The notes under the pieces are model-generated. The model made no database searches, was not told where the DNA came from, and saw only the letters and a program-made list of their open reading frames with translations. A stretch of 64,000 bases of DNA, taken from contig CAJFTO010000002.1 of assembly GCA_904419955.1 (NCBI GenBank), positions 62,001 to 126,000 on the forward strand, written 5' to 3'. Positions 1 to 64,000 of the stretch are shown here, piece by piece; the stretch's first letter is position 1, and each line of letters begins with the position of its first letter. A program made the position numbers and the translations under genes. Source of the DNA: Candidatus Roslinia caecavium (lineage in GTDB: Bacteria > Bacillota > Clostridia > Monoglobales > Monoglobaceae).

Positions 1-655
1 GAACAACATAATGCCGCTCGGTATCAAGCGTAAAAACGACGGCGCGGCCGAAGGACTGTACTGGAAAAAAGACACGCTCATCATGTGGCTTAAAATATTA
101 GTCGCCTGCGTTCCCGCCGGCGTTGTCGGCCTGTTATGGGACGACGTATTCACCAGACTGTTCTACAACTATCAGACCGTCGCGGTAATGCTGATCCTCT
201 TTGGTATTCTGTTTATAATAATAGAAAATTGGAATAAGCATAAGGTCTCTACCGTAAACGACGTCTCTCAGATCACATATTGGTCGGCGTTTCTGATCGG
301 CGTATTCCAGCTGATCGCCGCGGTCTTCCCGGGAACCTCGCGTTCGGGCGCGACGATAGTCGGCGCGCTCCTGCTCGGACTTTCCAGAACGGTAGCCGCC
401 GAATTTACGTTCTACCTTGCGATCCCCGCCATGTTCGGCGCGAGCGTTCTGAAGATCGCAAAATTCGGCCTCGCCTTTACGGGAACGGAAATTTTAGTTC
501 TTATAGTCGGGCTTGTCGTAGCGTTCGTAGTGTCGATGCTCACGATAAAATTCCTTATGGGATATATCAAAAAGCACGACTTTAAAGTATTCGGCTGGTA
601 CAGGATAATTTTGGGCGTGATAGTCCTGTTGTATTTCTGGTTCTTGGCGTCGTAA
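1..655 (+). CDS. uppP: Undecaprenyl-diphosphatase UppP/BacA, 5' end cut by window
   Basis: This integral membrane phosphatase converts undecaprenyl diphosphate to the monophosphate that carries peptidoglycan precursors. It is open from the first bases (Asn-Asn-Ile precede the first internal Met at base 11), so the N-terminal part lies outside the window; about 217 residues remain of the family's usual 260-280. The hallmark PGTSRSGATI motif, with the conserved Ser-Arg pair, sits around residue 110 of the visible part. Several hydrophobic helices follow, and the protein ends with a short helix and WFLAS. A good terminator lies about 20 bases past the stop, so this is the last gene of its transcript. 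Loss of function would be expected to raise bacitracin sensitivity (family knowledge). Confidence 0.95.
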   Translation, partial: NNIMPLGIKRKNDGAAEGLYWKKDTLIMWLKILVACVPAGVVGLLWDDVFTRLFYNYQTVAVMLILFGILFIIIENWNKHKVSTVNDVSQITYWSAFLIGVFQLIAAVFPGTSRSGATIVGALLLGLSRTVAAEFTFYLAIPAMFGASVLKIAKFGLAFTGTEILVLIVGLVVAFVVSMLTIKFLMGYIKKHDFKVFGWYRIILGVIVLLYFWFLAS

Positions 656-657
656 AA

Positions 658-950
658 TTTAATCGATCGCAGCTTCGATCCGCTCCTTCTTAGGCGCGGA
701 TCTTTTTTATTATATACGTTTACCTCGACTACTGCGCCGAATAGGTCGCGAGCGCATATCTAAGCGCGTCTACCCGCTCGGAAACGAGAAAGATCTCACA
801 TTCTTCGCAATATACTCCGGCTTTGACGCTTTTAATATAAAACGCGGTTAAACTTAATTTCTCTTCCTAAATTATTAAAGCGCGCAGATCCACTTCCGCG
901 CGCCGTTTTTATTTATATACCAACTCGCGTTAGACGCGTATAAAATCAAA
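658..950. other. Convergent intergenic gap with a possible gene remnant
   Basis: This gap lies between two convergent genes. A GC-rich hairpin (GCGCGC arms, 880-903) followed by T residues at 906-910 could be a second terminator. On the minus strand, 729-866 is open and encodes a short stretch containing CEEC and ending ALATYSAQ; it has no usable start codon, so it may be the decayed end of a gene or chance. Confidence 0.3.
677..708 (+). terminator. Intrinsic terminator of uppP
   Basis: The arms GATCCGC and GCGGATC pair perfectly around a 12-base loop and are followed by six T residues on the plus strand. Confidence 0.85.
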
Positions 951-3308
951 TCACCAGATCTGTAATCTATCCTCGGGATTTACATACATTCCGTCCCCTT
1001 CTTCCACTCTGAACGCCTCGTAGAATTCGCCGCAGTTTACCACGGTTCTGTTCACTCTCAGTTTTTCGTCGCTGTGATAATCGATTTTCGACCTCATATC
1101 GCTGTATTCGCGCGTGGTTACCGTCGTCCAGCAATGAGCGAAACTCGTATACAACCTTTTAAGATCGGGATCTTCAAGCCCCGCCGCGATCTCGGTTATA
1201 CATTGGAGCGCGCCCTGGTCGGCGACGTTTTCGCTCAGCGTCAGCGTCCCGTCTACGGGGATACCGGGAACGCCTTCCCAGCCGTCGTAGAATTCTATCA
1301 TCTCGCCGCACAGCCGCTGAAACTCGTCGTAATCCTCCGGCTCCCACCAATCCGCAGCGTTCCCGTTTTCATCGTATTTAGCTCCGTTATTGTCAAAAGC
1401 GTGGGTGATCTCGTGCGCTATGATAAAACCGATGCCGCCCAGATTCTCCTCGTACGAAGCGGATACGTCGTAAAGCGGAGCTTGCAGGATCGCGGCGGGA
1501 AAGGTTATGTCGTTGGATTCGGGCGTATAATACGCGTTGACCGTAAACGCCGACAGCGCCCATTCCGATTTATCGACGGGCCTATTCTGCTTCTCTATCT
1601 CGCTTCGTCTATACGCCTTTTTAATATTTATCTGGTTTTCGAAATAACTTCCTCCCTCCTCTGGCGGCGTTATCTCGGCGCCGTCCAACGGCGACTCCCA
1701 ACTGTCCGGATACCCGACTTTTACGCCCAGCGCGTCCAGCTTTTTAAGCGCCCTTTCCTTAGTCGTTTCGCTCAGCCATGAATTGTTTTCAAGCCGACGT
1801 CTATAGACTTCCAATATATCTTGAACCATATTTTCCACGTCGCGCTTCGCCTCCTCCGAAAAATATCTCTCGGTGTAGAGTCTGCCTATATATTCGGGCA
1901 TGGAGCCTTTGACGAGCATTATCGCGGTCTCTTCGTCGGTATACGCGTCCTCGACTCCCAAATAATCCTTAGTAAATTGATCCGACGCCTCGTCGAATTC
2001 CCGGTTTAGAGTCGGGCCGTACATGAGCGCCAAACGCTGCTTGGCGTACGCTTTGAGCGCGTCTAAATTCTCGTCCCGGAAATACCCGGCAAACGCCTTG
2101 GTCAGTCCGACGTCGTTTATAATTATTTTATCGGACGCTTCAAAGCCGGAGGCGCCGAGAACGGAGTCGATATCTATACCGCCGAACATATCCTTTATTT
2201 CCCGCAAGGTGAAAACGTTATATGTCTTGTCAACGTCGCTGTAAGCCTCTTGATCCATCTTAGCTCCGGCCAGTATTTTCTCAAGCTCAAAACACTGCCG
2301 CGCCATGATTGCAGCGGCGCTCTCATTCTCTCCGATCAACTTAAATACGGTTTCGTCGTACTTAAGATACGCCGAGGCCGCGGCTCCGGATATATCCTCA
2401 TAATCGGCCTCAGTAAAAGTCGGTTCCGCCGTTTTAAATACGAGCGCGTATCTCGAGCTGTCCATATCGTCGACGTCGAGTGAAAATCCCATAAAAGGCG
2501 ACACGCAGAGCTCCTTTTGCAGCGTATTCTGAACGCTGACCAAATCGTCTATCGTATCGGCGCCTTCGATGAGATCCAGGTATTCTTTGATCGGAGAGAT
2601 CCCCGCCATGTTTCGCGCTTCAATATCCGTTATGCTCTTATAGTAATCGGCGATCTTCTGCTCCGCGCCGCCCTTTGGATGCGGTTTGGATACTATCTCT
2701 TTTATGATCCCCTCGATCTGTTCCGTCGCCCTATCGTTTAGATCGTAGGTTGTTCCCGCTATGACCCGTCCGGGTTTCAACTCGATCCCGTTAAGCGTCT
2801 CCTTATTTACCGACGCGTAAAAGTCGTCTTTTTCATTAGAGCCGTACAGCGAATATATCCGTCTTATAAAAAGCTCCAACTGCTCTTTGGTAACAGGCTC
2901 GTCCGGGGAAAATATCCCTTCCGAAGTCCCTGCGACGATCCCCGCTTCAAACGCGTCCTCAAGTTCGGCGGCCGCCCAATCGGGAACGTCCGTAAAACCG
3001 CCGGACGGGATCGCGATTTCGGCGTTGTAGCCGTCCGGCTCGGGCAAACCTCCGAACGCGCGGCTCAGCATCACTAATGTTTCGGCTCGAGTCGCGGCCC
3101 GTTCTTCAAAAAGTTCGCCGCCGTAACCTTTGATTACTTCCGTCTTTTCCACTCCCGGGTTATAATCGTCGGCCGCCGAAATAAGCGTATCGGCGACCTC
3201 GCCCCGCGTCGCGTAATCTTCTTCGTCAAACGCAAAAGCGCCGCTTATCGCATATGTTAATGTTAACGTTAACGCTATGACGGCCGATATTAATTTTTTT
3301 AGTTTCAT
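951..3308 (-). CDS. SLH-anchored M13 (neprilysin-like) zinc metallopeptidase
   Basis: This is a secreted zinc endopeptidase of family M13. A lipophilic signal peptide covers about residues 1-26. Residues 30-155 hold degenerate S-layer homology repeats (GGFTDVPDWAAAELEDA, then SPDEPVTKEQLELFIRRIY), which should tether it to the cell-wall polymer. The M13 part follows: substrate-groove motif NAYY near 593, zinc motif HEITH near 635, third ligand in ENVAD near 694, and the family's C-terminal tryptophan (LQIW). Length of 785 is the usual 650-700 plus the SLH part. Most M13 proteins use an N-terminal membrane helix, so SLH anchoring is less common. The start has GGAGAG nine bases upstream. Its substrate is not evident; peptide processing at the surface is likely. 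Confidence 0.92.
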   Translation of the reverse strand: MKLKKLISAVIALTLTLTYAISGAFAFDEEDYATRGEVADTLISAADDYNPGVEKTEVIKGYGGELFEERAATRAETLVMLSRAFGGLPEPDGYNAEIAIPSGGFTDVPDWAAAELEDAFEAGIVAGTSEGIFSPDEPVTKEQLELFIRRIYSLYGSNEKDDFYASVNKETLNGIELKPGRVIAGTTYDLNDRATEQIEGIIKEIVSKPHPKGGAEQKIADYYKSITDIEARNMAGISPIKEYLDLIEGADTIDDLVSVQNTLQKELCVSPFMGFSLDVDDMDSSRYALVFKTAEPTFTEADYEDISGAAASAYLKYDETVFKLIGENESAAAIMARQCFELEKILAGAKMDQEAYSDVDKTYNVFTLREIKDMFGGIDIDSVLGASGFEASDKIIINDVGLTKAFAGYFRDENLDALKAYAKQRLALMYGPTLNREFDEASDQFTKDYLGVEDAYTDEETAIMLVKGSMPEYIGRLYTERYFSEEAKRDVENMVQDILEVYRRRLENNSWLSETTKERALKKLDALGVKVGYPDSWESPLDGAEITPPEEGGSYFENQINIKKAYRRSEIEKQNRPVDKSEWALSAFTVNAYYTPESNDITFPAAILQAPLYDVSASYEENLGGIGFIIAHEITHAFDNNGAKYDENGNAADWWEPEDYDEFQRLCGEMIEFYDGWEGVPGIPVDGTLTLSENVADQGALQCITEIAAGLEDPDLKRLYTSFAHCWTTVTTREYSDMRSKIDYHSDEKLRVNRTVVNCGEFYEAFRVEEGDGMYVNPEDRLQIW

Positions 3309-3538
3309 TTTTAAACTCTCCTTCCGTTTCGGCAGACTGCGGTCAAACCGCGTTTTGCCGGTCTGTAATTTACTATAACTTATCGACCTGACAAAAATCT
3401 TAACCCAGCTTTAAACAAAGCTTAATTTTCATCCGATGAAGGAGAGTTTGATATATAACGTTATATTTGAACGCCGCGTGTTAAAGCATGCGGCAAAAAC
3501 ATTTCTCTTATACAGAAATCGCAAAATAAAACTATAAC

Positions 3539-3570
3539 AAAAAAATCCTGTCCGCTATGCCGAACAGGAT
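3539..3570 (-). terminator. Intrinsic terminator after the deacetylase gene
   Basis: The arms ATCCTGT and ACAGGAT close a 12-base loop; read on the minus strand the hairpin runs into an uninterrupted T run. It lies just past the polysaccharide deacetylase stop. Confidence 0.85.
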
Positions 3571-3583
3571 ATAATTATTCGTT

Positions 3584-4669
3584 TTAATCGCCGGAATCCG
3601 GTATTACTTTATTGGCGCACGCTCTTCGGATGGTTTCGATAACGTTGACGTTACCCATAACTCCGCTTATGGTCATGCGCTTTATAGATTCGACGCCCTC
3701 CGATACCAGATTCACCTCGTAGTCCAGCTCGGTAGTATTGTCTCCGACGAGTATCTGGACGTTATAGCCCGCCTGACGCGCAAGCTCGATCGATTCGTCG
3801 TCGTAGGATCCGTATGGATAAGCGAACATATCACATACTGTTCCCAGGTTTTTCTCGATCAAATATTTGGACTTTCTAAGTTCGTAAGCCCTCTCGTCGC
3901 GGCCTAAAGGTCCCAATTTCACATGGTCGTTCGTATGAGACTGTATCTCTATAAGACCGCTGTCCTGCATTTCCTTGGCTTGCTCCCATGTGAAATGCGA
4001 ATAATTGACCTTTCCTTCACCGGCCTGAGCTCCGACCGTATCCGTAACCACAAAAATAGTAGCCGGTATGTTAAGCTCCTTCAGGATCGGAAAAGCTATC
4101 TCATAATTTGAGCTGTAACCGTCGTCAAACGTTACGATTATCGGATTGTTCGGAATATATTTCGAACCGTCCTCGCAGTTTACAAACTCTACGTATTCCC
4201 TAAGGCTGATAGGCGTGTACTGAGTCTTTATCGCCGTCATATGCAGCCGGAAATCGCTGGGGGATATAATAGATATCGCGTTCGTATCGTCAAAATCATC
4301 AGAAATATGATGATATAGCAGCACCGGTACTTTTATCTTCTCAGCCTCCGGCGTTCCGGCCTGAACCAGCGCGCCCTGTTGCATATATTCCGAAGGCGTA
4401 GCGGTCGGTTTAGGCGTAGCCGTGGGCTCCGGCGTCTCTGTTGCGTCCGGGTCGGCAGTGGAATCCGGAGCCGCCGTAGCGTTCGGGTCCGCTGTAGCTT
4501 CAGGATCGGCCGTCGGTTTCGGCGTGCTATACAGACTGTCCACCCAGCTCGGAGCCGAACTTGAACTCTCCTCCGTTTCCTCGTCCGCGCCGCTTGCAAA
4601 AACCGTTAAGATAAACAGACAGAGCGCCGCGCAGATTATCCCCATCGATACAAGAAATTTATTTCTCAT
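3584..4669 (-). CDS. Secreted polysaccharide deacetylase (NodB domain)
   Basis: This is a carbohydrate esterase family 4 enzyme that probably removes acetyl groups from peptidoglycan or another wall glycan outside the cell. A signal peptide or anchor (residues 1-27) is followed by a Thr/Pro/Asp/Ala linker of TADP and TPKP-type repeats (about 35-98), then the NodB barrel. The metal Asp pair is in TFDDGYSS near residue 180, the His pair in SHTNDH near 248, and the FAYPYGSYDDE motif near 288. The start has AGGAG eight bases upstream. It is monocistronic, with its own terminator. The repeat linker would let the enzyme reach through the wall. Substrate is inferred, not shown. Confidence 0.9.
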   Translation of the reverse strand: MRNKFLVSMGIICAALCLFILTVFASGADEETEESSSSAPSWVDSLYSTPKPTADPEATADPNATAAPDSTADPDATETPEPTATPKPTATPSEYMQQGALVQAGTPEAEKIKVPVLLYHHISDDFDDTNAISIISPSDFRLHMTAIKTQYTPISLREYVEFVNCEDGSKYIPNNPIIVTFDDGYSSNYEIAFPILKELNIPATIFVVTDTVGAQAGEGKVNYSHFTWEQAKEMQDSGLIEIQSHTNDHVKLGPLGRDERAYELRKSKYLIEKNLGTVCDMFAYPYGSYDDESIELARQAGYNVQILVGDNTTELDYEVNLVSEGVESIKRMTISGVMGNVNVIETIRRACANKVIPDSGD

Positions 4670-4717
4670 TAATACTTTCTCCTAAATTAATTTGTTCACA
4701 GATAATGTATTTTAACA

Positions 4718-6286
4718 TCATTTGAACAATTTGTCAACCAGAGCTATAAATTCTTCGTTGCTTCTCGTACGCGTTATATATTTCAAAATAGTTTCGGTCA
4801 CGTCGCTTGTAGACTGACTGCTGAGCGCTCTGCGTATTTTCCATACAGCTTCAAGCTCGTGTCTTGAAAGTATAAGCTCTTCCTTGCGCGTTCCGGACTT
4901 GGCTATATCTATCGCCGGGAATACGCGTTTTTCCTGGAGCTTTCTGTCAAGATGGACCTCCATATTACCGGTGCCCTTAAATTCCTCAAATATGACGTCG
5001 TCCATACGGCTGCCCGTCTCGATGAGCGCGGTTGCGAGTATCGTAAGACTTCCGCCCTCTTCGATATTTCTCGCCGCTCCGAAAAATCTCTTCGGCTTGA
5101 ACAGCGCGCCCGGATCTATACCGCCCGACAAGGTTCTGCCGGTCGGCGCTATAGTCAGGTTATACGCGCGCGTAAGTCTGGTCAGACTGTCCAAAAGTAT
5201 AACGACGTCCTTCTTATGCTCTACCAAACGCTTTGCGCGTTCTAAAACGATCTCGGCCACCTTCGTATGATTATGCGGATCCTCGTCGAACGTAGAAAAT
5301 ATGACGTCTCCGTTTATACTGCGCTGCATATCGGTAACTTCCTCAGGGCGTTCGTCTATAAGCAAAACAATCAGCTTGATGTCCGGATTGTTCTTTGTTA
5401 TGCTGTTTGCAATATTCTTAAGCAGCGTCGTTTTGCCCGCCTTTGGCGGAGCCACTATAATTCCGCGTTGACCCTTGCCGATAGGCGCGATAAAGTCTAT
5501 TATACGCATCGAATAATCCGACTGCGAGGTCTCGAGCTTTATCCGCTCGTTCGGATAGATCGGCGTCAGATCCTCAAACGGAGTCCTGTGTATGGACACG
5601 TCTACTTTATCGCCGTTTACCGACTGCACATACAAGAGCGCCTGGAAACGCTCTCCCTCGTGCTGCATCCTGGTGTTGCCGACTATAAAATCCCCCGTCT
5701 TAAGTCTGAACCTTCTTATTTGCAGCTGAGAAACGTATACGTCGTCCGGTCCCGACTGATAGTTATCGCTCCTCAGAAAACCGTATCCATCGTCCATTAT
5801 CTCAAGTACGCCGCTCATCAAGTTCGTTCTTCTTACCGGATCCGAATACTGTATCTCCTCTTTTTGATGGGTCTGAACATGATATGTACGCCCGTTATTT
5901 GAAGATTCGCCGTCGGAATTATTCTCTCTTTTATTATATCCGTTTTCAGATTCGTTATTATCTGAACTGCGATGATAATAATTCCTGTTATTATCGTTTT
6001 CGCCCGCTCTGTGAGAATTATACGGACGGTTATTCTCCGTATTATGATTCGACGCGCCGCTTTTCCCGTCCGCGCTTGAGCTGTAATTTTCATGGTTCTC
6101 TTCCGCGCCGCCCGCGTTTGAACCGGAGTTATCCGCGGCTTCGTTTTTCTCGGAGCTTTCCAGTCTACGGCGTATTTCATCCTGAAGCTCTTTTTTCCTG
6201 TATTTGGATATACTCTTCACATTAAGCTCTTTAGCCAGCGCCTGAAGCTCCACTATCTTCATATTTTCAATATTTGAATAATTCAT
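4718..6286 (-). CDS. rho: Transcription termination factor Rho with long disordered insert
   Basis: This is the hexameric RNA helicase that terminates unprotected transcripts. Order: Rho N-terminal helical domain (about 8-45, [17 protein letters not shown]), a roughly 90-residue low-complexity insert rich in Asn, Ser, Glu, Gly, Arg and Tyr (about 46-135), the OB-fold RNA-binding domain (about 150-215, [18 protein letters not shown]), then the ATPase core with Walker [12 protein letters not shown] near 285 and Walker B-like [16 protein letters not shown]. At 522 residues it is about 100 longer than E. coli Rho, and the insert explains this. The start has GGAGG upstream. Inserts here are known in other Rho proteins and can alter RNA binding or condensation; that role in this organism is inferred. 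Confidence 0.97.
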
Positions 6287-6650
6287 GTAAAACCTCCATA
6301 ACGATATAAACCATAGTATTTCTCTTTAACGCGCGTTTTAAAATGAACCTTAAACCATCGTCCAATCAAGCCGTAACGTATAATTTCTCTCCAAATCGCC
6401 AAAACTCATATTCTTCATTACGCGACAGCCGCATAAACGGCCAATTCGCTTCAGACCTACTTTGTAAAAATACGCTCGCCTACAGATACGCGCAGTCTAT
6501 ATCAAAATAAACCGCTTTGTTTATATTAATCGACAAATTTTATTAATATATTGATTTGAAACAATCCAATTTACCTTAAAAGCTTCAAAAACCTTCTCGC
6601 TTTTATCCAGATAAATAGAATAACAATTTATAAAATCAATAAAAAGATAC
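6287..6650. other. AT-rich intergenic region between rho and cvpA
   Basis: I see no gene, tRNA or strong inverted repeat here. It carries the rho 5' region on the right of rho and the 3' end of cvpA on the other side. No clear consensus promoter could be fixed. Confidence 0.5.
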
Positions 6651-7262
6651 TCATATTTCTGTTCCTTCAGACGGTTTGAGTAATTCTAATATGGGATTGT
6701 TATTATACATATCCTTTACAATCACCGAATCAGATATATATTCTTCATATATGCGACTGTTATCAGCCGACGTTACGGCGGCGACTATCGCTAAAATTAT
6801 AAATGCGATCAGCAAGCTCTGTATCGCCCCAAGAGCCGCTCCGCCTATTTTATTAAAAAACCCAATAACGGGCAGGTTTGCAATTAAACCAAGCGCTTTT
6901 TCCAATATAGTCAAAATAACCCTGATCCCGATCAATACAATTACAAAAGAAATTATATTGATAACCAATTCGCTGATATAATTTATAAGCGCCGTTTGTC
7001 CGTAATCCGCAAAACTCTGGATGTTTTGAGGGATCGACTGCGCGCCAGGATAATAACTCTGTACGCCGGATGCGACCAACCCTTGAACCGCGTCGTATAT
7101 CGCCGTTGAACCAATGTAATTCTTGACATACGGATATAGTAAAAAAGATAGGATAAGGCTTACAAAAAAAGCCCCAAGACCAAACGCCGATTTAACCAAA
7201 CCCCTTCTGTATCCTATACAAATACAGATAACTACCAATATAATTAATAAAAAATCAACCAC
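6651..7262 (-). CDS. CvpA family membrane protein
   Basis: This is a 203-residue protein with four strongly hydrophobic segments and the family pattern IGYRRGLVKSAFGLGAF near the N terminus and a glycine-rich IGFFNKIGGAALGAIQSL later. CvpA proteins are bacterial membrane proteins linked to colicin V export in E. coli and to bile or envelope stress; the molecular activity is not settled. The start is GTG with GAGGTG five bases before it. A consensus promoter lies so close (7276-7304) that the transcript may begin within a few bases of the Shine-Dalgarno site. It is followed at some distance by a DUF5711-like gene transcribed toward it. Confidence 0.85.
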   Translation of the reverse strand: MVDFLLIILVVICICIGYRRGLVKSAFGLGAFFVSLILSFLLYPYVKNYIGSTAIYDAVQGLVASGVQSYYPGAQSIPQNIQSFADYGQTALINYISELVINIISFVIVLIGIRVILTILEKALGLIANLPVIGFFNKIGGAALGAIQSLLIAFIILAIVAAVTSADNSRIYEEYISDSVIVKDMYNNNPILELLKPSEGTEI

Positions 7263-7275
7263 TTTAACACCTCAT

Positions 7276-7304
7276 ATTATAACCTATTTCTCCTATGCTG
7301 TCAA
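7276..7304 (-). promoter_or_regulatory. Consensus promoter of cvpA
   Basis: TTGACA (7299-7304) and TATAAT (7276-7281) are separated by exactly 17 bases on the minus strand. The predicted transcript start (about 7269) is only some seven bases before the GTG start codon. Confidence 0.8.
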
Positions 7305-7573
7305 TACAAAAACATATTAAATTATTGCTGATTTTTGTCTCATATCATAAAAATTCGATCCTCATCGACCATCGAAAGAGTCGTGTAAATTCGTCAAAAA
7401 AACGCCGCGTCTCGCAAATACATTTTTATTTTAAATGTGAAAACGCGCGCTAAACGTCAGTGCGGACGAGCCGACGCCCGTCCGCGCAAACATATGTTAA
7501 ATTTTATTCCAGACTTCACTGCTCCGAGATCGCGCTTTCTCTATAAATCTACCGCAACATTTTGCAATTCGCT
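7305..7573. other. Intergenic region between DUF5711-like gene and cvpA
   Basis: No gene seen. A hairpin with arms GCGGACG (7462-7468) and CGTCCGC (7479-7485) lies downstream of the DUF5711-like gene; it lacks a following T run, so it is at best a weak or Rho-assisted terminator. Confidence 0.4.
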
Positions 7574-8797
7574 TTATATCGAGATGATATCCGCCTTGTT
7601 TCCTCCGATTATCAGAACGTTTCTGTTGTTGCCGTAAAGGCCTATAGTCTTAATATCATGCGAAGAATCGACGCTGTTTTTAAGCTTTCCTCGCCTGTTT
7701 ATCTCGACCACCGTTCTCGAGGTCGAAGCTATGATCTTCCCGCCTGAGATTATCATATCTTTTATCTCGCTCGCCGAAGTGTACGAGCCGAGGAATTTGC
7801 CCGCGGACGAATATATCTCTATATTCGAGTTGCCCCTGCTGTCCTGGCATAACACGGCGAACAAGCTGTCGCTGTCGTCTATGTTATAAAGCGTCGGTTT
7901 TTTCCCGGCAAAACTTATCTCATATCTGAGCTCGCCGTCTCTGGTATAGCAGCAGACGTCGCTGTCCGATACCCCGATCACGCTGGAGTTTCCATAAAAA
8001 CGGATATCCGACACCAAAGAGTCGTTCCTGGTCGAAGTCGAGATCACCGAGCCGTCGTCCACGGACAGCACGATGATACGCGAATACACCATCTCCGAAT
8101 CGCTCATCATCTGAGATACGGCAACGTATTTGTTGTTGTCAGAAAGCGCCGCGTCGATTATATAACCTTCGCCGCTGTTCCATTTAAACACCTCTTCGCC
8201 GCGCTTATCATATACGACGACCGAGCCTTTGTAGCCGCTCTCGTCGACGACCGCCACGGCGTAGCCGTTTTTATTAAGTTCCGCCGCGCTGAGTCCGCTG
8301 CCGATAGGGTATGTCAGTTTAAGCTCGCCGTTTTCATCGAATAGGCGCATAGTGCAGTTTCCGTCAAGATCGGCAAGTAATATCTTACCGTCTTCCACGT
8401 CGACTACCGGAGCGGTCAGCGTGGTCTCGTATTCCCACTTCGTCTGGCCCTCTTTGTCGACGGCCTTCATTCCATTGTTGTTAAGCAATAAAATATTACT
8501 TCCCAAAGAAGTTTGGGTATATCCGCTGCCCGCGTCAAGATCCAGATCGAAGTTTCGGTTCGGATTTAATCTCGGCATAACTACAAGATTGAAGATCAAC
8601 GCGAACGCCACCGCTAAGGCGACCACCGCCAAAGTGAGACGCGCGGCGTTCAGTTTAAATATACGCCCCTTATAGCTCATCTTCTTGGAGCTGTTCTCGT
8701 CTATCTTTTTTATATACGCGGCAAGCCTTTTAAACCCGTTTTTTATGCTTTGGGCGACGTTATTTAGATCTATCTCCGTATTCGAGTTGAGCCTCAT
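7574..8797 (-). CDS. Membrane-anchored beta-propeller protein (DUF5711-like)
   Basis: Function unknown. Residues 1-50 are a basic cytoplasmic part, 52-75 a single transmembrane helix (LTLAVVALAVAFALIFNLVV), and 76-407 an extracytoplasmic region of repeated beta-strand blades: LLNNNGMKAVDKEGQTKWEYE, then units of the type VYDKRGEEVFKW, CYTRDGELRYEI and IYSSAGKFLGSY at about 45-residue spacing. This resembles PQQ/WD-like propellers and the DUF5711 family of Clostridia. The start has GAAGGTGAG upstream. It is transcribed in the same direction as cvpA. A sensor or envelope-scaffold role is possible, but nothing in the sequence proves it. Confidence 0.7.
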   Translation of the reverse strand: MRLNSNTEIDLNNVAQSIKNGFKRLAAYIKKIDENSSKKMSYKGRIFKLNAARLTLAVVALAVAFALIFNLVVMPRLNPNRNFDLDLDAGSGYTQTSLGSNILLLNNNGMKAVDKEGQTKWEYETTLTAPVVDVEDGKILLADLDGNCTMRLFDENGELKLTYPIGSGLSAAELNKNGYAVAVVDESGYKGSVVVYDKRGEEVFKWNSGEGYIIDAALSDNNKYVAVSQMMSDSEMVYSRIIVLSVDDGSVISTSTRNDSLVSDIRFYGNSSVIGVSDSDVCCYTRDGELRYEISFAGKKPTLYNIDDSDSLFAVLCQDSRGNSNIEIYSSAGKFLGSYTSASEIKDMIISGGKIIASTSRTVVEINRRGKLKNSVDSSHDIKTIGLYGNNRNVLIIGGNKADIISI

Positions 8798-8965
8798 TTT
8801 CTCACCTTCTTCGTATCCGTTCCTAAATTATTTTTGCTAAGCGATATAGCGCCTCGCGATCGTATTATCGCCGTTTATCCTATATAGCCCGGTCCGCGCA
8901 GCCTTAAACGCCAAGTTCCGCTTTACGTTTTTAAAGCCGACGCCCGCGTTTGTTTAAGCCGCCGG

Positions 8966-9730
8966 TCAAAAATAGTATTTCTTTAAAAATAATCCCTGCG
9001 GCGGAGCCGTGATCCCGCCTCTTACTCTGTCTCCGCTCTCTATTATATCCGGCACGTCGTCCGGGCGTATCTTTCCAAGTCCCGCTTCGACGATAGTTCC
9101 GGTAATTATACGAACCATGTTATACAAAAACGCGTCCGCCTCGACCGTCGCGGTGATAAGCTCCCGGCGCTCCGGATCTTCCTCTACCGAACAAACTCTG
9201 ACGTTTCGAACCGTAGTGTTCTGCTGTCCGCCGGTCGCCATAAAGCCGCGAAAATCATGTCTGCCGCAAAAATATCCCGCGGCTTCGATCATCGCGCTCC
9301 TGTCGAGCTTATACGGAAAGAACCAGCTGTATCGGCTTTCAAACGGATTCGGCATGGCCGAATTCCATATCCTGTATATGTACCGCTTGCCCTTAGACGA
9401 AAACCGAGCGTTAAAATCCATGTCCACCTCGAACGCTTCGAGCGCGGTCACGTCGTCGTTTAGCCTGTAGTTAAGCGCGTACGGCAGCCGATCCGCAGGT
9501 ATTTTGGTATCCGACTTGAAGTTAAAGACATAGTCGAGCGCGTGGACTCCCGAATCCGTACGGCTGCAGCCGACGACGCTTATCTTGCGGCCTATGGTCT
9601 CGCTCAGCGCATCCTCCACATGCTGCTGAACGGTAAACGCGTTCTTCTGTCTCTGCCAGCCGTGGTAATTGGTTCCGTCGTACATTATCCTAACGGCTAT
9701 ATTCTTCTCGTTCGGCTGATTTCCGTCCAA
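8966..9730 (-). CDS. truA: tRNA pseudouridine(38-40) synthase TruA
   Basis: This enzyme converts uridines 38-40 of the tRNA anticodon arm to pseudouridine. The N-terminal IMYDGTNYHGWQRQ and the catalytic aspartate in CSRTDSGVHAL (Asp59) are diagnostic, and NMVRIITGTIVEAG near 205 is the usual C-terminal core motif. Length (254) is typical. The start codon is TTG, with AAAGGAG eight bases before it; no better ATG fits. It is the last gene of the methyltransferase-ecfA1-ecfA2-ecfT-truA run, an arrangement common in Bacillota, where truA commonly follows ecfT near ribosomal-protein genes. Confidence 0.96.
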   Translation of the reverse strand: MDGNQPNEKNIAVRIMYDGTNYHGWQRQKNAFTVQQHVEDALSETIGRKISVVGCSRTDSGVHALDYVFNFKSDTKIPADRLPYALNYRLNDDVTALEAFEVDMDFNARFSSKGKRYIYRIWNSAMPNPFESRYSWFFPYKLDRSAMIEAAGYFCGRHDFRGFMATGGQQNTTVRNVRVCSVEEDPERRELITATVEADAFLYNMVRIITGTIVEAGLGKIRPDDVPDIIESGDRVRGGITAPPQGLFLKKYYF

Positions 9731-9885
9731 TATAATTTCTCCTTTACCCTTAAAAGGTAATCGCCTCAGACGAAATTACCCCATGATCATTATATATAGA
9801 ATATAAATATAAATTGTGTCAAATATCTGAATTTTATATTAAAATTGTTTAACAAAAGCGTTTTCGAGCCTTATGGACGCGTCTC

Positions 9886-10698
9886 TTATACCGCCGGCGC
9901 GATCAGTATATTCAGGCAGACTATCGCCGCAAGCAAGATGGCCATATATATCCAACCGTATACGTCCGTCCTGCTCATCTTGAGCCGGTTGAGCCGCGTT
10001 CTGTTCTTCCCGCCTCTGTAGCACCTGCACTCCATAGCGGTGGCAAGTTCGTCCGCGCGTCTGAACGAACTGATAAACAGCGGTATCAGTATCGGTATCA
10101 TAGCCTTCGCGCGCCTTATTATATTTCCGCTCTCAAAGTCCGCGCCCCTCGCCGACTGCGCCTTTATTATCTTGTCCGTCTCCTCGAGCAGGGTCGGGAT
10201 AAAGCGGAGCGCTATCGTCATCATCATCGCCAGTTCGTGCGCCGGAAGACCTATCTTCTTAAACGGGGAGAGCAGGTTCTCCAGACCGTCGGTCAGCGCT
10301 ATCGGAGACGTGGTGAGCGTAAGCAGCGACGTTCCGAATATCAAAAACGCGAGTCTGAGCGCCATAAACGACGCGAAAACGACGCCTTCGCGGGTTATGG
10401 TGAAGATCCACCAGTGGAATATCGGCGTTCCCGAGGTCAAAAACAGATTAAAGACCGCGGTGAACAGAATAAATATCATTATCGGCTTAAGTCCTTTTAT
10501 AACGAACTTAAACGGTATCTCGGAGCTTTTTACGCAGACCGCCAAAAAGACCGCGAGAACAATGTAACCGTAAAAATTCGACACGGTAAAAACAGCGGCT
10601 ATATATACGATTATAGCCAGTATCTTAGTTCTTGGGTCTAAGCGGTGTATAAACGACGCACCCGGGAAAAACTGTCCCAGCGTTATATCCTTAAGCAT
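9886..10698 (-). CDS. ecfT: Energy-coupling factor transporter transmembrane protein EcfT
   Basis: This is the membrane coupling subunit of ECF vitamin transporters; it links ATPases EcfA1/A2 to substrate-binding S components. It has several hydrophobic helices, the RLDPRTKI motif near the start, and two coupling helices carrying Ala-Arg-Gly (KAQSARGADFESGN) and a second motif, CRCYRGGKNRTRL, in which the usual Ala-Arg-Gly is Cys-Arg-Cys. I chose Met at 10698 because GGAG lies six bases upstream; the reading frame continues another 11 codons upstream into a duplicated 179-bp segment. No S component lies next to it, so the module is probably shared (group II ECF). Confidence 0.93.
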   Translation of the reverse strand: MLKDITLGQFFPGASFIHRLDPRTKILAIIVYIAAVFTVSNFYGYIVLAVFLAVCVKSSEIPFKFVIKGLKPIMIFILFTAVFNLFLTSGTPIFHWWIFTITREGVVFASFMALRLAFLIFGTSLLTLTTSPIALTDGLENLLSPFKKIGLPAHELAMMMTIALRFIPTLLEETDKIIKAQSARGADFESGNIIRRAKAMIPILIPLFISSFRRADELATAMECRCYRGGKNRTRLNRLKMSRTDVYGWIYMAILLAAIVCLNILIAPAV

Positions 10699-10700
10699 AA

Positions 10701-10879
10701 TAATCTCCATTCCGCCGCCCTGCGTCGGCATAAATAGTGATAAAAGCTCTCTTATCCGCAGGGCAAGGAATGATAAGAGATTATTATACGCCCATGCGCG
10801 TTTCCGAGCGCCATGCGAGGAAAATTTCGCGCGGGCGCTTAAATCCTGCCGGAGGCTAACGTGAAAGGTACTTTCACGT
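10701..10879. repeat. 179-bp tandem repeat, copy proximal to ecfT
   Basis: This copy is about 97 percent identical to the next (six differences in 179 positions). Each unit, read on the minus strand, starts with a strong palindrome (arms TAACGTGAAAG and CTTTCACGTTA around three bases), contains CTCTTATC/GATAAGAG and GCCCTGC/GCAGGGC inverted pairs, and ends with GGAATGGAGATT, which supplies the ecfT Shine-Dalgarno site. The frame reading MPTQGGGMEI runs in frame into ecfT here. The repeat separates ecfA2 from ecfT. Confidence 0.95.
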
Positions 10880-11058
10880 TAATCTCCATTCCGCCGCCCT
10901 GCGTCGGCATAGATAGTGATGAAAGCTCTCTTATCCGCAGGGCAAGGGATGATAAGAGATTATTATACGCCCATGCGCGTTTCCGAGCGCTATGCGAGGA
11001 AAATTTCGCGCGGGCAATTAAATCCTGCCGGAGGCTAACGTGAAAGGTACTTTCACGT
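10880..11058. repeat. 179-bp tandem repeat, copy proximal to ecfA2
   Basis: This is the second copy of the unit, starting nine bases after the ecfA2 stop codon on the minus strand. A GGAG six bases before a GTG (11054-11056) could start a 12-codon frame encoding KVPFTLASGRI, ending at 11018. In the other copy the same frame is preceded in frame by MPTQGGGMEI (ATG at 10910, stop at 10839). Translation of either is unproven. Confidence 0.95.
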
Positions 11059-11066
11059 TATTCTCC

Positions 11067-11936
11067 TTAATCTCTGACTTGAGTTCTGTCTCCCGCAAAA
11101 AACGGTCTCAGCGCTTCAAACGCGTCGTCGGGAGTGTATATCCCGTCGGGAACATTTAAGCCCGCGTCTTTGAGCATATCCATGACGTTTGTTATCTGCG
11201 GTACGGCGAGACCTATCTCTCTGAGCCGTCCGCTCTGCCTGAATATCTCGGACGGCGGCGCGAACATCTCAACCTTTCCGTGATTCATCACGAGTATCCT
11301 GTCCGCGAGCTGGGCCACGTCTTCCATACTGTGGGAGACGAGTATTACCGTCAGGTTCATCCTCTTATGCATATCTCTGAGTTTATATAAGATCTCGTTT
11401 CGTCCGGCCGGGTCGAGTCCTGCCGTCGGCTCGTCCAAAATAAGTATCTTTGGCTCCATCGCCAGGACTCCGGCTATCGCGGCGCGTCGTTTCTGACCGC
11501 CCGAGAGATCGAACGGCGATTTTTCGAGCGTATCCTCTTTAAGCCCCACCATATTTGCGGCGAACCTCGCGCGCTCTAAGACTTCTTTCTCACCGAGCCC
11601 CATGTTTTTGGGTCCGAACGATATATCCTTGATAACGGTCTCCTCGAAGAGCTGATACTCCGGATACTGCATAACAAGCCCTACCTTAAAGCGCACGTCC
11701 CGAAGTTTTGTCTTTTTATCGGTCAGATCTTCTCCGTCTATATAGACCTTGCCGCCGGAGGGCTTAAGCAACCCGTTTAAAAGCTGGATAAGAGTAGACT
11801 TGCCCGAGCCGGTATGTCCGATAAGCCCGATAAACTCGCCCTCGCTTATCTCAAGGCTGACGCCGTCCAGCGCTTTTTTTTCAAACGGCCCTCCGACCAT
11901 ATATACGTAGCTGACATTTTCGAGTTTAATCATCAT
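11067..11936 (-). CDS. ecfA2: Energy-coupling factor ATPase EcfA2
   Basis: This is one of the paired ATPases that power ECF vitamin and metal uptake. Walker A GHTGSGKST is near residues 37-45, the Q-loop is MQYPEYQLF, the signature LSGGQKRRAAIAG is near 144, Walker B is ILILDEPTAGLDP, and the switch His is in VSHSMEDV. The C-terminal extension (about 230-289) matches the EcfA dimerisation region. Two adjacent ATGs follow GGAG; either could be used. It begins 25 bases after ecfA1 ends. The 289-residue length is normal. Confidence 0.95.
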   Translation of the reverse strand: MMIKLENVSYVYMVGGPFEKKALDGVSLEISEGEFIGLIGHTGSGKSTLIQLLNGLLKPSGGKVYIDGEDLTDKKTKLRDVRFKVGLVMQYPEYQLFEETVIKDISFGPKNMGLGEKEVLERARFAANMVGLKEDTLEKSPFDLSGGQKRRAAIAGVLAMEPKILILDEPTAGLDPAGRNEILYKLRDMHKRMNLTVILVSHSMEDVAQLADRILVMNHGKVEMFAPPSEIFRQSGRLREIGLAVPQITNVMDMLKDAGLNVPDGIYTPDDAFEALRPFFAGDRTQVRD

Positions 11937-11960
11937 ATATCTCCATTTAAGTATTTGCCG

Positions 11961-12956
11961 CTAATACTTCAAGAACGCAGTCTTATTCGTATCATAGCCC
12001 AATTTCATCAGTATCTCCGCAGCGCATTCAGCCTCGTTCAAAACCGCCGGGTCGAGATCGGCTCCTATCCGGTTAAGCCGATATACCAGCTCGGTCGACT
12101 GAGGCGCGTCAAGCCCAAGCTCCCTGAGCTTCTCCACGTTTGGGAATATCTCTTTCGGCTTTCCTTCCATCGCTATCCTGCCGTCGTCCATCACGATCAC
12201 CCTGTCCGCTTGAACCGCCTCGTCCATATAATGCGTAATAAGTACTACGGTCATTCCCTGTTCTCGATTCAACCTCTTGATCGTTGTTATTATCTCTCTT
12301 CTACCCGCCGGGTCGAGCATCGCCGTCGGCTCGTCCAGAACTATTATATCCGGATCCATCGCCAACACTCCCGCGATCGCCACTCTCTGCTTCTGTCCGC
12401 CCGAGAGCATGTGCGGAGCGTGCTTCTTAAACTCCGACATATTTACAGCGGCCAGCGCGGCGTCCACCCTCCTGCGAATCTCCTCGGACGGTACTCCAAG
12501 GTTCTCGGGCGCAAACGCTACGTCCTCCTCGACGATCGTCGCGACCATCTGATTATCCGGATTCTGAAATACCATCCCGACCGTCTGTCTTATCTCGTAC
12601 AGCTTTTCTTCGTCAGAAGTGTCTAACCCGTTCACTATCACTTTTCCGGAAGTAGGCGTCAATATCGCGTTAAAATGCTTGGCAAGAGTCGATTTTCCTG
12701 AACCGTTATGTCCTAAAACGGTCAAAAACTCGCCTTGGCGCACTCCCATGCTAACGCCTCTTATGACCTCTGTTCTGCTCTCGCTTTCCTCGTCGTAGTA
12801 CTCGAACCGCAGATCCTCTACAGTTATTATGTTCACCGGACTTATCGAATCCTCAATACTCGCAGAGGGCGCGCTCACGCTTTTGCCGCTCGTCTTATCT
12901 ATATTTAATTTTATATCCGTCTCAGCTTTCCCGCTCTTTTTCATAAGCTTCTCCAT
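11961..12956 (-). CDS. ecfA1: Energy-coupling factor ATPase EcfA1, with N-terminal extension
   Basis: This is the partner ATPase of EcfA2. The core begins at [13 protein letters not shown] (about residue 44); Walker [11 protein letters not shown]-loop [19 protein letters not shown], signature [13 protein letters not shown], Walker [14 protein letters not shown] and the switch region LITHYMDEA are all intact. The first 43 residues are a polar, Lys/Ser-rich tail not found in most EcfA1 proteins, and it may be absent if initiation is internal; I kept the first ATG because GGAAG lies upstream, directly after the methyltransferase stop. The two genes are 12 bases apart and probably cotranscribed. 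Confidence 0.93.
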
Positions 12957-12968
12957 TTCGCTTCCGCT

Positions 12969-13853
12969 CTAACCGCCGAAAGTATACCTCGAACTATAGC
13001 CGCAAGGCAACCTAAGTCCGCCGTTTGAGATAGGCAGACCTATCTCGTCTATATCTATCCTGCCGCTCCGCTTCTTCTTCAACGTAAGTTTAAATATATT
13101 TTCCATAACGCTTCCGGAAAGTCCGGTCGTATATGTGTTCACAAGGAAGAACAGCGGATCGTCGCTCAGGACGCCCGCGCAGGTCTCTATAAGCCCGAAC
13201 AGCTCGTCCTCTATCTTCCAGACCTCTCCGCCGGGTCCGCGTCCGTACGACGGCGGATCCATGATAATACCGTCGTATTTATGTCCGCGGCGTATTTCGC
13301 GCTCGACAAATTTCCTCGCGTCGTCCACTATATACCGTATCGGGTTCTGTCTCAGCCCCGAGAGCGAGGCGTTCTCCTTCGCCCAATTCACCATTCCTTT
13401 CGCCGCGTCCACATGGCAGACCTTAGCCCCGGCCGCCGACGCGCTCATCGTGGCGCCGCCGGTATAGGCGAACAGATTCAGGACGTTCACATCATCCCGA
13501 GCTCTGCCGCTCTTCCTTATTATATCCGAAAACCAATCCCAATTAGCCGCCTGTTCGGGAAATATCCCGGTATGCTTAAAGCCCATCGGCTTTATTCCAA
13601 ATCTCAATTCTCCGTAATTTATAGTCCACGAATCGGGGAGCTTTCTGAACATACGCCATTTTCCGCCCCCCGAGGAACTGCGTATATACCTGGCGTCGGC
13701 CGCGCCCCAGCGCTCGTCCTTATCTTTTTCGCTCAGAGTCCAAACTATCTGCGGATCCGGACGTATAAGCGTCACGTCTCCCCAGCGTTCCAGCTTCTCG
13801 CCGCCGGACGCGTCTATAAGCTCGTAATCCCGCCAGTTACCGGATATAAACAT
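12969..13853 (-). CDS. Class I SAM-dependent methyltransferase, RlmI/RlmK-like
   Basis: This is a Rossmann-fold methyltransferase of the 23S rRNA m5C methyltransferase (RlmI/YccW) type. The SAM-binding motif is NLFAYTGGATMSASAAGA, followed by HVDAAKGMVNWAKENA, and the catalytic-site motif IIMDPPSYGRG lies near residue 200. Unlike full-length RlmI it lacks an N-terminal PUA domain, as is usual for this shorter (about 295 residue) clade. Start: ATG at 13853 has GGGAG eight bases upstream; an upstream TTG is too close to that site. It heads the operon with the ECF genes. The RNA substrate cannot be told from sequence. Confidence 0.85.
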   Translation of the reverse strand: MFISGNWRDYELIDASGGEKLERWGDVTLIRPDPQIVWTLSEKDKDERWGAADARYIRSSSGGGKWRMFRKLPDSWTINYGELRFGIKPMGFKHTGIFPEQAANWDWFSDIIRKSGRARDDVNVLNLFAYTGGATMSASAAGAKVCHVDAAKGMVNWAKENASLSGLRQNPIRYIVDDARKFVEREIRRGHKYDGIIMDPPSYGRGPGGEVWKIEDELFGLIETCAGVLSDDPLFFLVNTYTTGLSGSVMENIFKLTLKKKRSGRIDIDEIGLPISNGGLRLPCGYSSRYTFGG

Positions 13854-13859
13854 CTGCAA

Positions 13860-14384
13860 GGCTCCCTCGTAATAATTATAGTCTCTTTAAACCGCAAAAA
13901 AACGTTCGTAAATTTAAAATAAGTCAGAGTCGTATCCAACAAATTTTAATTTCCAAATATAACGAATTTTATCATTTTACTCCCTATCTGTCAAGTCGGG
14001 CGCCGTCCGTTTCCGCATCCCCCGTAACGTTTTTATGGCGTTTTGGCGCGGTCTTGCGTTGATTTGGTTTCGTTCAACGTGGATTTTACATAACCGCCGC
14101 GCGATCTGGAGGCTTTTTATCCACATTTTGCACAAATATTTGCAGTTCCCCGGATCGACCTAAATATAAAATTTCTCGCTGAATACCCAAAATTAACTTT
14201 CAAATACTTCCGCGTCCGACCGAGCGCAACGTCTTAGTCTTTAGAATATAGTTCTCTCGCAGATATAAGGCGAGTCAAACCCAAAGTAATCGGCGGCGCA
14301 TTATAGATATCGGATTAAACCCGCCGCTTTCTTCCGCGCGCCCGGATCCGCCAAAACTCGACCGTTTGATATTCGTTTAACCGC
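13860..14384. other. Noncoding gap between divergent operons
   Basis: No gene, tRNA or repeat was found. One perfect DnaA-box-like 9-mer (TTATCCACA, 14117-14125) occurs alone and is not evidence of an origin. Confidence 0.4.
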
Positions 14385-14413
14385 TTGACAACAAAAGCGC
14401 CCGGCTGTATAAT
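14385..14413 (+). promoter_or_regulatory. Consensus promoter of smpB
   Basis: TTGACA (14385-14390), 17-base spacer, TATAAT (14408-14413), with TG two bases before the -10 box (extended -10). smpB begins 60 bases downstream. Confidence 0.9.
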
Positions 14414-14473
14414 TATTTTTATGATTCGATATAAAATTCAAATCATGAAGCTACAAGTCAGAGAGGTGAGAAC

Positions 14474-14953
14474 ATGGCTAAACCGGCTAAAAACGGCGGC
14501 AGAGTAATAGCCTCCAACAAAAAAGCGTATCACGACTATTTTGTCGACGAGGAATACGAGGCGGGAATAGAGCTGGCCGGAACCGAAGTCAAATCGGTGC
14601 GCGAAGGCAGAGTCAATTTAAAGGACAGCTACGTCTCGGTAAAGACCGGCGAGGCGATACTCATCGGTATGCATATAAGTCCGTACGAGCACGGGAATAT
14701 ATTCAACAGGGATCCGCTCCGTCAAAGGCGGCTTTTGCTGCACAGACGCGAGATAAACAAGCTGATCGGACTGACTCAGCAGGACGGCTACACGCTGATC
14801 CCGCTCAGAGTGTATTTTAAAAACAGCCGCGTTAAGATAGCGCTCGGTCTCTGCCGAGGCAAAAAGAACTACGACAAACGCGCGGCGGCGGCAAGCCGCG
14901 ACGCTAAGCGCAATATGGACAGAGCGGTGAGAGATTTTAACAGGCGGGGCTGA
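14474..14953 (+). CDS. smpB: SsrA-binding protein SmpB
   Basis: This is the RNA-binding partner that delivers tmRNA to stalled ribosomes. The beta-barrel core includes [21 protein letters not shown], the LKDSYVSV strand, [19 protein letters not shown], and the basic C-terminal tail ([21 protein letters not shown]) that enters the mRNA channel. Length of 159 is typical. GAGGTGAG precedes the ATG. The cognate ssrA gene lies 1.8 kb downstream on the same strand, with yqeY and an esterase between. Confidence 0.97.
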
Positions 14954-15046
14954 TTCCGCGCCGCTTTAAATTAAACATGTCTTTTTCGCGAATATGCGGA
15001 TCAAGCGCCTATCGCTCTGAAATCATTATACAGGAGGATAAATATT

Positions 15047-15484
15047 ATGGATATGAAAACCTTGCAGCAGGCGATGATCGCCGCTATGAAGGCTAAGGAA
15101 AAGGAAAGAAAAGACGTTATATCGGGGCTTATAGCGGCCGTTAAGAAAGTCGCTATCGACGAGGGCTGCCGCGACGATATTCCGGAGAGCATGGTCGATT
15201 CGGTCATATTAAAGGAGCTCAAGACCGCTAAGGAACAGGTTGATACGTGTCCGGCCGAGAGAGCCGAACTGAAGGCCGAATACGAGGCGAGGGTCAAGGT
15301 GATCCAGGAATTCGCGCCCGAGCAGATGGACGAGGACGGGATCCGCGCCTTGCTTACGACCAAATTCGCGGACGTTATCGCGACAAAGAACAAGGGTATG
15401 ATAATGAAATCGGTAATGGGCGAGCTCAAGGGCAAAGCCGACGGCAAGCTCATCAACAAAATAGTCGCCGAGCTTTGCGAATAA
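15047..15484 (+). CDS. GatB/YqeY domain protein
   Basis: This 145-residue helical protein matches the YqeY family, which shares the C-terminal tRNA-contacting domain of GatB. Features are the N-terminal LQQAMIAAMKAKEKERKDVISGLIAAVKK helix region, the EYEARVKVIQEFAPEQM hinge, and MGELKGKADGKLINKIVAELC at the end. An AGGAGG site lies ten bases upstream. It is thought to help tRNA-dependent amidation or tRNA binding, but its role is not well defined. It follows smpB by 93 bases and may share its transcript. Confidence 0.92.
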   Translation: MDMKTLQQAMIAAMKAKEKERKDVISGLIAAVKKVAIDEGCRDDIPESMVDSVILKELKTAKEQVDTCPAERAELKAEYEARVKVIQEFAPEQMDEDGIRALLTTKFADVIATKNKGMIMKSVMGELKGKADGKLINKIVAELCE

Positions 15485-15601
15485 CGCATTATAATTTTAA
15501 GAGATAAACATTACGTCCGCCAAACGGATCGGGCTTTTAGTTTTATAAATCGGTCTAAATCCGCACGGCGGCTTATAAAATACGCATCGATCGGAGATAT
15601 T

Positions 15602-16456
15602 ATGATATACGACAGAGTTTCTTTAAACGTCAATTACGGCGATATGGATATAAACAAGCCCGAGAAAAACGCCGAGCTTGTATGTTATATACTGGGCGAC
15701 GAACTTTTGTCCCGAACGGTATGGGGCAAGCGTCCGGCGGTCATAGTCTGCGCCGGCGGCGGTTATTCCTCGCGATCCGCAAGAGAGGCCGAGCCTATCG
15801 CGCTCAAGTTCTGCGCGGCGGGCTTTCACGCGTTCGTGCTTGAATATTCGACCGAACCGACCGGCTGGCCGGCGCCGACCTGCGAGCTGTCAAACGCGGT
15901 CGCCTACGTCAGGAGCATAGCCGAGGAAAATTATATAGACGAAGACAACATATACGTATGCGGCTTTTCGGCGGGCGGGCACCTTACCGCGAGTCTCGGC
16001 GTATACTGGAACGACCCGGAAATACAGAGACTTTCGAACACGGACGGAGAGCGGAACAGACCAAACGGGCTCATTCTCGCGTATCCGGTCATAATAGACG
16101 AGCCGGACAAGACCCACATGGGCACGTACGAGCGCTTCACCGAGGGCAAGGAGTACAAAAAGAGCCGGTTTGGACTGGATAAACAGGTCTCGGCGAACAC
16201 GCCCGAATGTTTTATCTGGCACACCTTTTCCGATAATTCCGTTCCGGTCTTAAGCTCGATGCGTTTCGCGTCGGCGCTGCTCGAAAACGGAATAAAATAT
16301 GAGCTGCACATCTATCCCGACGGGAGTCACGGTCTCGCTTTAGGCAACCGTATCACCGCATGCCAGCCGAAGGATTTCCAGCCCGAGACCTCGGCGTGGA
16401 TAGACCTTGCGACCGACTGGATCATGCGCAGGCTTCCGCCTCTCGATATCGATTAG
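15602..16456 (+). CDS. Alpha/beta hydrolase, acetyl-esterase-like
   Basis: This is a cytoplasmic alpha/beta hydrolase of the BD-FAE/acetylxylan-esterase-like type (no signal peptide). The oxyanion region is VCAGGGYSSRSAREAEP, the nucleophile Ser is about 123 in GFSAGGH, the acid Asp about 209 in WHTFSDNSVPV, and the His about 243 in PDGSHGL. All three catalytic residues are therefore present. Such enzymes deacetylate xylo- or other oligosaccharides taken up by the cell; the substrate here is inferred. It lies between yqeY and ssrA; the upstream GGAG is seven bases from the ATG. Confidence 0.88.
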   Translation: MIYDRVSLNVNYGDMDINKPEKNAELVCYILGDELLSRTVWGKRPAVIVCAGGGYSSRSAREAEPIALKFCAAGFHAFVLEYSTEPTGWPAPTCELSNAVAYVRSIAEENYIDEDNIYVCGFSAGGHLTASLGVYWNDPEIQRLSNTDGERNRPNGLILAYPVIIDEPDKTHMGTYERFTEGKEYKKSRFGLDKQVSANTPECFIWHTFSDNSVPVLSSMRFASALLENGIKYELHIYPDGSHGLALGNRITACQPKDFQPETSAWIDLATDWIMRRLPPLDID

Positions 16457-16730
16457 ACGTTAAAATAACCGCGTTATACAATTCCGGCGCCGGATATACT
16501 TTTTTCCGCGCCCAACGATAAATAATGACAAAATTCGGCTGGATATGCGTTTTTATTATATTCAGGATAGAAATAATTCCGCGCCGAAGCTTGATTTTTC
16601 TTTAAATATATGTTAACTTAGATAAGCGACGCTACTTACTTAAGTAGCCCCGCATGTCTTTTTCGTCTTTTTCGTAATCGAAAAGGACGGACTAAACTCT
16701 GCGCGCCGCGTATAACGCGGACTTAAACTT

Positions 16731-17087
16731 GGGGATGCAATGGTTTCGACGGGGGTTTAGAGGCATGAGGAGCGGGCCGAAACGGCAGCCGCGTTAAGGC
16801 GCCAAACTAAAATTAAACGCTAATAACAATAATTACGAATTAGCTGCCGCTTAATTACAGCGGCATGTCCTTCAGCGGCCTATCGCGAGCCGCTAACGGA
16901 TATCAACACACTAAGCGATGAACGTGAGGCGGGAAAGCTTTGACCCGTCCATGCATCTATGAAGCTACCGAATACGCCGGTATGTCTGTGGAACGGCGTA
17001 TAAGGGAATCTTAGCCATAGACTACGCCCGTAGCGCCTTGTGAGGATAAATTTTCGGACAGGGGTTCGATTCCCCTCATCTCCACCA
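16731..17087 (+). ncRNA. ssrA: tmRNA (SsrA), one-piece
   Basis: The 5' end GGGGATG pairs with CATCTCC at 17077-17083, followed by discriminator A and an encoded CCA, making the tRNA-like acceptor; TTTCGAC near the 5' end and GGTTCGATTCC in the T arm are characteristic. The tag frame starts at GCT 16819 and ends at TAA 16852, encoding ANNNNYELAAA, so the tag ends in Ala-Ala as expected for protease recognition, here with three alanines. A hairpin GCTACTT/AAGTAGC (16631-16648) lies upstream. A short minus-strand frame over the 3' end (MRGIEPLSE) is an artefact. Confidence 0.97.
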
Positions 17088-17093
17088 AAAAGC

Positions 17094-17130
17094 GGCGGTC
17101 GAAGTTTTGTTTCGGCCGCCTTATATATTT
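17094..17130 (+). terminator. Terminator of tmRNA
   Basis: A ten-pair stem with one G-U pair (GGCGGTCGAA with TTCGGCCGCC, 17094-17120) begins seven bases after the CCA end and is followed by TTATATATTT. Confidence 0.8.
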
Positions 17131-17212
17131 ATAACGAATAAGGAATAGATACTCCGTCTTATCCATTCTTTGTTCTTTTTTATTTTTATCGAAAAACTTC
17201 AACCGCTCGCTC

Positions 17213-17500
17213 TCACTGCCTCATCAAATTCAATATAAGTCTCGCGCCGCATACTATCCCTATCTCCATATAAGCCTCCTCCGCTTCGCCCGCGCATTCG
17301 TATACAACGCTCAGAACTTTGTCAAATTCCTCGTCGTCCGGTATCCTTTTTCTAAGCTCCCTCTCAAGCCGCCTCTCCGCCGACCTTATTCGCTCGTTAT
17401 ACGGCTTATTTATCGCGTCCTCGCAATCGATTCCGCATGAGAAAAACTCCCGCAAGTTCTGCACTTCCGCTCTCTTAAAAACCTTTTCTATATTATCCAT
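17213..17500 (-). CDS. Small helical protein, DUF6809-like (second of a pair)
   Basis: Function unknown. About 95 residues, mostly charged helices, ending EIGIVCGARLILNLM. That ending resembles the GWKLGARFMLDTFF of the preceding gene, so the two are probably distant paralogs. The frame extends upstream to 17557, but I chose ATG 17500 because AAGGGATG lies just before it and the longer version would overlap its neighbour. It is 22 bases after the upstream gene. Similar to the DUF6809 proteins of Clostridia, but the match is from memory of the pattern. Confidence 0.65.
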   Translation of the reverse strand: MDNIEKVFKRAEVQNLREFFSCGIDCEDAINKPYNERIRSAERRLERELRKRIPDDEEFDKVLSVVYECAGEAEEAYMEIGIVCGARLILNLMRQ

Positions 17501-17522
17501 ATTATCATCCCTTATATAATCG

Positions 17523-17843
17523 TTATTCCCAGTCCGCGGGTATATAAGACGTTTCATGCGGCGTGAAAAATGTGTCGAGCATAAACCTCGCCCCCAGCTT
17601 CCAGCCGTCTATAAAACACTCCTGACATTTATCGCTCACGATCGCCGCGTTCGCGTCCATCAGCTGATCGAGCAGTTTCTTCTCCTCCTCCGCTCCCGCC
17701 TCTTTTAAGTACGCGCTCAGCTTTTCCTCGTTATCGCAAACACGTTTCGCATTTTTATAATAATCCGAGTCAGTTTTAACAGACTTGGCGAACGGCCTTA
17801 TATGTCCGTTATACAACTCTTCCAATATATTTTTCCGGCTCAC
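17523..17843 (-). CDS. Small helical protein, DUF6809-like (first of a pair)
   Basis: Function unknown; about 106 residues. The start of the family pattern is visible as NILEELYNGHIRPFAK, then a coiled helical middle (NEEKLSAYLKEAGAEEEKKLLDQLMDA) and IDGWKLGARFMLD, as in DUF6809 proteins. An earlier GTG at 17855 overlaps the Shine-Dalgarno GGAGG, so GTG 17843, about eight bases from GGAGGTGA, is the better start. The gene is divergent from an XRE regulator and has a promoter at 18001-18029 inside a 9-bp inverted repeat, so it is probably repressed by that regulator. Confidence 0.7.
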   Translation of the reverse strand: MSRKNILEELYNGHIRPFAKSVKTDSDYYKNAKRVCDNEEKLSAYLKEAGAEEEKKLLDQLMDANAAIVSDKCQECFIDGWKLGARFMLDTFFTPHETSYIPADWE

Positions 17844-17850
17844 GCTCGTT

Positions 17851-17888
17851 TTCACCTCCGCCCGGCAATTTCACCTCCGCCCGGCAAC
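17851..17888. repeat. Two tandem 19-bp copies containing the ribosome-binding site
   Basis: Copies at 17851-17869 and 17870-17888 differ at one base. Read on the minus strand each contains GCCGGGCGGAGGTGAAA, so the Shine-Dalgarno site of the adjacent gene is present twice in a row. Confidence 0.95.
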
Positions 17889-18000
17889 TCTCCCCATAAT
17901 AAGGGGCTCCGCCGATAAATTCCTTGCATTAATCTTCGCGTTGTTATATAATTATCTATTATTAGGCTTATTATTAACATAGCTTTTATAAGCCAATATT

Positions 18001-18044
18001 AATATATCCCAATTTCTTTAGAAAGTCAATACTTTTTTCTAAAG
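18001..18044 (-). promoter_or_regulatory. Promoter and operator of the DUF6809-like pair
   Basis: On the minus strand TTGACT (18024-18029) and TATATT (18001-18006) are 17 bases apart. The perfect inverted repeat CTTTAGAAA (18016-18024) and TTTCTAAAG (18036-18044) brackets the -35 box, as expected for a repressor site; the divergent XRE gene is the obvious candidate. Confidence 0.7.
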
Positions 18045-18088
18045 TTATTTGGAAACAGCGTTTTAAACAAATACGGTAGGGTAGTTCT

Positions 18089-18337
18089 ATGCAAAATTCA
18101 CAATATACGGCAGATAAAATCAAAGAGCTCGCCAAGAAAAAAGGGATCTCTATAAACAAACTCCTCATAAATTGCGGATTAAACAAAAATGCAATTTATA
18201 CTATGCAATCAAGCGGCTATTTTCCAAGGGTGGAAGCCATTATAAAAATCGCCGACTACCTCGATTGCTCGGTCGATTACCTGCTCGGACGCACCGACGT
18301 CGTCGAAGTGAACAAGGGCGACGACCCGGCTAAATAA
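18089..18337 (+). CDS. XRE-family helix-turn-helix regulator
   Basis: An 82-residue, single-domain DNA-binding protein. The HTH covers about residues 7-65: IKELAKKKGISINKLLINCG, recognition helix around KNAIYTMQSSG, and ADYLDCSVDYLLGRTD, the usual end of the XRE domain. A short acidic tail (VNKGDDPAK) follows. The ribosome-binding site is weak (TAGGGTAG). It faces the DUF6809-like pair across a region with a 9-bp inverted repeat, which suggests it controls that pair and perhaps itself. Confidence 0.88.
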   Translation: MQNSQYTADKIKELAKKKGISINKLLINCGLNKNAIYTMQSSGYFPRVEAIIKIADYLDCSVDYLLGRTDVVEVNKGDDPAK

Positions 18338-18535
18338 CAAAAAACTCCAACTCTGCTAAAACAGCGCTTGTACCAAACAATCGATATAAAACTAACCCCC
18401 GCCTGCGCGTCGCAAACGAGGGTATTTTTCCCTAAAACAGCTCAACTTTGACATATCCGGCTAAATCGACCCGGGCTCGGGCGTCGAGTTTGCAAATCCG
18501 GATCCCATCGATTCTTCTTAAAACGTATCGTTTAC

Positions 18536-19939
18536 CTAAACGTTTACGAGCGGTCGGGGATCCGCTTCAGCCTCTTCGACGACGTATCCGTCGCGTCCTT
18601 GTTTTTTCGCTATGTATAAAAGCCGGTCGGCTTCCCGATAAAGCTCGTCTATCGTCCTATCCGCCGCAGCCGCAACTGCTCCCATACTGCACGACAGTCT
18701 GCTTTCATTAACTTCGATCTTATGGATCCTGTTTAGGAACGCCGTCAAATTGGTTTCTAATCTATCCCTCGATATAGGCATGTAGATCAAAACCGCAAAC
18801 TCGTCGCCGCCTACCCTGCCGATCACACCGTCGCGTCTAAAGATCTCCTTGAGCGCCGCGGCCGTACTTTTTAAGACGCGGTCGCCTTCCGGATGACCGT
18901 AATTATCGTTTATCTCTTTAAAATAATCCATATCTATCATTATAAAATATCCGTTTTTCCCGCCTGAATGAAGCCCTCCGATCATTTTCTCACAAGACTG
19001 AAAAAACGCGTTTCTGTTCATGACTCCGGTCAAAGCGTCAGTCCTCGCTTCATGGTTCATATACGTAGTATATTTACGATTAAATATAAGGAATATGATA
19101 ACCAAGGTCATGAGCGAGAGAATACCTATCAGGAATTGCACCTGAAGGTGCACTAAGTCGGAATAATTAGCCTCCGTCAGGGTAATGCCGCTCTGGTTCA
19201 GCACATAATCCATTCTATGGACAAAATATATGACCACCGCCATAGAAAAACAAAGCGTAAGTATAATGATCACCGCTAAAGAAAGCCGGTGATAGCGTTC
19301 GCCGATCTGGAGCCGACGCGCTTTATCGACTCTATAGCAAAATTCACGCCATACCCGCGTCTTTCCGATTTTCCAAAACGCCAAAACGATCGCCGCCGTT
19401 ATCAGATCGGCGGCAATATCGCCGAGACTGCCAAGACTGCGAAGCGCGCTTGCCGCGCTGTAGCCCGTCTCCGGAAACAATACTCCCATAAACGAATACA
19501 CCAGCAGCGAATGAATAAATTTTCCAAAAAATGTGACGATAAAAATACCGATCCCGGTAAAACGAGTCTTTTTAACGCCAATATACAATAGTCCGACGAT
19601 CAGTCCAAACAGCGCCCGGCTTCCAACGCTGAGCAAAATACTCGCCGCAGGACTTCCGCTCAAAAAAGGCGAAAACAGTTGATCCGCCGCCATAACGTAA
19701 TTCGCGCCCGCCTTCCACATGCTGCAAAGACCGAATATGGCGCCCAATATAGTCGCCTCCGGCAAACCGCCCAAAGCTCCCGCCAGTAATACCGGGATAT
19801 AAGCGACCGTGATGGAGATCGGCTCTATGTGCACGTATCCCAAAAAAGAGAACGACATCAAAAGCTCCACCGCTATCAGCGTTATTAATAGATACAAGCG
19901 CATACTATTATTCTTGTAAAACTTCGTTAACGTTTGCAT
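18536..19939 (-). CDS. Diguanylate cyclase with ECF S-component-like membrane domain
   Basis: The C-terminal third is a GGDEF domain: DALTGVMNRNAFF, IDMDYFKEINDNYGHPEGD and the active-site RVGGDEFAVLIY, so c-di-GMP synthesis is likely. The expected inhibitory RxxD site reads with Gly instead of Asp, so product inhibition may be absent. The N-terminal 190 residues (about five or six helices) resemble substrate-binding S components of ECF transporters: HIEPISITVAYIPVLLAG, then GAIFGLCSMWKA and SRALFGLIVGLLY. Two more helices flank an extracytoplasmic loop before the GGDEF domain. ATG 19939 has GGGGAG seven bases upstream; the first ATG of the frame (19960) does not. Ligand sensing by the S-like domain is inferred. 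Confidence 0.85.
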   Translation of the reverse strand: MQTLTKFYKNNSMRLYLLITLIAVELLMSFSFLGYVHIEPISITVAYIPVLLAGALGGLPEATILGAIFGLCSMWKAGANYVMAADQLFSPFLSGSPAASILLSVGSRALFGLIVGLLYIGVKKTRFTGIGIFIVTFFGKFIHSLLVYSFMGVLFPETGYSAASALRSLGSLGDIAADLITAAIVLAFWKIGKTRVWREFCYRVDKARRLQIGERYHRLSLAVIIILTLCFSMAVVIYFVHRMDYVLNQSGITLTEANYSDLVHLQVQFLIGILSLMTLVIIFLIFNRKYTTYMNHEARTDALTGVMNRNAFFQSCEKMIGGLHSGGKNGYFIMIDMDYFKEINDNYGHPEGDRVLKSTAAALKEIFRRDGVIGRVGGDEFAVLIYMPISRDRLETNLTAFLNRIHKIEVNESRLSCSMGAVAAAADRTIDELYREADRLLYIAKKQGRDGYVVEEAEADPRPLVNV

Positions 19940-19960
19940 ACCGGATCTCCCCTTTCTCAT

Positions 19961-20776
19961 CCGCGGTAATCCGCTTAATTTTTGAGCCGCCGCTATGAGA
20001 CGGTCGCTCTGTTTAACAAAATCGTTTTAAGTCTATGAAATTTCTCTATAACGAAAATATGTGAAATATATACTTATTTGCATAGATCCGTCTATATCAA
20101 GAATATTTTTGCTAATATTTTCTCTAACATAAATCGATTCCTCAAATTTACATCCATTCGACAAATATAACCACAAAAAGCTTTATTCATTGTTGCTTGA
20201 CTGCGTTTATTATACCACGTCTACTATAGATTTGCAACCGCATTTCAGCCGCGGCCCGGCAAAATTTATCCTAACCGCGATCGCAAAACTTTGCTATATC
20301 TATTTAAACAAATACGTTCGCAACACAGAATATATGTTAAATGGCCGAATATGCCAACCATAGCGCTTAAATCCAAATAATAAAATTTGACCTATTATTT
20401 TGACTTATTATATAGAAGCAACAAATCCCTTATGATCAAAGTATATAACTATCAAATTATCAAAAATCCGCCTGATTTGTCACATCTCAATATATTCTAA
20501 GATTCTTATGATAAAATTATATAAGTATATGATCCCGTCGTCAAAGTTTGGGATAGCATACGGCGTTGTAAACAAACCGCTCTAATAAAATTCGCTTAGC
20601 GTAAAATTTATCTGCAGAAACAGTCGGCATAAAATATTCTGAATCCGGAATAAAACTTAAACTAAACCGCCGCGCAGACGCAGAACCGGCGTTTACAGAC
20701 TGATGAATCTGATAGATATACCAAGACGGCGTAAGGGTTTTATAAAATAGTATAAATATAAAAAGGAGGAGCCAAA
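19961..20776. other. Long AT-rich intergenic region between divergent genes
   Basis: This 816-base gap contains the cyclase promoter but no other recognisable gene. I see no strong hairpins or repeats beyond AT-rich runs. The 265-base leader of the cyclase gene could hold a regulatory RNA, but no known c-di-GMP riboswitch core was identified by eye. Confidence 0.4.
20209..20237 (-). promoter_or_regulatory. Promoter of the diguanylate cyclase gene
   Basis: TTGCAA (20232-20237) and TATAAT (20209-20214) are separated by 17 bases on the minus strand, with a leader of about 265 bases before the gene. Confidence 0.65.
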
Positions 20777-21358
20777 ATGAACAAACCGCAGTTTATAGGA
20801 CTTTCTCACGTCTGCATATTTGTAGACGACGTTGAGGAAGCGTTTAAGTATTACGAGAGGATCCTGGGCGCGACGCCCGATCAGTACATCCCGCATTGGA
20901 AAAATAAAGGCTTTTTCCGGGCGGCCGGCTTTATAGACGAGGCCGAGGAAGCGGACGTCTCGATCGGCTTTATGAGCGTTCCCGGAACGCGTTTTACTAT
21001 AGAACTTATGTGTTATCACAATCCAAAGGGCAGACAGGAGCCGATTATATTCAAGGCCAACGACATCAGCGGCGCTCGCCACGTGGCGCTCAAGGTGACG
21101 AATATCGAGGACGCTTTCGAGTATATCAAATCTCAGCCCGACGCGACGCTGATCAACACGACCGAGGACTACAAGGTCTACCAGATAAGCAAGACCGAGC
21201 CGAGCGATTTCCGATACTTCGACGAGGCTAAAGAAAACGACCCGGCGGCCAAGCGGTCCGGCGCCGACGTGCTGAGTAATACGAAATACTTCTATTTCAT
21301 CGACAAGTACGGCTTGCAATGGGAGTTTGAGCAGGGTCATACCGATATAGGCGACTGA
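20777..21358 (+). CDS. VOC family (glyoxalase/dioxygenase fold) protein
   Basis: A 193-residue vicinal-oxygen-chelate protein. The first beta-alpha-beta-beta-beta module is LSHVCIFVDDVEEAFKYYERILGA with a conserved metal-site His in LSHVCIFV, and the second module begins ARHVALKVTNIEDAFEYIKS and ends with FYFIDKYGLQWEFEQ, placing the metal-ligand Glu in WEFE. The AGGAGG site is eight bases upstream. The reaction is unknown: related proteins act as isomerases, epimerases or lyases. It stands alone between the cyclase and the giant surface protein. Confidence 0.85.
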   Translation: MNKPQFIGLSHVCIFVDDVEEAFKYYERILGATPDQYIPHWKNKGFFRAAGFIDEAEEADVSIGFMSVPGTRFTIELMCYHNPKGRQEPIIFKANDISGARHVALKVTNIEDAFEYIKSQPDATLINTTEDYKVYQISKTEPSDFRYFDEAKENDPAAKRSGADVLSNTKYFYFIDKYGLQWEFEQGHTDIGD

Positions 21359-21572
21359 CGTTTTTATGCGTCGCCGGACGATCCGCTTCGTTCGGTCCGA
21401 GACGCGTGAAGAATATATTTAGCTTTTGTAAACCTATGCGATATTTTTTGTTATTGCGATCAAGGCTTTACAAAGACGTATTGTTAATTATCAAGTCAAA
21501 TTAATTAGGCGGACCGTAGACTGCTTGTTTGCGGACGTTTGAACTTATTATAAAAAGGGAGGTTTTACTCAC

Positions 21573-24500
21573 ATGAAAAAAGGAAAACGACTACTAAGCG
21601 CCTTGCTGACGCTGTGTATGATAGCGACTATCGTTCCGACGTATATGTTTGCGTCGGCTGAGGAAACGGTAACGCCGCTTGAAGCGTCGCGCCTTACGGA
21701 GGACGAGCTTCCGGGCTGGAATATAGTCTATTTCGGCACGGCGGCGGCGACTCTGTCCGAGGACGACGCGGTATATTCCGTTCCGATCTACAGAGAGGGC
21801 GATCTGAGCGGCGAGGCGTCGGTCGAGGTGCGCGCCGTCGATCTCACAGCTCTCTACGGAGAGGACTACGAGCTCGTTACTGAAGACGCCGAGGTTATAG
21901 GCGGCGACGAAACGATACTCGAGCGCTACTCCCGCGAATCGGCGGAGCTTGAAGAAGCCGAGGCCGAGCAGGCGGAAGAAACAGACGGCTCAGAACCGGC
22001 CGGAGACGAGGAGTACGTCGTAGAAGGCGAAGACGACGAGCCGGAGACGGAGACCGACGCGGCTCAGACCGAGGACGGCGAAGCGACTTTGCCGGATCCG
22101 GCTCAGACCGACGAAACGGCAGTCGAAGAAGCTGTAGCCGAGGAAGCTGTAAATGAAGAAGTTGCAGCAGACGAAGCGGTTGCTGAAGAGACAGTAACTG
22201 ATGAAGAGGCAGTTGAAGAGGCAGTAACAGAAGAGACGGCGACCGAAGAGACTACCGATCTTGCGGCCGACTTAGACGGCGACGGCTACGTGAGCCTTGC
22301 GGAGCAGAGAGAATACGAGACCGGCGAGCCGTCGAGGGAGCTTACCGAGACGGAATCTCAAGATCTTATAGACGATATCGTCGCCGAGACCGTTCCGAAC
22401 GCTATGAACGCTATAGACGCGTCGGCTAAGCTCAGGGTGTACTTCGCGCCGGGCGAGAGCGAGAAGACGATAGAGTTTAGGATAATGGACGACAACGACG
22501 CCGAGAGCGACGAGGCGTTCAACCTGCTGCTGACCGATCCGGATGGCGCGGCGGTATATATGGTGACCTCTTTCTCTGCCGTGATAACGGACAACGAGGA
22601 GACGGAGCGCTCAGAGGTAACGTTCTCCAAGAGCAAGTACAAGTCCAAGGACGGCAAGGTCGTAGTCACCGTAGAGCGAAAGGGCGCGGAGTATTCCGTG
22701 GCCGATATGACCATGCTCAGCGTTCAGGACACGGCCAAGCCCGGCGAGAACTACGAAGAGATAAACGAGACGGTAGCTTTCGCTCCGTATGAGACCGAGA
22801 AGGAGATAGAGATCCCGGTCGCGGGCGAGGGCGAGTTCGAGGTTACCCTCTCAGACCTTAAGGCCTGCACGGAGGGAAAATATACTAAGGCGACGATCGT
22901 TATAGACGAGGGCGAAAACGCAAACGAAGAGGGAAGCGAAGAGGCGACTCTTGCCGCCGCGAACGGAACGCCCGGCGCGTTCGGAATCACGATAGACGGC
23001 AAAAGCTACACGGTCGAATATAACTGGGGCGAACCCACGGGCGCTATCATGGACGACAGCTACACCCCGGCGCTCCAGGTCGGCGAGTACTACTTCCCGT
23101 CCGACCAAGCCCACGGCGGCGTTTTCAGTTACGGTCACTGGGATGGAAATAAACCGGGCGGAACAAGAACCAGCCATTACCAGATAGACAACGACTCCGA
23201 TATGTCCAGAAACTACGGTAAGCTGTATTATTACTACTGGGTTACCGGCAAGAAGGGCAGCGTCTGGACGGAGACATACGCCGCGCAGCCCGCGATCTTC
23301 TACCGCTTTATAGCTCCCGACTGGACGATGACCAGCGGTACGTTCGGCGGACAGCGCGCGAGGTTCAGGATCGTATCCGAGCGCGGAGACGAAAAATACG
23401 ATCTGTCTCAGGACGTTACCGGACAGTTCGGCAGAACTCTGGACAGAAGCATACTCCAGATAGGCGAGGGCAAGACGAGAAATTCGGACAGTACCTTCGA
23501 TATGTACGCGTATTCAATAGATCAGGAGAAGAATAAGACGCCGAAGTCTTATTTGAATTTCTACGGCGCGGCGGCGATGTTCAAGCGCTACGACGTCAGC
23601 ATGGAGACTCCGAACGGGCTTACATACCTCGCTCCGACCGGTACGACCGAGTCGATCGAGCCGGCGCAGGTCACGGTTAAGAGCGGGGCGCAGCTTTTGT
23701 ACCAGCACGAGACCCGCGCGATCTACGCGAATTCGGACGAGGAGAGCTCCAATCTGGTATTCTCGCTCGGCAACTCCCATGTAAACGGCCACGACGGTAA
23801 ATTCGGTTATATCAGCGGATATACGATAAGGATAGGCAGCGGCGGAGAGAACGCCGTAACCGTGAATTATCCCGCCGATTTCATAAGCTACTTAAACAGC
23901 CGCAAGAACAAAACCACCGGCTACATAGACTATAGCGCATCGGCCGTCAATAAAGAGATAAATAAAGTGAACCAGAATCTCGACACCATACCTATGGACA
24001 AATATTTTATAGACTGGGTAGAACAGACTCAGGTCGCGACCAGCGACGACATGGACAGTCCGGGCTATAAGCAGATTCTCAGTTTCAGACCGGTGTTCAG
24101 CTATAACGACGTAGACGTTACCGTATTGGCTCCGCGGGGCGAGGACGGCGCGTTCAACAACCCGCAGCTTGCCGAAGGACAGACCGCGACCTTCCACGCG
24201 GGCGATACGCTGGATCTCTCCGCGACCGCGGCCGATCCGGTGGGAACTACCGTCGTGGGCTACGAGGTCTCGACCGACGGAGGCGTGACCTTCGATACGA
24301 TCACCAGCTACACCACGCTTTTCCTCGAATCCTTCAAGAGCTACATGATCCGTCCGGTCATAGCCCAAAACGACAACAGGATAGAGATAGAGTTTGCAAA
24401 CGATACGGCGAGGAGAAATCTTGAAGTCCTGGACGTCATCCCGCAGAGCGAGCTGGCTAACGACCCCGCGCTCAGCGGACGCACGATCCTTAACCTGAAT

Positions 24501-27500
24501 CCGAACGCTTCTTCGGCGCAGGATAAGATGGAACCCGATCCGGGCAAGGATTACGCGATAAGGATAAGGGTGACCGGCGACGCCGGGAACGGTTACGTAT
24601 ACCGGCCGGTGATAACGGATACCATGACGGGCAAGACCTACAAGACTCAGACATATTATATGAACGCAAGAAGCCGAATGGGGGACAATGTGCTCAGGAT
24701 ATCGGTCGAGAGGGTCAGAGAGTCCGACCTCAGAACATACACGATCACCGGCGACGTAGCGAGCGCGGTAGCGCCTATCCGCAGCAACGGTCTTGAGCTC
24801 AAAGAGCTCCCCGTAGCGAATAGGACGGTCATGATAGGCGCGGGTCAAGACTTAGGCGGCAACGTTATCGCGGCGTCGGCTATGACCGAAAACGACGGCG
24901 GATATACGCTGATGGAAATCACCGCGAAGAGGGGCGATAGGATACCGATACTTATCTCAGACGGACTGACAAACGGTCAGGTAGCCGAGATAACGATACC
25001 CTCTTCCGCCTACAACAACGATGATACCGGGTATACTGTAAACGTCGGCAGGACCAAGATCTCCTATCCCACAGGGATCCCCAAGGTGACGGATATAACG
25101 TACAGCTACGACAGAACAGCGAATAATCAGAGTAACGACAATACTCAGAACTCGATAAACATCTACGACGATACGATAAATATCACCGCTTACGTAGATC
25201 CTGCGGGCAGAGTCGTATCGCGGGCGATATTCACGGTCTACACCGTGACCGGAAATAAGACCGAATACGTCGCGTACCCGTCCGAAAGCGACGCCGGCAG
25301 ATTCACTGTATCCATTCCGAGGATGACGGAAAATCTGCACAACGGAGACAGGGTCTCCGTAAGGCTGGTGGATAACGAGAAGTATTCCTTCAGCGTAGGA
25401 AATGGGACGTCCACGGTAGATATCGAGTATCCGGACGTAGATACCGGACTGGTGTTCTATACCGAAAACGTCCTTAACGTGCCGCAGTACTACGAGGCGA
25501 GCGAAGCGCCCACAGTAAACGTGCCGGTAGTCGGAGCCGCGGGCGGAAGCGCGTCGACCGGACTGCTGAGCTTCTCGCGCACCTACTGGGACAATCAGAA
25601 GAGCGGATACACCTTAGACGTCAATATTACCGCAAATTACGCGAACTCAGCCGTATCGACCAACGATAAGCTGAACGCGCTCAATAAGTATAAAACGGCG
25701 GTTAAAAACGATACCTCCGCTCATAACAAATCCGAAGCGAAGAAGGCCGAGAATATAATGATCGAGCAGACCATAAATTCTATCGAATCCGACCCATATT
25801 ACAACCCTGTCGACCCCGATACGAGTTATGGAATAGACAGCCTCGAATATCAAATGAAACAAAACCAAAAGATGATCAACGATCTCGACTCTACGCAGCA
25901 AGCTAAAGACGTGCGCGCGGGAATGACCAATAGCAGAACCTTGAGCGCAAACGTAGGCGTTATGCTCCAGATCGAGTTCATCTACTCTCCGGTGAGCCAG
26001 GAGTACATATTCTGCTACGGCGGTATTACCATAGGCGGCACCGTCTCGTTCAATAAGAACTTCTACACGGCGATTTCGTTCGTGCCCTGCTTCTTTAACC
26101 TGAACGGAACGGCGCAGGTCAACATCGTGTACGGAAAGGCGACCACGGAAGCGGAGAGAGCGTTCACGGCGGGCGAGTTTGAAAGTCTCGCGGGCAACGT
26201 CTCAGAGGTGTTTGCAGGCGATACGAACGACGCGGGATTAGACGTTATGTTCAAACTCACCGGTCAGGTGGGAGTCGGTATATGCGGCGTCCTTTCGGCG
26301 AGAGGATATATGTCGCTTAAGCTGCAGTTCGATCTGGGCTACGATCAGAGCGACGTTAACACAGGTTTCCTGATGGGTTCCGAGGGCGGAATCGGTTTCG
26401 ATATCCTGGTCGGAACCATCAACATAAACCTCTTCACCGCCCAGATAGGCTTCGGCTCGCTCAAGAATCAGACTTCGTACAGCTTCTTCGGCGGACTGAT
26501 CGACGAGGACGGCGTTGGCATAGCTTCGCTCGCGGCTGAGAATACGGACGAAGGAGTCAAACTGCTCTCGACCGACGAAAACGGCGCGGTCGTTACCTAT
26601 CGCGACGCGGATGCGGGAACTGCGGATATGTCGACCTTCGGGCAGAGCGAAGCGCAGCTTGCGGCCGGCTCGCTCGAACCCATTTCGATGACGACTCTGC
26701 TGCCTAATGCGGCCGAGCGCACCAGACCTCAGATCACATTGCTTGACGGAGGCAGGAAGTTCATAACATTCGTCGGAAACGACGGTACGGGCGCTCAGGT
26801 ACTGTACTATTCGATATTCGACGGAAGCTCGTGGAGCTCTCCGGCGCAGGTATCAAACGACGGCACGCCCGACTATATGCCGGAGATCCTGGATATGGGA
26901 GATAGGATCGCAATAGTGTGGGCGGACGCCGAGAGAGCGTTTACCGATACGGACACGGCGATGGATAAGCTCAATCTTATGAATATCTCCGGAGCGGTCT
27001 ACGACATAAACGCGGGCGTCATGTCCGAAGAGACGGTAGTGGCCGAGGACGAATACTGTAACCTCGCCCCAAGACTGTCCGAATCTAACGGTAATATCTA
27101 TTGCAGCTACATGGCGCGCGATCTGAGCGGCGTCGAGAGCGAGCAGCAGCTACTCGATATGTCCGGCGTCTACTCGGCTATGAAATATTCGGTCTACAGA
27201 CCGGGCGATACCGCCCCGATCGACGGCGGCTTCACTGAAGTTAAGCGCCCGACCATGACCGATCCTCTGTTGATAGACTATCATATGGAGACGATAGACG
27301 TGGGCGGAGAAAACTATATTGTATCCGCGTATACGATAGACGAGGACGAGGATCTGAATACAGGCGAGGACAGAAGCATGTGGCTGAGCCTTACCAACAT
27401 AGATACCGGCAAGGCGTACTACCCGATAAGGCTCGAGGCCGAGGGAAGCGCGGCGAGCGCTCCGCAGCTGAATAAGCTGGATGGTAGACTATACCTGACC

Positions 27501-29933
27501 TATATAACCGGAGGCTCTGAATTCCACTTGATGGATCTGAGCGCATTTATGACCGACCTGTTCGTACAGGGAACGCCCGAGTTGGACGAGGATAGTATTC
27601 AAACGGAAGTAGCCAACGTAGACGCGTTTAGGAACGCGGACGAGAACGACCAAAGCTGGTATAAGAAAACCGCGGACGAACTCGGTATGAGCGAGGACGG
27701 CTATGCGGACACCATATACGACAATCTTACAAGAGACGAGTTTGCGATGTCTGAGACCGGACTCAGACAGAGAGACGGTTCGAATTCCGCGACCTCGAGT
27801 TATTCGCTGACGAGCGACGGCGAGGATCTGTACCTGTTTTTCACCGACGTATCGAGCGTCGATAACGGCTCCTACTCGACCGGCAAGGAACTGTACGGTA
27901 TGCGTTATCACAGACTAAACGAGGACTCGGATCTGCCAGACGAGATCACCGACACGGAAGACGGCGGTTTCTCCGACGCGGCGCAGATCACCAACTACAA
28001 TAAGGTAATCGACGAGATGGATATAGTTATGGACGAGAACCACAACGTCAGCCTGGTATCCAACTACTACGAGCAGAGCATTGACGAAAACGGACAGATC
28101 CAGTTCAGCGACAACGCGCTGGTAGAGCTCGAGTTCGTACCCGCAAGCTCGGTAGAGGTGGTGAGCGGCACGATAGAGGTTGACTCCGTGGTAGCCGGCG
28201 TGGAATCTCAGCTCATGTTCGACGTTGAGAACGACGGCATGCTCGTTCAGGAAGGCTACGAATATATGGTCACCAGAAGGAGCGGCGCTGACGGCGCAGA
28301 GACTACGGTAGCTCAGGGCTCGAGCGACACCGTTCTGAAGCCGGGCGATACCGAGAGCGTGGCCGCGGTATTCACGCCAACCGGAGAGAACGCGGATACG
28401 ATAGTTTCGTTCTACGTCCGCAAAGACAATACCGAGGAATGGGGCGAACCGTCGGTAGAACTCAGTATCCCCTACGAGAGCGACCTTGAGTTTACGGATA
28501 CGGAGATAACGACGGACGGCTCTACGGCGAGCCTGGCGTTTGAGATCCAGAACAACGGAAGAAAGCCGTCCGAAGCGGTAGAAGGCGTCCTGTACTCGGT
28601 AGACGACGAGAACAACGCTATGACGACCTACGCGACGTTCGAGATCCCGGCGCTCGCATCCGGCGAGACATACGGATCCACCTTAGAATTTACGCCGAAG
28701 GTATCCGACTTCTCAGAACTCGGCAGGGTAGAACTTAAGATAGACGCGGTGAGCGGCGAGGAGACCGTAGCCGACGGAATGGTGACCCTGTCGTCGATCG
28801 CGCCGATGGTGGCCGAGATCAACGGCGGAGCCGAGAATGTAGTTCTGGACAGCGGCGCTACGCTGCAGCTTGAGACCGCGATAGCTCCTTGGAGCGGAGT
28901 CGCCGGCGAGGTCGAGTACTACAGCGACGACAACAACATAGCGTCTGTCGATGAAAACGGGTTGATCACAGGAAACAGCGCGGGCAACACGACGATCTAC
29001 GCTTACTATCCGCAGAACGGAATCACCGACGATATCGCGGTCAGCGTGACCGAGAGCGGTTCGTCCGGTCAGGGCGGCAGCGGCGGCGGAGGACTTGGAG
29101 CGAACGGTTTTGCGGCCGCGAGCTACACCGTGACCTTCGTCTCAAACGGCGGCTCCGCGGTACAGAGCGCGACCGTAAGCAGCGGAGAGACGGTTTCCGA
29201 ACCGACCGCGCCTCAGAGAGAGGGATACGTATTCGCAGGCTGGTACGCGGACGAGAATCTTGTTACGCCTTACGACTTCTCGACGCCCGTTACTCGTAAC
29301 ATAACGCTGTATGCGAGATGGGAGACGGCGACCGAAGGAGAGGAACAGCAGCCGACTACTACGACGACGTTTACCGACGTACCCGCCGACGCATGGTATG
29401 CGAGCGCAGTTGAATACGTCGCCGAAAACGGTATCATGAACGGCGTGGGAGACAACCTCTTCGATCCGGAGGGAAGCCTGACAAGAGCGATGTTTGTAAC
29501 GATGCTCTACCGCATGGAGGGCGAACCGGCGATAGTCGCGCAACAGACTTTCAGCGACGTGGCGAGCGACGCTTATTACGCTCAGGCGGTGGCTTGGGCG
29601 CATGAGAACGGCGTCGTAAACGGCGTATCCGAGACCGAATTCGATCCGGACGCTCCGATAGCCCGCGAGCAGATGGCGGCGATGATGTACCGTACGGCTC
29701 AGTATCACGGTCAGGGCTTCGAAGGCCTGTACTCTATGCAACTTGAGTATCCGGATGCGGCGGAGATCTCGGAATACGCGGTCGAAGCGGTAATGTGGTG
29801 CACGATGAATGGAGTCTTTAACGGAACCGACGGAGGCAGATTCGCGCCTGCGGACGACTCCACCAGAGCGGAAGCCGCGGCCGTATTCCAGAGATTCTCA
29901 ACGCTGGATTTTATGACGCAGAACGCGGAGTAA
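21573..29933 (+). CDS. Giant secreted SLH surface protein with Calx-beta, CARDB-like, Big2 and InlB repeats
   Basis: A 2,786-residue surface protein. Signal peptide is residues 1-28 (ends MFASAEE). Residues 35-115 and about 285-350 look like the two halves of one Calx-beta domain; between them lies an acidic Glu/Ala/Thr/Val insert with a calcium-loop motif DLDGDGYVSLAEQRE. A second Calx-beta follows (about 350-450). A large beta-rich middle (500-1600) has few clear matches, then a sialidase-like repeat region (about 1,700-2,150, YYSIFDGSSWSSPAQVS), two CARDB-like domains (2,190-2,420), a Big2 domain (2,425-2,500), an InlB/Flg_new repeat (about 2,518-2,585), and three SLH domains (2,599-2,786) for wall anchoring. 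GGAGG precedes the start. Function: adhesion or S-layer scaffold is inferred. Confidence 0.88.
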   Translation: MKKGKRLLSALLTLCMIATIVPTYMFASAEETVTPLEASRLTEDELPGWNIVYFGTAAATLSEDDAVYSVPIYREGDLSGEASVEVRAVDLTALYGEDYELVTEDAEVIGGDETILERYSRESAELEEAEAEQAEETDGSEPAGDEEYVVEGEDDEPETETDAAQTEDGEATLPDPAQTDETAVEEAVAEEAVNEEVAADEAVAEETVTDEEAVEEAVTEETATEETTDLAADLDGDGYVSLAEQREYETGEPSRELTETESQDLIDDIVAETVPNAMNAIDASAKLRVYFAPGESEKTIEFRIMDDNDAESDEAFNLLLTDPDGAAVYMVTSFSAVITDNEETERSEVTFSKSKYKSKDGKVVVTVERKGAEYSVADMTMLSVQDTAKPGENYEEINETVAFAPYETEKEIEIPVAGEGEFEVTLSDLKACTEGKYTKATIVIDEGENANEEGSEEATLAAANGTPGAFGITIDGKSYTVEYNWGEPTGAIMDDSYTPALQVGEYYFPSDQAHGGVFSYGHWDGNKPGGTRTSHYQIDNDSDMSRNYGKLYYYYWVTGKKGSVWTETYAAQPAIFYRFIAPDWTMTSGTFGGQRARFRIVSERGDEKYDLSQDVTGQFGRTLDRSILQIGEGKTRNSDSTFDMYAYSIDQEKNKTPKSYLNFYGAAAMFKRYDVSMETPNGLTYLAPTGTTESIEPAQVTVKSGAQLLYQHETRAIYANSDEESSNLVFSLGNSHVNGHDGKFGYISGYTIRIGSGGENAVTVNYPADFISYLNSRKNKTTGYIDYSASAVNKEINKVNQNLDTIPMDKYFIDWVEQTQVATSDDMDSPGYKQILSFRPVFSYNDVDVTVLAPRGEDGAFNNPQLAEGQTATFHAGDTLDLSATAADPVGTTVVGYEVSTDGGVTFDTITSYTTLFLESFKSYMIRPVIAQNDNRIEIEFANDTARRNLEVLDVIPQSELANDPALSGRTILNLNPNASSAQDKMEPDPGKDYAIRIRVTGDAGNGYVYRPVITDTMTGKTYKTQTYYMNARSRMGDNVLRISVERVRESDLRTYTITGDVASAVAPIRSNGLELKELPVANRTVMIGAGQDLGGNVIAASAMTENDGGYTLMEITAKRGDRIPILISDGLTNGQVAEITIPSSAYNNDDTGYTVNVGRTKISYPTGIPKVTDITYSYDRTANNQSNDNTQNSINIYDDTINITAYVDPAGRVVSRAIFTVYTVTGNKTEYVAYPSESDAGRFTVSIPRMTENLHNGDRVSVRLVDNEKYSFSVGNGTSTVDIEYPDVDTGLVFYTENVLNVPQYYEASEAPTVNVPVVGAAGGSASTGLLSFSRTYWDNQKSGYTLDVNITANYANSAVSTNDKLNALNKYKTAVKNDTSAHNKSEAKKAENIMIEQTINSIESDPYYNPVDPDTSYGIDSLEYQMKQNQKMINDLDSTQQAKDVRAGMTNSRTLSANVGVMLQIEFIYSPVSQEYIFCYGGITIGGTVSFNKNFYTAISFVPCFFNLNGTAQVNIVYGKATTEAERAFTAGEFESLAGNVSEVFAGDTNDAGLDVMFKLTGQVGVGICGVLSARGYMSLKLQFDLGYDQSDVNTGFLMGSEGGIGFDILVGTININLFTAQIGFGSLKNQTSYSFFGGLIDEDGVGIASLAAENTDEGVKLLSTDENGAVVTYRDADAGTADMSTFGQSEAQLAAGSLEPISMTTLLPNAAERTRPQITLLDGGRKFITFVGNDGTGAQVLYYSIFDGSSWSSPAQVSNDGTPDYMPEILDMGDRIAIVWADAERAFTDTDTAMDKLNLMNISGAVYDINAGVMSEETVVAEDEYCNLAPRLSESNGNIYCSYMARDLSGVESEQQLLDMSGVYSAMKYSVYRPGDTAPIDGGFTEVKRPTMTDPLLIDYHMETIDVGGENYIVSAYTIDEDEDLNTGEDRSMWLSLTNIDTGKAYYPIRLEAEGSAASAPQLNKLDGRLYLTYITGGSEFHLMDLSAFMTDLFVQGTPELDEDSIQTEVANVDAFRNADENDQSWYKKTADELGMSEDGYADTIYDNLTRDEFAMSETGLRQRDGSNSATSSYSLTSDGEDLYLFFTDVSSVDNGSYSTGKELYGMRYHRLNEDSDLPDEITDTEDGGFSDAAQITNYNKVIDEMDIVMDENHNVSLVSNYYEQSIDENGQIQFSDNALVELEFVPASSVEVVSGTIEVDSVVAGVESQLMFDVENDGMLVQEGYEYMVTRRSGADGAETTVAQGSSDTVLKPGDTESVAAVFTPTGENADTIVSFYVRKDNTEEWGEPSVELSIPYESDLEFTDTEITTDGSTASLAFEIQNNGRKPSEAVEGVLYSVDDENNAMTTYATFEIPALASGETYGSTLEFTPKVSDFSELGRVELKIDAVSGEETVADGMVTLSSIAPMVAEINGGAENVVLDSGATLQLETAIAPWSGVAGEVEYYSDDNNIASVDENGLITGNSAGNTTIYAYYPQNGITDDIAVSVTESGSSGQGGSGGGGLGANGFAAASYTVTFVSNGGSAVQSATVSSGETVSEPTAPQREGYVFAGWYADENLVTPYDFSTPVTRNITLYARWETATEGEEQQPTTTTTFTDVPADAWYASAVEYVAENGIMNGVGDNLFDPEGSLTRAMFVTMLYRMEGEPAIVAQQTFSDVASDAYYAQAVAWAHENGVVNGVSETEFDPDAPIAREQMAAMMYRTAQYHGQGFEGLYSMQLEYPDAAEISEYAVEAVMWCTMNGVFNGTDGGRFAPADDSTRAEAAAVFQRFSTLDFMTQNAE

Positions 29934-29964
29934 ATTTAATATAAAAGAATAAAAACTAAAACTA

Positions 29965-30004
29965 AAGCGGCGGATCCCGAGAATCCGCAAAAGATCCGCC
30001 GCTT
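29965..30004 (+). terminator. Hairpin after the giant surface-protein gene
   Basis: A perfect 12-base-pair stem, AAGCGGCGGATC with GATCCGCCGCTT, begins about 30 bases after the stop. No T run follows, so it may act as a mRNA-stabilising or Rho-assisted end. Confidence 0.6.
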
Positions 30005-30065
30005 CTAAAAACAGTCAACAAAACAGTCAAGCCGCGGTCTTTCAAGTAAATCCGCGGCGTACATA

Positions 30066-30116
30066 AAAAGCAAAACCGCCGCAAACGCGCTGTTTTAGCG
30101 TATCTACGGCGGTTTT
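30066..30116 (-). terminator. Terminator of tRNA-Pro
   Basis: The arms AAAACCGCCG (30072-30081) and CGGCGGTTTT (30107-30116) form a stem; on the minus strand it is followed by GCTTTTTATG. It lies five bases after the tRNA 3' end and could also stop plus-strand reads. Confidence 0.8.
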
Positions 30117-30120
30117 ACAA

Positions 30121-30197
30121 TGGTCGGGGTTACAGGATTCGAACCTGCGGCCCCTTGGTCCCAAACCAAGTGCGCTACCAAGCTGCGCCAAACCCCG
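30121..30197 (-). tRNA. tRNA-Pro (anticodon UGG)
   Basis: The 77-base gene folds as a cloverleaf: acceptor CGGGGTT with AACCCCG, anticodon stem CTTGG/CCAAG with loop TTTGGGA (anticodon TGG), T arm CAGGTTCGAATCCTG, and an encoded CCA end. Confidence 0.97.
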
Positions 30198-30208
30198 ACA
30201 ACCTGTTT

Positions 30209-30237
30209 AGTATACTATTTTTTTCGGGGTTTGTCAA
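30209..30237 (-). promoter_or_regulatory. Promoter of tRNA-Pro
   Basis: TTGACA (30232-30237), 17-base spacer and TATACT (30209-30214) lie immediately upstream of the tRNA on the minus strand. Confidence 0.85.
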
Positions 30238-30567
30238 TATTTTTTTAATAAATATCAGCGCTAATTCGTATAAATCTAATTTGGGGATAGATTGCAAAAA
30301 ATAAATAATTTACAATAATCCCGCATTTTATACATATTAAATTAAACGCAATACTCGCTTTGTTTTTTAAAATAAATTAATTGCGGCAGACTCTTGCTCT
30401 TATCGCCGTATCGGCTTTTCAATCATATAATCCGCAGAAGAGACAGACCGCAACGCGCGTATTTTGCGTTAAAATATTTTATTAATGCCTTAAACGCTTA
30501 ATATCCAAACTTATAAATATCAGGCTTCATTATAAGTTTTCACTTTTGGGTCAACCGACTCGGCCGT
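30238..30567. other. AT-rich gap between tyrS and tRNA-Pro
   Basis: No gene or strong structure is visible in these 330 bases. A terminator for tyrS would be expected here but I cannot identify a convincing one. Confidence 0.4.
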
Positions 30568-31788
30568 CTATTTTAAAATTATTTTATGGAACGTCTTTTT
30601 ACCCTTTTTTATTATGATCCCCGCGGCAAGCTCTTGCCTGCTAAACGCCGCGTCCGCGATCGATACCCTTTCTCTGTTTACCGAAATACCTCCCTGCTCT
30701 ATCAACCGGCGCGCTTCAGCCCTGCTTTTTGCCAATCCGCAGCGCGTTATCAGATCGACGATCGTAACTTCGCCGCCCGCTTCGTCTTCAGTCAACTCGG
30801 TCGTAGGCATATCCGCGTCCTCTCCTCCGCCCGTAAACAAAGAGCGCGAAACCTTTTTCGCCTTTTCCGCTTCTTCGCTCCCATGGACCAGCGCCGTAAG
30901 CTCGTAGGCCAATATTTCCTTTTTCTCGTTAATACGTTCGTCGGCCCAGTCGTCCATTTCCTCTATTTTCTCGATCGGGATAAAGGTGAGCATGCGGATA
31001 CACTTCATCACGTCGGCGTCGTCGATATTCCTCCAATATTGATAAAAATCAAACGGCGCCGTTTTGTTCGGATCGAGCCAGACTGCGCCGCTCGCGGTCT
31101 TACCCATCTTTTTCCCTTCGCTGTTCATCAGCAGGGTTATGGTCATGGCGTAAGCGTCCTTGCCGGTCTTTCTGCGTATCAGATCCCTGCCCGCCAGCAT
31201 ATTGCTCCACTGGTCGTCTCCGCCAAACTGCATATTACAGCCGTAGTTTTCGCTTAAGTATAAGAAATCGTACGCCTGCATTATCATATAATTAAACTCT
31301 AAGAACGAAAGCCCTCTCTCCATCCTCTGCTTATAACATTCCGCTCTCAGCATATTATTTACCGAAAAACATGCGCCGACCTCGCGGAGCAGGTCTATGT
31401 ATTTAAGATCCAAAAGCCATCCGGCGTTATTTACAACTATAGCCTTATCCTCGCCAAATTCAATAAAACGGCTTATTTGCTTTAAAAAACATTCGCAGTT
31501 ATTCCGGATCGTCTCGGCGGACATCATAGAACGCAGCTCCGTTCTTCCCGACGGATCGCCTATAAATCCCGTGCCGCCTCCGAGCAGCACAACCGGCTTG
31601 TTGCCCGCCATTTGCAGCCGCTTCATAAGACATAACGCCATAAAATGTCCGACGTGCAAAGAGTCGGCGGTCGGATCGAAGCCGATATAGAATTTTGCGC
31701 CGCCGCCGTTTATCAAAGCCTCGATCTCTTTTTCATCGGTTACCTGCGCGATCAAGCCCCTCGCTTTAAGTTCGTCGTAAATTTTCAT
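30568..31788 (-). CDS. tyrS: Tyrosyl-tRNA synthetase
   Basis: This class I synthetase charges tRNA-Tyr. The ATP site HVGH is near residue 48, FIGDPSGR near 76, the tyrosine pocket QAYDFLYL and QFGGDDQWSN near 170-195, and the KMSKS-equivalent is KMGKT near 232. The C-terminal S4 RNA-binding domain (TRCGLAKSRAEARRLIEQGGISVN) is present. Length 406 is typical of the TyrS type. The start has GGAGG upstream. A strong terminator hairpin stands in the 5' leader, so expression is probably controlled by attenuation. Confidence 0.97.
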   Translation of the reverse strand: MKIYDELKARGLIAQVTDEKEIEALINGGGAKFYIGFDPTADSLHVGHFMALCLMKRLQMAGNKPVVLLGGGTGFIGDPSGRTELRSMMSAETIRNNCECFLKQISRFIEFGEDKAIVVNNAGWLLDLKYIDLLREVGACFSVNNMLRAECYKQRMERGLSFLEFNYMIMQAYDFLYLSENYGCNMQFGGDDQWSNMLAGRDLIRRKTGKDAYAMTITLLMNSEGKKMGKTASGAVWLDPNKTAPFDFYQYWRNIDDADVMKCIRMLTFIPIEKIEEMDDWADERINEKKEILAYELTALVHGSEEAEKAKKVSRSLFTGGGEDADMPTTELTEDEAGGEVTIVDLITRCGLAKSRAEARRLIEQGGISVNRERVSIADAAFSRQELAAGIIIKKGKKTFHKIILK

Positions 31789-31859
31789 ATTGATTCCTCC
31801 ATTACAAAAAAATAAACCAGATAAGAATATATCTTATCTGGCCATGAGTCTATGTCCAT
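31785..31859 (-). CDS. Possible tyrosine-containing upstream ORF in the tyrS leader
   Basis: A 24-codon frame begins at ATG 31859, runs through the leader terminator, and ends with a TGA that overlaps the tyrS ATG. It includes the run YSYLVYFF, with three Tyr codons placed in the loop and 3' arm of the terminator. That placement is suggestive of attenuation control, but there is no Shine-Dalgarno site, so translation is doubtful. Confidence 0.25.
   Translation of the reverse strand: MDIDSWPDKIYSYLVYFFVMEESI
31805..31841 (-). terminator. Leader terminator (attenuator) upstream of tyrS
   Basis: Perfect ten-pair stem, CCAGATAAGA with TCTTATCTGG, five-base loop, followed on the minus strand by TTTATTTTTTTG, all between the promoter and the tyrS ribosome-binding site. 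I do not see a T-box sequence (GGGTGGNACCGCG), and the leader is only about 135 bases. Confidence 0.85.
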
Positions 31860-31928
31860 CCGGGAAGTTTTAAATAAAACCACCTTGCAAGGTATAATAA
31901 TTATATACCGTCCGATATTACGGGCGTT

Positions 31929-31957
31929 ATTATACCATGAAAATCGACGTTTGTCAA
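31929..31957 (-). promoter_or_regulatory. Consensus promoter of tyrS
   Basis: TTGACA (31952-31957), 17 bases, TATAAT (31929-31934), reading toward tyrS. Confidence 0.9.
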
Positions 31958-32077
31958 CGCGTAAAAAACGCGAAATTCAATTATCCCCTTAAAGCGTCTG
32001 ACGGGCGAAACGTCCCGCAAACGATCGGAGCCGCCGTAGTCTTCGGTTTTTTAAGCTTTTAATCCAATTCCGACTAA

Positions 32078-32110
32078 TAAAAAAGACGGCGTCCGAACGG
32101 AAACCGTCTT
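32078..32110 (-). terminator. Terminator of rplM-rpsI
   Basis: Stem AAGACGG with CCGTCTT, with an inner TCCG/CGGA pairing, followed on the minus strand by six T residues. Confidence 0.88.
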
Positions 32111-32124
32111 CGAGTACGTAATGA

Positions 32125-32520
32125 TTATCTCTTTGAGAACTGAGGCGCTCTTCTTGCAGCCTTGAGTCCGTACTTCTTTCTCTCTTTCATTCTCGGGTCG
32201 CGGGTCAGGTATCCGGCCGCCTTGAGTATCGGTCTGAATTCCTCGTCTACTTCGAGCAGAGCTCTCGCTATACCGTGACGGATAGCGCCCGCCTGTCCGG
32301 TGAAGCCGCCGCCGTTTACCGTAACCAGAACGTCGAACTTGCCGAGCGTCTTAGTCGCGTCGAGCGGCTGACGTACTACGACCTTCAAGGTCTCTAAACC
32401 GAAGTAATCGTCTATGTCTCTCTTGTTTATAGTTATAGCTCCGGAACCAGGTACTAATCTGACTCTGGCTACGCTGCTCTTTCTTCTGCCTGTACCGTAA
32501 TACTGTACTGTATTTGCCAT
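32125..32520 (-). CDS. rpsI: 30S ribosomal protein S9
   Basis: A 131-residue ribosomal protein of the small-subunit head whose C-terminal tail reaches the P-site tRNA. Diagnostic segments are [19 protein letters not shown] at the start, [22 protein letters not shown] in the middle, and the ending [17 protein letters not shown]. It follows rplM by 19 bases, the usual order, and the pair has its own promoter and terminator. Confidence 0.98.
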
Positions 32521-32539
32521 GATCGTTTAGTCCCCTTTC

Positions 32540-32974
32540 TTAAAATTCGCGCGTCCACTCAACCGGCGACTGCGCCTCGTGTCCATGTTCTGCGCCCGCG
32601 TATATTCTGAGCTTCTTAAGCTCTTTTCTGCCGAGCGAGTTGTGCGGCATCATACCCGTAACCGCAAGCTCCATAGCTTTCTCGGGTCTCTTAGCCATAA
32701 GGTCTTTATAGGACACCTCTTTTAAGTGACCGATATAACCGGTGTGTCTGTACCACTTCTTCTGCATCAGCTTATTGCCCGTGAGGACCGCGTCCTTAGC
32801 GTTTATAACGATAACGTATTCGCCGCAGTCCACGCCCGGCGTGTATTCCGGACGGTGCTTTCCTCTTAATATCGTAGCGACCTGAGCCGCGACTCTTCCG
32901 AGAGGCTTGCCGGCAGCGTCAATGACGTACCACTTTTTCTCAACTTCATTAGGTTTTGCCATGTATGTTGACAT
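32540..32974 (-). CDS. rplM: 50S ribosomal protein L13
   Basis: A 144-residue early-assembly protein of the large subunit. The family core is visible as [43 protein letters not shown] and [26 protein letters not shown] precedes the ATG. It is the first gene of the rplM-rpsI operon, with a structured 130-base leader. Confidence 0.98.
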
Positions 32975-33115
32975 CGTAATGAATACCTCCTATATATATT
33001 TAAGCTTAATAAATTTCAATCGTTTAGCGGCGAATCTCTTCCAACGTCGCCGCAAACGGGCGTAATACCCGCAAAATAACAATAAAATAAACACGTAAAT
33101 TTTACGTGCTTTGTT
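32975..33115 (-). promoter_or_regulatory. Structured leader of rplM-rpsI
   Basis: The transcript should begin near 33109 and open with a perfect hairpin, CACGTAAA/TTTACGTG (33092-33108). Next come CGGG/CCCG (33057-33071) and a long stem between 33021-33033 and 33047-33058 (CGTTT-GCGGCGA with TCGCCGC-TAAACG, bulged). L13 leaders that sense free ribosomal protein are known in Bacillales; this could be an analogue, but I cannot align it to one. Confidence 0.55.
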
Positions 33116-33144
33116 ATTATAATACGAGTTTTTATATTTGTCAA
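33116..33144 (-). promoter_or_regulatory. Consensus promoter of rplM
   Basis: TTGACA (33139-33144), 17 bases, TATAAT (33116-33121). Confidence 0.9.
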
Positions 33145-33366
33145 CACTTTTTTTAATAAATTTAATTTAGGTATTTTACATCTTTGATTTTCGCCTTTTT
33201 TCTTCGTATATCTCTCGTATGCTCTAAACTCAAATTCAAATTTGTATATTTTGACGAATGAAAAATATGCCTCTGATCCCGAGTTTAAAGCCGCGCCGGG
33301 GGCTTTTAAGAGGCGTAATATCGAATTCCCGCGCCTATAACGTTCCCAACAATATATACGCCCCGG
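33145..33366. other. Gap between rplM promoter and HxlR gene
   Basis: AT-rich, with no gene seen. No terminator for the HxlR gene could be identified with confidence. Confidence 0.35.
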
Positions 33367-33699
33367 CTACAGACGATTCTTTTCTCCCCACTCGCACATA
33401 GCGTCGAGGATCGGGATCAACGTCTTTCCCCGCTCCGTCAGGCTGTATTCGACCTTAGGCGGTATCTGGGGATATTCCTCCCGATGCACCAGCCCGTCCG
33501 CTTCAAGTTCCTTAAGCGTCGCGCTCAGCGTCTTATAAGAGATCTCCCCGATATATCTTTTCATCTCGTTAAAACGCACGACCTCGAACTCCATCAGCGT
33601 ATACAGAATGATCATCTTATATTTCCCCTGGATCAGCGACATCGTATAATTAAAGCCCGTGTCCTCAAGCTTTGAGTTTGCAATACATTCCCAGCTCAT
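33367..33699 (-). CDS. HxlR-family winged-helix regulator
   Basis: A 110-residue DNA-binding protein. The winged helix includes GKYKMIILYTLMEFEVVRFNEM, the recognition helix ISYKTLSATLKELEADGLVHR, and the wing YPQIPPKVEYSLTERGKTLIPILDAMCEWG, all standard for HxlR/YodB proteins. Cysteines at residue 5 and near the C terminus could act as redox or electrophile sensors, as in YodB, but this is inference. It is divergent from two flavodoxin-fold genes and a palindromic operator lies in the shared region. Confidence 0.92.
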   Translation of the reverse strand: MSWECIANSKLEDTGFNYTMSLIQGKYKMIILYTLMEFEVVRFNEMKRYIGEISYKTLSATLKELEADGLVHREEYPQIPPKVEYSLTERGKTLIPILDAMCEWGEKNRL

Positions 33700-33719
33700 T
33701 TTTACACTCTCCTAAAGGT

Positions 33720-33772
33720 AAGTATTACACCTTAAGGTGCGTACTTGTTTTAAGTATAATTTATGCTATAAT
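33720..33772 (+). promoter_or_regulatory. Operator and promoter of the flavodoxin-fold genes
   Basis: A near-perfect dyad, AAGTA...CACCTTAAGGTG...TACTT (33720-33746), includes a perfect 12-bp palindrome and touches the -35 box TTGTTT (33745-33750); TATAAT follows at 33767-33772 after 16 bases. The site suits HxlR repression of the plus-strand genes. Confidence 0.75.
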
Positions 33773-33825
33773 TATAATATGCAAAATATCAAAAGTCAAT
33801 ATTATCAAAAAGGAGAGTTAATATT

Positions 33826-34371
33826 ATGGGTAAAAAGATTGTTGTGATCACAGGAAGTCCGCGCAAAGGCGGCAACAGCTTCGCGATGACCGACGCGTTT
33901 ATTAAAGCCGCGGAGGGAAAGGGGCATACGGTAACGCGTTTCGACGCGGCGCAGATGAAGGTCGGCGGCTGCCGCGCCTGCGAGACCTGCTACAGTACGG
34001 GTAAAGCCTGTTCGTTCGACGACGATTTTAACGAGATGGCTCCGGCTATTCTGGACGCGGACGCAGTCGTATTCTCTATGCCGGTCTATTGGTATTCCAT
34101 GCCAGCCCAGATAAAGAGCGCGATCGACAAGATGTATTCGTTCGTGGTCGGGGGCAAGGACATTGCGGATAAGGAGTGCGCGCTGATCGCCTGCTGCGAG
34201 GAGGAAGACATGTCCGTTTTGGACGGCGTAAGGATCCCTTACGAAAGAACGGCGGCGCTGATAAAATGGCGTTCGGTCGGCGAGGTACTGATCCCGGGCG
34301 TCCTCAACCCCGGAGATATAGATAAGACCGACGGTCTTAAAAAGGCGGCCGAACTGGCTGAGAAATTCTAA
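33826..34371 (+). CDS. Flavodoxin-fold iron-sulfur flavoprotein-like reductase
   Basis: A 181-residue NADPH-dependent FMN reductase-fold protein. The FMN phosphate loop is TGSPRKGGNSFAMTDAF, and the flavin-stacking region is SMPVYWYSMPAQIKSAIDKMY. Cysteines at CRACETC and a further Cys six residues on match the compact Cys motif of archaeal/clostridial iron-sulfur flavoproteins, which can hold a 4Fe-4S cluster and reduce oxygen or peroxide. GGAGAG precedes the start. First gene of a two-gene unit controlled by the divergent HxlR protein. Confidence 0.85.
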   Translation: MGKKIVVITGSPRKGGNSFAMTDAFIKAAEGKGHTVTRFDAAQMKVGGCRACETCYSTGKACSFDDDFNEMAPAILDADAVVFSMPVYWYSMPAQIKSAIDKMYSFVVGGKDIADKECALIACCEEEDMSVLDGVRIPYERTAALIKWRSVGEVLIPGVLNPGDIDKTDGLKKAAELAEKF

Positions 34372-34398
34372 AAATATAAGGATACGGAGGAACCGAAC

Positions 34399-34950
34399 AT
34401 GAGTAAGAAAATTGTTATTTTAAACGGAAGTCCGAGGAAAAACGGCAACACGTCGGCGCTTGTAAAGGCGTTTACCGAGGGAGCTGAGAGCGCGGGGAAT
34501 ACGGTGACTGAATTTTTCCTCGACAGAATGAACATAAACGGCTGCAAGGGCTGCTTCGGCGGTCACAGCTCCAAGGAATGTCCCTGCGTCCAAAAGGACG
34601 ACATGAGCAAGATCTATCCCGCGGTCAAGGAATGCGAGGTAGTAATCCTCGCGACGCCGCTGTATTACTGGAACATGAGCGGACAGATAAGAACGGCGAT
34701 CGACCGCCTGTTCGCCTTAGAAGAGGGCGACGGGAACCTGCTCAGGGGTAACGGCAGATCCTGCGCGCTTCTGATGGCGGCCGAGGGCAGCGGCTTCGAC
34801 GACGTCCTGCTCTACTACGATCATCTAATGGAACACCTGCGCTGGGAAAACCTCGGGCACGTCCTCGCGGGCGGAAACGGCGACGTCGGCGATATCGACG
34901 GCAAGCCGGAGATACAAGAGGCTTTTGAGCTTGGAAAGTCTATAAAATAG
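34399..34950 (+). CDS. Flavodoxin family NAD(P)H-dependent oxidoreductase
   Basis: A 183-residue paralog of the preceding gene: FMN loop NGSPRKNGNTSALVKAF and flavin region LATPLYYWNMSGQIRTAIDRL. Its cysteines are spaced differently (CKGC, then CPC about eight residues later), so a full iron-sulfur site is less certain. An AGGAGG-like site lies before the ATG, 27 bases after the first gene. It is likely an electron donor or quinone/flavin reductase induced by the same stress. The gene is followed at once by repeat element 1. Confidence 0.85.
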   Translation: MSKKIVILNGSPRKNGNTSALVKAFTEGAESAGNTVTEFFLDRMNINGCKGCFGGHSSKECPCVQKDDMSKIYPAVKECEVVILATPLYYWNMSGQIRTAIDRLFALEEGDGNLLRGNGRSCALLMAAEGSGFDDVLLYYDHLMEHLRWENLGHVLAGGNGDVGDIDGKPEIQEAFELGKSIK

Positions 34951-34968
34951 AAAGGGAATTATTAAACA

Positions 34969-35122
34969 ACGCAGAGATTAGCGATTGGGACCGCGAAATG
35001 TTTCTGTAACCATAAAACGACCTCAAAAACAAATTATTCCATTTCCATCGGTAAAGCCGTCGAACGTTACAAAATCTCATTTCACCCCCTATTCGCTATT
35101 CTCTGATTCCCTAATCTCTACG
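34969..35122. repeat. Heptamer-ended inverted-repeat element, copy 1
   Basis: This 154-bp noncoding element has inverted ends built of degenerate heptamers (left GATTAGC, GATTGGG; right, on the other strand, GATTAGG, GAATCAG, AGAATAG, CGAATAG). It shares the internal TTTCTGTAAC and GAACGTTAC blocks with copies 2 and 3. Its right end lies inside the reading frame of a truncated antitoxin gene, which suggests insertion or a rearrangement. Confidence 0.8.
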
Positions 35123-35256
35123 TTAAGCTCTCCTATAAGAGCCACCCTGAGATCGCTTTCCGTTATCTCCTCAGGCGTAAAAATCTCCGCCCTGAGATCT
35201 CTCCAATTACCGCCGATTGCTGGATTATTTGCAATATCGTCGCGCGTCTTATTCAT
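35089..35256 (-). pseudogene. Truncated XRE-type antitoxin (HigA-like) gene
   Basis: The first 40 codons match the N terminus of clostridial XRE antitoxins (NKTRDDIANNPAIGGNWRD, then IFTPEEITESDLRVALIGEL). The helix-turn-helix that should follow is missing: just after IGEL the frame enters repeat element 1 and reads NVEIRESENSE, then stops. ATG 35256 has GGAGG eight bases before it. An upstream TTGACT with a TATGTA-like -10 may be its promoter. No toxin gene adjoins, and the missing 3' part is not on the other side of the element. Confidence 0.65.
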
Positions 35257-35397
35257 ATATCGCGCCTCCATTCATATAGTACATACTCAAAAATTATTAA
35301 AAAGTCAAGCTCTTTTAAGTTATTAAATATTTTCTTGAGTCGTCAAAACCGTATATTTATTCCCATCCATAAATTTAAAATAAAGCCCCGACCCCTA

Positions 35398-35426
35398 TTG
35401 ACATATAAGCGCTTATAGTGTATAGT
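35398..35426 (+). promoter_or_regulatory. Promoter with internal palindromic operator for the GntR-ABC operon
   Basis: TTGACA (35398-35403), 17 bases, TATAGT (35421-35426). The spacer contains the perfect 14-bp palindrome TATAAGCGCTTATA (35404-35417), a good repressor site for the GntR protein that is the first gene of the operon. Confidence 0.8.
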
Positions 35427-35470
35427 GTGTATATAGAAACATCACACTAAATCGGAAGGAGATAAAATTT

Positions 35471-35848
35471 ATGAAAATACTCATATCCAACACTTCCGAG
35501 ATCCCATTGTATAAGCAGATCAAAGATCAGATAAAGGACGCCATCTTAAGAGAGGAACTGAGCGAGGGTGATCCGCTGCCGTCGATACGCGCCTTTGCAA
35601 ACGACCTAAGCGTCAGCGTACTGACCGTGCGGCGGGTCTACGACGAGCTGGAACGGGAGGGCTTTATCGTAAGTCAAGTCGGGATAGGAACCTTTGTTTC
35701 AGCGAGCAATATCGAACTGCTCAGAGAATCCAAGCGGCGTATCGTAGAACAGAAGATGCAGGATATGATACAGACCGCGAAATCGCTGAAGATCGGCAAG
35801 GACGAGTTAAATGCAATGATGGACATTCTCTACGACGAGATCACATAG
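35471..35848 (+). CDS. GntR-family (YtrA subfamily) repressor
   Basis: A 125-residue short GntR regulator. Winged helix: PLYKQIKDQIKDAILREELSEGDPLPSIRAFANDLSVSVLTVRRVYDELEREGFI, then GIGTFVS; the short helical tail (about residues 85-125) is the YtrA type that lacks a large ligand domain. GGAAGGAG precedes the ATG. It is the first gene of an ABC exporter operon, the usual context for this family, and probably represses its own promoter through the palindrome at 35404-35417. Confidence 0.93.
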   Translation: MKILISNTSEIPLYKQIKDQIKDAILREELSEGDPLPSIRAFANDLSVSVLTVRRVYDELEREGFIVSQVGIGTFVSASNIELLRESKRRIVEQKMQDMIQTAKSLKIGKDELNAMMDILYDEIT

Positions 35849-35861
35849 GGGAGGTATTAAT

Positions 35862-36722
35862 ATGAGCGCTATTTTAGAGGCGTCGGGACTGAGAAAAAGC
35901 TACGGTAACTTTAGGTTAAAAGATATAAGCTTCTCCATACAGGAGGATTGCATAACGGGCTTCATCGGCGTAAACGGCTCGGGAAAGACGACGACCATAC
36001 ACTCCATACTCAATTTGATCCATAGGGACGCCGGGACGATCAAATTCCGCGGCGAGGATATTTCGGTAAACGAGCGAAAGTTTAAGGATCGAATAGGCGT
36101 CGTATTCGACAGCGGCTGTTTTTACGACGAATTATCCCTAAAGGATATGACCGCGCTCATCTCACGGGCGTATTCAAACTGGGACGAGAACGCTTTTGGG
36201 CGGTATATGGAAACGTTCGGTTTAGATCGGGAACAGATCGTCGGAACGCTGTCTAAGGGAATGAAGATGAAATACTCTCTGGCGCTTGCGCTTTCGCACA
36301 ATGCGGAGCTTCTCATCATGGACGAACCGACAAGCGGGCTCGACCCGCTTATGCGGGAGCAATTTATCAATATCCTAAAAGAATATATGCTTCCGGGCGG
36401 CAGAGCGGTCTTCTACTCCACCCACAACACTACCGATTTGGACAAATCGGCCGATATGCTGATAATGATAAACGACGGAGCCATTGTTTTCGAGGAGGAT
36501 AAGGACGCGCTTCTCGAAAGATTCCGGATAGTAAAGGGCGATAAGCGATTCCTTACGCCGGATACGCGGGCTCTTATGCTGCATTATGAAGTAAACGGAT
36601 ACGGCTTTACCGGTATCACGGATAAGCCCGAAAAAATAAGACGATACGGGGCGGATATATTGTTTGAAAAGACCTCGGTAGAGGATATTATGCTCGCGTA
36701 TGCAAAGGAGCGTGAACGCTGA
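35862..36722 (+). CDS. ABC transporter ATP-binding protein (BcrA/YtrB-like)
   Basis: A 286-residue ATPase. Walker A GVNGSGKTTT is near residues 36-45, signature LSKGMKMKYSLALAL (a variant of LSGGQ, common in this family), Walker B LLIMDEPTSGLDP, and the switch His in YSTHNTTDL. It starts 13 bases after the GntR stop with GGGGAGG, and its TGA overlaps the permease start region, so translation is coupled. Such pairs export lipids, peptides or bacitracin-type antibiotics; the substrate is not identifiable. Confidence 0.92.
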   Translation: MSAILEASGLRKSYGNFRLKDISFSIQEDCITGFIGVNGSGKTTTIHSILNLIHRDAGTIKFRGEDISVNERKFKDRIGVVFDSGCFYDELSLKDMTALISRAYSNWDENAFGRYMETFGLDREQIVGTLSKGMKMKYSLALALSHNAELLIMDEPTSGLDPLMREQFINILKEYMLPGGRAVFYSTHNTTDLDKSADMLIMINDGAIVFEEDKDALLERFRIVKGDKRFLTPDTRALMLHYEVNGYGFTGITDKPEKIRRYGADILFEKTSVEDIMLAYAKERER

Positions 36723-37363
36723 TGCTGTTTACCTTGATAAAAAAAGATATAATCATTGCTAAAAGCTACTCCCTCTGCGTGGTAGCCGTGGCCGTAGGAC
36801 TGCCTCTGCTTTTTGCGTGGCGGCAGCCGGATATGGGCGGATTGTACGCGCTTTTATCGGCGGTCTTGATCTCGTCGGTCGCGTTTAATCTGGCCGTTTC
36901 CGAAAAGGAAAACCAGTATCCGCGCGCGACTGCTCTGCTCGCGTCCACGCCTTATATGCGAACGAAAATAGTCGGCGCGAAGTATTCGCTCTATATCCTA
37001 ATCTACCTGATATGCTGCGCCTCGTTTTTTATTGAATCGCAGTTTATTCCGGCTATCTCGGTCGATAGCTTTCCCATGGCCGCCGCGGTCGTATTTCTCG
37101 TTCAGGCCGTCGGCATGGGGATCTTACTGCCGATACAATATAAATTCGGTTACGACAAGACGAAGCTCTTAGGCTTTCTGCTGTTTTTGGCGCCGATCAT
37201 AATAACCGCGGCGGAGCAAACGACTCTTCCGGCGGATATAGCGAACCGATTCGATTGGTTCCCCGCCGCCGCGGCGCCCGCGGCGTATATTATAGGTATA
37301 GCCGTATGGGCTTTGTCGCTCGGTATCTCTAAGAAGATATTTGAGAAAAAGGATCTGCTTTAG
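36722..37363 (+). CDS. ABC-2 type permease
   Basis: A 213-residue membrane protein with six predicted helices, including SYSLCVVAVAVGLPLLFAW, a conserved ARKY-like ATARLLASTP region (here YPRATALLASTPYMRTKIVGAKYSLYILIY), and a basic C terminus KKIFEKKDLL. This is the ABC-2 (BcrB/YtrC) pattern. It overlaps the ATPase gene by one base and completes the operon. The product probably forms a homodimer with two ATPase subunits. Confidence 0.85.
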   Translation: MLFTLIKKDIIIAKSYSLCVVAVAVGLPLLFAWRQPDMGGLYALLSAVLISSVAFNLAVSEKENQYPRATALLASTPYMRTKIVGAKYSLYILIYLICCASFFIESQFIPAISVDSFPMAAAVVFLVQAVGMGILLPIQYKFGYDKTKLLGFLLFLAPIIITAAEQTTLPADIANRFDWFPAAAAPAAYIIGIAVWALSLGISKKIFEKKDLL

Positions 37364-37415
37364 TTTTACGAGACGCAGGCGGTTCAAAACGCGGCTCAAA
37401 ATGCCAAAAAATCTC

Positions 37416-37744
37416 TTGTAATTGCCGCGAATATATTGTATAATAAAGTATTAATAATAAAACCGCTCAAAAATACCGAACAAACGTATTTTTAAGCGGC
37501 GCTGGATATTTCGGTCTCCGCCGTGGCGGACGGCGGCGGTCTCATCGCGGGCGGTCTCGGCTTTTCGGTCTGCTCGCGCGGCTTCGGATCGGTTTTTCGC
37601 CCGTTAAACGGCGGACGGATACGGGGTAGCTAAGCGGAAATATTCGGCGGCCGGTTTCGATCGATTATTAAAGATTATTAAACTTTAAATACACAGTGTC
37701 TTGGCGCGTAAGTCATGCGCTCAAGACGGGAAAGGCAGGAAGAA
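37416..37744 (+). promoter_or_regulatory. glyS promoter and 290-base structured leader
   Basis: TTGTAA (37416-37421), 17 bases, TATAAT (37439-37444). The leader opens with a 13-pair hairpin (37463-37499, CCGCT-AAAAATAC with GTATTTTT-AGCGG, one mismatch), passes a very GC-rich middle, and ends with a stem (GTCTTGGCGC with GCGC-T-CAAGAC, 37698-37727) just before the Shine-Dalgarno site. No T-box consensus is evident. Confidence 0.6.
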
Positions 37745-39127
37745 ATGTTAAACACTGATAAGACGATGGAAAAAATAGTGGCGTTATGCAAGGGCAGGGG
37801 CTTCGTATACCCCGGCTCGGAGATATACGGCGGACTCGCCAACACCTGGGACTACGGCCCTCTCGGCGTCGAGCTCAAGAACAACGTTAAAAAGGCGTGG
37901 TGGAAAAAATTCATCCAGGAGAGCCCGTACAACGTAGGACTCGACGCGGCGATCCTGATGAACCCCAAAACGTGGGTGGCGTCCGGGCACGTGGGCGGCT
38001 TTTCGGATCCGCTTATGGACTGTAAGGAGTGTAAGACCAGATTCAGAGCCGATAAGCTCATAGAGGACGCGACGGGCGTTACCGCCGACGGCTGGTCGGA
38101 TCAGAAAATGCTCGACTATATAAAAGAGAACAATATAGCTTGTCCCAACTGCGGCAAGCATAATTTCACCGATATAAGAAAGTTCAACCTGATGTTTAAG
38201 ACCTTCCAGGGCGTTACCGAGGATTCTTCGAGCGAGATATACCTCAGACCGGAGACGGCTCAGGGTATATTCGTAAACTTTAAGAACGTTCAGAGAACGT
38301 CCAGAAAGAAGATCCCCTTCGGCATAGGCCAGATAGGCAAATCATTCAGAAACGAGATCACGCCCGGCAACTTCACGTTCAGAACCCGCGAGTTCGAACA
38401 GATGGAGCTTGAATTCTTCTGTAAGCCCGGAACCGACCTCGAGTGGTTCAAATACTGGAAAGACTACTGCAAGAACTTCCTCCTCTCCCTCGGTCTGCGC
38501 GAGGAGAACCTCAAACTGCGCGACCACGAGCAGGAGGAGCTTTCACACTACTCGAACGCTACGACCGACATAGAGTTCCTCTTCCCGTTCGGCTGGGGCG
38601 AACTCTGGGGCATAGCCGACAGAACGGACTTCGACCTCGCCCAGCACAGCGAATACAGCGGCGAGAAGTTTGAATACACCGAACCCGACACGGGCGATAA
38701 ATACATCCCGTACTGCATAGAGCCGTCGCTCGGCGCGGACAGGGTCACCCTCGCGTTCATGGTGGACGCGTACGACGAGGAAGTCGTCGACGAGGAGAAA
38801 AACGACGTTAGAACCGTTATGCATTTCCACCCCGCGCTGGCTCCGATCAAGGCGGCGGTGCTCCCGCTTTCCAAGAAACTTTCCGACAAGGCGGGCGAGG
38901 TCTATTCCATGCTCGCGAGCGAGTTTATGTGCGAATACGACGAATCCGGTTCGATAGGCAAGAGATACCGCAGGCAGGACGAGATAGGCACGCCGTTCTG
39001 TATAACATACGACTTCGATTCCTTAGAGGACGGCGCGGTCACCGTGCGTCACCGCGACAGCATGGAACAGGAGCGCGTCAAGATAGACGAGCTTGTGGAT
39101 TATATAAGAGAGCGGATCAAATTCTGA
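37745..39127 (+). CDS. glyS: Glycyl-tRNA synthetase, alpha2 type
   Basis: This class II synthetase charges tRNA-Gly; it is the single-chain homodimeric form. Motif regions: [21 protein letters not shown] at the N terminus, a zinc-like insert with CKEC and CPNC (about 100-145), motif 2 (RPETAQGIF and [14 protein letters not shown]), motif 3 ([10 protein letters not shown]), and a C-terminal anticodon-binding domain. ATG 37745 has AGGAAG five bases before it; ten codons upstream remain open but have no ribosome-binding site. Length of 460 is typical. Confidence 0.97.
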
Positions 39128-39314
39128 TTTAGTATCGGACGGTAAATACGTACGATCGATATATTTTCGGCGCGGAAACCAACGATAACGGGTCTCGCGC
39201 CGATCGACAGCCGGGCGGGAATAAATGTTTCCGGCGGCGCGGCGGGCTGTGCCGGACTTTGCGACGGATACCGTTACTTTTATTTTAGACGAATACTTAA
39301 GGAGGCGGGCGCAG

Positions 39315-40703
39315 ATGCTTAAAAAGACGCTTTTGGATCAAATGATAAAATTTACGAAGAAAGACAAGGTCCGTATGCATATGCCGGGTCACAACGGCGG
39401 CGCCGGCCTTTCGAGTAAATTCAAGAAATACGCGTTCAGCGTAGACGTCACCGAATTCGACGAGACGGATAACCTTCAGGAGCCGCAGTCGATCCTGCTA
39501 AACTCCGAAAAATGGCTCGCCGACGTGTTCGGGGCAAGGCGCAGTTATATGCTGACTAACGGCTCGACGATCGGTCTCATAGCCGCGATACTCGGCGCGG
39601 CCAAACCGGGGGATAAACTGATAGTAGACAGAAACTGCCACAAGGCCGTCGTCTCGGCCATGGTTCTGGGCGGGATCGTTCCCGTCTTCGTCGAGCCGGA
39701 ATTCAACAACGACTTCGGGATATACACGCAGATAACGCCGCTCAGCATAATGGACGCGGCGCGCGAGAACCCGGACGCCGCGGGGGCCGTTATCACTTCC
39801 CCGACGTACTACGGCGTCTGCTCGGATATAGAAAAGCTCGCCTACCAGCTCCATATGGTGAAAAAGTTCCTGATAGTGGACGAGGCGCACGGAGCGCATT
39901 TCGCGTTCAGCTCCGAACTTCCCAAGACCGCGCTCGAGCAGGGCGCCGACGTCGCGGTACAGAGCGCGCATAAAACCCTGCCCGCGCTGGGACAGACCGC
40001 GCTTCTTCATATAGGCGATACCGAATATATAGATCACGTAGGGATAGAACGCAGTCTCAGACTATTGCAGACGACAAGCCCGTCTTACATGCTCATGACC
40101 AGCATAGACGACGCCGTGGAGTCCATGCTCGGCGGTATGGGCAAGCGGCTCGATATGAACATAGCCCAAGTGATCGAACTTAAGACCCGGATAGGCGTAA
40201 AGGACAAGATAAGCTGCTTAAACGGCGGATATCTAAAGCTCCCGCAGGATACTCTAAGACTTGTAGTCAATTTTGAAAAGCTCGGGATAACCGGCTACGG
40301 AGCGGCGGAACTTTTAAAGAGCGAGCACGGGATATATCCCGAAATGGCCGACCCCAAAAACGTAGTGTTTTATATAACGGCGAGTACGACGTCTAAGGAG
40401 ATCTCTATCCTCTCGGCCGCGCTCGACGCGATAAGCGACGCCGAATACGAGAGGGAATACGCCGAAAAGAGCCGCAGACTGCCAAAGATAGAAATGGGTT
40501 ATACTATGAAGGAGGCGTATAATTCCAAATACGCGTATCTGGATATTTCACACGCGGAGGGTAGGATCTGCGCCGACATAATATCCCATTGTCCGCCCGG
40601 AGCCGTAATAGCGGCGCCCGGACAGATTATTACCAAGGAAGTTATAAGCTATATAAAAGATTTTACCGATATAACGAGTATCAAAGTCGTCGATAACAGA
40701 TAG
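39315..40703 (+). CDS. Orn/Lys/Arg decarboxylase family protein (SpeA/YaaO type)
   Basis: A fold-type I PLP enzyme of about 462 residues, probably arginine or lysine decarboxylase. The N-terminal HMPGHNGGAGL motif, TNGSTIGLIAAILGA, the DEAHGAH metal/PLP region and the Schiff-base lysine in VQSAHKTLPALGQTALLH are all present; the C-terminal domain contains GYTMKEAYNSK. ATG 39315 is chosen because AAGGAGG lies nine bases upstream; 30 codons before it are open but look noncoding. The order decarboxylase-holB-ricT matches yaaO...holB-yaaT in Bacillus (tmk is absent). If it makes agmatine, SpeB in this window would use it. Confidence 0.9.
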   Translation: MLKKTLLDQMIKFTKKDKVRMHMPGHNGGAGLSSKFKKYAFSVDVTEFDETDNLQEPQSILLNSEKWLADVFGARRSYMLTNGSTIGLIAAILGAAKPGDKLIVDRNCHKAVVSAMVLGGIVPVFVEPEFNNDFGIYTQITPLSIMDAARENPDAAGAVITSPTYYGVCSDIEKLAYQLHMVKKFLIVDEAHGAHFAFSSELPKTALEQGADVAVQSAHKTLPALGQTALLHIGDTEYIDHVGIERSLRLLQTTSPSYMLMTSIDDAVESMLGGMGKRLDMNIAQVIELKTRIGVKDKISCLNGGYLKLPQDTLRLVVNFEKLGITGYGAAELLKSEHGIYPEMADPKNVVFYITASTTSKEISILSAALDAISDAEYEREYAEKSRRLPKIEMGYTMKEAYNSKYAYLDISHAEGRICADIISHCPPGAVIAAPGQIITKEVISYIKDFTDITSIKVVDNR

Positions 40704-40769
40704 TGAAAAGCTTATCGGCGAACGCGGCGGAGCGGATACCGGATTATTATTTGAGCATACCGAAACGAG

Positions 40770-41768
40770 GTGAGGACTTTGGCAATCGCTCCAGCGGCTA
40801 AGGCCGCGTTTTTCGACGGGGTCTGCGGACACGAACATATAAAGAAACAACTTATCGCGGCGCTCGAATCGCGGCGCGCCGGGCACGCCTATATTTTCGA
40901 GGGCAGAAAGGGCGTAGGCCGCTATACTACGGCGGCGGCGTTCGCAAAAGCGCTGACCGGAGCCGAGTCGGTCGATCATCCCGATATAATAACCGTCAAA
41001 AACAGCTTCTTCGACGATACCAAGAGCGACGACGGCGCCCTGCTGATCGACACGATAAGAGCGATGAAAAAGGACGCGTATATCAAGCCGTACTCGCTCG
41101 GCAAAAAGGTGTATATAGTCCCCGCGGCCGACACGATGAATATCCCGGCTCAAAACAGTTTGCTGAAACTGCTCGAGGAGCCGCCGGAATACTGCACGAT
41201 AATCCTGATAGCGGACAACGCGAGCGCGTTCTTGCCGACGATCGTCTCAAGGGCGGCAGTCTTAAGGTTCACGCCGCTCAGCGAGAAGGTCGTCGAGGAG
41301 TATCTGACCTCAAAAGCCGGGATAGAGCCCTATAAGGCTCGGCTTTACTCGGTCATGAGCGGCGGCAGTATAGGACTTGCGCTCGAACTGCCCGGCGATT
41401 CCCAGAAGTCTCAGCTTCGGGACGAGGTCTTAGATCGATTCAAGGACTTGACCGAGGGCGGCAAGTCGAATATATACGAGCTTGCGAAGCTGTTTAGAAA
41501 AAATAAGGACGACTCGGGCTTTATGCTCTGGGCGCTGAGAAGCGTATTGGAAGATATAATAAAGATCGATTCGGGAGCCAAGCTCGATATATTAAACGCG
41601 GATAAACGCGGGATAATAGAAGACGTATCGAAGAAGGTAGACCTCAAAACGGCGGCGGCGCTCCTTAAGACGGCTTTAAAATACGAAGCGTATTTTAAGA
41701 CGAACGCCAATTATCAATATTTAACGTTATGCATGGTTCAGGAATTTTGGGAGGAAATACATGGTTGA
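40770..41768 (+). CDS. holB: DNA polymerase III subunit delta'
   Basis: A clamp-loader subunit of 332 residues. N terminus VCGHEHIKKQLIAALESRRAGHAYIFEG; the P-loop reads EGRKGVGRYTT with the Walker lysine replaced by Arg, as expected because delta' does not hydrolyse ATP. KKVYIVPAADTMNIPAQNSLLKLLEEPP is the hallmark region. I give the GTG start at 40770; TTG four codons on is an alternative because GGTGAGG overlaps the GTG. Its stop overlaps the ricT start by eight bases. Confidence 0.93.
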   Translation: MRTLAIAPAAKAAFFDGVCGHEHIKKQLIAALESRRAGHAYIFEGRKGVGRYTTAAAFAKALTGAESVDHPDIITVKNSFFDDTKSDDGALLIDTIRAMKKDAYIKPYSLGKKVYIVPAADTMNIPAQNSLLKLLEEPPEYCTIILIADNASAFLPTIVSRAAVLRFTPLSEKVVEEYLTSKAGIEPYKARLYSVMSGGSIGLALELPGDSQKSQLRDEVLDRFKDLTEGGKSNIYELAKLFRKNKDDSGFMLWALRSVLEDIIKIDSGAKLDILNADKRGIIEDVSKKVDLKTAAALLKTALKYEAYFKTNANYQYLTLCMVQEFWEEIHG

Positions 41769-42933
41769 GATTATAGGAATAAGATTCAGCGCCTTAGGAA
41801 AGATATATTACTTCGATCCCAAAGGCTTTAAGCTCAAAACGGGAGACATGGTTTTGGTCGAGACCGCGAGAGGTCTGGAGACCGGCAAAGTAGTTCTGCC
41901 CAACAGATTAGTCGAGGACGGCGAGATCGTCAGCCCTCTCAAAAGCATACTCAGAGTGGCCGGCGACAGGGATTTTAAACGTATGTCCGAGAATAAAGTC
42001 AAGGAAGAAGAGGCGTTTAAGATAGCCAACGAGCAGATCGCCAAGCATAAGCTCGATATGAAGCTGATCGACGTCGAATACACGTTCGACGGGAGCAAGA
42101 TACTGTTCTATTTCACCGCCGACGGCAGGGTTGATTTCAGAGAACTCGTCAAGTCGCTCGCGTCGCTGTTTAAGACCAGGATCGAGCTCAGACAGATAGG
42201 CGTAAGAGACGAGGCGAGAAAACTCGGCGGCATAGGGATATGCGGCCGCGGTCTGTGCTGCAACACGTTTTTGGACGAGTTCAGACCCGTGTCGATAAAG
42301 ATGGCTAAAGAACAAGGGCTGTCGCTCAACCCGACCAAGATCTCGGGCGTGTGCGGCAGATTGATGTGCTGTCTCCAGTACGAGCAGAGCGCCTACGACG
42401 ACGCGCTTAAGAATCTGCCCTCCAAAGGAGCGCAGGTCAAGACCCCGGACGGTATCGGGACTGTTTCCGACGTAATGACGCTAAAACAGCAGATACGCGT
42501 CAAGTTCGGCGATGGCGACGAGGTCAAATTCGCCGATTATTCCGAGGGCGAATACGAAGTCGTCGGAAAATCGAAAAACCGCGCGGCGGGCGCCTCGAAC
42601 TCCGCAAAGCCGGAACCCGAGACCAAACAGGATCTTAAAGACTCGGCAGACGACGCAAAGCGGCGCCAAGACGGCGAAACGCACAATACTGAAGACAAAG
42701 CTCCGGACGCCGCGGATAACCCCTACGCACCCAAGAAGCAAGTCGAAGACGTAGTGGAGACGAAGAGCATAACCGTAGACGACGACGGCGAGGTAATAGA
42801 AAGCGAAGTCGGACATAACAAAAACAAGAAAAGCGGTAAAAGATACGGAAATAAAGGCGGCTACAAAAACCGCAGGAGACGGAATAAAGGTAAAGAAAAC
42901 AACAACGCAGATGTTGGCGAACATAATGATTAG
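41761..42933 (+). CDS. ricT: PSP1-domain protein RicT (YaaT)
   Basis: RicT is part of the Y (RicAFT) complex that helps RNase Y process mRNA in Bacillus. The PSP1 region spans about 50-150, and the iron-sulfur cysteine set is visible in GICGRGLCCNTFL and GVCGRLMCCLQYE. Residues beyond about 265 are a long Lys/Asp/Glu/Asn-rich tail (DDDGEVIESEVGHNKNKKSGKRYGNKGG). The last codons and TAG stop lie at the left boundary of repeat element 2, so the true ancestral C terminus may have been different. Confidence 0.93.
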   Translation: MVEIIGIRFSALGKIYYFDPKGFKLKTGDMVLVETARGLETGKVVLPNRLVEDGEIVSPLKSILRVAGDRDFKRMSENKVKEEEAFKIANEQIAKHKLDMKLIDVEYTFDGSKILFYFTADGRVDFRELVKSLASLFKTRIELRQIGVRDEARKLGGIGICGRGLCCNTFLDEFRPVSIKMAKEQGLSLNPTKISGVCGRLMCCLQYEQSAYDDALKNLPSKGAQVKTPDGIGTVSDVMTLKQQIRVKFGDGDEVKFADYSEGEYEVVGKSKNRAAGASNSAKPEPETKQDLKDSADDAKRRQDGETHNTEDKAPDAADNPYAPKKQVEDVVETKSITVDDDGEVIESEVGHNKNKKSGKRYGNKGGYKNRRRRNKGKENNNADVGEHND

Positions 42934-43111
42934 CGAATAGCGAATAGGCGCCTAACACGCTTCTGTAACGCTTAAACGGCTTCTAAAGCCGCATAGGAAA
43001 ACAAAGCATTCCATTTTCCGCTTGCTGTTGCGTCAGGCGTTACAGCGGCAAATTTCACACCCTATTCGCCGTTCGCTAATCTCTAATCGCTGCGTTCCCT
43101 AATCCCTATGT
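42921..43111. repeat. Heptamer-ended inverted-repeat element, copy 2
   Basis: A 191-bp element. Left end GATTAGC-GAATAGC-GAATAGG (42928-42948); the right end, read on the other strand, gives GATTAGA-GATTAGC-GAACGGC-GAATAGG and then an outer AACATAGGGATTAGGG. It shares TTCTGTAACG and GGCGTTACAGCGG with copy 3. The ricT stop codon lies in its left end. Confidence 0.85.
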
Positions 43112-43613
43112 TGCTATTTCTTCCCCATTTCTTCCCCATCAAAAACAGCGTTTTTACGGCGTTTACGACGTTCGTAGGGGAAAATGGGGAGTGTTTTTTC
43201 CTATTCCTTTATAATATTTTTTTATTTATATTATATATTTATATATTTATAATATTTTTTATTTTTTACGTTAACTATTTTTAAAAAACTCCCCATACTC
43301 TCCATAACGCCCGCAAAATACCGTGAAAACGTTATTCTTCGTGGGGACTTTTTCAAAAAAAGACTCCCCATTTACTCCCCATAACGGCTTAAAAACTCCC
43401 CACGCCAAAAAGAGCGTCGCTCTTAAATCGGACATTTAATGCATTTGTAATAATGTGTAAGAAAACAAAACTCCCCATTTTTGACCCTAAAACGGCGCAA
43501 AGCCCGTAAAAACGTTACCCAATAATGGGGAGTTCTATTTTTGTGATAATATTTCGTATATAAAAATTTTTGAGCAAAAGTATAAAAATGGGAAAAATAC
43601 CCCCAGGAGGTAA
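43112..43613. repeat. ACTCCCCAT inverted-unit cluster between two elements
   Basis: This is a noncoding 500-base block. Inverted pairs of ACTCCCCAT (or one-base variants) bound three units of about 62 bases: 43132-43192, 43288-43349 and 43470-43533; more copies stand at 43363, 43374 and 43395. The interiors share a CCGTRAAAACGTT core, in reverse orientation in the first unit. A long AT-only stretch (43200-43280) separates units one and two. Confidence 0.85.
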
Positions 43614-43792
43614 ACGTAGGAGTTAGGTATTAGTCATTAGGGATTAGGCGGTAAAATTTTCCGCTGTAACGCCGAACGACTATGCCTGTGGGAAAATATA
43701 CTACGTTTTCCTAAACGGCTACAGTCGCCGCTTTTACGTTACAGAAATATTTGGGGCTCCTACTCCCTAATCCCTAGTCCTAACTCCTATGT
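43614..43792. repeat. Heptamer-ended inverted-repeat element, copy 3
   Basis: A 179-bp element in the opposite orientation to copy 2. Ends: GTAAACGTAGGAGTTAGG on the left and, on the other strand, GTAAACATAGGAGTTAGG on the right; both continue as heptamers of the type ATTAGGG. Interior blocks CCGCTGTAACGCC and CGTTACAGAA match copy 2 reversed. Its right end abuts the nspC stop codon. Confidence 0.85.
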
Positions 43793-44935
43793 TTACAGCC
43801 TCGCCTTAAAGTCCTCGTATCCGAACTCTTTTATCAGCCGGTACTCGTCGTCCGTCGTCTTAAGTATTATGGACGGCAGATTTATCCCGTTGAAGGTGTT
43901 GTTCTTTACCATAGTGTATATGGCCATATCGCCGAAGATCAGCCTGTCGCCCGGCTTAAGCGGCTCGTCGAAGGAATAGTCGCCTATTACGTCTCCCGCG
44001 AGACAGGTCGGGCAGGACAGTCTGTAGGTATACTTCTTCTCGCCCGGCTCGCCGCCGTCCTCAAGCGGAGGTCTGTACGGCGCCTCCAGCACGTCCGGCA
44101 TATGACACGCCGCCGAAGTATCCAATATAGCTATGTCTATACCGTTGTTTACTATGTCCAAGACCTCGGAGACGAGATACCCCGCGTTCAGCGCGACCGC
44201 CTCGCCCGGCTCCAGATATACCTGCACGCCGTATTTATCCCGTATCAGCTCGATCGACCTGACCAGCGTATCTATATCGTAATCGGAACGCGTTATATGA
44301 TGTCCGCCGCCGAAATTCACCCATTTTACCTGTTTCAAAAACTCGCCGAACTCCTCGTCTATTATCTGAACCGTCCGCCATAACACGTCCGAATTCTGCT
44401 CGCACATGGTATGAAAATGTATCCCGTCCAGCCCGTCTATCCCATGCTTTTTCAGCTCGTCCAGCTTAACTCCCATCCTCGAGCCTTCGGCGCACGGGTT
44501 ATATATTTCCGTCTCGATCTCGGAATATTCCGGGTTGATACGCAAACCGCACTCTATCTCCCGCTCCGCGCTCTTTACCTTATCCCTGTACTTATCCCAC
44601 TGCGAAAACGAGTTGAACACTATATGATCGCAGATCTTGACAAGTTCGTCCATATCGCTTTCTTTATACGCGGGAGCGAACACGTGCGTCTCGCCGCCCA
44701 TCTCCTCGTAACCGAGCCGCGCCTCAAACAGCGAGCTTGCGGTCGTACCGCTCAGATACCTGCCTATCAGCGGATACAGCTCGTACATCGAAAACGCCTT
44801 TTGGGCGAGCAATATCTTCGCGCCCGTCCGCTCGGACACGTTATACAATATCTCAAGATTCTTAAGTATCAGCCCCTCGTCCACGACATAACACGGAGTC
44901 GGAAGCGACGAAACCTTTAAATTCGATTTTTCCAT
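43793..44935 (-). CDS. nspC: Carboxynorspermidine decarboxylase
   Basis: A PLP-dependent, alanine-racemase-fold decarboxylase that forms norspermidine or spermidine from the carboxy precursor. Near the N terminus are LPTPCYVVDEGLILKNL and the PLP lysine in KILLAQKAFSMYELY; later come GLRINPEYSEIETEIYNPC, GIHFHTMCEQNSDVL, FGGGHHITRSDYD, and SCPTCLAGDVIG with the C-terminal active-site Cys and Asp. ATG 44935 (codon 3 of the frame) has GAGGAG eight bases before it. It is separate from its usual partner dehydrogenase, which lies at 51.7 kb. Confidence 0.95.
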   Translation of the reverse strand: MEKSNLKVSSLPTPCYVVDEGLILKNLEILYNVSERTGAKILLAQKAFSMYELYPLIGRYLSGTTASSLFEARLGYEEMGGETHVFAPAYKESDMDELVKICDHIVFNSFSQWDKYRDKVKSAEREIECGLRINPEYSEIETEIYNPCAEGSRMGVKLDELKKHGIDGLDGIHFHTMCEQNSDVLWRTVQIIDEEFGEFLKQVKWVNFGGGHHITRSDYDIDTLVRSIELIRDKYGVQVYLEPGEAVALNAGYLVSEVLDIVNNGIDIAILDTSAACHMPDVLEAPYRPPLEDGGEPGEKKYTYRLSCPTCLAGDVIGDYSFDEPLKPGDRLIFGDMAIYTMVKNNTFNGINLPSIILKTTDDEYRLIKEFGYEDFKARL

Positions 44936-45075
44936 CAGCATATCTCCTCGTATGATTATTTTATTTATAAAAACACCCGCCCATAATTTTGCAAAATAGC
45001 CCCTGAAATTATCTTCGCGTAATATATTCGGCAGTATTTTCGCTTTAATTTTTCCGAGTATATTTTCCGAGTATA

Positions 45076-45104
45076 ATTATAAAGCGCCGGGCGAGGCGCG
45101 TCAA
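45076..45104 (-). promoter_or_regulatory. Promoter of nspC
   Basis: TTGACG (45099-45104), 17 bases, TATAAT (45076-45081), leaving a leader of about 135 bases. Confidence 0.8.
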
Positions 45105-45146
45105 TGCGCTAAACGTTAAATCTTGGTTATCAAATTATATCTTCTG

Positions 45147-45680
45147 TCAAATGATCTCTACTATGCGCTCGAGCGCGCCGAAGTCCGTAAAGTCCAAAGT
45201 CTTTCCGTACGCCGCTATCATCGCCGTATCCTCCGCCGTCCTCTGTCCTACCGGCTTCTTTTTAAGGCTCGCGCATAAAAACTTCATCATCAGCCTGTGT
45301 AAAAGTCCGAGCCTGCTATAGTCTATCCCGCCGCGCAGATGGACCAGCCGCGCGGTCTCAAACGCCCGCTCCGGGATCTGCCTTTTAACCGACGCCCTGA
45401 TACGCTCCGCGTTTTTGTTATCTTCGGGATCGGCGAGCCCAACGGTCGCTATTATAAGCCTTGTCCCGTCTTCGCCGTCTATCCCCAGCTTTTTCAGAGT
45501 TTTGGTCAGCCCCGCGACATTCCCGGCGTAGAGCGAGCCTATATAGATTATTTCCGAATACTTTTCGCCCCGGCGTACAGTTTTATGATCCGCATATCTT
45601 ACGCCCGTCCTCTCGTACAGCGCTTTTGCATACGCTTCGGCGGTTCCGTATTCGCCGCCGTATATGATTATTTTATCCAT
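45147..45680 (-). CDS. Flavodoxin-domain protein (HemG-like)
   Basis: A 177-residue flavodoxin_5-type protein. The FMN loop YGGEYGTAEAYAKAL, the YIGSLYAGNVAGLTKTLKK segment and the C-terminal LLHRLMMKFLCASLKKK resemble the HemG/YkuN-like group of quinone-linked oxidoreductases, though no heme genes are near. The start follows GGAG at short distance. It is last in a minus-strand string starting at the DUF1835 gene, after the acetyltransferase. Role unknown. Confidence 0.78.
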   Translation of the reverse strand: MDKIIIYGGEYGTAEAYAKALYERTGVRYADHKTVRRGEKYSEIIYIGSLYAGNVAGLTKTLKKLGIDGEDGTRLIIATVGLADPEDNKNAERIRASVKRQIPERAFETARLVHLRGGIDYSRLGLLHRLMMKFLCASLKKKPVGQRTAEDTAMIAAYGKTLDFTDFGALERIVEII

Positions 45681-45778
45681 CGGTCGGTCTCCTTTTCAAC
45701 CGTATCTTATATTATATCGATCCTATAAACTCTGTTATTCGCTCCGCGCGGCTTCGCGTCCAAAGTCCGATGCTCGGC

Positions 45779-45904
45779 GCGTCGAACCCTCCGAAGCTTC
45801 CATTTCATCAAGTACTCGACATATCAGCCCCGCCTAAGCGTCTTTTTCATCGAATAATTGACATTTCAGAGCCTCCGCAGTTCTTTTTTCATCAAATAGT
45901 TGAT
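45779..45904. repeat. Three 42-bp tandem copies of the acetyltransferase 3' end
   Basis: Units at 45863-45904 (inside the gene), 45821-45862 and 45779-45820 are in perfect 42-base register. Their minus-strand translations run INYLMKKELRRL-stop, VNYSMKKTLRRG-stop and VEYLMKWKLRRVRR. Units 1 and 2 match at about 70 percent of bases, so the duplication is not recent. Confidence 0.9.
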
Positions 45905-46333
45905 AAATCCGACTCCGTCCAGCTCGACCTCCCGCCGCTCGGCGACGGTATATCCGCGGCTCTCAAAAAAAGGTCGCGACGTTATCGAAGCGTGAACGGT
46001 TACGGTTTCCGCGCCCTTTTCCAAGGCGTAACGTTCCAGCTCGCCGCAGACCGCGCCCGCCGCGCCGCGACCTTGAAAATCCTTGTGCGTATACAAATGA
46101 TCGAGATAACCCGTATCGTCGATATTCCCATAGCAGACTATCCGGCCGCCGTCGTCCTCCGCCACGACCGTATACAGCGACGCAAAAAATTCGTTCTTAA
46201 GCCCGTCCGCCCTGTTAGCCCAAACCTCGGTCTGCTCCGGCGAATAGTCTTTGATATTCACGCTTCTGATCGTATCGTAAAACAGACGGCGCAGCCCGGC
46301 AAGATCGTCAGGTTTGTATTCCCTTATCCTCAA
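45866..46333 (-). CDS. GNAT family N-acetyltransferase
   Basis: A 155-residue acetyltransferase. Core strands RIREYKPDDLAGLRRLFYDTI and VVAEDDGGRIVCYGNI, and the acetyl-CoA loop KDFQGRGAAGAVCGEL, then VHASITSRPFFESRGY, match GNAT motifs A and B. I chose TTG 46333 because GAGGGGG lies seven bases upstream; the longer frame overlaps its neighbour. The C-terminal 12 codons are repeated twice downstream, each copy ending or nearly ending in the same LRR motif. The acceptor substrate is unknown. Confidence 0.85.
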   Translation of the reverse strand: MRIREYKPDDLAGLRRLFYDTIRSVNIKDYSPEQTEVWANRADGLKNEFFASLYTVVAEDDGGRIVCYGNIDDTGYLDHLYTHKDFQGRGAAGAVCGELERYALEKGAETVTVHASITSRPFFESRGYTVAERREVELDGVGFINYLMKKELRRL

Positions 46334-46385
46334 GGCGTATCCCCCTCTCTTTCCGCCGAAAACAGATAGTGCGGCATATCTTGGC

Positions 46386-47312
46386 CTATAACCTCTTTTG
46401 CGCCCTTTTGACGACGGAGTCATAAAACCCGTCTCCGGGCTCTAAAACAAGCTTGCCGGTCTCGGCCATAGCCAATATACGCTCGCAGATCAGCCGGTCG
46501 CATACGCCCAAACAAGCGCCGACGACCCTGCCGACCAGCGCCGGCGCTTTAAGCTCCTCGTCTCCGAGCGCGTTTAAGATAAAACCGTCGTAGAAGTCCT
46601 CGCCCACGCCGATCAGCCCGCCGTTTATAAACGCCCTGAGCGGCGCGTTCTGCGCCTGCAGCTCCTTCCAGCGCTCCGCCAGCATATGCAGAACCAGCTT
46701 GTCAAGCAAGATCTCCCGCTCCGCTTCGCGCCCGAAATATTCGGGACAGACCTCGCCCCAGCCCGAAAACCGCTCGACCTCGCCGTCGCCTCTATCCATT
46801 GGACATGGCGGAGGAACTACGCTTACTTCAGCGTCCGAATCGTCCAAAAGCGCCGCCGCAAACAACAGCCCGGCGCCGCTGTCCGGAGCGAAGTCGCACC
46901 ATATCCTGACTCTGCCGCTATGACTTTTTATCCGCTCTACTGCGTCTAAACAATTTCGCCATACCTCGTCGGCGCCGTCGATAAAGTTCTCCGCGCCGTA
47001 ATAATTTCGTCCTATCATCCTGCGAACGACCTCTTTTCTCGGACATTCGCCGCTAAGCGGCGCGCGTATATCGCCTATCGAAAGATACATAGGCAGCGCG
47101 AGCGCCTCGCCCGGATCGCCGCCCAAAGGTATCGCGGCGGCTTGTCTCCGCATCATATCCGCGTTTATCCGCTCAAGCTCGGCATCCATCTCCGCGTCGC
47201 TCATATCCCCGATAAAGCCTATCGCTGTAGCGCCGTCTTCCCCGCCGGGCTTTATTCTCATGGCAAACTTCAGCGCTCCTGCGACCGATTCGTTAAAGCA
47301 TAATTGAAGCAT
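46386..47312 (-). CDS. DUF1835/DUF3658 domain protein
   Basis: A 308-residue cytoplasmic protein. The N-terminal half (LCFNESVAGALKFAMRI through a small Asp-rich domain near 110-190 with RIWCDFAPDSGAGLLFAAALL) fits DUF1835; the C-terminal part, LAERWKELQAQNAPLRAFINGGLIGVGEDFYDGFIL, fits DUF3658. These two domains commonly occur together in Bacillota. No catalytic motif or function is established. GGAGG precedes the ATG. It heads the string with the acetyltransferase and flavodoxin genes. Confidence 0.75.
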   Translation of the reverse strand: MLQLCFNESVAGALKFAMRIKPGGEDGATAIGFIGDMSDAEMDAELERINADMMRRQAAAIPLGGDPGEALALPMYLSIGDIRAPLSGECPRKEVVRRMIGRNYYGAENFIDGADEVWRNCLDAVERIKSHSGRVRIWCDFAPDSGAGLLFAAALLDDSDAEVSVVPPPCPMDRGDGEVERFSGWGEVCPEYFGREAEREILLDKLVLHMLAERWKELQAQNAPLRAFINGGLIGVGEDFYDGFILNALGDEELKAPALVGRVVGACLGVCDRLICERILAMAETGKLVLEPGDGFYDSVVKRAQKRL

Positions 47313-47378
47313 AGCGGAACCTCCTTTTTAAGTGAAGTATATGAGTAATAATATCACAGCCCGCGCCGTTTGGCAATA

Positions 47379-47411
47379 CAAAAAGGCGGGAGGGGTAGCC
47401 TCTTCCGCCTT
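47379..47411 (-). terminator. Terminator after the secreted protein gene
   Basis: Stem AAGGCGG with CCGCCTT, plus an inner GAGG/CCTC pairing, followed on the minus strand by TTTTTG. It lies about 75 bases past the stop of the 47.5-kb gene. Confidence 0.85.
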
Positions 47412-47484
47412 AAATAATTGTTACGCAAATACGCCCGCCCGGACCATGACGTTATTTTACATTCGGGCGCGGCGGCTCCGCATT

Positions 47485-48228
47485 TTATACATAAAACGTA
47501 ACGTTATTATATTCCATAGCCCAATCGGCGTAGCTTGTATAATTAACGTTTACTACGATATAGCCGTCTCCTAAAGAGATCGTTCCCGTACCTCTGTTAC
47601 CGCGCGAGTCGGTATAATTAAAACTTCCGCTTCTTCCGCTCAAACTCGCCGTGATCCGATCCGTGTCCGCTATTCTCATACCGTCCGAGCGAACCGCCGT
47701 CAGCGAAAAAATTATAGAGCTCTCCGTTACAGAATCCACATCTATCGTATAGTTTACTCCTGCGTGATGAGTTCCCAAATATCTGTTTAGTTCCGCCGAA
47801 CTGCGAGCGACCCATCTTTCTATACCCGCGTCAGCGTCCGCTTTTTTAGCGCTCCAGACGCCCCACTGAGATTGGGTCAGAGAATACGTAGCGGCAACGT
47901 TGTCCAAGACCGCCAAGGCCTCGTAGTACAGCCCCTGATCGCAGTAACTCTGCGCCCTGCTAAACTCCGCGTATATAGCGTCTACGTTGGAAGCGCAGTA
48001 CTCGCCTATTTCTTCATACTGGTCAAGTATCGCTATGTCCTCGGGCGACAGATCCATCTGCCGAGCCCATGAGATCTCGTCAAGCATTTCATAAAAATAA
48101 CCGTTATTATAATAGTCGACGATACGCTGAAGGTTAGCGCTCATATCCTCGTAGGCGTATACGCTTAGTAAACCTGCGGATATTACGCCCGCGCTTATTA
48201 TTGCGCATATTGTTCTTTTGATCTTCAT
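47485..48228 (-). CDS. Secreted helical-repeat protein of unknown function
   Basis: A 247-residue exported protein; signal peptide about 1-25 (ends SVYAYED). Residues 30-130 are helical and TPR-like (YYNNGYFYEMLDEISWARQ, and YCDQGLYYEALAVLDNVAATY), and 140-247 form a beta-rich domain (SDGMRIADTDRITASLSGRSGSF). I recognise no family. Its promoter region is nearly identical to that of the zinc-ribbon gene at 50.3 kb, so the two are probably coregulated. A GGGGAG site precedes the ATG. Confidence 0.75.
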   Translation of the reverse strand: MKIKRTICAIISAGVISAGLLSVYAYEDMSANLQRIVDYYNNGYFYEMLDEISWARQMDLSPEDIAILDQYEEIGEYCASNVDAIYAEFSRAQSYCDQGLYYEALAVLDNVAATYSLTQSQWGVWSAKKADADAGIERWVARSSAELNRYLGTHHAGVNYTIDVDSVTESSIIFSLTAVRSDGMRIADTDRITASLSGRSGSFNYTDSRGNRGTGTISLGDGYIVVNVNYTSYADWAMEYNNVTFYV

Positions 48229-48251
48229 AACTTTTATCTCCCCTCGCCTAT

Positions 48252-48331
48252 TGATTTTTAAAAATTTTAATTACTCTACGCTAAGCATATCACATTTTAT
48301 TTAATTTTACAACTGCTTTTAACCTAACTCA
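48252..48331 (-). promoter_or_regulatory. Shared promoter/operator module, copy 1
   Basis: TTGTAA (48307-48312), 17 bases, TGATATGCT (-10 at 48284-48289, extended). A near-palindrome TATGCT-T-AGC(G)TA overlaps the -10 box. About 80 bases match the region at 51.1 kb. Confidence 0.75.
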
Positions 48332-48417
48332 TACGCGTCGTTGACAAATATATGAAAGGCGCAATGTTTCGTTCTTTTTTATGAATGTATATCTTTGATG
48401 TTTGAGCTTCGCGCTTC

Positions 48418-50181
48418 TTATCTTGCGGATAACACTCTGAACGCCTTCGCTGACTTATCGTAGAATATAATGTAATCGTCGGATATAGGGATCAAGTTAC
48501 TCGAATTATAATAAGTTAGTGCGACAGTCGTCATATCAAGAACCTCGCATTTCTCGCTGTCAGCGCTGATATCCAGCTCGCTGACCTGGCCCGTGGTTAG
48601 GTTTATTTTATGTACTGTATGGTTTATATTCCAGTAATATACATCGTCTCCATTTATCCCTATATCTATATAAGAACTAGTCTGGAAATCAAATATACTC
48701 ACAAATTCGCTAGCACTGAAATCATATTTATATAGTTCATCAGAATAACCATATACATATAATTCATTCCCAACATTCCAATACATATCATTACCATTAG
48801 AATACTTCCTGCGTATAGATGATATTAATTCTTTGGTATCTATATTAAAAATTTGTTCATACGAATGCACATAATTACTCACAATCACTTTATCTCTACT
48901 TATAAAACATTTTATACTTAAAGGATCTTCATGATAATACTTGTTTCCAAACTCCCAAAATACTTCCCCAGTTCCTATATCGTAAGCGACATAGTATTCG
49001 CAATCATCATCCGGCGCAGCAAACGGCTTTTCATGTCTCTGATAATACCCGTTCATAACTACGCGGTCGTTGTACTGATCGTATACCACCTGCGTCGGTA
49101 CGTAATTTGAATATTCCTCCGAAACGATCGTCTCCTGCTCGTTCTCCCCGCTTTCGGAAATATCCGAGTCCTCCTCTGAAACGTACTCTTCGGCCATATC
49201 CACCGTATCCTTAGTCAGAGTCAGATCGGACGCGTCGAGCGCGACTCTCGCGTCTCCGGTCTGCGGATCCATCGAATATATGCGCGAGCCGTCCACATAA
49301 TATATGCTTCCGCCGTCGTATGCAAAGCTGTCCGTCTCCACGCTCTTTAGCGTGTCTACAATATACGGCTTGGGCGTCGCTATCTCTACGGGAGCCGTCG
49401 TGGGCGACGGAGTAGCCGCGGACGCGGTCGTTCCCGAAGAACCCCCCGAAGGTCTCAGCGTCGGGGAAAGAGTAGGTCTTAAAGTAGCGACCGGATCGGC
49501 GGACGCGGTCGGCTGCGCCGTACTGAGCGGCTGGGTATTAGCGTCCGCCACTTTGTTGTCGCTTCCGTACTGGGACGCTCTCCAAAGCAGAGTAGCCGCT
49601 TCCGCCCTGGTCAGCGTGTCCTGACCTCTGAACGTGCCGTCCTCGAAGCCCTCTATCAAACCTTTCTCAACCGCTACCGCGATGTAAGGTCTTAGGCTGT
49701 TTGAGATAGAACTCATATCGCTGAACTGCGAAAGATACGAATAATCCGCCTCGCTAACGTCGTAGCCCTTCAGCTTTACCATACTCACGGTCACGTCCTC
49801 TCTGACCGCCGCCTGATCCGGCTTATACGTATTATCCGCATACGCCGACAGGTAATCCTTGGCCGCGTTTACATACGCGTTAGCCCAATGTCCGGACATA
49901 TCCGAAAAATACACGGCTTCGTCGCCCGTGGTAAGCCCCGCGACCAACACCATCATCTTGGCCCATTCGCATCTTAAAACGGTGTCGTCCGGCTTGAACG
50001 ATCCGTCCTCATAGCCGTTTAAAACGCCTCTGTCCACAAGCTCGGCGATATACTCGAACGCCCAGTAATCCCTCGGCACGTCCCAAAACCGCTGCGGATA
50101 ATCGTCGGCGTCGATAGCGAACGCAGGAGTCAGGCTCATGCACATCGCTAATACCAAAAACATAGATACTAATTTTTTCAT
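48418..50181 (-). CDS. SLH-domain surface protein with C-terminal beta-propeller
   Basis: A secreted wall-anchored protein of about 587 residues. Signal peptide 1-22 (ends AFA), then three SLH domains (about 25-200): PQRFWDVPRDYWAFEYIAELVDRG, VYFSDMSGHWANAYVNAAK and FSDMSSISNSLRPYIAVAVEKG. A Ser/Thr/Pro linker (205-260) follows, then a propeller-like region with repeats such as DGGSIYYVDGSRIYSMD and NGDDVYYWNINHTVHKINLTTG (DUF5050-like). ATG 50181 has GGGAG eight bases upstream. Likely a display or sensing protein on the surface; the exact role is unknown. Confidence 0.88.
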   Translation of the reverse strand: MKKLVSMFLVLAMCMSLTPAFAIDADDYPQRFWDVPRDYWAFEYIAELVDRGVLNGYEDGSFKPDDTVLRCEWAKMMVLVAGLTTGDEAVYFSDMSGHWANAYVNAAKDYLSAYADNTYKPDQAAVREDVTVSMVKLKGYDVSEADYSYLSQFSDMSSISNSLRPYIAVAVEKGLIEGFEDGTFRGQDTLTRAEAATLLWRASQYGSDNKVADANTQPLSTAQPTASADPVATLRPTLSPTLRPSGGSSGTTASAATPSPTTAPVEIATPKPYIVDTLKSVETDSFAYDGGSIYYVDGSRIYSMDPQTGDARVALDASDLTLTKDTVDMAEEYVSEEDSDISESGENEQETIVSEEYSNYVPTQVVYDQYNDRVVMNGYYQRHEKPFAAPDDDCEYYVAYDIGTGEVFWEFGNKYYHEDPLSIKCFISRDKVIVSNYVHSYEQIFNIDTKELISSIRRKYSNGNDMYWNVGNELYVYGYSDELYKYDFSASEFVSIFDFQTSSYIDIGINGDDVYYWNINHTVHKINLTTGQVSELDISADSEKCEVLDMTTVALTYYNSSNLIPISDDYIIFYDKSAKAFRVLSAR

Positions 50182-50310
50182 AATTTTATCTCCCTTCATG
50201 ATATTGTATAAATTTTATCTTATTTTATCCCACTATATCGTTATCGCAACCGGTTACGGCGCATTTCCTTTACCGAGTAGGCCGCAATACATATTTATCT
50301 TCTCTTTTAA

Positions 50311-50958
50311 TTATTTGCTTTGCGACAAAAATTGTTGTTCTATATGTACAAGCTGCGGCTCGTTTCTCATAACAAAGCTTCTTATCATAAAAGCATAAAT
50401 TGTTCCGACTACGCCGATAATGCCGCCGAAGAAGATATTATAGATCAACATTCCGATATAACCGCCCACAGGCTTGAATTTTGCGCAGATCCCAACGGGG
50501 CGATACAACACCTCTCGGCTGTAACGAAAGTCTCTTACGGATACAAGCGTATTGACGACCGCGACGATAAGAACAAAAATTCCCATTACTATGAGCGAAC
50601 CGCCGCTATATGAGGCTAATCCGCCAGCAAGATAAATAAATCCCAACAAGTATTGCAAACACGCTATAATAAGCCAAACGATCGCGTTGATTTTTACTCG
50701 AGAGGATAATTTCCGAAGAATATTTTCCTGCGGTATGTATTGCCGATACGGCGCATTCTGGCGCTGATAAAATTGTCCCGCGGGCGGAGGGGTCTGCTGT
50801 TGATACGCCTGACCGCTTTGCGGCGATTGCTGTTGGTACGATTGACCGCTGTGCGGCGGCTGATTTACTGCCTGAACGTTTTCCAAACGAGCTCCGCAAT
50901 TAGGGCAAAACCTCGCTCCATCGTTCAGTTGACTTCCGCAATTTGTACAAAATGCCAT
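50311..50958 (-). CDS. Zinc-ribbon membrane protein
   Basis: A 215-residue protein with an N-terminal zinc ribbon (FCTNCGSQLNDGARFCPNCG, four Cys), a Gln/Ser/Pro-rich linker with QQ repeats (about 30-75), and four predicted membrane segments (IVWLIIACLQYLLGFIYLAGG; GSLIVMGIFVLIVAVVNTLV; a YIGMLIYNIFFGGIIGVVGTIYAF helix pair). GGAGAG lies six bases before the ATG. It shares a promoter module with the 47.5-kb gene. Function unknown; zinc-ribbon membrane proteins of this kind are common but poorly studied. Confidence 0.8.
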   Translation of the reverse strand: MAFCTNCGSQLNDGARFCPNCGARLENVQAVNQPPHSGQSYQQQSPQSGQAYQQQTPPPAGQFYQRQNAPYRQYIPQENILRKLSSRVKINAIVWLIIACLQYLLGFIYLAGGLASYSGGSLIVMGIFVLIVAVVNTLVSVRDFRYSREVLYRPVGICAKFKPVGGYIGMLIYNIFFGGIIGVVGTIYAFMIRSFVMRNEPQLVHIEQQFLSQSK

Positions 50959-50976
50959 TACGATCTCTCCTATCTG

Positions 50977-51090
50977 TTACACAGTTAAAAATAAGAATTC
51001 GACGCCCCATATTACGCCTATAGCGCCAAATGTGACGGCGACAATAGCAAAACTTTTGCCTTTGCCGCATATATTATTGATTTGCACCAT
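50977..51090 (-). CDS. Possible 37-residue membrane peptide
   Basis: A small frame between the shared promoter and the zinc-ribbon gene encodes a basic start (MVQINNICGKGKSF) and one hydrophobic segment (AIVAVTFGAIGVIWGVEFLF). It fits the operon but lacks a Shine-Dalgarno site, so it may be an untranslated leader. Confidence 0.3.
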   Translation of the reverse strand: MVQINNICGKGKSFAIVAVTFGAIGVIWGVEFLFLTV

Positions 51091-51099
51091 ACCGATGAT

Positions 51100-51177
51100 C
51101 GATTTTTAAAAAATTTAATTATTCTATGCTAAGCATATCACATTTTCTCTTGATTTGCAACTATTTTTTAACTTAAT
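51100..51177 (-). promoter_or_regulatory. Shared promoter/operator module, copy 2
   Basis: TTGCAA (51155-51160), 17 bases, TATGCT (51132-51137) with TG two bases upstream; the -10 box lies in the perfect palindrome TATGCT-T-AGCATA. The sequence matches the module at 48.3 kb over about 75 bases. Confidence 0.75.
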
Positions 51178-51271
51178 TTTTAACTTAATTTCTGCTTGTA
51201 TCTTTGCCTTATAAAATGAATTAAAATTACATTAACGAAAATACTAAACACAACCCAAGGAGGACGCGGAA

Positions 51272-51460
51272 ATGGACTTCATAATAAAAAAACCCAAAAG
51301 CTCCAACCGAACTATAAGGATGCCGGACGATCTGATCGAGCGTATAGCGGGGCTTGCGGCGAAGCAGGGGATCTCTTTTAACCAGCTGGTGATACAATGC
51401 TGCGAGTTCGCGCTCGAACATCTTAAAGAGCCGGACGGCGGGGAGAAAAATAAAGATTAG
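51272..51460 (+). CDS. Ribbon-helix-helix (Arc/CopG-type) protein
   Basis: A 62-residue protein with the RHH fold: beta strand SNRTIRMPDD, helix A LIERIAGLAAKQG, and helix B SFNQLVIQCCEFALEHL. Such proteins bind DNA as dimers and often repress nearby genes or act as antitoxins. AAGGAGG lies nine bases before the ATG, strong evidence for translation. No partner toxin is adjacent. It is divergent from the zinc-ribbon gene and could bind the palindrome at 51131-51143, which is speculation. Confidence 0.85.
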   Translation: MDFIIKKPKSSNRTIRMPDDLIERIAGLAAKQGISFNQLVIQCCEFALEHLKEPDGGEKNKD

Positions 51461-51487
51461 GCTATTTTAGCCGTAAGAATAAAGAAA

Positions 51488-51528
51488 AAACGTTATCCGC
51501 CGAAGCGCTCGGGTCTCGGATAACGTTT
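51488..51528 (+). terminator. Terminator hairpin of the RHH gene
   Basis: Stem AAACGTTATCCG with CGGATAACGTTT, 17-base loop, ending in TTT and AAAAATATT; U-tract is short. Confidence 0.7.
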
Positions 51529-51529
51529 A

Positions 51530-51566
51530 AAAATATTAAGAAACCGCCTCTTATCGAAGCGGTCTC
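51530..51566 (-). terminator. Hairpin ending the polyamine operon
   Basis: On the minus strand GAGACCGC pairs with GCGGTTTC and is followed by TTAATATTT; it is the first good hairpin after the carboxynorspermidine dehydrogenase gene apart from the structure at 51571-51654. Confidence 0.55.
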
Positions 51567-51570
51567 AAAT

Positions 51571-51654
51571 CGGTATTTTGGCGGGGGCGCCCCTTCCCGC
51601 ATTTCTTTTGACCAATATGGTGCGTAGCGCCGCGTTTTCTACTTCAAAATACCG
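51571..51654. other. Structured segment closed by a 10-bp stem
   Basis: CGGTATTTTG (51571-51580) is the exact complement of CAAAATACCG (51645-51654). Between them are a GCGGG/CCCGC stem and a GGTGC/GCGCC hairpin, giving a three-way-junction-like fold. It could be part of the 3' end of the polyamine operon or a small RNA. Confidence 0.4.
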
Positions 51655-51702
51655 CTTTATTCTATACGTATAACATATTTTTCTATTTTGTAAATAATTT
51701 TA

Positions 51703-52899
51703 TCAATCCACCAAAACGGGATCGAAGTCCTCGATCCACGGCAGTCCCTGTTTATTCAGCTCGTCCATGAACGGATCCGGGTCGAACTCCTCTACGTTGA
51801 ACACGCCGGGCTTCTTCCACTTGCCCTCGAGTACGAGTTTGGCGCCGATCATGGCGGGTACGCCGGTCGTATAGGACACCGCCTGGGAACCTACTTCCTT
51901 GTAACACTCCTGATGGTCGCAGACGTTATACAGGTAATAGGTCTTATCCTTGCCGTCCTTTTTGCCGATGAATATACAGCCGATATTCGTCTTGCCGACA
52001 GTTCTGGGGCCCAACGTCGCCGGGTCGGGTAAGACGGCCTTTAAAAACTGGAGCGGTACGATCTCCCTGCCCTCGTACATGATAGGTTCGATAGAGGTCA
52101 TGCCAACGTCCTCGAGGCATTTTAAATGCGTGAGGTAGCTCTCCCCGAAGGTCATGAAGAAGCGGATCCGCTTTATACCCTTTATGTTCTGTCCGAGCGA
52201 TTCGAGTTCTTCGTGGTGGAGCAGGTACATATCCTTCTTGCCGACCTGGGCGAAGTCGTATTCGCGCTTTATCTCCATCGGCTTGGTCTCCACCCATTTA
52301 CCGTCCTCCCAGTAACTTCCGTTTGCGCTGACCTCGCGGATGTTTATCTCGGGGTTGAAGTTGGTCGCGAACGGATAGCCGTGGTCGCCGCCGTTGCAGT
52401 CGAGAATGTCTATATAGTTTATCTCGTCGAACTCGTGCTTTTGCGCGTACGCCGAGAATACTCCGGTCACGCCAGGGTCGAAACCGCAGCCGAGAACCGC
52501 GGTTATGCCCGCGTCTTTGAATTTATCCCTGTACGCCCACTGCCATTTATACTCAAACTTAGCCGTATCGGGCGGCTCATAGTTCGCGGTGTCGAGATAG
52601 TCCGTCTTGGTCTCGAGGCAAGCGTCCATTATCGTAAGATCCTGATACGGAAGCGCGACGTTTATGACTATATCCGGCTTAAAACCGTTTATAAGCTCGA
52701 CCAGCTCCCCGACCTTGTCCGCGTCCACCTGCGCGGTCGAGACCTTTGTTTCCCCTCCGTCAAGCTTTTCTTTTAAAGCGTCGCACTTTGACTTTGTCCT
52801 GCTCGCTATCATTATCTCCTCGAATACGTCCGGGTTCTGGCAGCATTTATGCGCTACCACCGAAGCGACTCCTCCGGCCCCGATTATCAATGCTTTTCC
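51703..52899 (-). CDS. Carboxynorspermidine/carboxyspermidine dehydrogenase
   Basis: A saccharopine-dehydrogenase-fold enzyme that condenses aspartate semialdehyde with a diamine. Rossmann motif ALIIGAGGVASVVAHKC lies at the N terminus, then INVALPYQDLTIMDACL, YLDTANYEP, VLGCGFDPGVTGVFSAYA and a C-terminal GVPAMIGAKLVL region. ATG 52899 has AGGAGG seven bases upstream; the longer frame does not. It is last of the speE-speB-dehydrogenase set, and its product would be decarboxylated by the NspC enzyme at 43.8 kb. Confidence 0.93.
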   Translation of the reverse strand, partial: GKALIIGAGGVASVVAHKCCQNPDVFEEIMIASRTKSKCDALKEKLDGGETKVSTAQVDADKVGELVELINGFKPDIVINVALPYQDLTIMDACLETKTDYLDTANYEPPDTAKFEYKWQWAYRDKFKDAGITAVLGCGFDPGVTGVFSAYAQKHEFDEINYIDILDCNGGDHGYPFATNFNPEINIREVSANGSYWEDGKWVETKPMEIKREYDFAQVGKKDMYLLHHEELESLGQNIKGIKRIRFFMTFGESYLTHLKCLEDVGMTSIEPIMYEGREIVPLQFLKAVLPDPATLGPRTVGKTNIGCIFIGKKDGKDKTYYLYNVCDHQECYKEVGSQAVSYTTGVPAMIGAKLVLEGKWKKPGVFNVEEFDPDPFMDELNKQGLPWIEDFDPVLVD

Positions 52900-53090
52900 C
52901 ATACTATGTCCTCCTAAAGCTATATTTTCGCGCCGCACAGCGCGGATCTTGTTTCAAACTTATATTTTTCAGCCGTTCCGCGGCCAAATCGAAAACCATA
53001 TTTATATTTTAAACTTGCGTCGGCTCTGCGGCATATTTCCGCCGAACGCATGCGCCCGATCATATTAAAATCTAATATATAGCCGTCGCC

Positions 53091-53939
53091 TTATTTCCAT
53101 ACCGCAAGCAAAAGCTCGCGCAGTATCTTACAGGCGACCGCAGTACTCGCTCCGCTCTGGTCGTAAACCGGGCAGAGCTCGTTTATATCCATGCCTACAA
53201 TGTTCAGTTTCCCTATCTTTATCACGGCGCTTAAGAGTTCGGCGAACGCAACGCCGCCCGGCTCGGGCGTTCCCGTTCCGGGGAATACCGACGGATCGAG
53301 CACGTCCAGATCGAGGGTGAAATACGCAGGTCTATCGCCTATCTCAAAGATCGCTTCCTCGAGACCGGCTAAGTTGAACTTATTTATCGTATTATGCTCC
53401 TCGGCAAATTCAAATTCATATCTCTCGCCGCTGCGTATCCCAAACTGGAAGATCTTCTTGTCTCCGACCAGTTCATGGCAGCGCCTTATCACCGAGGCGT
53501 GAGACAGCTTTTGCCCCAAATACTCGTCTCTTAAGTCGGTATGCGCGTCGAAATGTATGATATGCAGATCTTTATACCTCTCCGCGGCAGCGCGGACGGC
53601 GCCCAGAGTCACAAGATGTTCTCCGCCTATCATGCAGGGTATCTTGTTATCGTCCATGATCTTCGCGCCGAGCTCCTCTATCTGTTTGAGCGCCGGCTCA
53701 GGATCGCCGAACGGCAGTTCCAAGTCGCCGCAGTCGAACGCGCGTATATCGTTTAAGTCCTTATCCTGATACGGGCTGTAGGTTTCAAGCCCCCATGATT
53801 CGTATCTCATGGCGTGGGACGCGAACCTTGTCCCCGGTCTGAACGAGGTCGTGGAATCGAACGGCGCGCCGAACACGCAGATCTTAGACTCCTCGTAGCC
53901 GTTTTCGCAGCCTATAAAGGTTTCGATGTTTTTATGCAT
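53091..53939 (-). CDS. speB: Agmatinase
   Basis: A binuclear manganese hydrolase converting agmatine to putrescine and urea. Ligand motifs: GGEHLVTLGAV, HFDAHTDLRDEY, and LDLDVLDPSVFPGTGTPEPGG. The frame runs upstream to 54053, but ATG 53939 overlaps the speE stop by eight bases, as in translationally coupled genes, and gives the normal length (282). It belongs to the polyamine operon with speE upstream. Ureohydrolase relatives exist, but the neighbourhood favours agmatinase. Confidence 0.93.
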   Translation of the reverse strand: MHKNIETFIGCENGYEESKICVFGAPFDSTTSFRPGTRFASHAMRYESWGLETYSPYQDKDLNDIRAFDCGDLELPFGDPEPALKQIEELGAKIMDDNKIPCMIGGEHLVTLGAVRAAAERYKDLHIIHFDAHTDLRDEYLGQKLSHASVIRRCHELVGDKKIFQFGIRSGERYEFEFAEEHNTINKFNLAGLEEAIFEIGDRPAYFTLDLDVLDPSVFPGTGTPEPGGVAFAELLSAVIKIGKLNIVGMDINELCPVYDQSGASTAVACKILRELLLAVWK

Positions 53940-54780
53940 TTTCAAGTATCTCCTTAACGTAATTCGGCAGCGCGAAGCAACCCTTATGCAGTTCGGTGTT
54001 GTAATACTTCGTATGCAGGCCGAGACTGTTCCATCTATCCGCGTCGAGGTCATTTATCGGATCGTACTTCTTGGACGCGAAGCCGAAGAGCCAATGCCCC
54101 GACGGATAGGTCGGTATATGCGCCTGATACACGTCGTGGATATTAAATATTCGCTTTATCCTCCCGTGCGCCCTCGAGAGCGACTCGGCGTAGTCGTCGT
54201 AATACGGACTCTCGTGCTGGTTCACCATGATCCCGTCGTCCTTCAGCGCCTTGTAACAGTTACCGTAGAACTCGAGCGTGAACAAGCCCTCGCCGGGGCC
54301 GAACGGGTCTGTCGAATCGACTATTATCAGGTCGTAGGCGTTCTCCTTTCTGCGTATAAATTTGAGCCCGTCCTCGTAGTAGATATTTACTCTCTCATCG
54401 TCCAATTTTGACGCGGTCTGCGGCAGGTATTTCCGGCATACATCCACTACCTCCTTATCTATCTCGACCAGATCGATATGCTCTACGCTATCGTATCTTG
54501 TAAGTTCCCTCACCGTGCCGCCGTCGCCGCCGCCGATGACTAAAACGCTGCGTATATTCGGATTCACCGCCATCGGCACGTGCGTTATCATATCGTGATA
54601 GATAAACTCGTCCTTTTCCGCGACCATCATCAGTCCGTCCAGGGTCATAAACGTTCCGAATTCCTCCGACGTCATTACGTCTATCCTCTGAAATTCAGTT
54701 TGATTTGTATACAGCTGCTTCTCGACCCTCAGCGAAAACCTAACGTCTCTGCTGTGATCCTCGGTATACCAAAGCTCCAT
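53932..54780 (-). CDS. speE: Spermidine synthase
   Basis: An aminopropyltransferase that adds the aminopropyl group of decarboxylated SAM to putrescine. Motifs: YHDMITHVPM, VLVIGGGDGGTVREL, and the active-site DLIIVDSTDPFGPGEGLF with the catalytic Asp, then FYGNCYKAL. ATG 54780 has GAGGAGG five bases before it. It is the first gene of the speE-speB-dehydrogenase operon. speD, which supplies the donor, is not in this window. Confidence 0.96.
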   Translation of the reverse strand: MELWYTEDHSRDVRFSLRVEKQLYTNQTEFQRIDVMTSEEFGTFMTLDGLMMVAEKDEFIYHDMITHVPMAVNPNIRSVLVIGGGDGGTVRELTRYDSVEHIDLVEIDKEVVDVCRKYLPQTASKLDDERVNIYYEDGLKFIRRKENAYDLIIVDSTDPFGPGEGLFTLEFYGNCYKALKDDGIMVNQHESPYYDDYAESLSRAHGRIKRIFNIHDVYQAHIPTYPSGHWLFGFASKKYDPINDLDADRWNSLGLHTKYYNTELHKGCFALPNYVKEILENA

Positions 54781-54992
54781 CTCAGCCTCCTCCTCTCTCG
54801 CGCAAAACATGACTTCCATGAGCCGCCTGCCGCCTTTATATTCGGTATAGGCGTTACGCTCCGCTTTGATTTTATATTAAATTTACCCGGATTTAACCCG
54901 TCTATATATAACAATAACCCCACTCCTAAAGCGGAATGCGGTTACTTTGTCTTTGTCGATGTTATTATATCTCTTATTTACGCCGATGTCAA
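54781..54992 (-). promoter_or_regulatory. Promoter and leader of the polyamine operon
   Basis: TTGACA (54987-54992), 17 bases, TATAAT (54964-54969). The 180-base leader includes a stem of AACC-CATTCC with GGAGTG-GGTT, near 54913-54945, which could be regulatory; no known riboswitch was recognised. Confidence 0.75.
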
Positions 54993-55256
54993 TAACGACG
55001 CGGCGGTTTATATGCGGCGCTTAGAAAACGTTTCGAGCGCCTACGATCGAAAATATCCTTTTAAAGCCGGCATATTGTAAGAATAAATTTGCGTTCGGCA
55101 GCGCCGCGGCTATCTTAAAATAATTTGAGATAAACTTCGCAAAACGGGCGCAGATTTCAAATATTTTTACATAAAAATACCGCCGACTTTAATTTGTTCG
55201 GCGGCATGACGACGGCGGCGGAATTTTATCCGCCGCTGTAGTTGTATATCTTTCTG
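54993..55256. other. Gap with two hairpins downstream of the rubrerythrin operon
   Basis: Two stems stand here: CCGCCGA/TCGGCGG (55180-55204), followed on the minus strand by TATTTTTAT, the probable terminator of the perR operon; and GCGGCGGA/TCCGCCGC (55215-55236), nearer the stop codon. No gene is seen. Confidence 0.65.
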
Positions 55257-56345
55257 TTAATAATTCTCCGCGTGTATCTCGAAGTAGCTCTGAGGATGCG
55301 CGCATACCGGACATACCTCGGGCGCTTTTGTTCCTACCACGATATGTCCGCAGTTTCTGCATTCCCAAACCTTGACCTCGCTCTTTGCGAAAACTTCGGC
55401 AAGCTCTACGTTCTTAAGCAGCGCGCGATAACGCTCCTCGTGATGTTTCTCTATAGCCGCTACCATTCTGAACTTGGCCGCAAGCTCCGGGAATCCCTCT
55501 TTCTCAGCCGTCTCGGCGAATCCCGCGTACATATCCGTCCACTCGTAATTCTCGCCCTCGGCCGCGGAAGCTAAGTTTTTAGCCGTATCGCCTATGCCTT
55601 CAAGCTCCTTGAACCACATCTTAGCGTGTTCTTTCTCGTTGTCGGCGGTCTTTAAGAACAGCGCCGCTATCTGCTCGTAGCCTTCCTTTTTAGCTACGGA
55701 CGCAAAGTATGTATACTTATTGCGCGCCTCGGATTCTCCGGCAAAAGCCGCCTCTAAATTTTTCTCGGTCTGTGTTCCCGCATACTTACTCATTTTGTTT
55801 CCTCCTTCATCTTTCGTGATATTTTTATTATCTATATTTATTTTTTCTTCTTCGTTACAAGGGATCCTTCTAAGCAGTTCCTTCGCCGTCTCTGTCGGGA
55901 AATCCTTAGCCGGCGGGTTTTCTACCAGTTCCTTCAGCGCCGCGCGCGCGTTCCCGCTCTGCGGCAGCATATACCCCGACTCCCGGCTTATATCCTCCGC
56001 CATAAGCCTGTTGGATTTGGCTATGGCCTTAGCGAGCCTATAGAGGCCGTCCAGCTCGGTATTTTCCGCTATCTTCTCGGCCGCTTTCTCCTGCTCCGCC
56101 TTGCTTCTGATCAATTCCCGCGCGGCCTCCGTTACCTCGCCGCTCTTCTTCTGCTGCGGCGGAAGCGTTATCGGAACCATCGAGATAGCCCCGCTCGGAC
56201 AGGCCTTGGCGCACGCTCCGCAGCCTATGCATTTATCTTTATCTATTATACTGTTTTCGGTATCGGTCGCGCCGACCGGACAGACGTACAGACATATACA
56301 TTCCTTTGTGCATAATCTTAAATTTCTGACCGCATACTCTTTCAT
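55257..56345 (-). CDS. Ferredoxin-rubrerythrin fusion, with internal rubrerythrin start
   Basis: Residues 1-60 are a 4Fe-4S ferredoxin-like part ([16 protein letters not shown] is standard; the first cluster reads [12 protein letters not shown], an atypical spacing), 60-180 an unassigned helical linker, and about 185-362 a complete rubrerythrin: diiron helices [18 protein letters not shown] and [12 protein letters not shown] plus the C-terminal rubredoxin [11 protein letters not shown]...CPVCAHPQ. At ATG 55793 the rubrerythrin has its own site GGAGG, eight bases away, in what looks like an intergenic sequence, but no stop separates the two. So either a fused protein or two products may be made. 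Rubrerythrin reduces peroxide. Confidence 0.88.
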
Positions 56346-56347
56346 CG

Positions 56348-57007
56348 TCAATTCCTCCCCTCCGTTTTCTCAAACTTCCAGCTCGGAACCTTACACACCG
56401 GACAAAGCTCGGGCGCAGTATCGCCTATGTAAACGAATCCGCATACCGTGCAGACCCATACGTTCGTATCGTAGAGCAGTCGCTCGCCCTCTCTTTTGTA
56501 CCGCTTTACCAGCGCGTCCAGGATACGCGTTACCTTTCCGCCCCAGGTGCATATTCTGAGCGTTCCTCGATCCGAATCCGCCTCCGCTCTCCCGGCAAGC
56601 TCCGGATATCCGTTTGCAAGATCGGCTTCGATCAAAGCTGATAGCTTCTCCATATCAGACTCCTCCGGCTCCGGTTCCGCGCGGCGGAAATACTCGGCGA
56701 GCTCGGTATATAACTTAGACTCCTCCGACATATACAGCTTCTCGCAGCCCCGCGCAAGATTCGAACACAACGCGGACAGCTCCCCGAAAGAAAGTTGTCT
56801 CATATCCGTATCGGTCTCGCGCCCGACCGAAGGGCTTACCTCCTCCTTTTTCGCATCCGCCTGTTCCTCTTCTTCCCGCTCCGGCTTAAAGTTCGCTTTC
56901 TCCGCTCCGCACAGCGGACACGTCCACGAGTCCGGCAGAGCCGAAAACTTAGTTTTCTCCCGCTCCTCGTCGTATACGTATCCGCAAATTTGACAGACGT
57001 ATTTCAC
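56348..57007 (-). CDS. Protein with rubredoxin domains at both ends
   Basis: A 219-residue protein. The N-terminal rubredoxin uses CQICGY and CPLCG, the C-terminal one CTVCGF and CPVCK. The middle (about 75-175) is helical, with [26 protein letters not shown], but lacks the ExxH pairs of a diiron centre. It could be an electron-transfer partner of the adjacent rubrerythrin. Its TGA overlaps the next gene's start region, so the two are coupled. AGGAGG lies upstream. I do not recognise a named family for the whole. Confidence 0.78.
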
Positions 57008-57062
57008 TTTTAGCGCCTCCTTTTAGTTTTTTATTTAAAAGCGACATATATCGCCATAAATA

Positions 57063-57431
57063 TTATTTTTTCTCCCCGGCTTTGCAATCCTCGCAGATAT
57101 AATTGATCTTAAGATCGTAGGATACGACGTCTTCTCCGACCGCCCGACGCAGTTTTTCCGTCATATCCTCAAGCGTAATGTCCGAGATCTTGCCGCACTT
57201 CTTACAGATCAAGTGATCGTGGCGAACCGCTCGGTCGTATCTGTCCGGATACCCCTCTACGGACACCTTCCTGATAAGATCGTTCTCGTACAGATAATTT
57301 AAATTATTATAAACGGTGGCGAGCGCCGCCTTTTCGTTCTGCTCGTTTAGCTTAAGATAGATCTGCTCCGCCGTCAAATGCTCGTCCGAACCGTTTATGA
57401 TATTCAGTATCAACTCCGCGTTCTTCGTCAT
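57063..57431 (-). CDS. perR: Fur-family regulator, PerR-like
   Basis: A 122-residue metal-dependent repressor. The DNA-binding part is HLTAEQIYLKLNEQNEKAALATVYNNLNYLYENDLIRK; the metal and zinc sites include RHDHLICKKCGKI and YICEDCKAG (structural CxxC pairs). A perfect 7-1-7 inverted repeat of PerR/Fur type (57453-57467) overlaps its promoter, and rubredoxin and rubrerythrin genes follow, so PerR (peroxide sensing) is more likely than Fur or Zur. The ATG is preceded by AGGTGAG. Confidence 0.88.
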   Translation of the reverse strand: MTKNAELILNIINGSDEHLTAEQIYLKLNEQNEKAALATVYNNLNYLYENDLIRKVSVEGYPDRYDRAVRHDHLICKKCGKISDITLEDMTEKLRRAVGEDVVSYDLKINYICEDCKAGEKK

Positions 57432-57452
57432 ATTCTCACCTATTCACCTATA

Positions 57453-57500
57453 TTAGAATTATTCTAATTCTATTTTAATGTTTTTGGTTTAATTTGTCAA
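57453..57500 (-). promoter_or_regulatory. perR promoter with PerR box
   Basis: TTGACA (57495-57500), 17 bases, TAAAAT (57472-57477). TTAGAAT-T-ATTCTAA (57453-57467), a perfect dyad, lies directly after the -10 box, so autoregulation is likely. Confidence 0.85.
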
Positions 57501-57535
57501 GAAAAATATAGTCGCAAACCGTATATTTTTATATA

Positions 57536-57575
57536 TCAAAAAAGCCTCCGCGGCGAGTTAAAGCCGTGAAAGCTT
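57536..57575 (-). terminator. Terminator of the P-ATPase gene
   Basis: A 13-pair stem with one mismatch (57542-57554 with 57563-57575) runs into six T residues on the minus strand, about 75 bases after the stop. Confidence 0.8.
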
Positions 57576-57648
57576 GATCATATCAAAGTATTTTACAGTC
57601 GTATCCGGCGGTAAATCGGGAAAACGCATCCTAATTTCCGCCGCCGAA

Positions 57649-59535
57649 TCACAGTTTCTTCACAAACAACGCTCTGATAGCGTTTAACACCGCTATGATC
57701 ATAACGCCTACGTCGGCGAAGATCGCCAGCCACATATTGGCTACGCCGAAAGCGCCGAGCGCTAAACAGATCAGTTTGATCCCTATCGCGAAAACTATGT
57801 TCTGGTAAACTATTCTCATACATTTGCGGGAAATCTTGAGCGCCTTTGAGATCTTCATTGGGTCGTCGTCCATAAGCACTATATCCGCGGCTTCTATCGC
57901 GGCGTCCGAACCCATAGCTCCCATCGCTATCCCGATATCCGCGCGGCGCAGGACCGGGGCGTCGTTTATACCGTCTCCCACGAAAGCCAGCTTTGCGTTA
58001 TCCGGCTTACTCTCAAGCAATTCCTCTACTTTTTCCACCTTGTCGCCGGGCAATAGTTCGCTGTATACTAAGTCTACGCCCAAGTCTCCGGCTACCTGTT
58101 CCGCCGCCTTGCGGGCGTCGCCGGTGAGCATTACCGTTTTTTGTACGCCCGCGGACTTCAAAGCGGAGATAGCCTCTTTGGACGTGGGTTTTACTACGTC
58201 CGAGATCACGATGTGTCCGGCGTATTTTCCGCCGATAGCCATATGGATAATAGTTCCGACGCTATGACAACTTAAATACTCTATTCCCAAACGCTGCATC
58301 AACTTATCGTTTCCGGCCGCTACCTCGACCCCGTCCACCTTGGCGATCACTCCGTTTCCGCTTATCTCCCGGATATCCGAGACGCGGGAACGGTCTACCT
58401 CCTTGCCGTAGGCGCGCTGAAGGCTCTTGCTTATCGGATGCGACGAGGAGCTTTCGACCAACGCCGCGTACTCGATCAGCTTAGCGTTTTCCAGCTCGCT
58501 GTGATGGATCCCGTTGACCTCGAAAACGCCCTGCGTCAGCGTTCCTGTCTTATCGAACACTACTATCTTAGTCTTGGAAAGCGCCTCGAGGTAATTCGAG
58601 CCCTTTACCAAAACGCCCGCGTTACTGGCTCCGCCTATCCCCGCGAAGAACGAGAGAGGGATACTTATCACCAGCGCGCAGGGACAGCTGATGACCAGAA
58701 AGGTAAGCGCGCGGTATATCCACTCGTCCCAACCGGCGTCCAACCCCATGGCAAAAACGCGAACGAGGGGCGGCAGAAGCGCGAGCGCGAGCGCCGCGAT
58801 ACATACCGCGGGCGTGTAAACTCTGGCGAACCTTGAGATAAAATCTTCCGATCTGGATTTACGCGAGCTGGCGTTCTCGACCAGATCGAGTATCTTGGAT
58901 ACCGTGGACTCCCCGAACTCCTTAACGGTGCGTATCTTTAAAAGCCCGGTCATGTTGATACAGCCGCTCACGATCTCGTCTCCCGCTTTAACGTCGCGCG
59001 GCAGACTCTCGCCCGTAAGAGCGCTCGTGTTCAAGCTCGATTCTCCCTCGGTTACTATCCCGTCTATGGGAATCTTTTCGCCCGGCCGTACTACTATTAC
59101 GGAGCCGATCTCCACCTCGTCGGGATCGACTTTCTCAAGCTTCCCGCCGACCTCTATATTGGCATAGTCGGGACGGATATCCATCAGATCGCTGATGTTG
59201 CGGCGGCTTTTTCCGACCGCGTAGCTCTGGAACCACTCGCCGACCTGATAGAACAGCATGACCGCTGCCGCCTCGGTATAATCGCCGCTGCGCTCGTAGA
59301 TCGCCAAGGCGAACGCTCCGACCGTCGCGATGGCCATCAAAAAGTTCTCGTCGAATATCTGCCCGTTTTTTATCCCCTTAGCGGCCTTGATCAAAATGTC
59401 GTAGCCGATTATCAAATACGCGGCGAAATAAAGCCCAAAGCGCGGCCAGCCCTCGACCGGTATAAAATGCAGAGCGACCAACATTCCCGCCGCTATTACA
59501 ATACGCGTCAGCGTCTTTTTCTGTTTCTTACTCAT
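57649..59535 (-). CDS. Heavy-metal-exporting P1B-type ATPase (Zn/Cd/Pb type)
   Basis: A 628-residue pump. Actuator motif LTGESLPRD, metal-site helix SCPCALVISIPLSFFAG, phosphorylation DKTGTLTQG, and nucleotide motifs HPISKSL and GDGINDAPVL are present. There is no N-terminal metal-binding (HMA) domain; instead a free 72-residue HMA protein lies upstream. CPC with the SIPLSFF context and the ArsR partner point to zinc, cadmium or lead rather than copper. GGAGG precedes the ATG. An operator-like dyad lies just upstream. Confidence 0.93.
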   Translation of the reverse strand: MSKKQKKTLTRIVIAAGMLVALHFIPVEGWPRFGLYFAAYLIIGYDILIKAAKGIKNGQIFDENFLMAIATVGAFALAIYERSGDYTEAAAVMLFYQVGEWFQSYAVGKSRRNISDLMDIRPDYANIEVGGKLEKVDPDEVEIGSVIVVRPGEKIPIDGIVTEGESSLNTSALTGESLPRDVKAGDEIVSGCINMTGLLKIRTVKEFGESTVSKILDLVENASSRKSRSEDFISRFARVYTPAVCIAALALALLPPLVRVFAMGLDAGWDEWIYRALTFLVISCPCALVISIPLSFFAGIGGASNAGVLVKGSNYLEALSKTKIVVFDKTGTLTQGVFEVNGIHHSELENAKLIEYAALVESSSSHPISKSLQRAYGKEVDRSRVSDIREISGNGVIAKVDGVEVAAGNDKLMQRLGIEYLSCHSVGTIIHMAIGGKYAGHIVISDVVKPTSKEAISALKSAGVQKTVMLTGDARKAAEQVAGDLGVDLVYSELLPGDKVEKVEELLESKPDNAKLAFVGDGINDAPVLRRADIGIAMGAMGSDAAIEAADIVLMDDDPMKISKALKISRKCMRIVYQNIVFAIGIKLICLALGAFGVANMWLAIFADVGVMIIAVLNAIRALFVKKL

Positions 59536-59584
59536 AACGCATCCTCCATCCTATTCGCGCGTTTAATATTGACTCCATAATTGA

Positions 59585-59608
59585 ACATATGAGCGCTTGT
59601 TCATATGT
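59585..59608 (-). promoter_or_regulatory. ArsR/SmtB-type operator upstream of the P-ATPase
   Basis: The perfect arms ACATATGA and TCATATGT flank an 8-base centre, giving a dyad much like ArsR/CadC-family sites (ATATGAACA type). A stem AGCGCCTC/GAGGCGCT (59622-59651) precedes it and may partly terminate read-through from the HMA gene. Confidence 0.65.
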
Positions 59609-59673
59609 TTTGCGCTTATACAGCGCCTCCCGGGATTGTCCAAGAGGCGCTTATCTATCGCTATTCAACCGGC

Positions 59674-59892
59674 TCATATATAGATCTCGCAGTCGTCCTC
59701 GACCTTTTTGCAGTTCTTTAAGACCTGCTTCATGACCGACTTCGGCTCGTGCCCTTCCTCGAACTCCACGTTCATCTTAAGCGTCATAAAATTAACTACC
59801 GCGTCTCTGACCCCCGGCGTCTTCTGCGCCGCCTCCTCCATCTTGTTCGCGCAGTTAGCGCAGTCCACTTCTATTTTATACGACTTTTTCAT
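59674..59892 (-). CDS. HMA-domain metal-binding protein
   Basis: A 72-residue ferredoxin-like HMA protein: IEVDCANCANKMEEAAQKTPGVRDAVVNF carries the CxxC metal site, and an acidic-lysine C terminus follows. It probably hands metal to the neighbouring ATPase, which lacks its own HMA domain. ATG 59892 has GGAGT seven bases upstream; the longer frame is not needed. Transcribed toward the P-ATPase gene, from a promoter at 59955-59983. Confidence 0.88.
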   Translation of the reverse strand: MKKSYKIEVDCANCANKMEEAAQKTPGVRDAVVNFMTLKMNVEFEEGHEPKSVMKQVLKNCKKVEDDCEIYI

Positions 59893-59954
59893 TATGGTTA
59901 CTCCTTTCGGGAATTTATTATTACAATTCAATAGTTGTTTAATTGTTTAATTAT

Positions 59955-59983
59955 ATTATATACGCATCGATCGAATAAGTCAA
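59955..59983 (-). promoter_or_regulatory. Promoter of the HMA gene
   Basis: TTGACT (59978-59983), 17 bases, TATAAT (59955-59960). Downstream is a tandem AATTAAAC repeat in the 5' untranslated region. Confidence 0.75.
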
Positions 59984-60098
59984 TACCTTTGGCGATATTT
60001 TTTTGTTTAAGATAAAAATTTTTTAGCCGGGCGGTCGCGAACTTACCGGAAAGGTCCGCCGCGCGCGTTTAAGGCGCGTGGCCGCGAAAAATAAATTG

Positions 60099-60160
60099 TT
60101 GTGCGAAGCTAAAGTTTTGTGCTATAATAGAGAGAAACGGCTTTATTTGATTTAAGCCGT
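60099..60160 (+). promoter_or_regulatory. arsR-type promoter and leader hairpin
   Basis: TTGTGC (60099-60104), 18 bases, TATAAT (60123-60128). In the leader ACGGCTT (60137-60143) pairs with AAGCCGT (60154-60160), close after the predicted start. Confidence 0.65.
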
Positions 60161-60194
60161 CGATATACCGATCTAAACGCAAGGAGGAATTTTT

Positions 60195-60557
60195 ATGCAA
60201 AATATACCGCCTATCCACGACCACAGAAAACCTATCGAGGGGAAGCCGGAGGATATGCCGAAGGATCTGGATTTTCAGATAGTTTCAGATATATTCAAAC
60301 AACTCTGCGACAGAAGCCGTATCAGGATATTCTGGACGCTCTGCCACTATGAGGACTGCGTCGCCAACCTGGCCGACTTTGTCGGAATGAGCAGTCCGGC
60401 GGTATCCCATCATCTTCGCCAGCTCAAGAGCGCCGGGCTGATCGTGAGCCGCCGTGAAGGGAAAGAAGTTTATTACACCGCCGCGGATACCGATCAGGCT
60501 CAGCTTCTTCATATAATGATAGAAAAGATGGTCGAGATCTCCTGCCCGTCCGAATAA
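60195..60557 (+). CDS. ArsR/SmtB-family metal-responsive repressor
   Basis: A 120-residue winged-helix protein. DNA-binding region: RSRIRIFWTLCHYEDCVANLADFVGMSSPAVSHHLRQLKSAGLIVSRREGKEVYYTAAD. The N terminus is His-rich (IHDHRKP). The usual alpha3 Cys site is reduced to one Cys (EDCVAN), so metal sensing may use the C-terminal helix (DQAQLLHIMIEKM). AGGAGG precedes the ATG. It is divergent from the HMA and P-ATPase genes and most likely represses them. Confidence 0.92.
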   Translation: MQNIPPIHDHRKPIEGKPEDMPKDLDFQIVSDIFKQLCDRSRIRIFWTLCHYEDCVANLADFVGMSSPAVSHHLRQLKSAGLIVSRREGKEVYYTAADTDQAQLLHIMIEKMVEISCPSE

Positions 60558-60654
60558 CCGGATCTTACGCGTCCGGACAAGCAAACCGAGACCATGCTTT
60601 ATCTATAGCGAAAACGCCGGATCGCGCGCCGCGCGAAGAGTTTGACATAACAAG

Positions 60655-60690
60655 GCGCGGCCTACCGTTTATTGGCAAGCCGCGCTTTTA
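60655..60690 (+). terminator. Terminator of the ArsR-type gene
   Basis: Stem GCGCGGC (60655-60661) with GCCGCGC (60679-60685), followed by TTTTATAT. Confidence 0.8.
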
Positions 60691-60736
60691 TATCGATTTA
60701 AAACAATTATTCTATAAATGTTAAAAGCCCAAATTC

Positions 60737-62146
60737 CTATTGTTCCACATACGAATCGTACTCTTTAAAGTCGCCAGTCTCGGTTTTTGGCGGCGCGTCT
60801 ATGATCTTAAACGTCTTTGTCACCATAACGACGCAGATAACCAGCGACACAAATTCCGCTATCGGGAAAGACCACCAGACATAATCTACGTTGCCGAGCA
60901 TGGACAGCAGGTATGCGACCGGAACCAGTACGACGAGCTGTCTGGATACCGAAACTATAAGGCTTGAGACGCCGCGGCCGAGAGCTTGGAGCGCCGAAAG
61001 CGAGACCACGCAGAACCCGGCTATCAAGAAACTCCAGCTTATCGTTCTGAGCGCGGGGATTCCTATGCTGAGCATATCTTCAGAAGCGCTGAACATAAAC
61101 AGCAGCTTGTCCGGAATGAACTGGAACAGCGCAAGCCCAATCAGCATAAGTCCGATCGCGTAGCAGACCGCGTATCTCATCGTCTTCTTGATGCGGTCGG
61201 GTCTCTCCGCGCCGTAGTTATACGCGATTATAGGCACCATACCGTTGTTCATACCTATTATCGGCATAAACACAAAGCTTTGAAGCTTGTAGTACACTCC
61301 GAACACCGCCGCGGCCGTCGCGCTGAACGCTATAAGGATCTTGTTCATAGCGAACGTCATCACCGACGAGATCGCAAGCATGATTATAGACGGCACGCCG
61401 ACTTTGTATATCCTCGCGATTATTTTCCCGTTCGGGCGTATCTCTTTTAGACTGAACTTCAAGTCCTTGTTATATTTCAGGTTGAAGATTATCGTAAGAA
61501 TCATAGCCACGACCTGTCCGAACACGGTCGCAAGCGCGGCTCCCGCGACGCCCATCTCGGGGAAGCCGAAAAGTCCGAATATCATTATCGGATCGAATAT
61601 GATATTTATTATCGCGCCCACGCCCTGGGTTATCATCGTAAAGAAAGTCTTGCCCGTGGCCTGGAGCAAACGCTCGCCCATTATCTGCCCAAATACGCCT
61701 ATCGAGATTATAGACACTATCCTAAGGTAGCTGTTTCCGTAGTCTATTATCACCTCTATATCCGTCTGCGCCCTGAAATAAATATCGGTAAAAAATATTC
61801 CGAACACTATAAATACCAGCCAGTTCATCAGCGCCAAGAACACGCTCACGTTAGCGGTTCGGTTGGCCAATTTAAAGTCCTTCGCGCCCAGATTCTTTGA
61901 CAAGAGCGCGTTTACGCCGACTCCGGTACCGGACGCCACCGCGATCATCAGGTTCTGCAGCGGAAACGCCAGCGAAACCGCGGTCAGCGCGTCCTCGCCT
62001 ATCCTGGCGACGAATATCGAATCGACTATGTTATACAGCGCCTGTATGAGCATAGAGATCACCATCGGGATCGACATAGTCAGGAGCAGCTTATTGACCG
62101 GCATGGTCCCCATTTTATTCTCCGTTGTTTGAACAGCTTTTTCCAA
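60737..62146 (-). CDS. MATE-family multidrug efflux transporter
   Basis: A 12-helix MATE protein with the MOP core. Helix motifs include LLLTMSIPMVISMLIQALYNIVDSIFVARIGEDALTAVSLAFPLQNLM and the second-half copy starting FGVYYKLQSFVFMPIIGMNNGMVPIIAYNYGA; about 470 residues. The first ATG of the frame (62164) overlaps the Shine-Dalgarno GGGAGG, so TTG 62146, nine bases from it, is the better start. It is divergent from the ankyrin-GH43 gene. Substrate is unknown (cationic drugs or toxins, with Na+ or H+ antiport). Confidence 0.92.
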   Translation of the reverse strand: MEKAVQTTENKMGTMPVNKLLLTMSIPMVISMLIQALYNIVDSIFVARIGEDALTAVSLAFPLQNLMIAVASGTGVGVNALLSKNLGAKDFKLANRTANVSVFLALMNWLVFIVFGIFFTDIYFRAQTDIEVIIDYGNSYLRIVSIISIGVFGQIMGERLLQATGKTFFTMITQGVGAIINIIFDPIMIFGLFGFPEMGVAGAALATVFGQVVAMILTIIFNLKYNKDLKFSLKEIRPNGKIIARIYKVGVPSIIMLAISSVMTFAMNKILIAFSATAAAVFGVYYKLQSFVFMPIIGMNNGMVPIIAYNYGAERPDRIKKTMRYAVCYAIGLMLIGLALFQFIPDKLLFMFSASEDMLSIGIPALRTISWSFLIAGFCVVSLSALQALGRGVSSLIVSVSRQLVVLVPVAYLLSMLGNVDYVWWSFPIAEFVSLVICVVMVTKTFKIIDAPPKTETGDFKEYDSYVEQ

Positions 62147-62342
62147 CGTCTTATTACCTCCCATTTTCTTTCTGTTTTGATCTTAACCGTTTATATACTA
62201 TCATAATTTGATCTTATGGTCAAACCTATATGCGCCGTGTTATATGTCAAAAAACTTCCCGGTTAGCGCTTGATTTTTGTTATATTTTATTATAAATTAT
62301 ATATGTAAGCTAACTCTAAAACTTCCAAAGGAGAAAAATCAA

Positions 62343-64000
62343 ATGGAAAACAAACAAATCCTAAAACAATCCATTCTAAATAACGATCTGGCTCAAATCA
62401 AAACTCTTCTGTGGCGCGAACCGAAACTCGTAAACGCGGAGGACGAGGACGGCGTGTCCATGTCCCTGCTGATCGCGCGCACAGGGGATATAGAGATGAT
62501 AAAATATCTCGTGGAATACACGGTCGCGAGCTTTAATTTAGCCGGAAAAGACGGACGCACCTGCCTGCACGAGGCGGTCCTCTCAGGCAACCTCGAGGCC
62601 GTTAAGTACTTCGTGGAAAGAGTCGGAATGTCTCCGGTAAAGGGCGATAAAAACCTCGTTACGCCGTATCAGCTCGCCTACGAAAATAACCTCGGCGACA
62701 TTTTAGACTACTTTGAGGAAGTCGTAGGCGCAAAATATGAAGATATGTACCATAACCCCATCCGCACCGGTTTTTACGCGGATCCGTCTATAGTTCGGGT
62801 AGGAGAGGACTATTATATGGTAAACTCGTCGTTCGTCTTCTTCCCCTGTATCCCGATCTCGCACTCTACGGACCTCGTTCACTGGAAAGTTATAGGTCAT
62901 GCGATAACCAATCCGGAGTGGGCGTACATAGACGAGCTCGAGGGCGGCAGAGGCTACTGGGCGCCCGACATCTCATATAACGACGGCAAGTTCTACATAA
63001 CCGCGACGCTCAGGCTGAACGACGGCGGCGAAATGATCCGCCGCCAGATAGTTGTCTCCTCCGACAAGCCGGAGGGTCCGTACTCGAAACCCGCGTTCAT
63101 AGACGAGGACGGTATCGACCCCTCGATCTTCACCGACAGGGACGGCAGACGCTATATGCTGCTAAACCGCGGCGCGAGGATATTCGAGCTGAATCACGAA
63201 GCTACCGAAAAGATCGGCGAAGCGTCGCTGCTCTACTATGGATATAACAAGCGCGCGCCCGAGGGGCCGCATCTGCTGTATAAGGACGGCTACTACTACC
63301 TGTTCGAGGCCGAGGGCGGAACGGGGATATTCCACCAGATAACCGTTTCGCGTTCCAAAACGCTGATGGGCGTATACGAGCCTTGCCCGTACAACCCCAT
63401 AATGACCCAAAGGGATAGTCAGGAAGCGATACAGTGCTGCGGACACGGCAAGCCGGTCATGACCCAAAACGGCGACTGGTACATCGTCTTCCTGTGCAGC
63501 CGTTTCATCCGCGGCGAAAAGATAGACGGAACGCCCGAGGACTTCGGCCTGCTCGGCCGCGAGACCTGCCTCGAACCGATAACCTGGACTCCGGACGGCT
63601 GGCCTATTATAAACGGGAACAGAGGTCCGTCCGCGCTTCAGATAAAACCGAACCTGCCCGAGACCGCATCGGAGGAATCCTCCGACGGCTACTGGTTCGA
63701 CGACTTCGACGGCCAAACTCCCGAAAACGGCGAAAACGCGCTCAGCGGTATGCGCCCCGACTGGATAACGTCCCGCACTCCCGAGCCGGGATCGTTCGCT
63801 CTAAGCGGCGGCAAGCTAAAGATCAAAGGCTCTAAGTATCCGCTCAGTTCGACCGACGCTAAGGGCATGGTCGTTCGCAGACAGGAGAACTTCGACTTCG
63901 ACGTAACCGTCAAAATGCCGGCGCCGAAATTTACGGACGCGTCCCAAAACGCCGGGATAACCGGTTACTACGACGAGAACACCTACTTTACCTACGGCGT
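62343..64000 (+). CDS. Ankyrin-repeat/glycoside hydrolase family 43 fusion, 3' end cut by window
   Basis: Open to the window end with 552 residues visible. Residues 5-130 are ankyrin repeats (LNNDLAQIKTLLWREPKLVNAED; DGRTCLHEAVLSGNLEAVKYF), and 135-430 a GH43 five-bladed propeller: base Asp in IRTGFYADPSIVRVGEDYYM, second Asp in GIDPSIFTDRDGR, acid Glu in PEGPHLLYKDGYYYLFEAEGG. A C-terminal GH43-type beta-sandwich (WFDDFDGQ onward) is present and cut off. There is no signal peptide, so it acts in the cytoplasm, probably on imported xylo- or arabino-oligosaccharides. AAAGGAG precedes the ATG. Confidence 0.92.
   Translation, partial: MENKQILKQSILNNDLAQIKTLLWREPKLVNAEDEDGVSMSLLIARTGDIEMIKYLVEYTVASFNLAGKDGRTCLHEAVLSGNLEAVKYFVERVGMSPVKGDKNLVTPYQLAYENNLGDILDYFEEVVGAKYEDMYHNPIRTGFYADPSIVRVGEDYYMVNSSFVFFPCIPISHSTDLVHWKVIGHAITNPEWAYIDELEGGRGYWAPDISYNDGKFYITATLRLNDGGEMIRRQIVVSSDKPEGPYSKPAFIDEDGIDPSIFTDRDGRRYMLLNRGARIFELNHEATEKIGEASLLYYGYNKRAPEGPHLLYKDGYYYLFEAEGGTGIFHQITVSRSKTLMGVYEPCPYNPIMTQRDSQEAIQCCGHGKPVMTQNGDWYIVFLCSRFIRGEKIDGTPEDFGLLGRETCLEPITWTPDGWPIINGNRGPSALQIKPNLPETASEESSDGYWFDDFDGQTPENGENALSGMRPDWITSRTPEPGSFALSGGKLKIKGSKYPLSSTDAKGMVVRRQENFDFDVTVKMPAPKFTDASQNAGITGYYDENTYFTYG

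Follow-up and report, generated by a model that had tools for sequence, protein, structure and literature searches.

A membrane diguanylate cyclase with a sensor domain related to the PanT branch of ECF S-components in a Clostridia genome

The window analysed here, the whole stretch of 64,000 nucleotides, carries a gene that we read, with a probability of roughly 65%, as encoding a membrane diguanylate cyclase that uses a former ECF transporter S-component of the PanT branch as its sensor and in which a pantothenate-like ligand would gate c-di-GMP synthesis without the ECF module. The homology, the predicted fold and topology, the ligand arginine, the loosened docking motif, the catalytic motif and the position of the clade beside coaX-linked transporters were computed here. 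We file the protein as an S-component-derived receptor and not as a transporter; the cell, whose Clostridia genome is of gut type, has probably made a receptor out of an uptake protein. If this is true, vitamin gating of a cyclase would be an additional class of input for c-di-GMP, and the word "vitamin" is absent from a review of c-di-GMP sensory inputs (PMC8846402).

Sequence and predicted fold of the membrane domain

The first-pass annotation proposed an S-component-like membrane half from motifs at aa 37-54, 66-73 and 107-119, and this was borne out by sequence similarity far beyond chance. With the single sequence, phmmer against the PDB found 4rfs_S, the PanT S-component from the pantothenate ECF transporter of L. 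brevis (3.6e-4), while a family profile of 52 relatives reached 1.3e-10 for the same chain and 4.3e-5 for 6zg3_C, also PanT, with no match in the PDB beyond these two structures. Profile-profile comparison (hhalign) of the sensor with 20 standalone S-components gave 99.9%. Pfam ECF_trnsprt (PF12822) matches 51 of the 52 family members (best 2.1e-12), and seven of ten members scanned singly exceed its curated cut-off; Pfam and NCBIfam found nothing for the N-terminus of the single window protein, and family-level scans were needed. The best NCBIfam match is weak and falls on the folate S-component family (30/52, best 7.5e-7); a FolT-family identity was rejected, these matches being weaker than those to PanT.

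Comparison of the AlphaFold2 model of the membrane domain (Table 1) with known folds, the check that had been suggested, agrees. Foldseek ranks 1-15 in the PDB are all S-component chains, headed by 4rfs_S (probability 1.00, TM 0.64/0.69, a modest E-value of 2.4e-3), and no match of the N-terminus to a MASE or other sensor appeared. MASE-type sensors are alike in being integral membrane sensors that precede GGDEF, but this identity was rejected, as no MASE family matches and both fold and sequence are those of an S-component. By sequence and predicted fold, then, residues 1-205 are an S-component.

Table 1. Features of the sensor-cyclase gene and of the ECF module in the window (window positions; residues are those of the 467-aa protein)
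Feature	Position	Strand	Remark
Whole gene, 467 aa	18536..19939	-	S-component domain, TM7-TM8 hairpin and GGDEF
S-component domain, aa 1-205	19325..19939	-	six predicted helices (H1 ~11-30 to H6 172-193); pLDDT 90.5, pTM 0.87
TM7 (218-249) and TM8 (256-299) hairpin	19043..19288	-	predicted structure
GGDEF domain, aa 299-450	18590..19045	-	Pfam 1.3e-35
GGDEF motif, aa 377-381	18797..18811	-	
Would-be inhibitory I-site RxxD	18827..18838	-	RRDG here, lacking Asp (R368-R-D-G371)
Arg108	19616..19618	-	equivalent of pantothenate-binding Arg95 of L. brevis PanT; 52/52 sensors
His143	19511..19513	-	equivalent of PanT Asn131
Glu25 in H1	19865..19867	-	48/52 fused sensors vs 6/54 standalone S-components
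Outer H3-L3-H4 segment, aa 75-100	19640..19717	-	W75-K-A...D86-x-x-FSP...S94-G-x-P...S100; near-invariant in sensors
H1 AxxxA position	19871..19885	-	EcfT-contact motif of transporters; here I19-x-x-x-A23
AAGGGGAG	19947..19954	-	ribosome-binding sequence for ATG 19939; basis: sequence
Terminator-like hairpin, 13 pairs	18395..18423	-	directly after gene
Promoter-like TTGCAA-17-TATAAT, TG before -10	20209..20237	-	consensus match; count not above shuffles
EcfT (CbiQ family) of shared ECF module	9889..10731	-	not considered part of sensor
Two ABC ATPases (EcfA pair)	11070..12956	-	not considered part of sensor

Hairpin and cyclase domain

Two helices followed by a full GGDEF domain had been described from the sequence, and both are found. 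In the full-length model (pLDDT 91) TM8 is one uninterrupted helix that runs into the GGDEF domain, and the hairpin carries an invariant Q268 (55/55) and R242 in 53/55. The GGDEF domain is catalytically complete as judged from its residues: D336, N344, D345, GGDEF and K445, which serve metal and GTP, are present in the window protein, and D336, G377, G378, D379 and E380 are invariant in 46 aligned relatives. The reported loss of the I-site Asp is correct, and in the family neither the Arg nor the Asp of this site is conserved. A weak Cas10 palm match is accounted for by the palm-fold relatedness of GGDEF.

Ligand pocket and docking residues

Mutational work assigned W64, R95 and N131 as ligand residues of L. 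brevis PanT (quoted in PMC7755397), and their conservation, which had been put forward as a check, is partial. The arginine is kept throughout the sensors, W64 aligns with F69, a position that is Phe in 49/54 standalone relatives as well, and the position of Asn131 holds His in 51/52 sensors, compared with Asn in 46/54 and His in 8/54 standalone proteins, four of the latter coaX-linked and four other. Three coaX-linked S-components (L012/L167, L041/L168 and L137) carry both His143 and Glu25, as the sensors do, and are probable pantothenate transporters in which His replaces the PanT Asn; as such, His143 fits pantothenate use. Together with the loss of a glutamate in H6, the change from Asn131 to His may nevertheless mean an altered ligand. 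Near-invariant in the sensors are Glu25, W75-K76-A77, D86 and F89-S90-P91. Pocket-side positions (W75, S90, P91, S94 and R108 in 52/52; D86 and H143 in 51/52) are conserved above other positions, which argues for a specific ligand.

The docking surface has loosened. Small residues occupy both positions of AxxxA, the H1 motif that contacts EcfT in transporters (PMC11109136), in 29/52 sensors vs 52/54 standalone proteins (Fisher 5e-7), the first position being Ile here and Trp, Phe, Asn or Glu in other members. The H6 glutamate is present in 52/52 of the standalone proteins where aligned, and most sensors have Thr, Ser, Ala or Val in its place; the column lies outside the profile comparison and is less certainly aligned.

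Distribution of the sensor family

A scan of 84,980 species genomes returned 79 loci, some of which are standalone S-components, and 55 full-length proteins were aligned (L032 and L111 being the same protein). The shared 8-TM module is followed by GGDEF in 49 of these rows and by HisKA-HATPase-REC in six; because both outputs occur, the sensor module of ~290 residues, TM7-TM8 included, is a portable unit. In an even draw from the class, 4 of 391 genomes carry the sensor, the own genome included, and carriers are mostly MAGs named Oscillospiraceae, Lachnospiraceae and kin. The hybrid histidine kinases headed by the module (L101-L105 and L107, which equals L030) come from rumen-type Clostridia and measure 845-847 aa or, where PAS is present, 1075 aa. 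Outlying carriers are Desulfovibrionaceae (L099, L108) and Succinatimonas (L100), whose sensor-cyclase genes were probably acquired from Clostridia; the L108 gene contains internal stops, and that of L100 is truncated at the end of its contig. In three further relatives (L050, L093 and L097) the cyclase part is shortened or interrupted.

Origin and linkage to coaX

A maximum-likelihood tree (quick search, SH-aLRT support, no bootstrap) groups every fused sensor in a single clade (SH-aLRT 99) that lies amid standalone S-components. Two standalone S-components whose genes adjoin those of P1-family peptidases are sister to this clade (SH-aLRT 91). Next to these comes a clade in which most S-components are coaX-linked; it joins at 86 and has a support of its own of 99. 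The PanT crystal structures and the other S-components of the own genome lie outside the sensor clade, the tree being rooted through a weak outgroup branch. The receptors apparently represent a second, sequence-traceable origin from S-components. In the sister pair, the genes for the standalone S-component, a P1-family peptidase and a HAD-type hydrolase stand in a row in two genomes (L170:6342-8764 and L171:575-2978), a cluster that possibly serves to import and cleave an amide of the beta-alanyl or pantetheine-like kind.

Genes for pantothenate uptake would be expected to be linked to coaX, which encodes the type III pantothenate kinase. The coaX gene, identified by eye from sequence and by BLAST among the loci and not by a curated model, adjoins 15/32 standalone S-components retrieved by the sensor, compared with 0/30 of the top Pfam S-components (Fisher 8e-6) and 2/20 drawn down the Pfam list (Fisher 0.007). 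None of the fused genes lies beside coaX. PanT comes first by sequence, by predicted fold and by coaX context, which points to kinship with the pantothenate branch. Of the "vitamin or metal" input proposed earlier, the vitamin part thus has this kinship on its side, and nothing points to metals.

Proposed mechanism and alternative readings

In the mechanism that we propose, the six-helix domain would bind a small ligand from outside the cell in its outward-facing pocket, with contacts from Arg108 and His143 and perhaps also from Glu25 and the L3 segment on the outer side. The likeliest ligands are pantothenate and acids or amides related to it. In the model the N-terminus and the GGDEF domain lie inside and the pocket outside, as in free S-components. 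A ligand-induced change would be relayed through H6 and the TM7-TM8 hairpin into the continuous TM8 helix, which would set how two GGDEF domains are arranged in the dimer and thereby how fast c-di-GMP is made; the analogy with 5TMR receptors makes this sequence of ligand, H6/TM7-TM8 shift and GGDEF dimer change probable. The sensor-cyclase would act alone, with no ECF module and no product inhibition at the I-site. Ligand binding and identity, dimer gating and physiological output are what we infer here. A bolder version, with the odds somewhat against it, is that pantothenate (vitamin B5) itself directly gates c-di-GMP synthesis, and a histidine-kinase relay in the sister proteins, through a PanT-derived domain taken off the ECF module independently of 5TMR-LYT. 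The own genome gives little direction on the ligand. PanC is found there, as in 4/18 carriers (own included), and no PanT-like standalone S-component was detected, so that a need for external pantothenate is not evident; the mixed presence of PanC makes auxotrophy no argument. Reading the ligand from the genome's own S-components was rejected, since none resembles the sensor.

The domain might instead sense another molecule (a vitamin, small acid or lipid) or be ligand-free and mainly anchor or dimerise the enzyme. The altered pocket (Asn to His, lost H6 Glu) and the weak folate-family match in NCBIfam speak for this, as does BtsS, a 5TMR receptor with the same fold that binds pyruvate (PMC10653868; PMC11109136). 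We hold it to be unlikely, since the pocket-side conservation argues for a specific ligand and Foldseek, the profile search and the coaX context each name PanT first. More improbable still is a transceptor, in which the S-domain still docks on EcfA1A2T and imports its ligand while docking or turnover regulates GGDEF. The module is indeed encoded in the genome and in the window, as had been noted (EcfT and two ABC ATPases at 9889-12956), and in 29/52 sensors, though not in the window protein, both AxxxA positions remain small. Against docking stand the bulky or polar residues at the first of these positions and the missing H6 Glu. Toppling would also be hindered by the attachment of H6 to the TM7-TM8 hairpin and the cytoplasmic domain behind it. 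Furthermore, no EcfT was found in three carrier genomes, whose assemblies are possibly incomplete, and in the two Desulfovibrionaceae carriers, also incomplete assemblies, EcfT is weak or CbiM-linked, the one CbiM-linked case being dedicated. The earlier suggestion of a link between the sensor and the EcfA1A2T of the window therefore does not stand: the module is a common, shared one, the docking motif is loosened and there are carriers without EcfT. Proximity was rejected as evidence, the nearness being probably incidental.

That the domain is a plain 5TMR-LYT receptor, as in B. subtilis DgcK/YhcK, which is already known to share the S-component fold, is scarcely credible. Fusions of 5TMR with GGDEF are known (PMC11109136) and PF07694 gives weak matches (15/52, best 4.7e-4), but PF12822 fits far better, the NxR motif of the H1-H2 segment occurs in 0/52, and there is no H0 before H1, which starts at about residue 11 or earlier and leaves no room for it. 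The TM7-TM8 hairpin is moreover additional and lies outside the 5TMR domain. Absence of H0 and NxR and the weaker PF07694 match led us to reject this identity, and the former S-component of the PanT branch remains our preferred reading.

Relation to known systems

The sensor resembles PanT (4rfs_S, 6zg3_C; the group II ECF pantothenate S-component) in sequence, six-helix fold, ligand Arg and pocket positions, and differs from it in its fusion to TM7-TM8 and an enzyme, the His at Asn131, the loosened AxxxA and the lost H6 Glu. With 5TMR-LYT receptors (BtsS, YpdA, LytS; DgcK/YhcK) it has in common the S-component fold as a receptor and GGDEF or kinase outputs, and these receptors are likewise marked by loss of AxxxA (PMC11109136); the sensor is nearer to S-components in sequence, bears the extra hairpin and is apparently of separate origin. 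HmrC of Caulobacter is an S-component-like membrane protein in a pathway that affects c-di-GMP, but it is a separate protein not fused to a cyclase, and its likeness is by fold prediction only (PMC11481889).

Since 5TMR-LYT offers examples of the S-component fold with GGDEF or kinase outputs, the kind of protein is already known. A PF12822 or PanT-type domain fused to GGDEF was not found reported in the open-licence literature on ECF transporters with GGDEF or cyclases, and the PF12822-GGDEF combination will already appear in databases through automatic domain annotation. Partipilo and Slotboom showed that the fold is common to S-components and 5TMR receptors, with sequence similarity gone and the order of origin undecidable (PMC11109136). 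In the present case sequence still assigns the receptor to a named branch of the S-components, and in the tree it sits among coaX-linked transporters, which makes the step from transporter to receptor, the changed residues and the likely ligand directly testable.

Gene context and c-di-GMP output

The open reading frame is complete and starts at the ATG at 19939, which is preferred over a second in-frame ATG upstream at 19960 because AAGGGGAG is a ribosome site for the former. Across ~60 loci the fused gene has no conserved neighbour, and none that names a ligand; with the terminator-like hairpin after the stop, this indicates that the gene is probably a single-gene (monocistronic) unit.

Several GGDEF regions occur in the own genome, six at E 8e-9 or better, and no match to a PilZ protein was obtained there. 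The only c-di-GMP-I riboswitch found in the genome (63 bits; L209:1501-1587, contig C22) precedes a sugar transferase gene and a glycosyltransferase split over two frames (L230:2415-7499, contig C22), which suggests surface polysaccharide as an output, where motility or adhesion had been proposed earlier. Elsewhere in the window, a secreted 2786-aa protein with S-layer-homology-like repeats at its end is encoded at 21573-29933, a tmRNA gene lies at 16731-17087, and a skipping-rope RNA (RF02924) is found at 51573-51652 on the minus strand.
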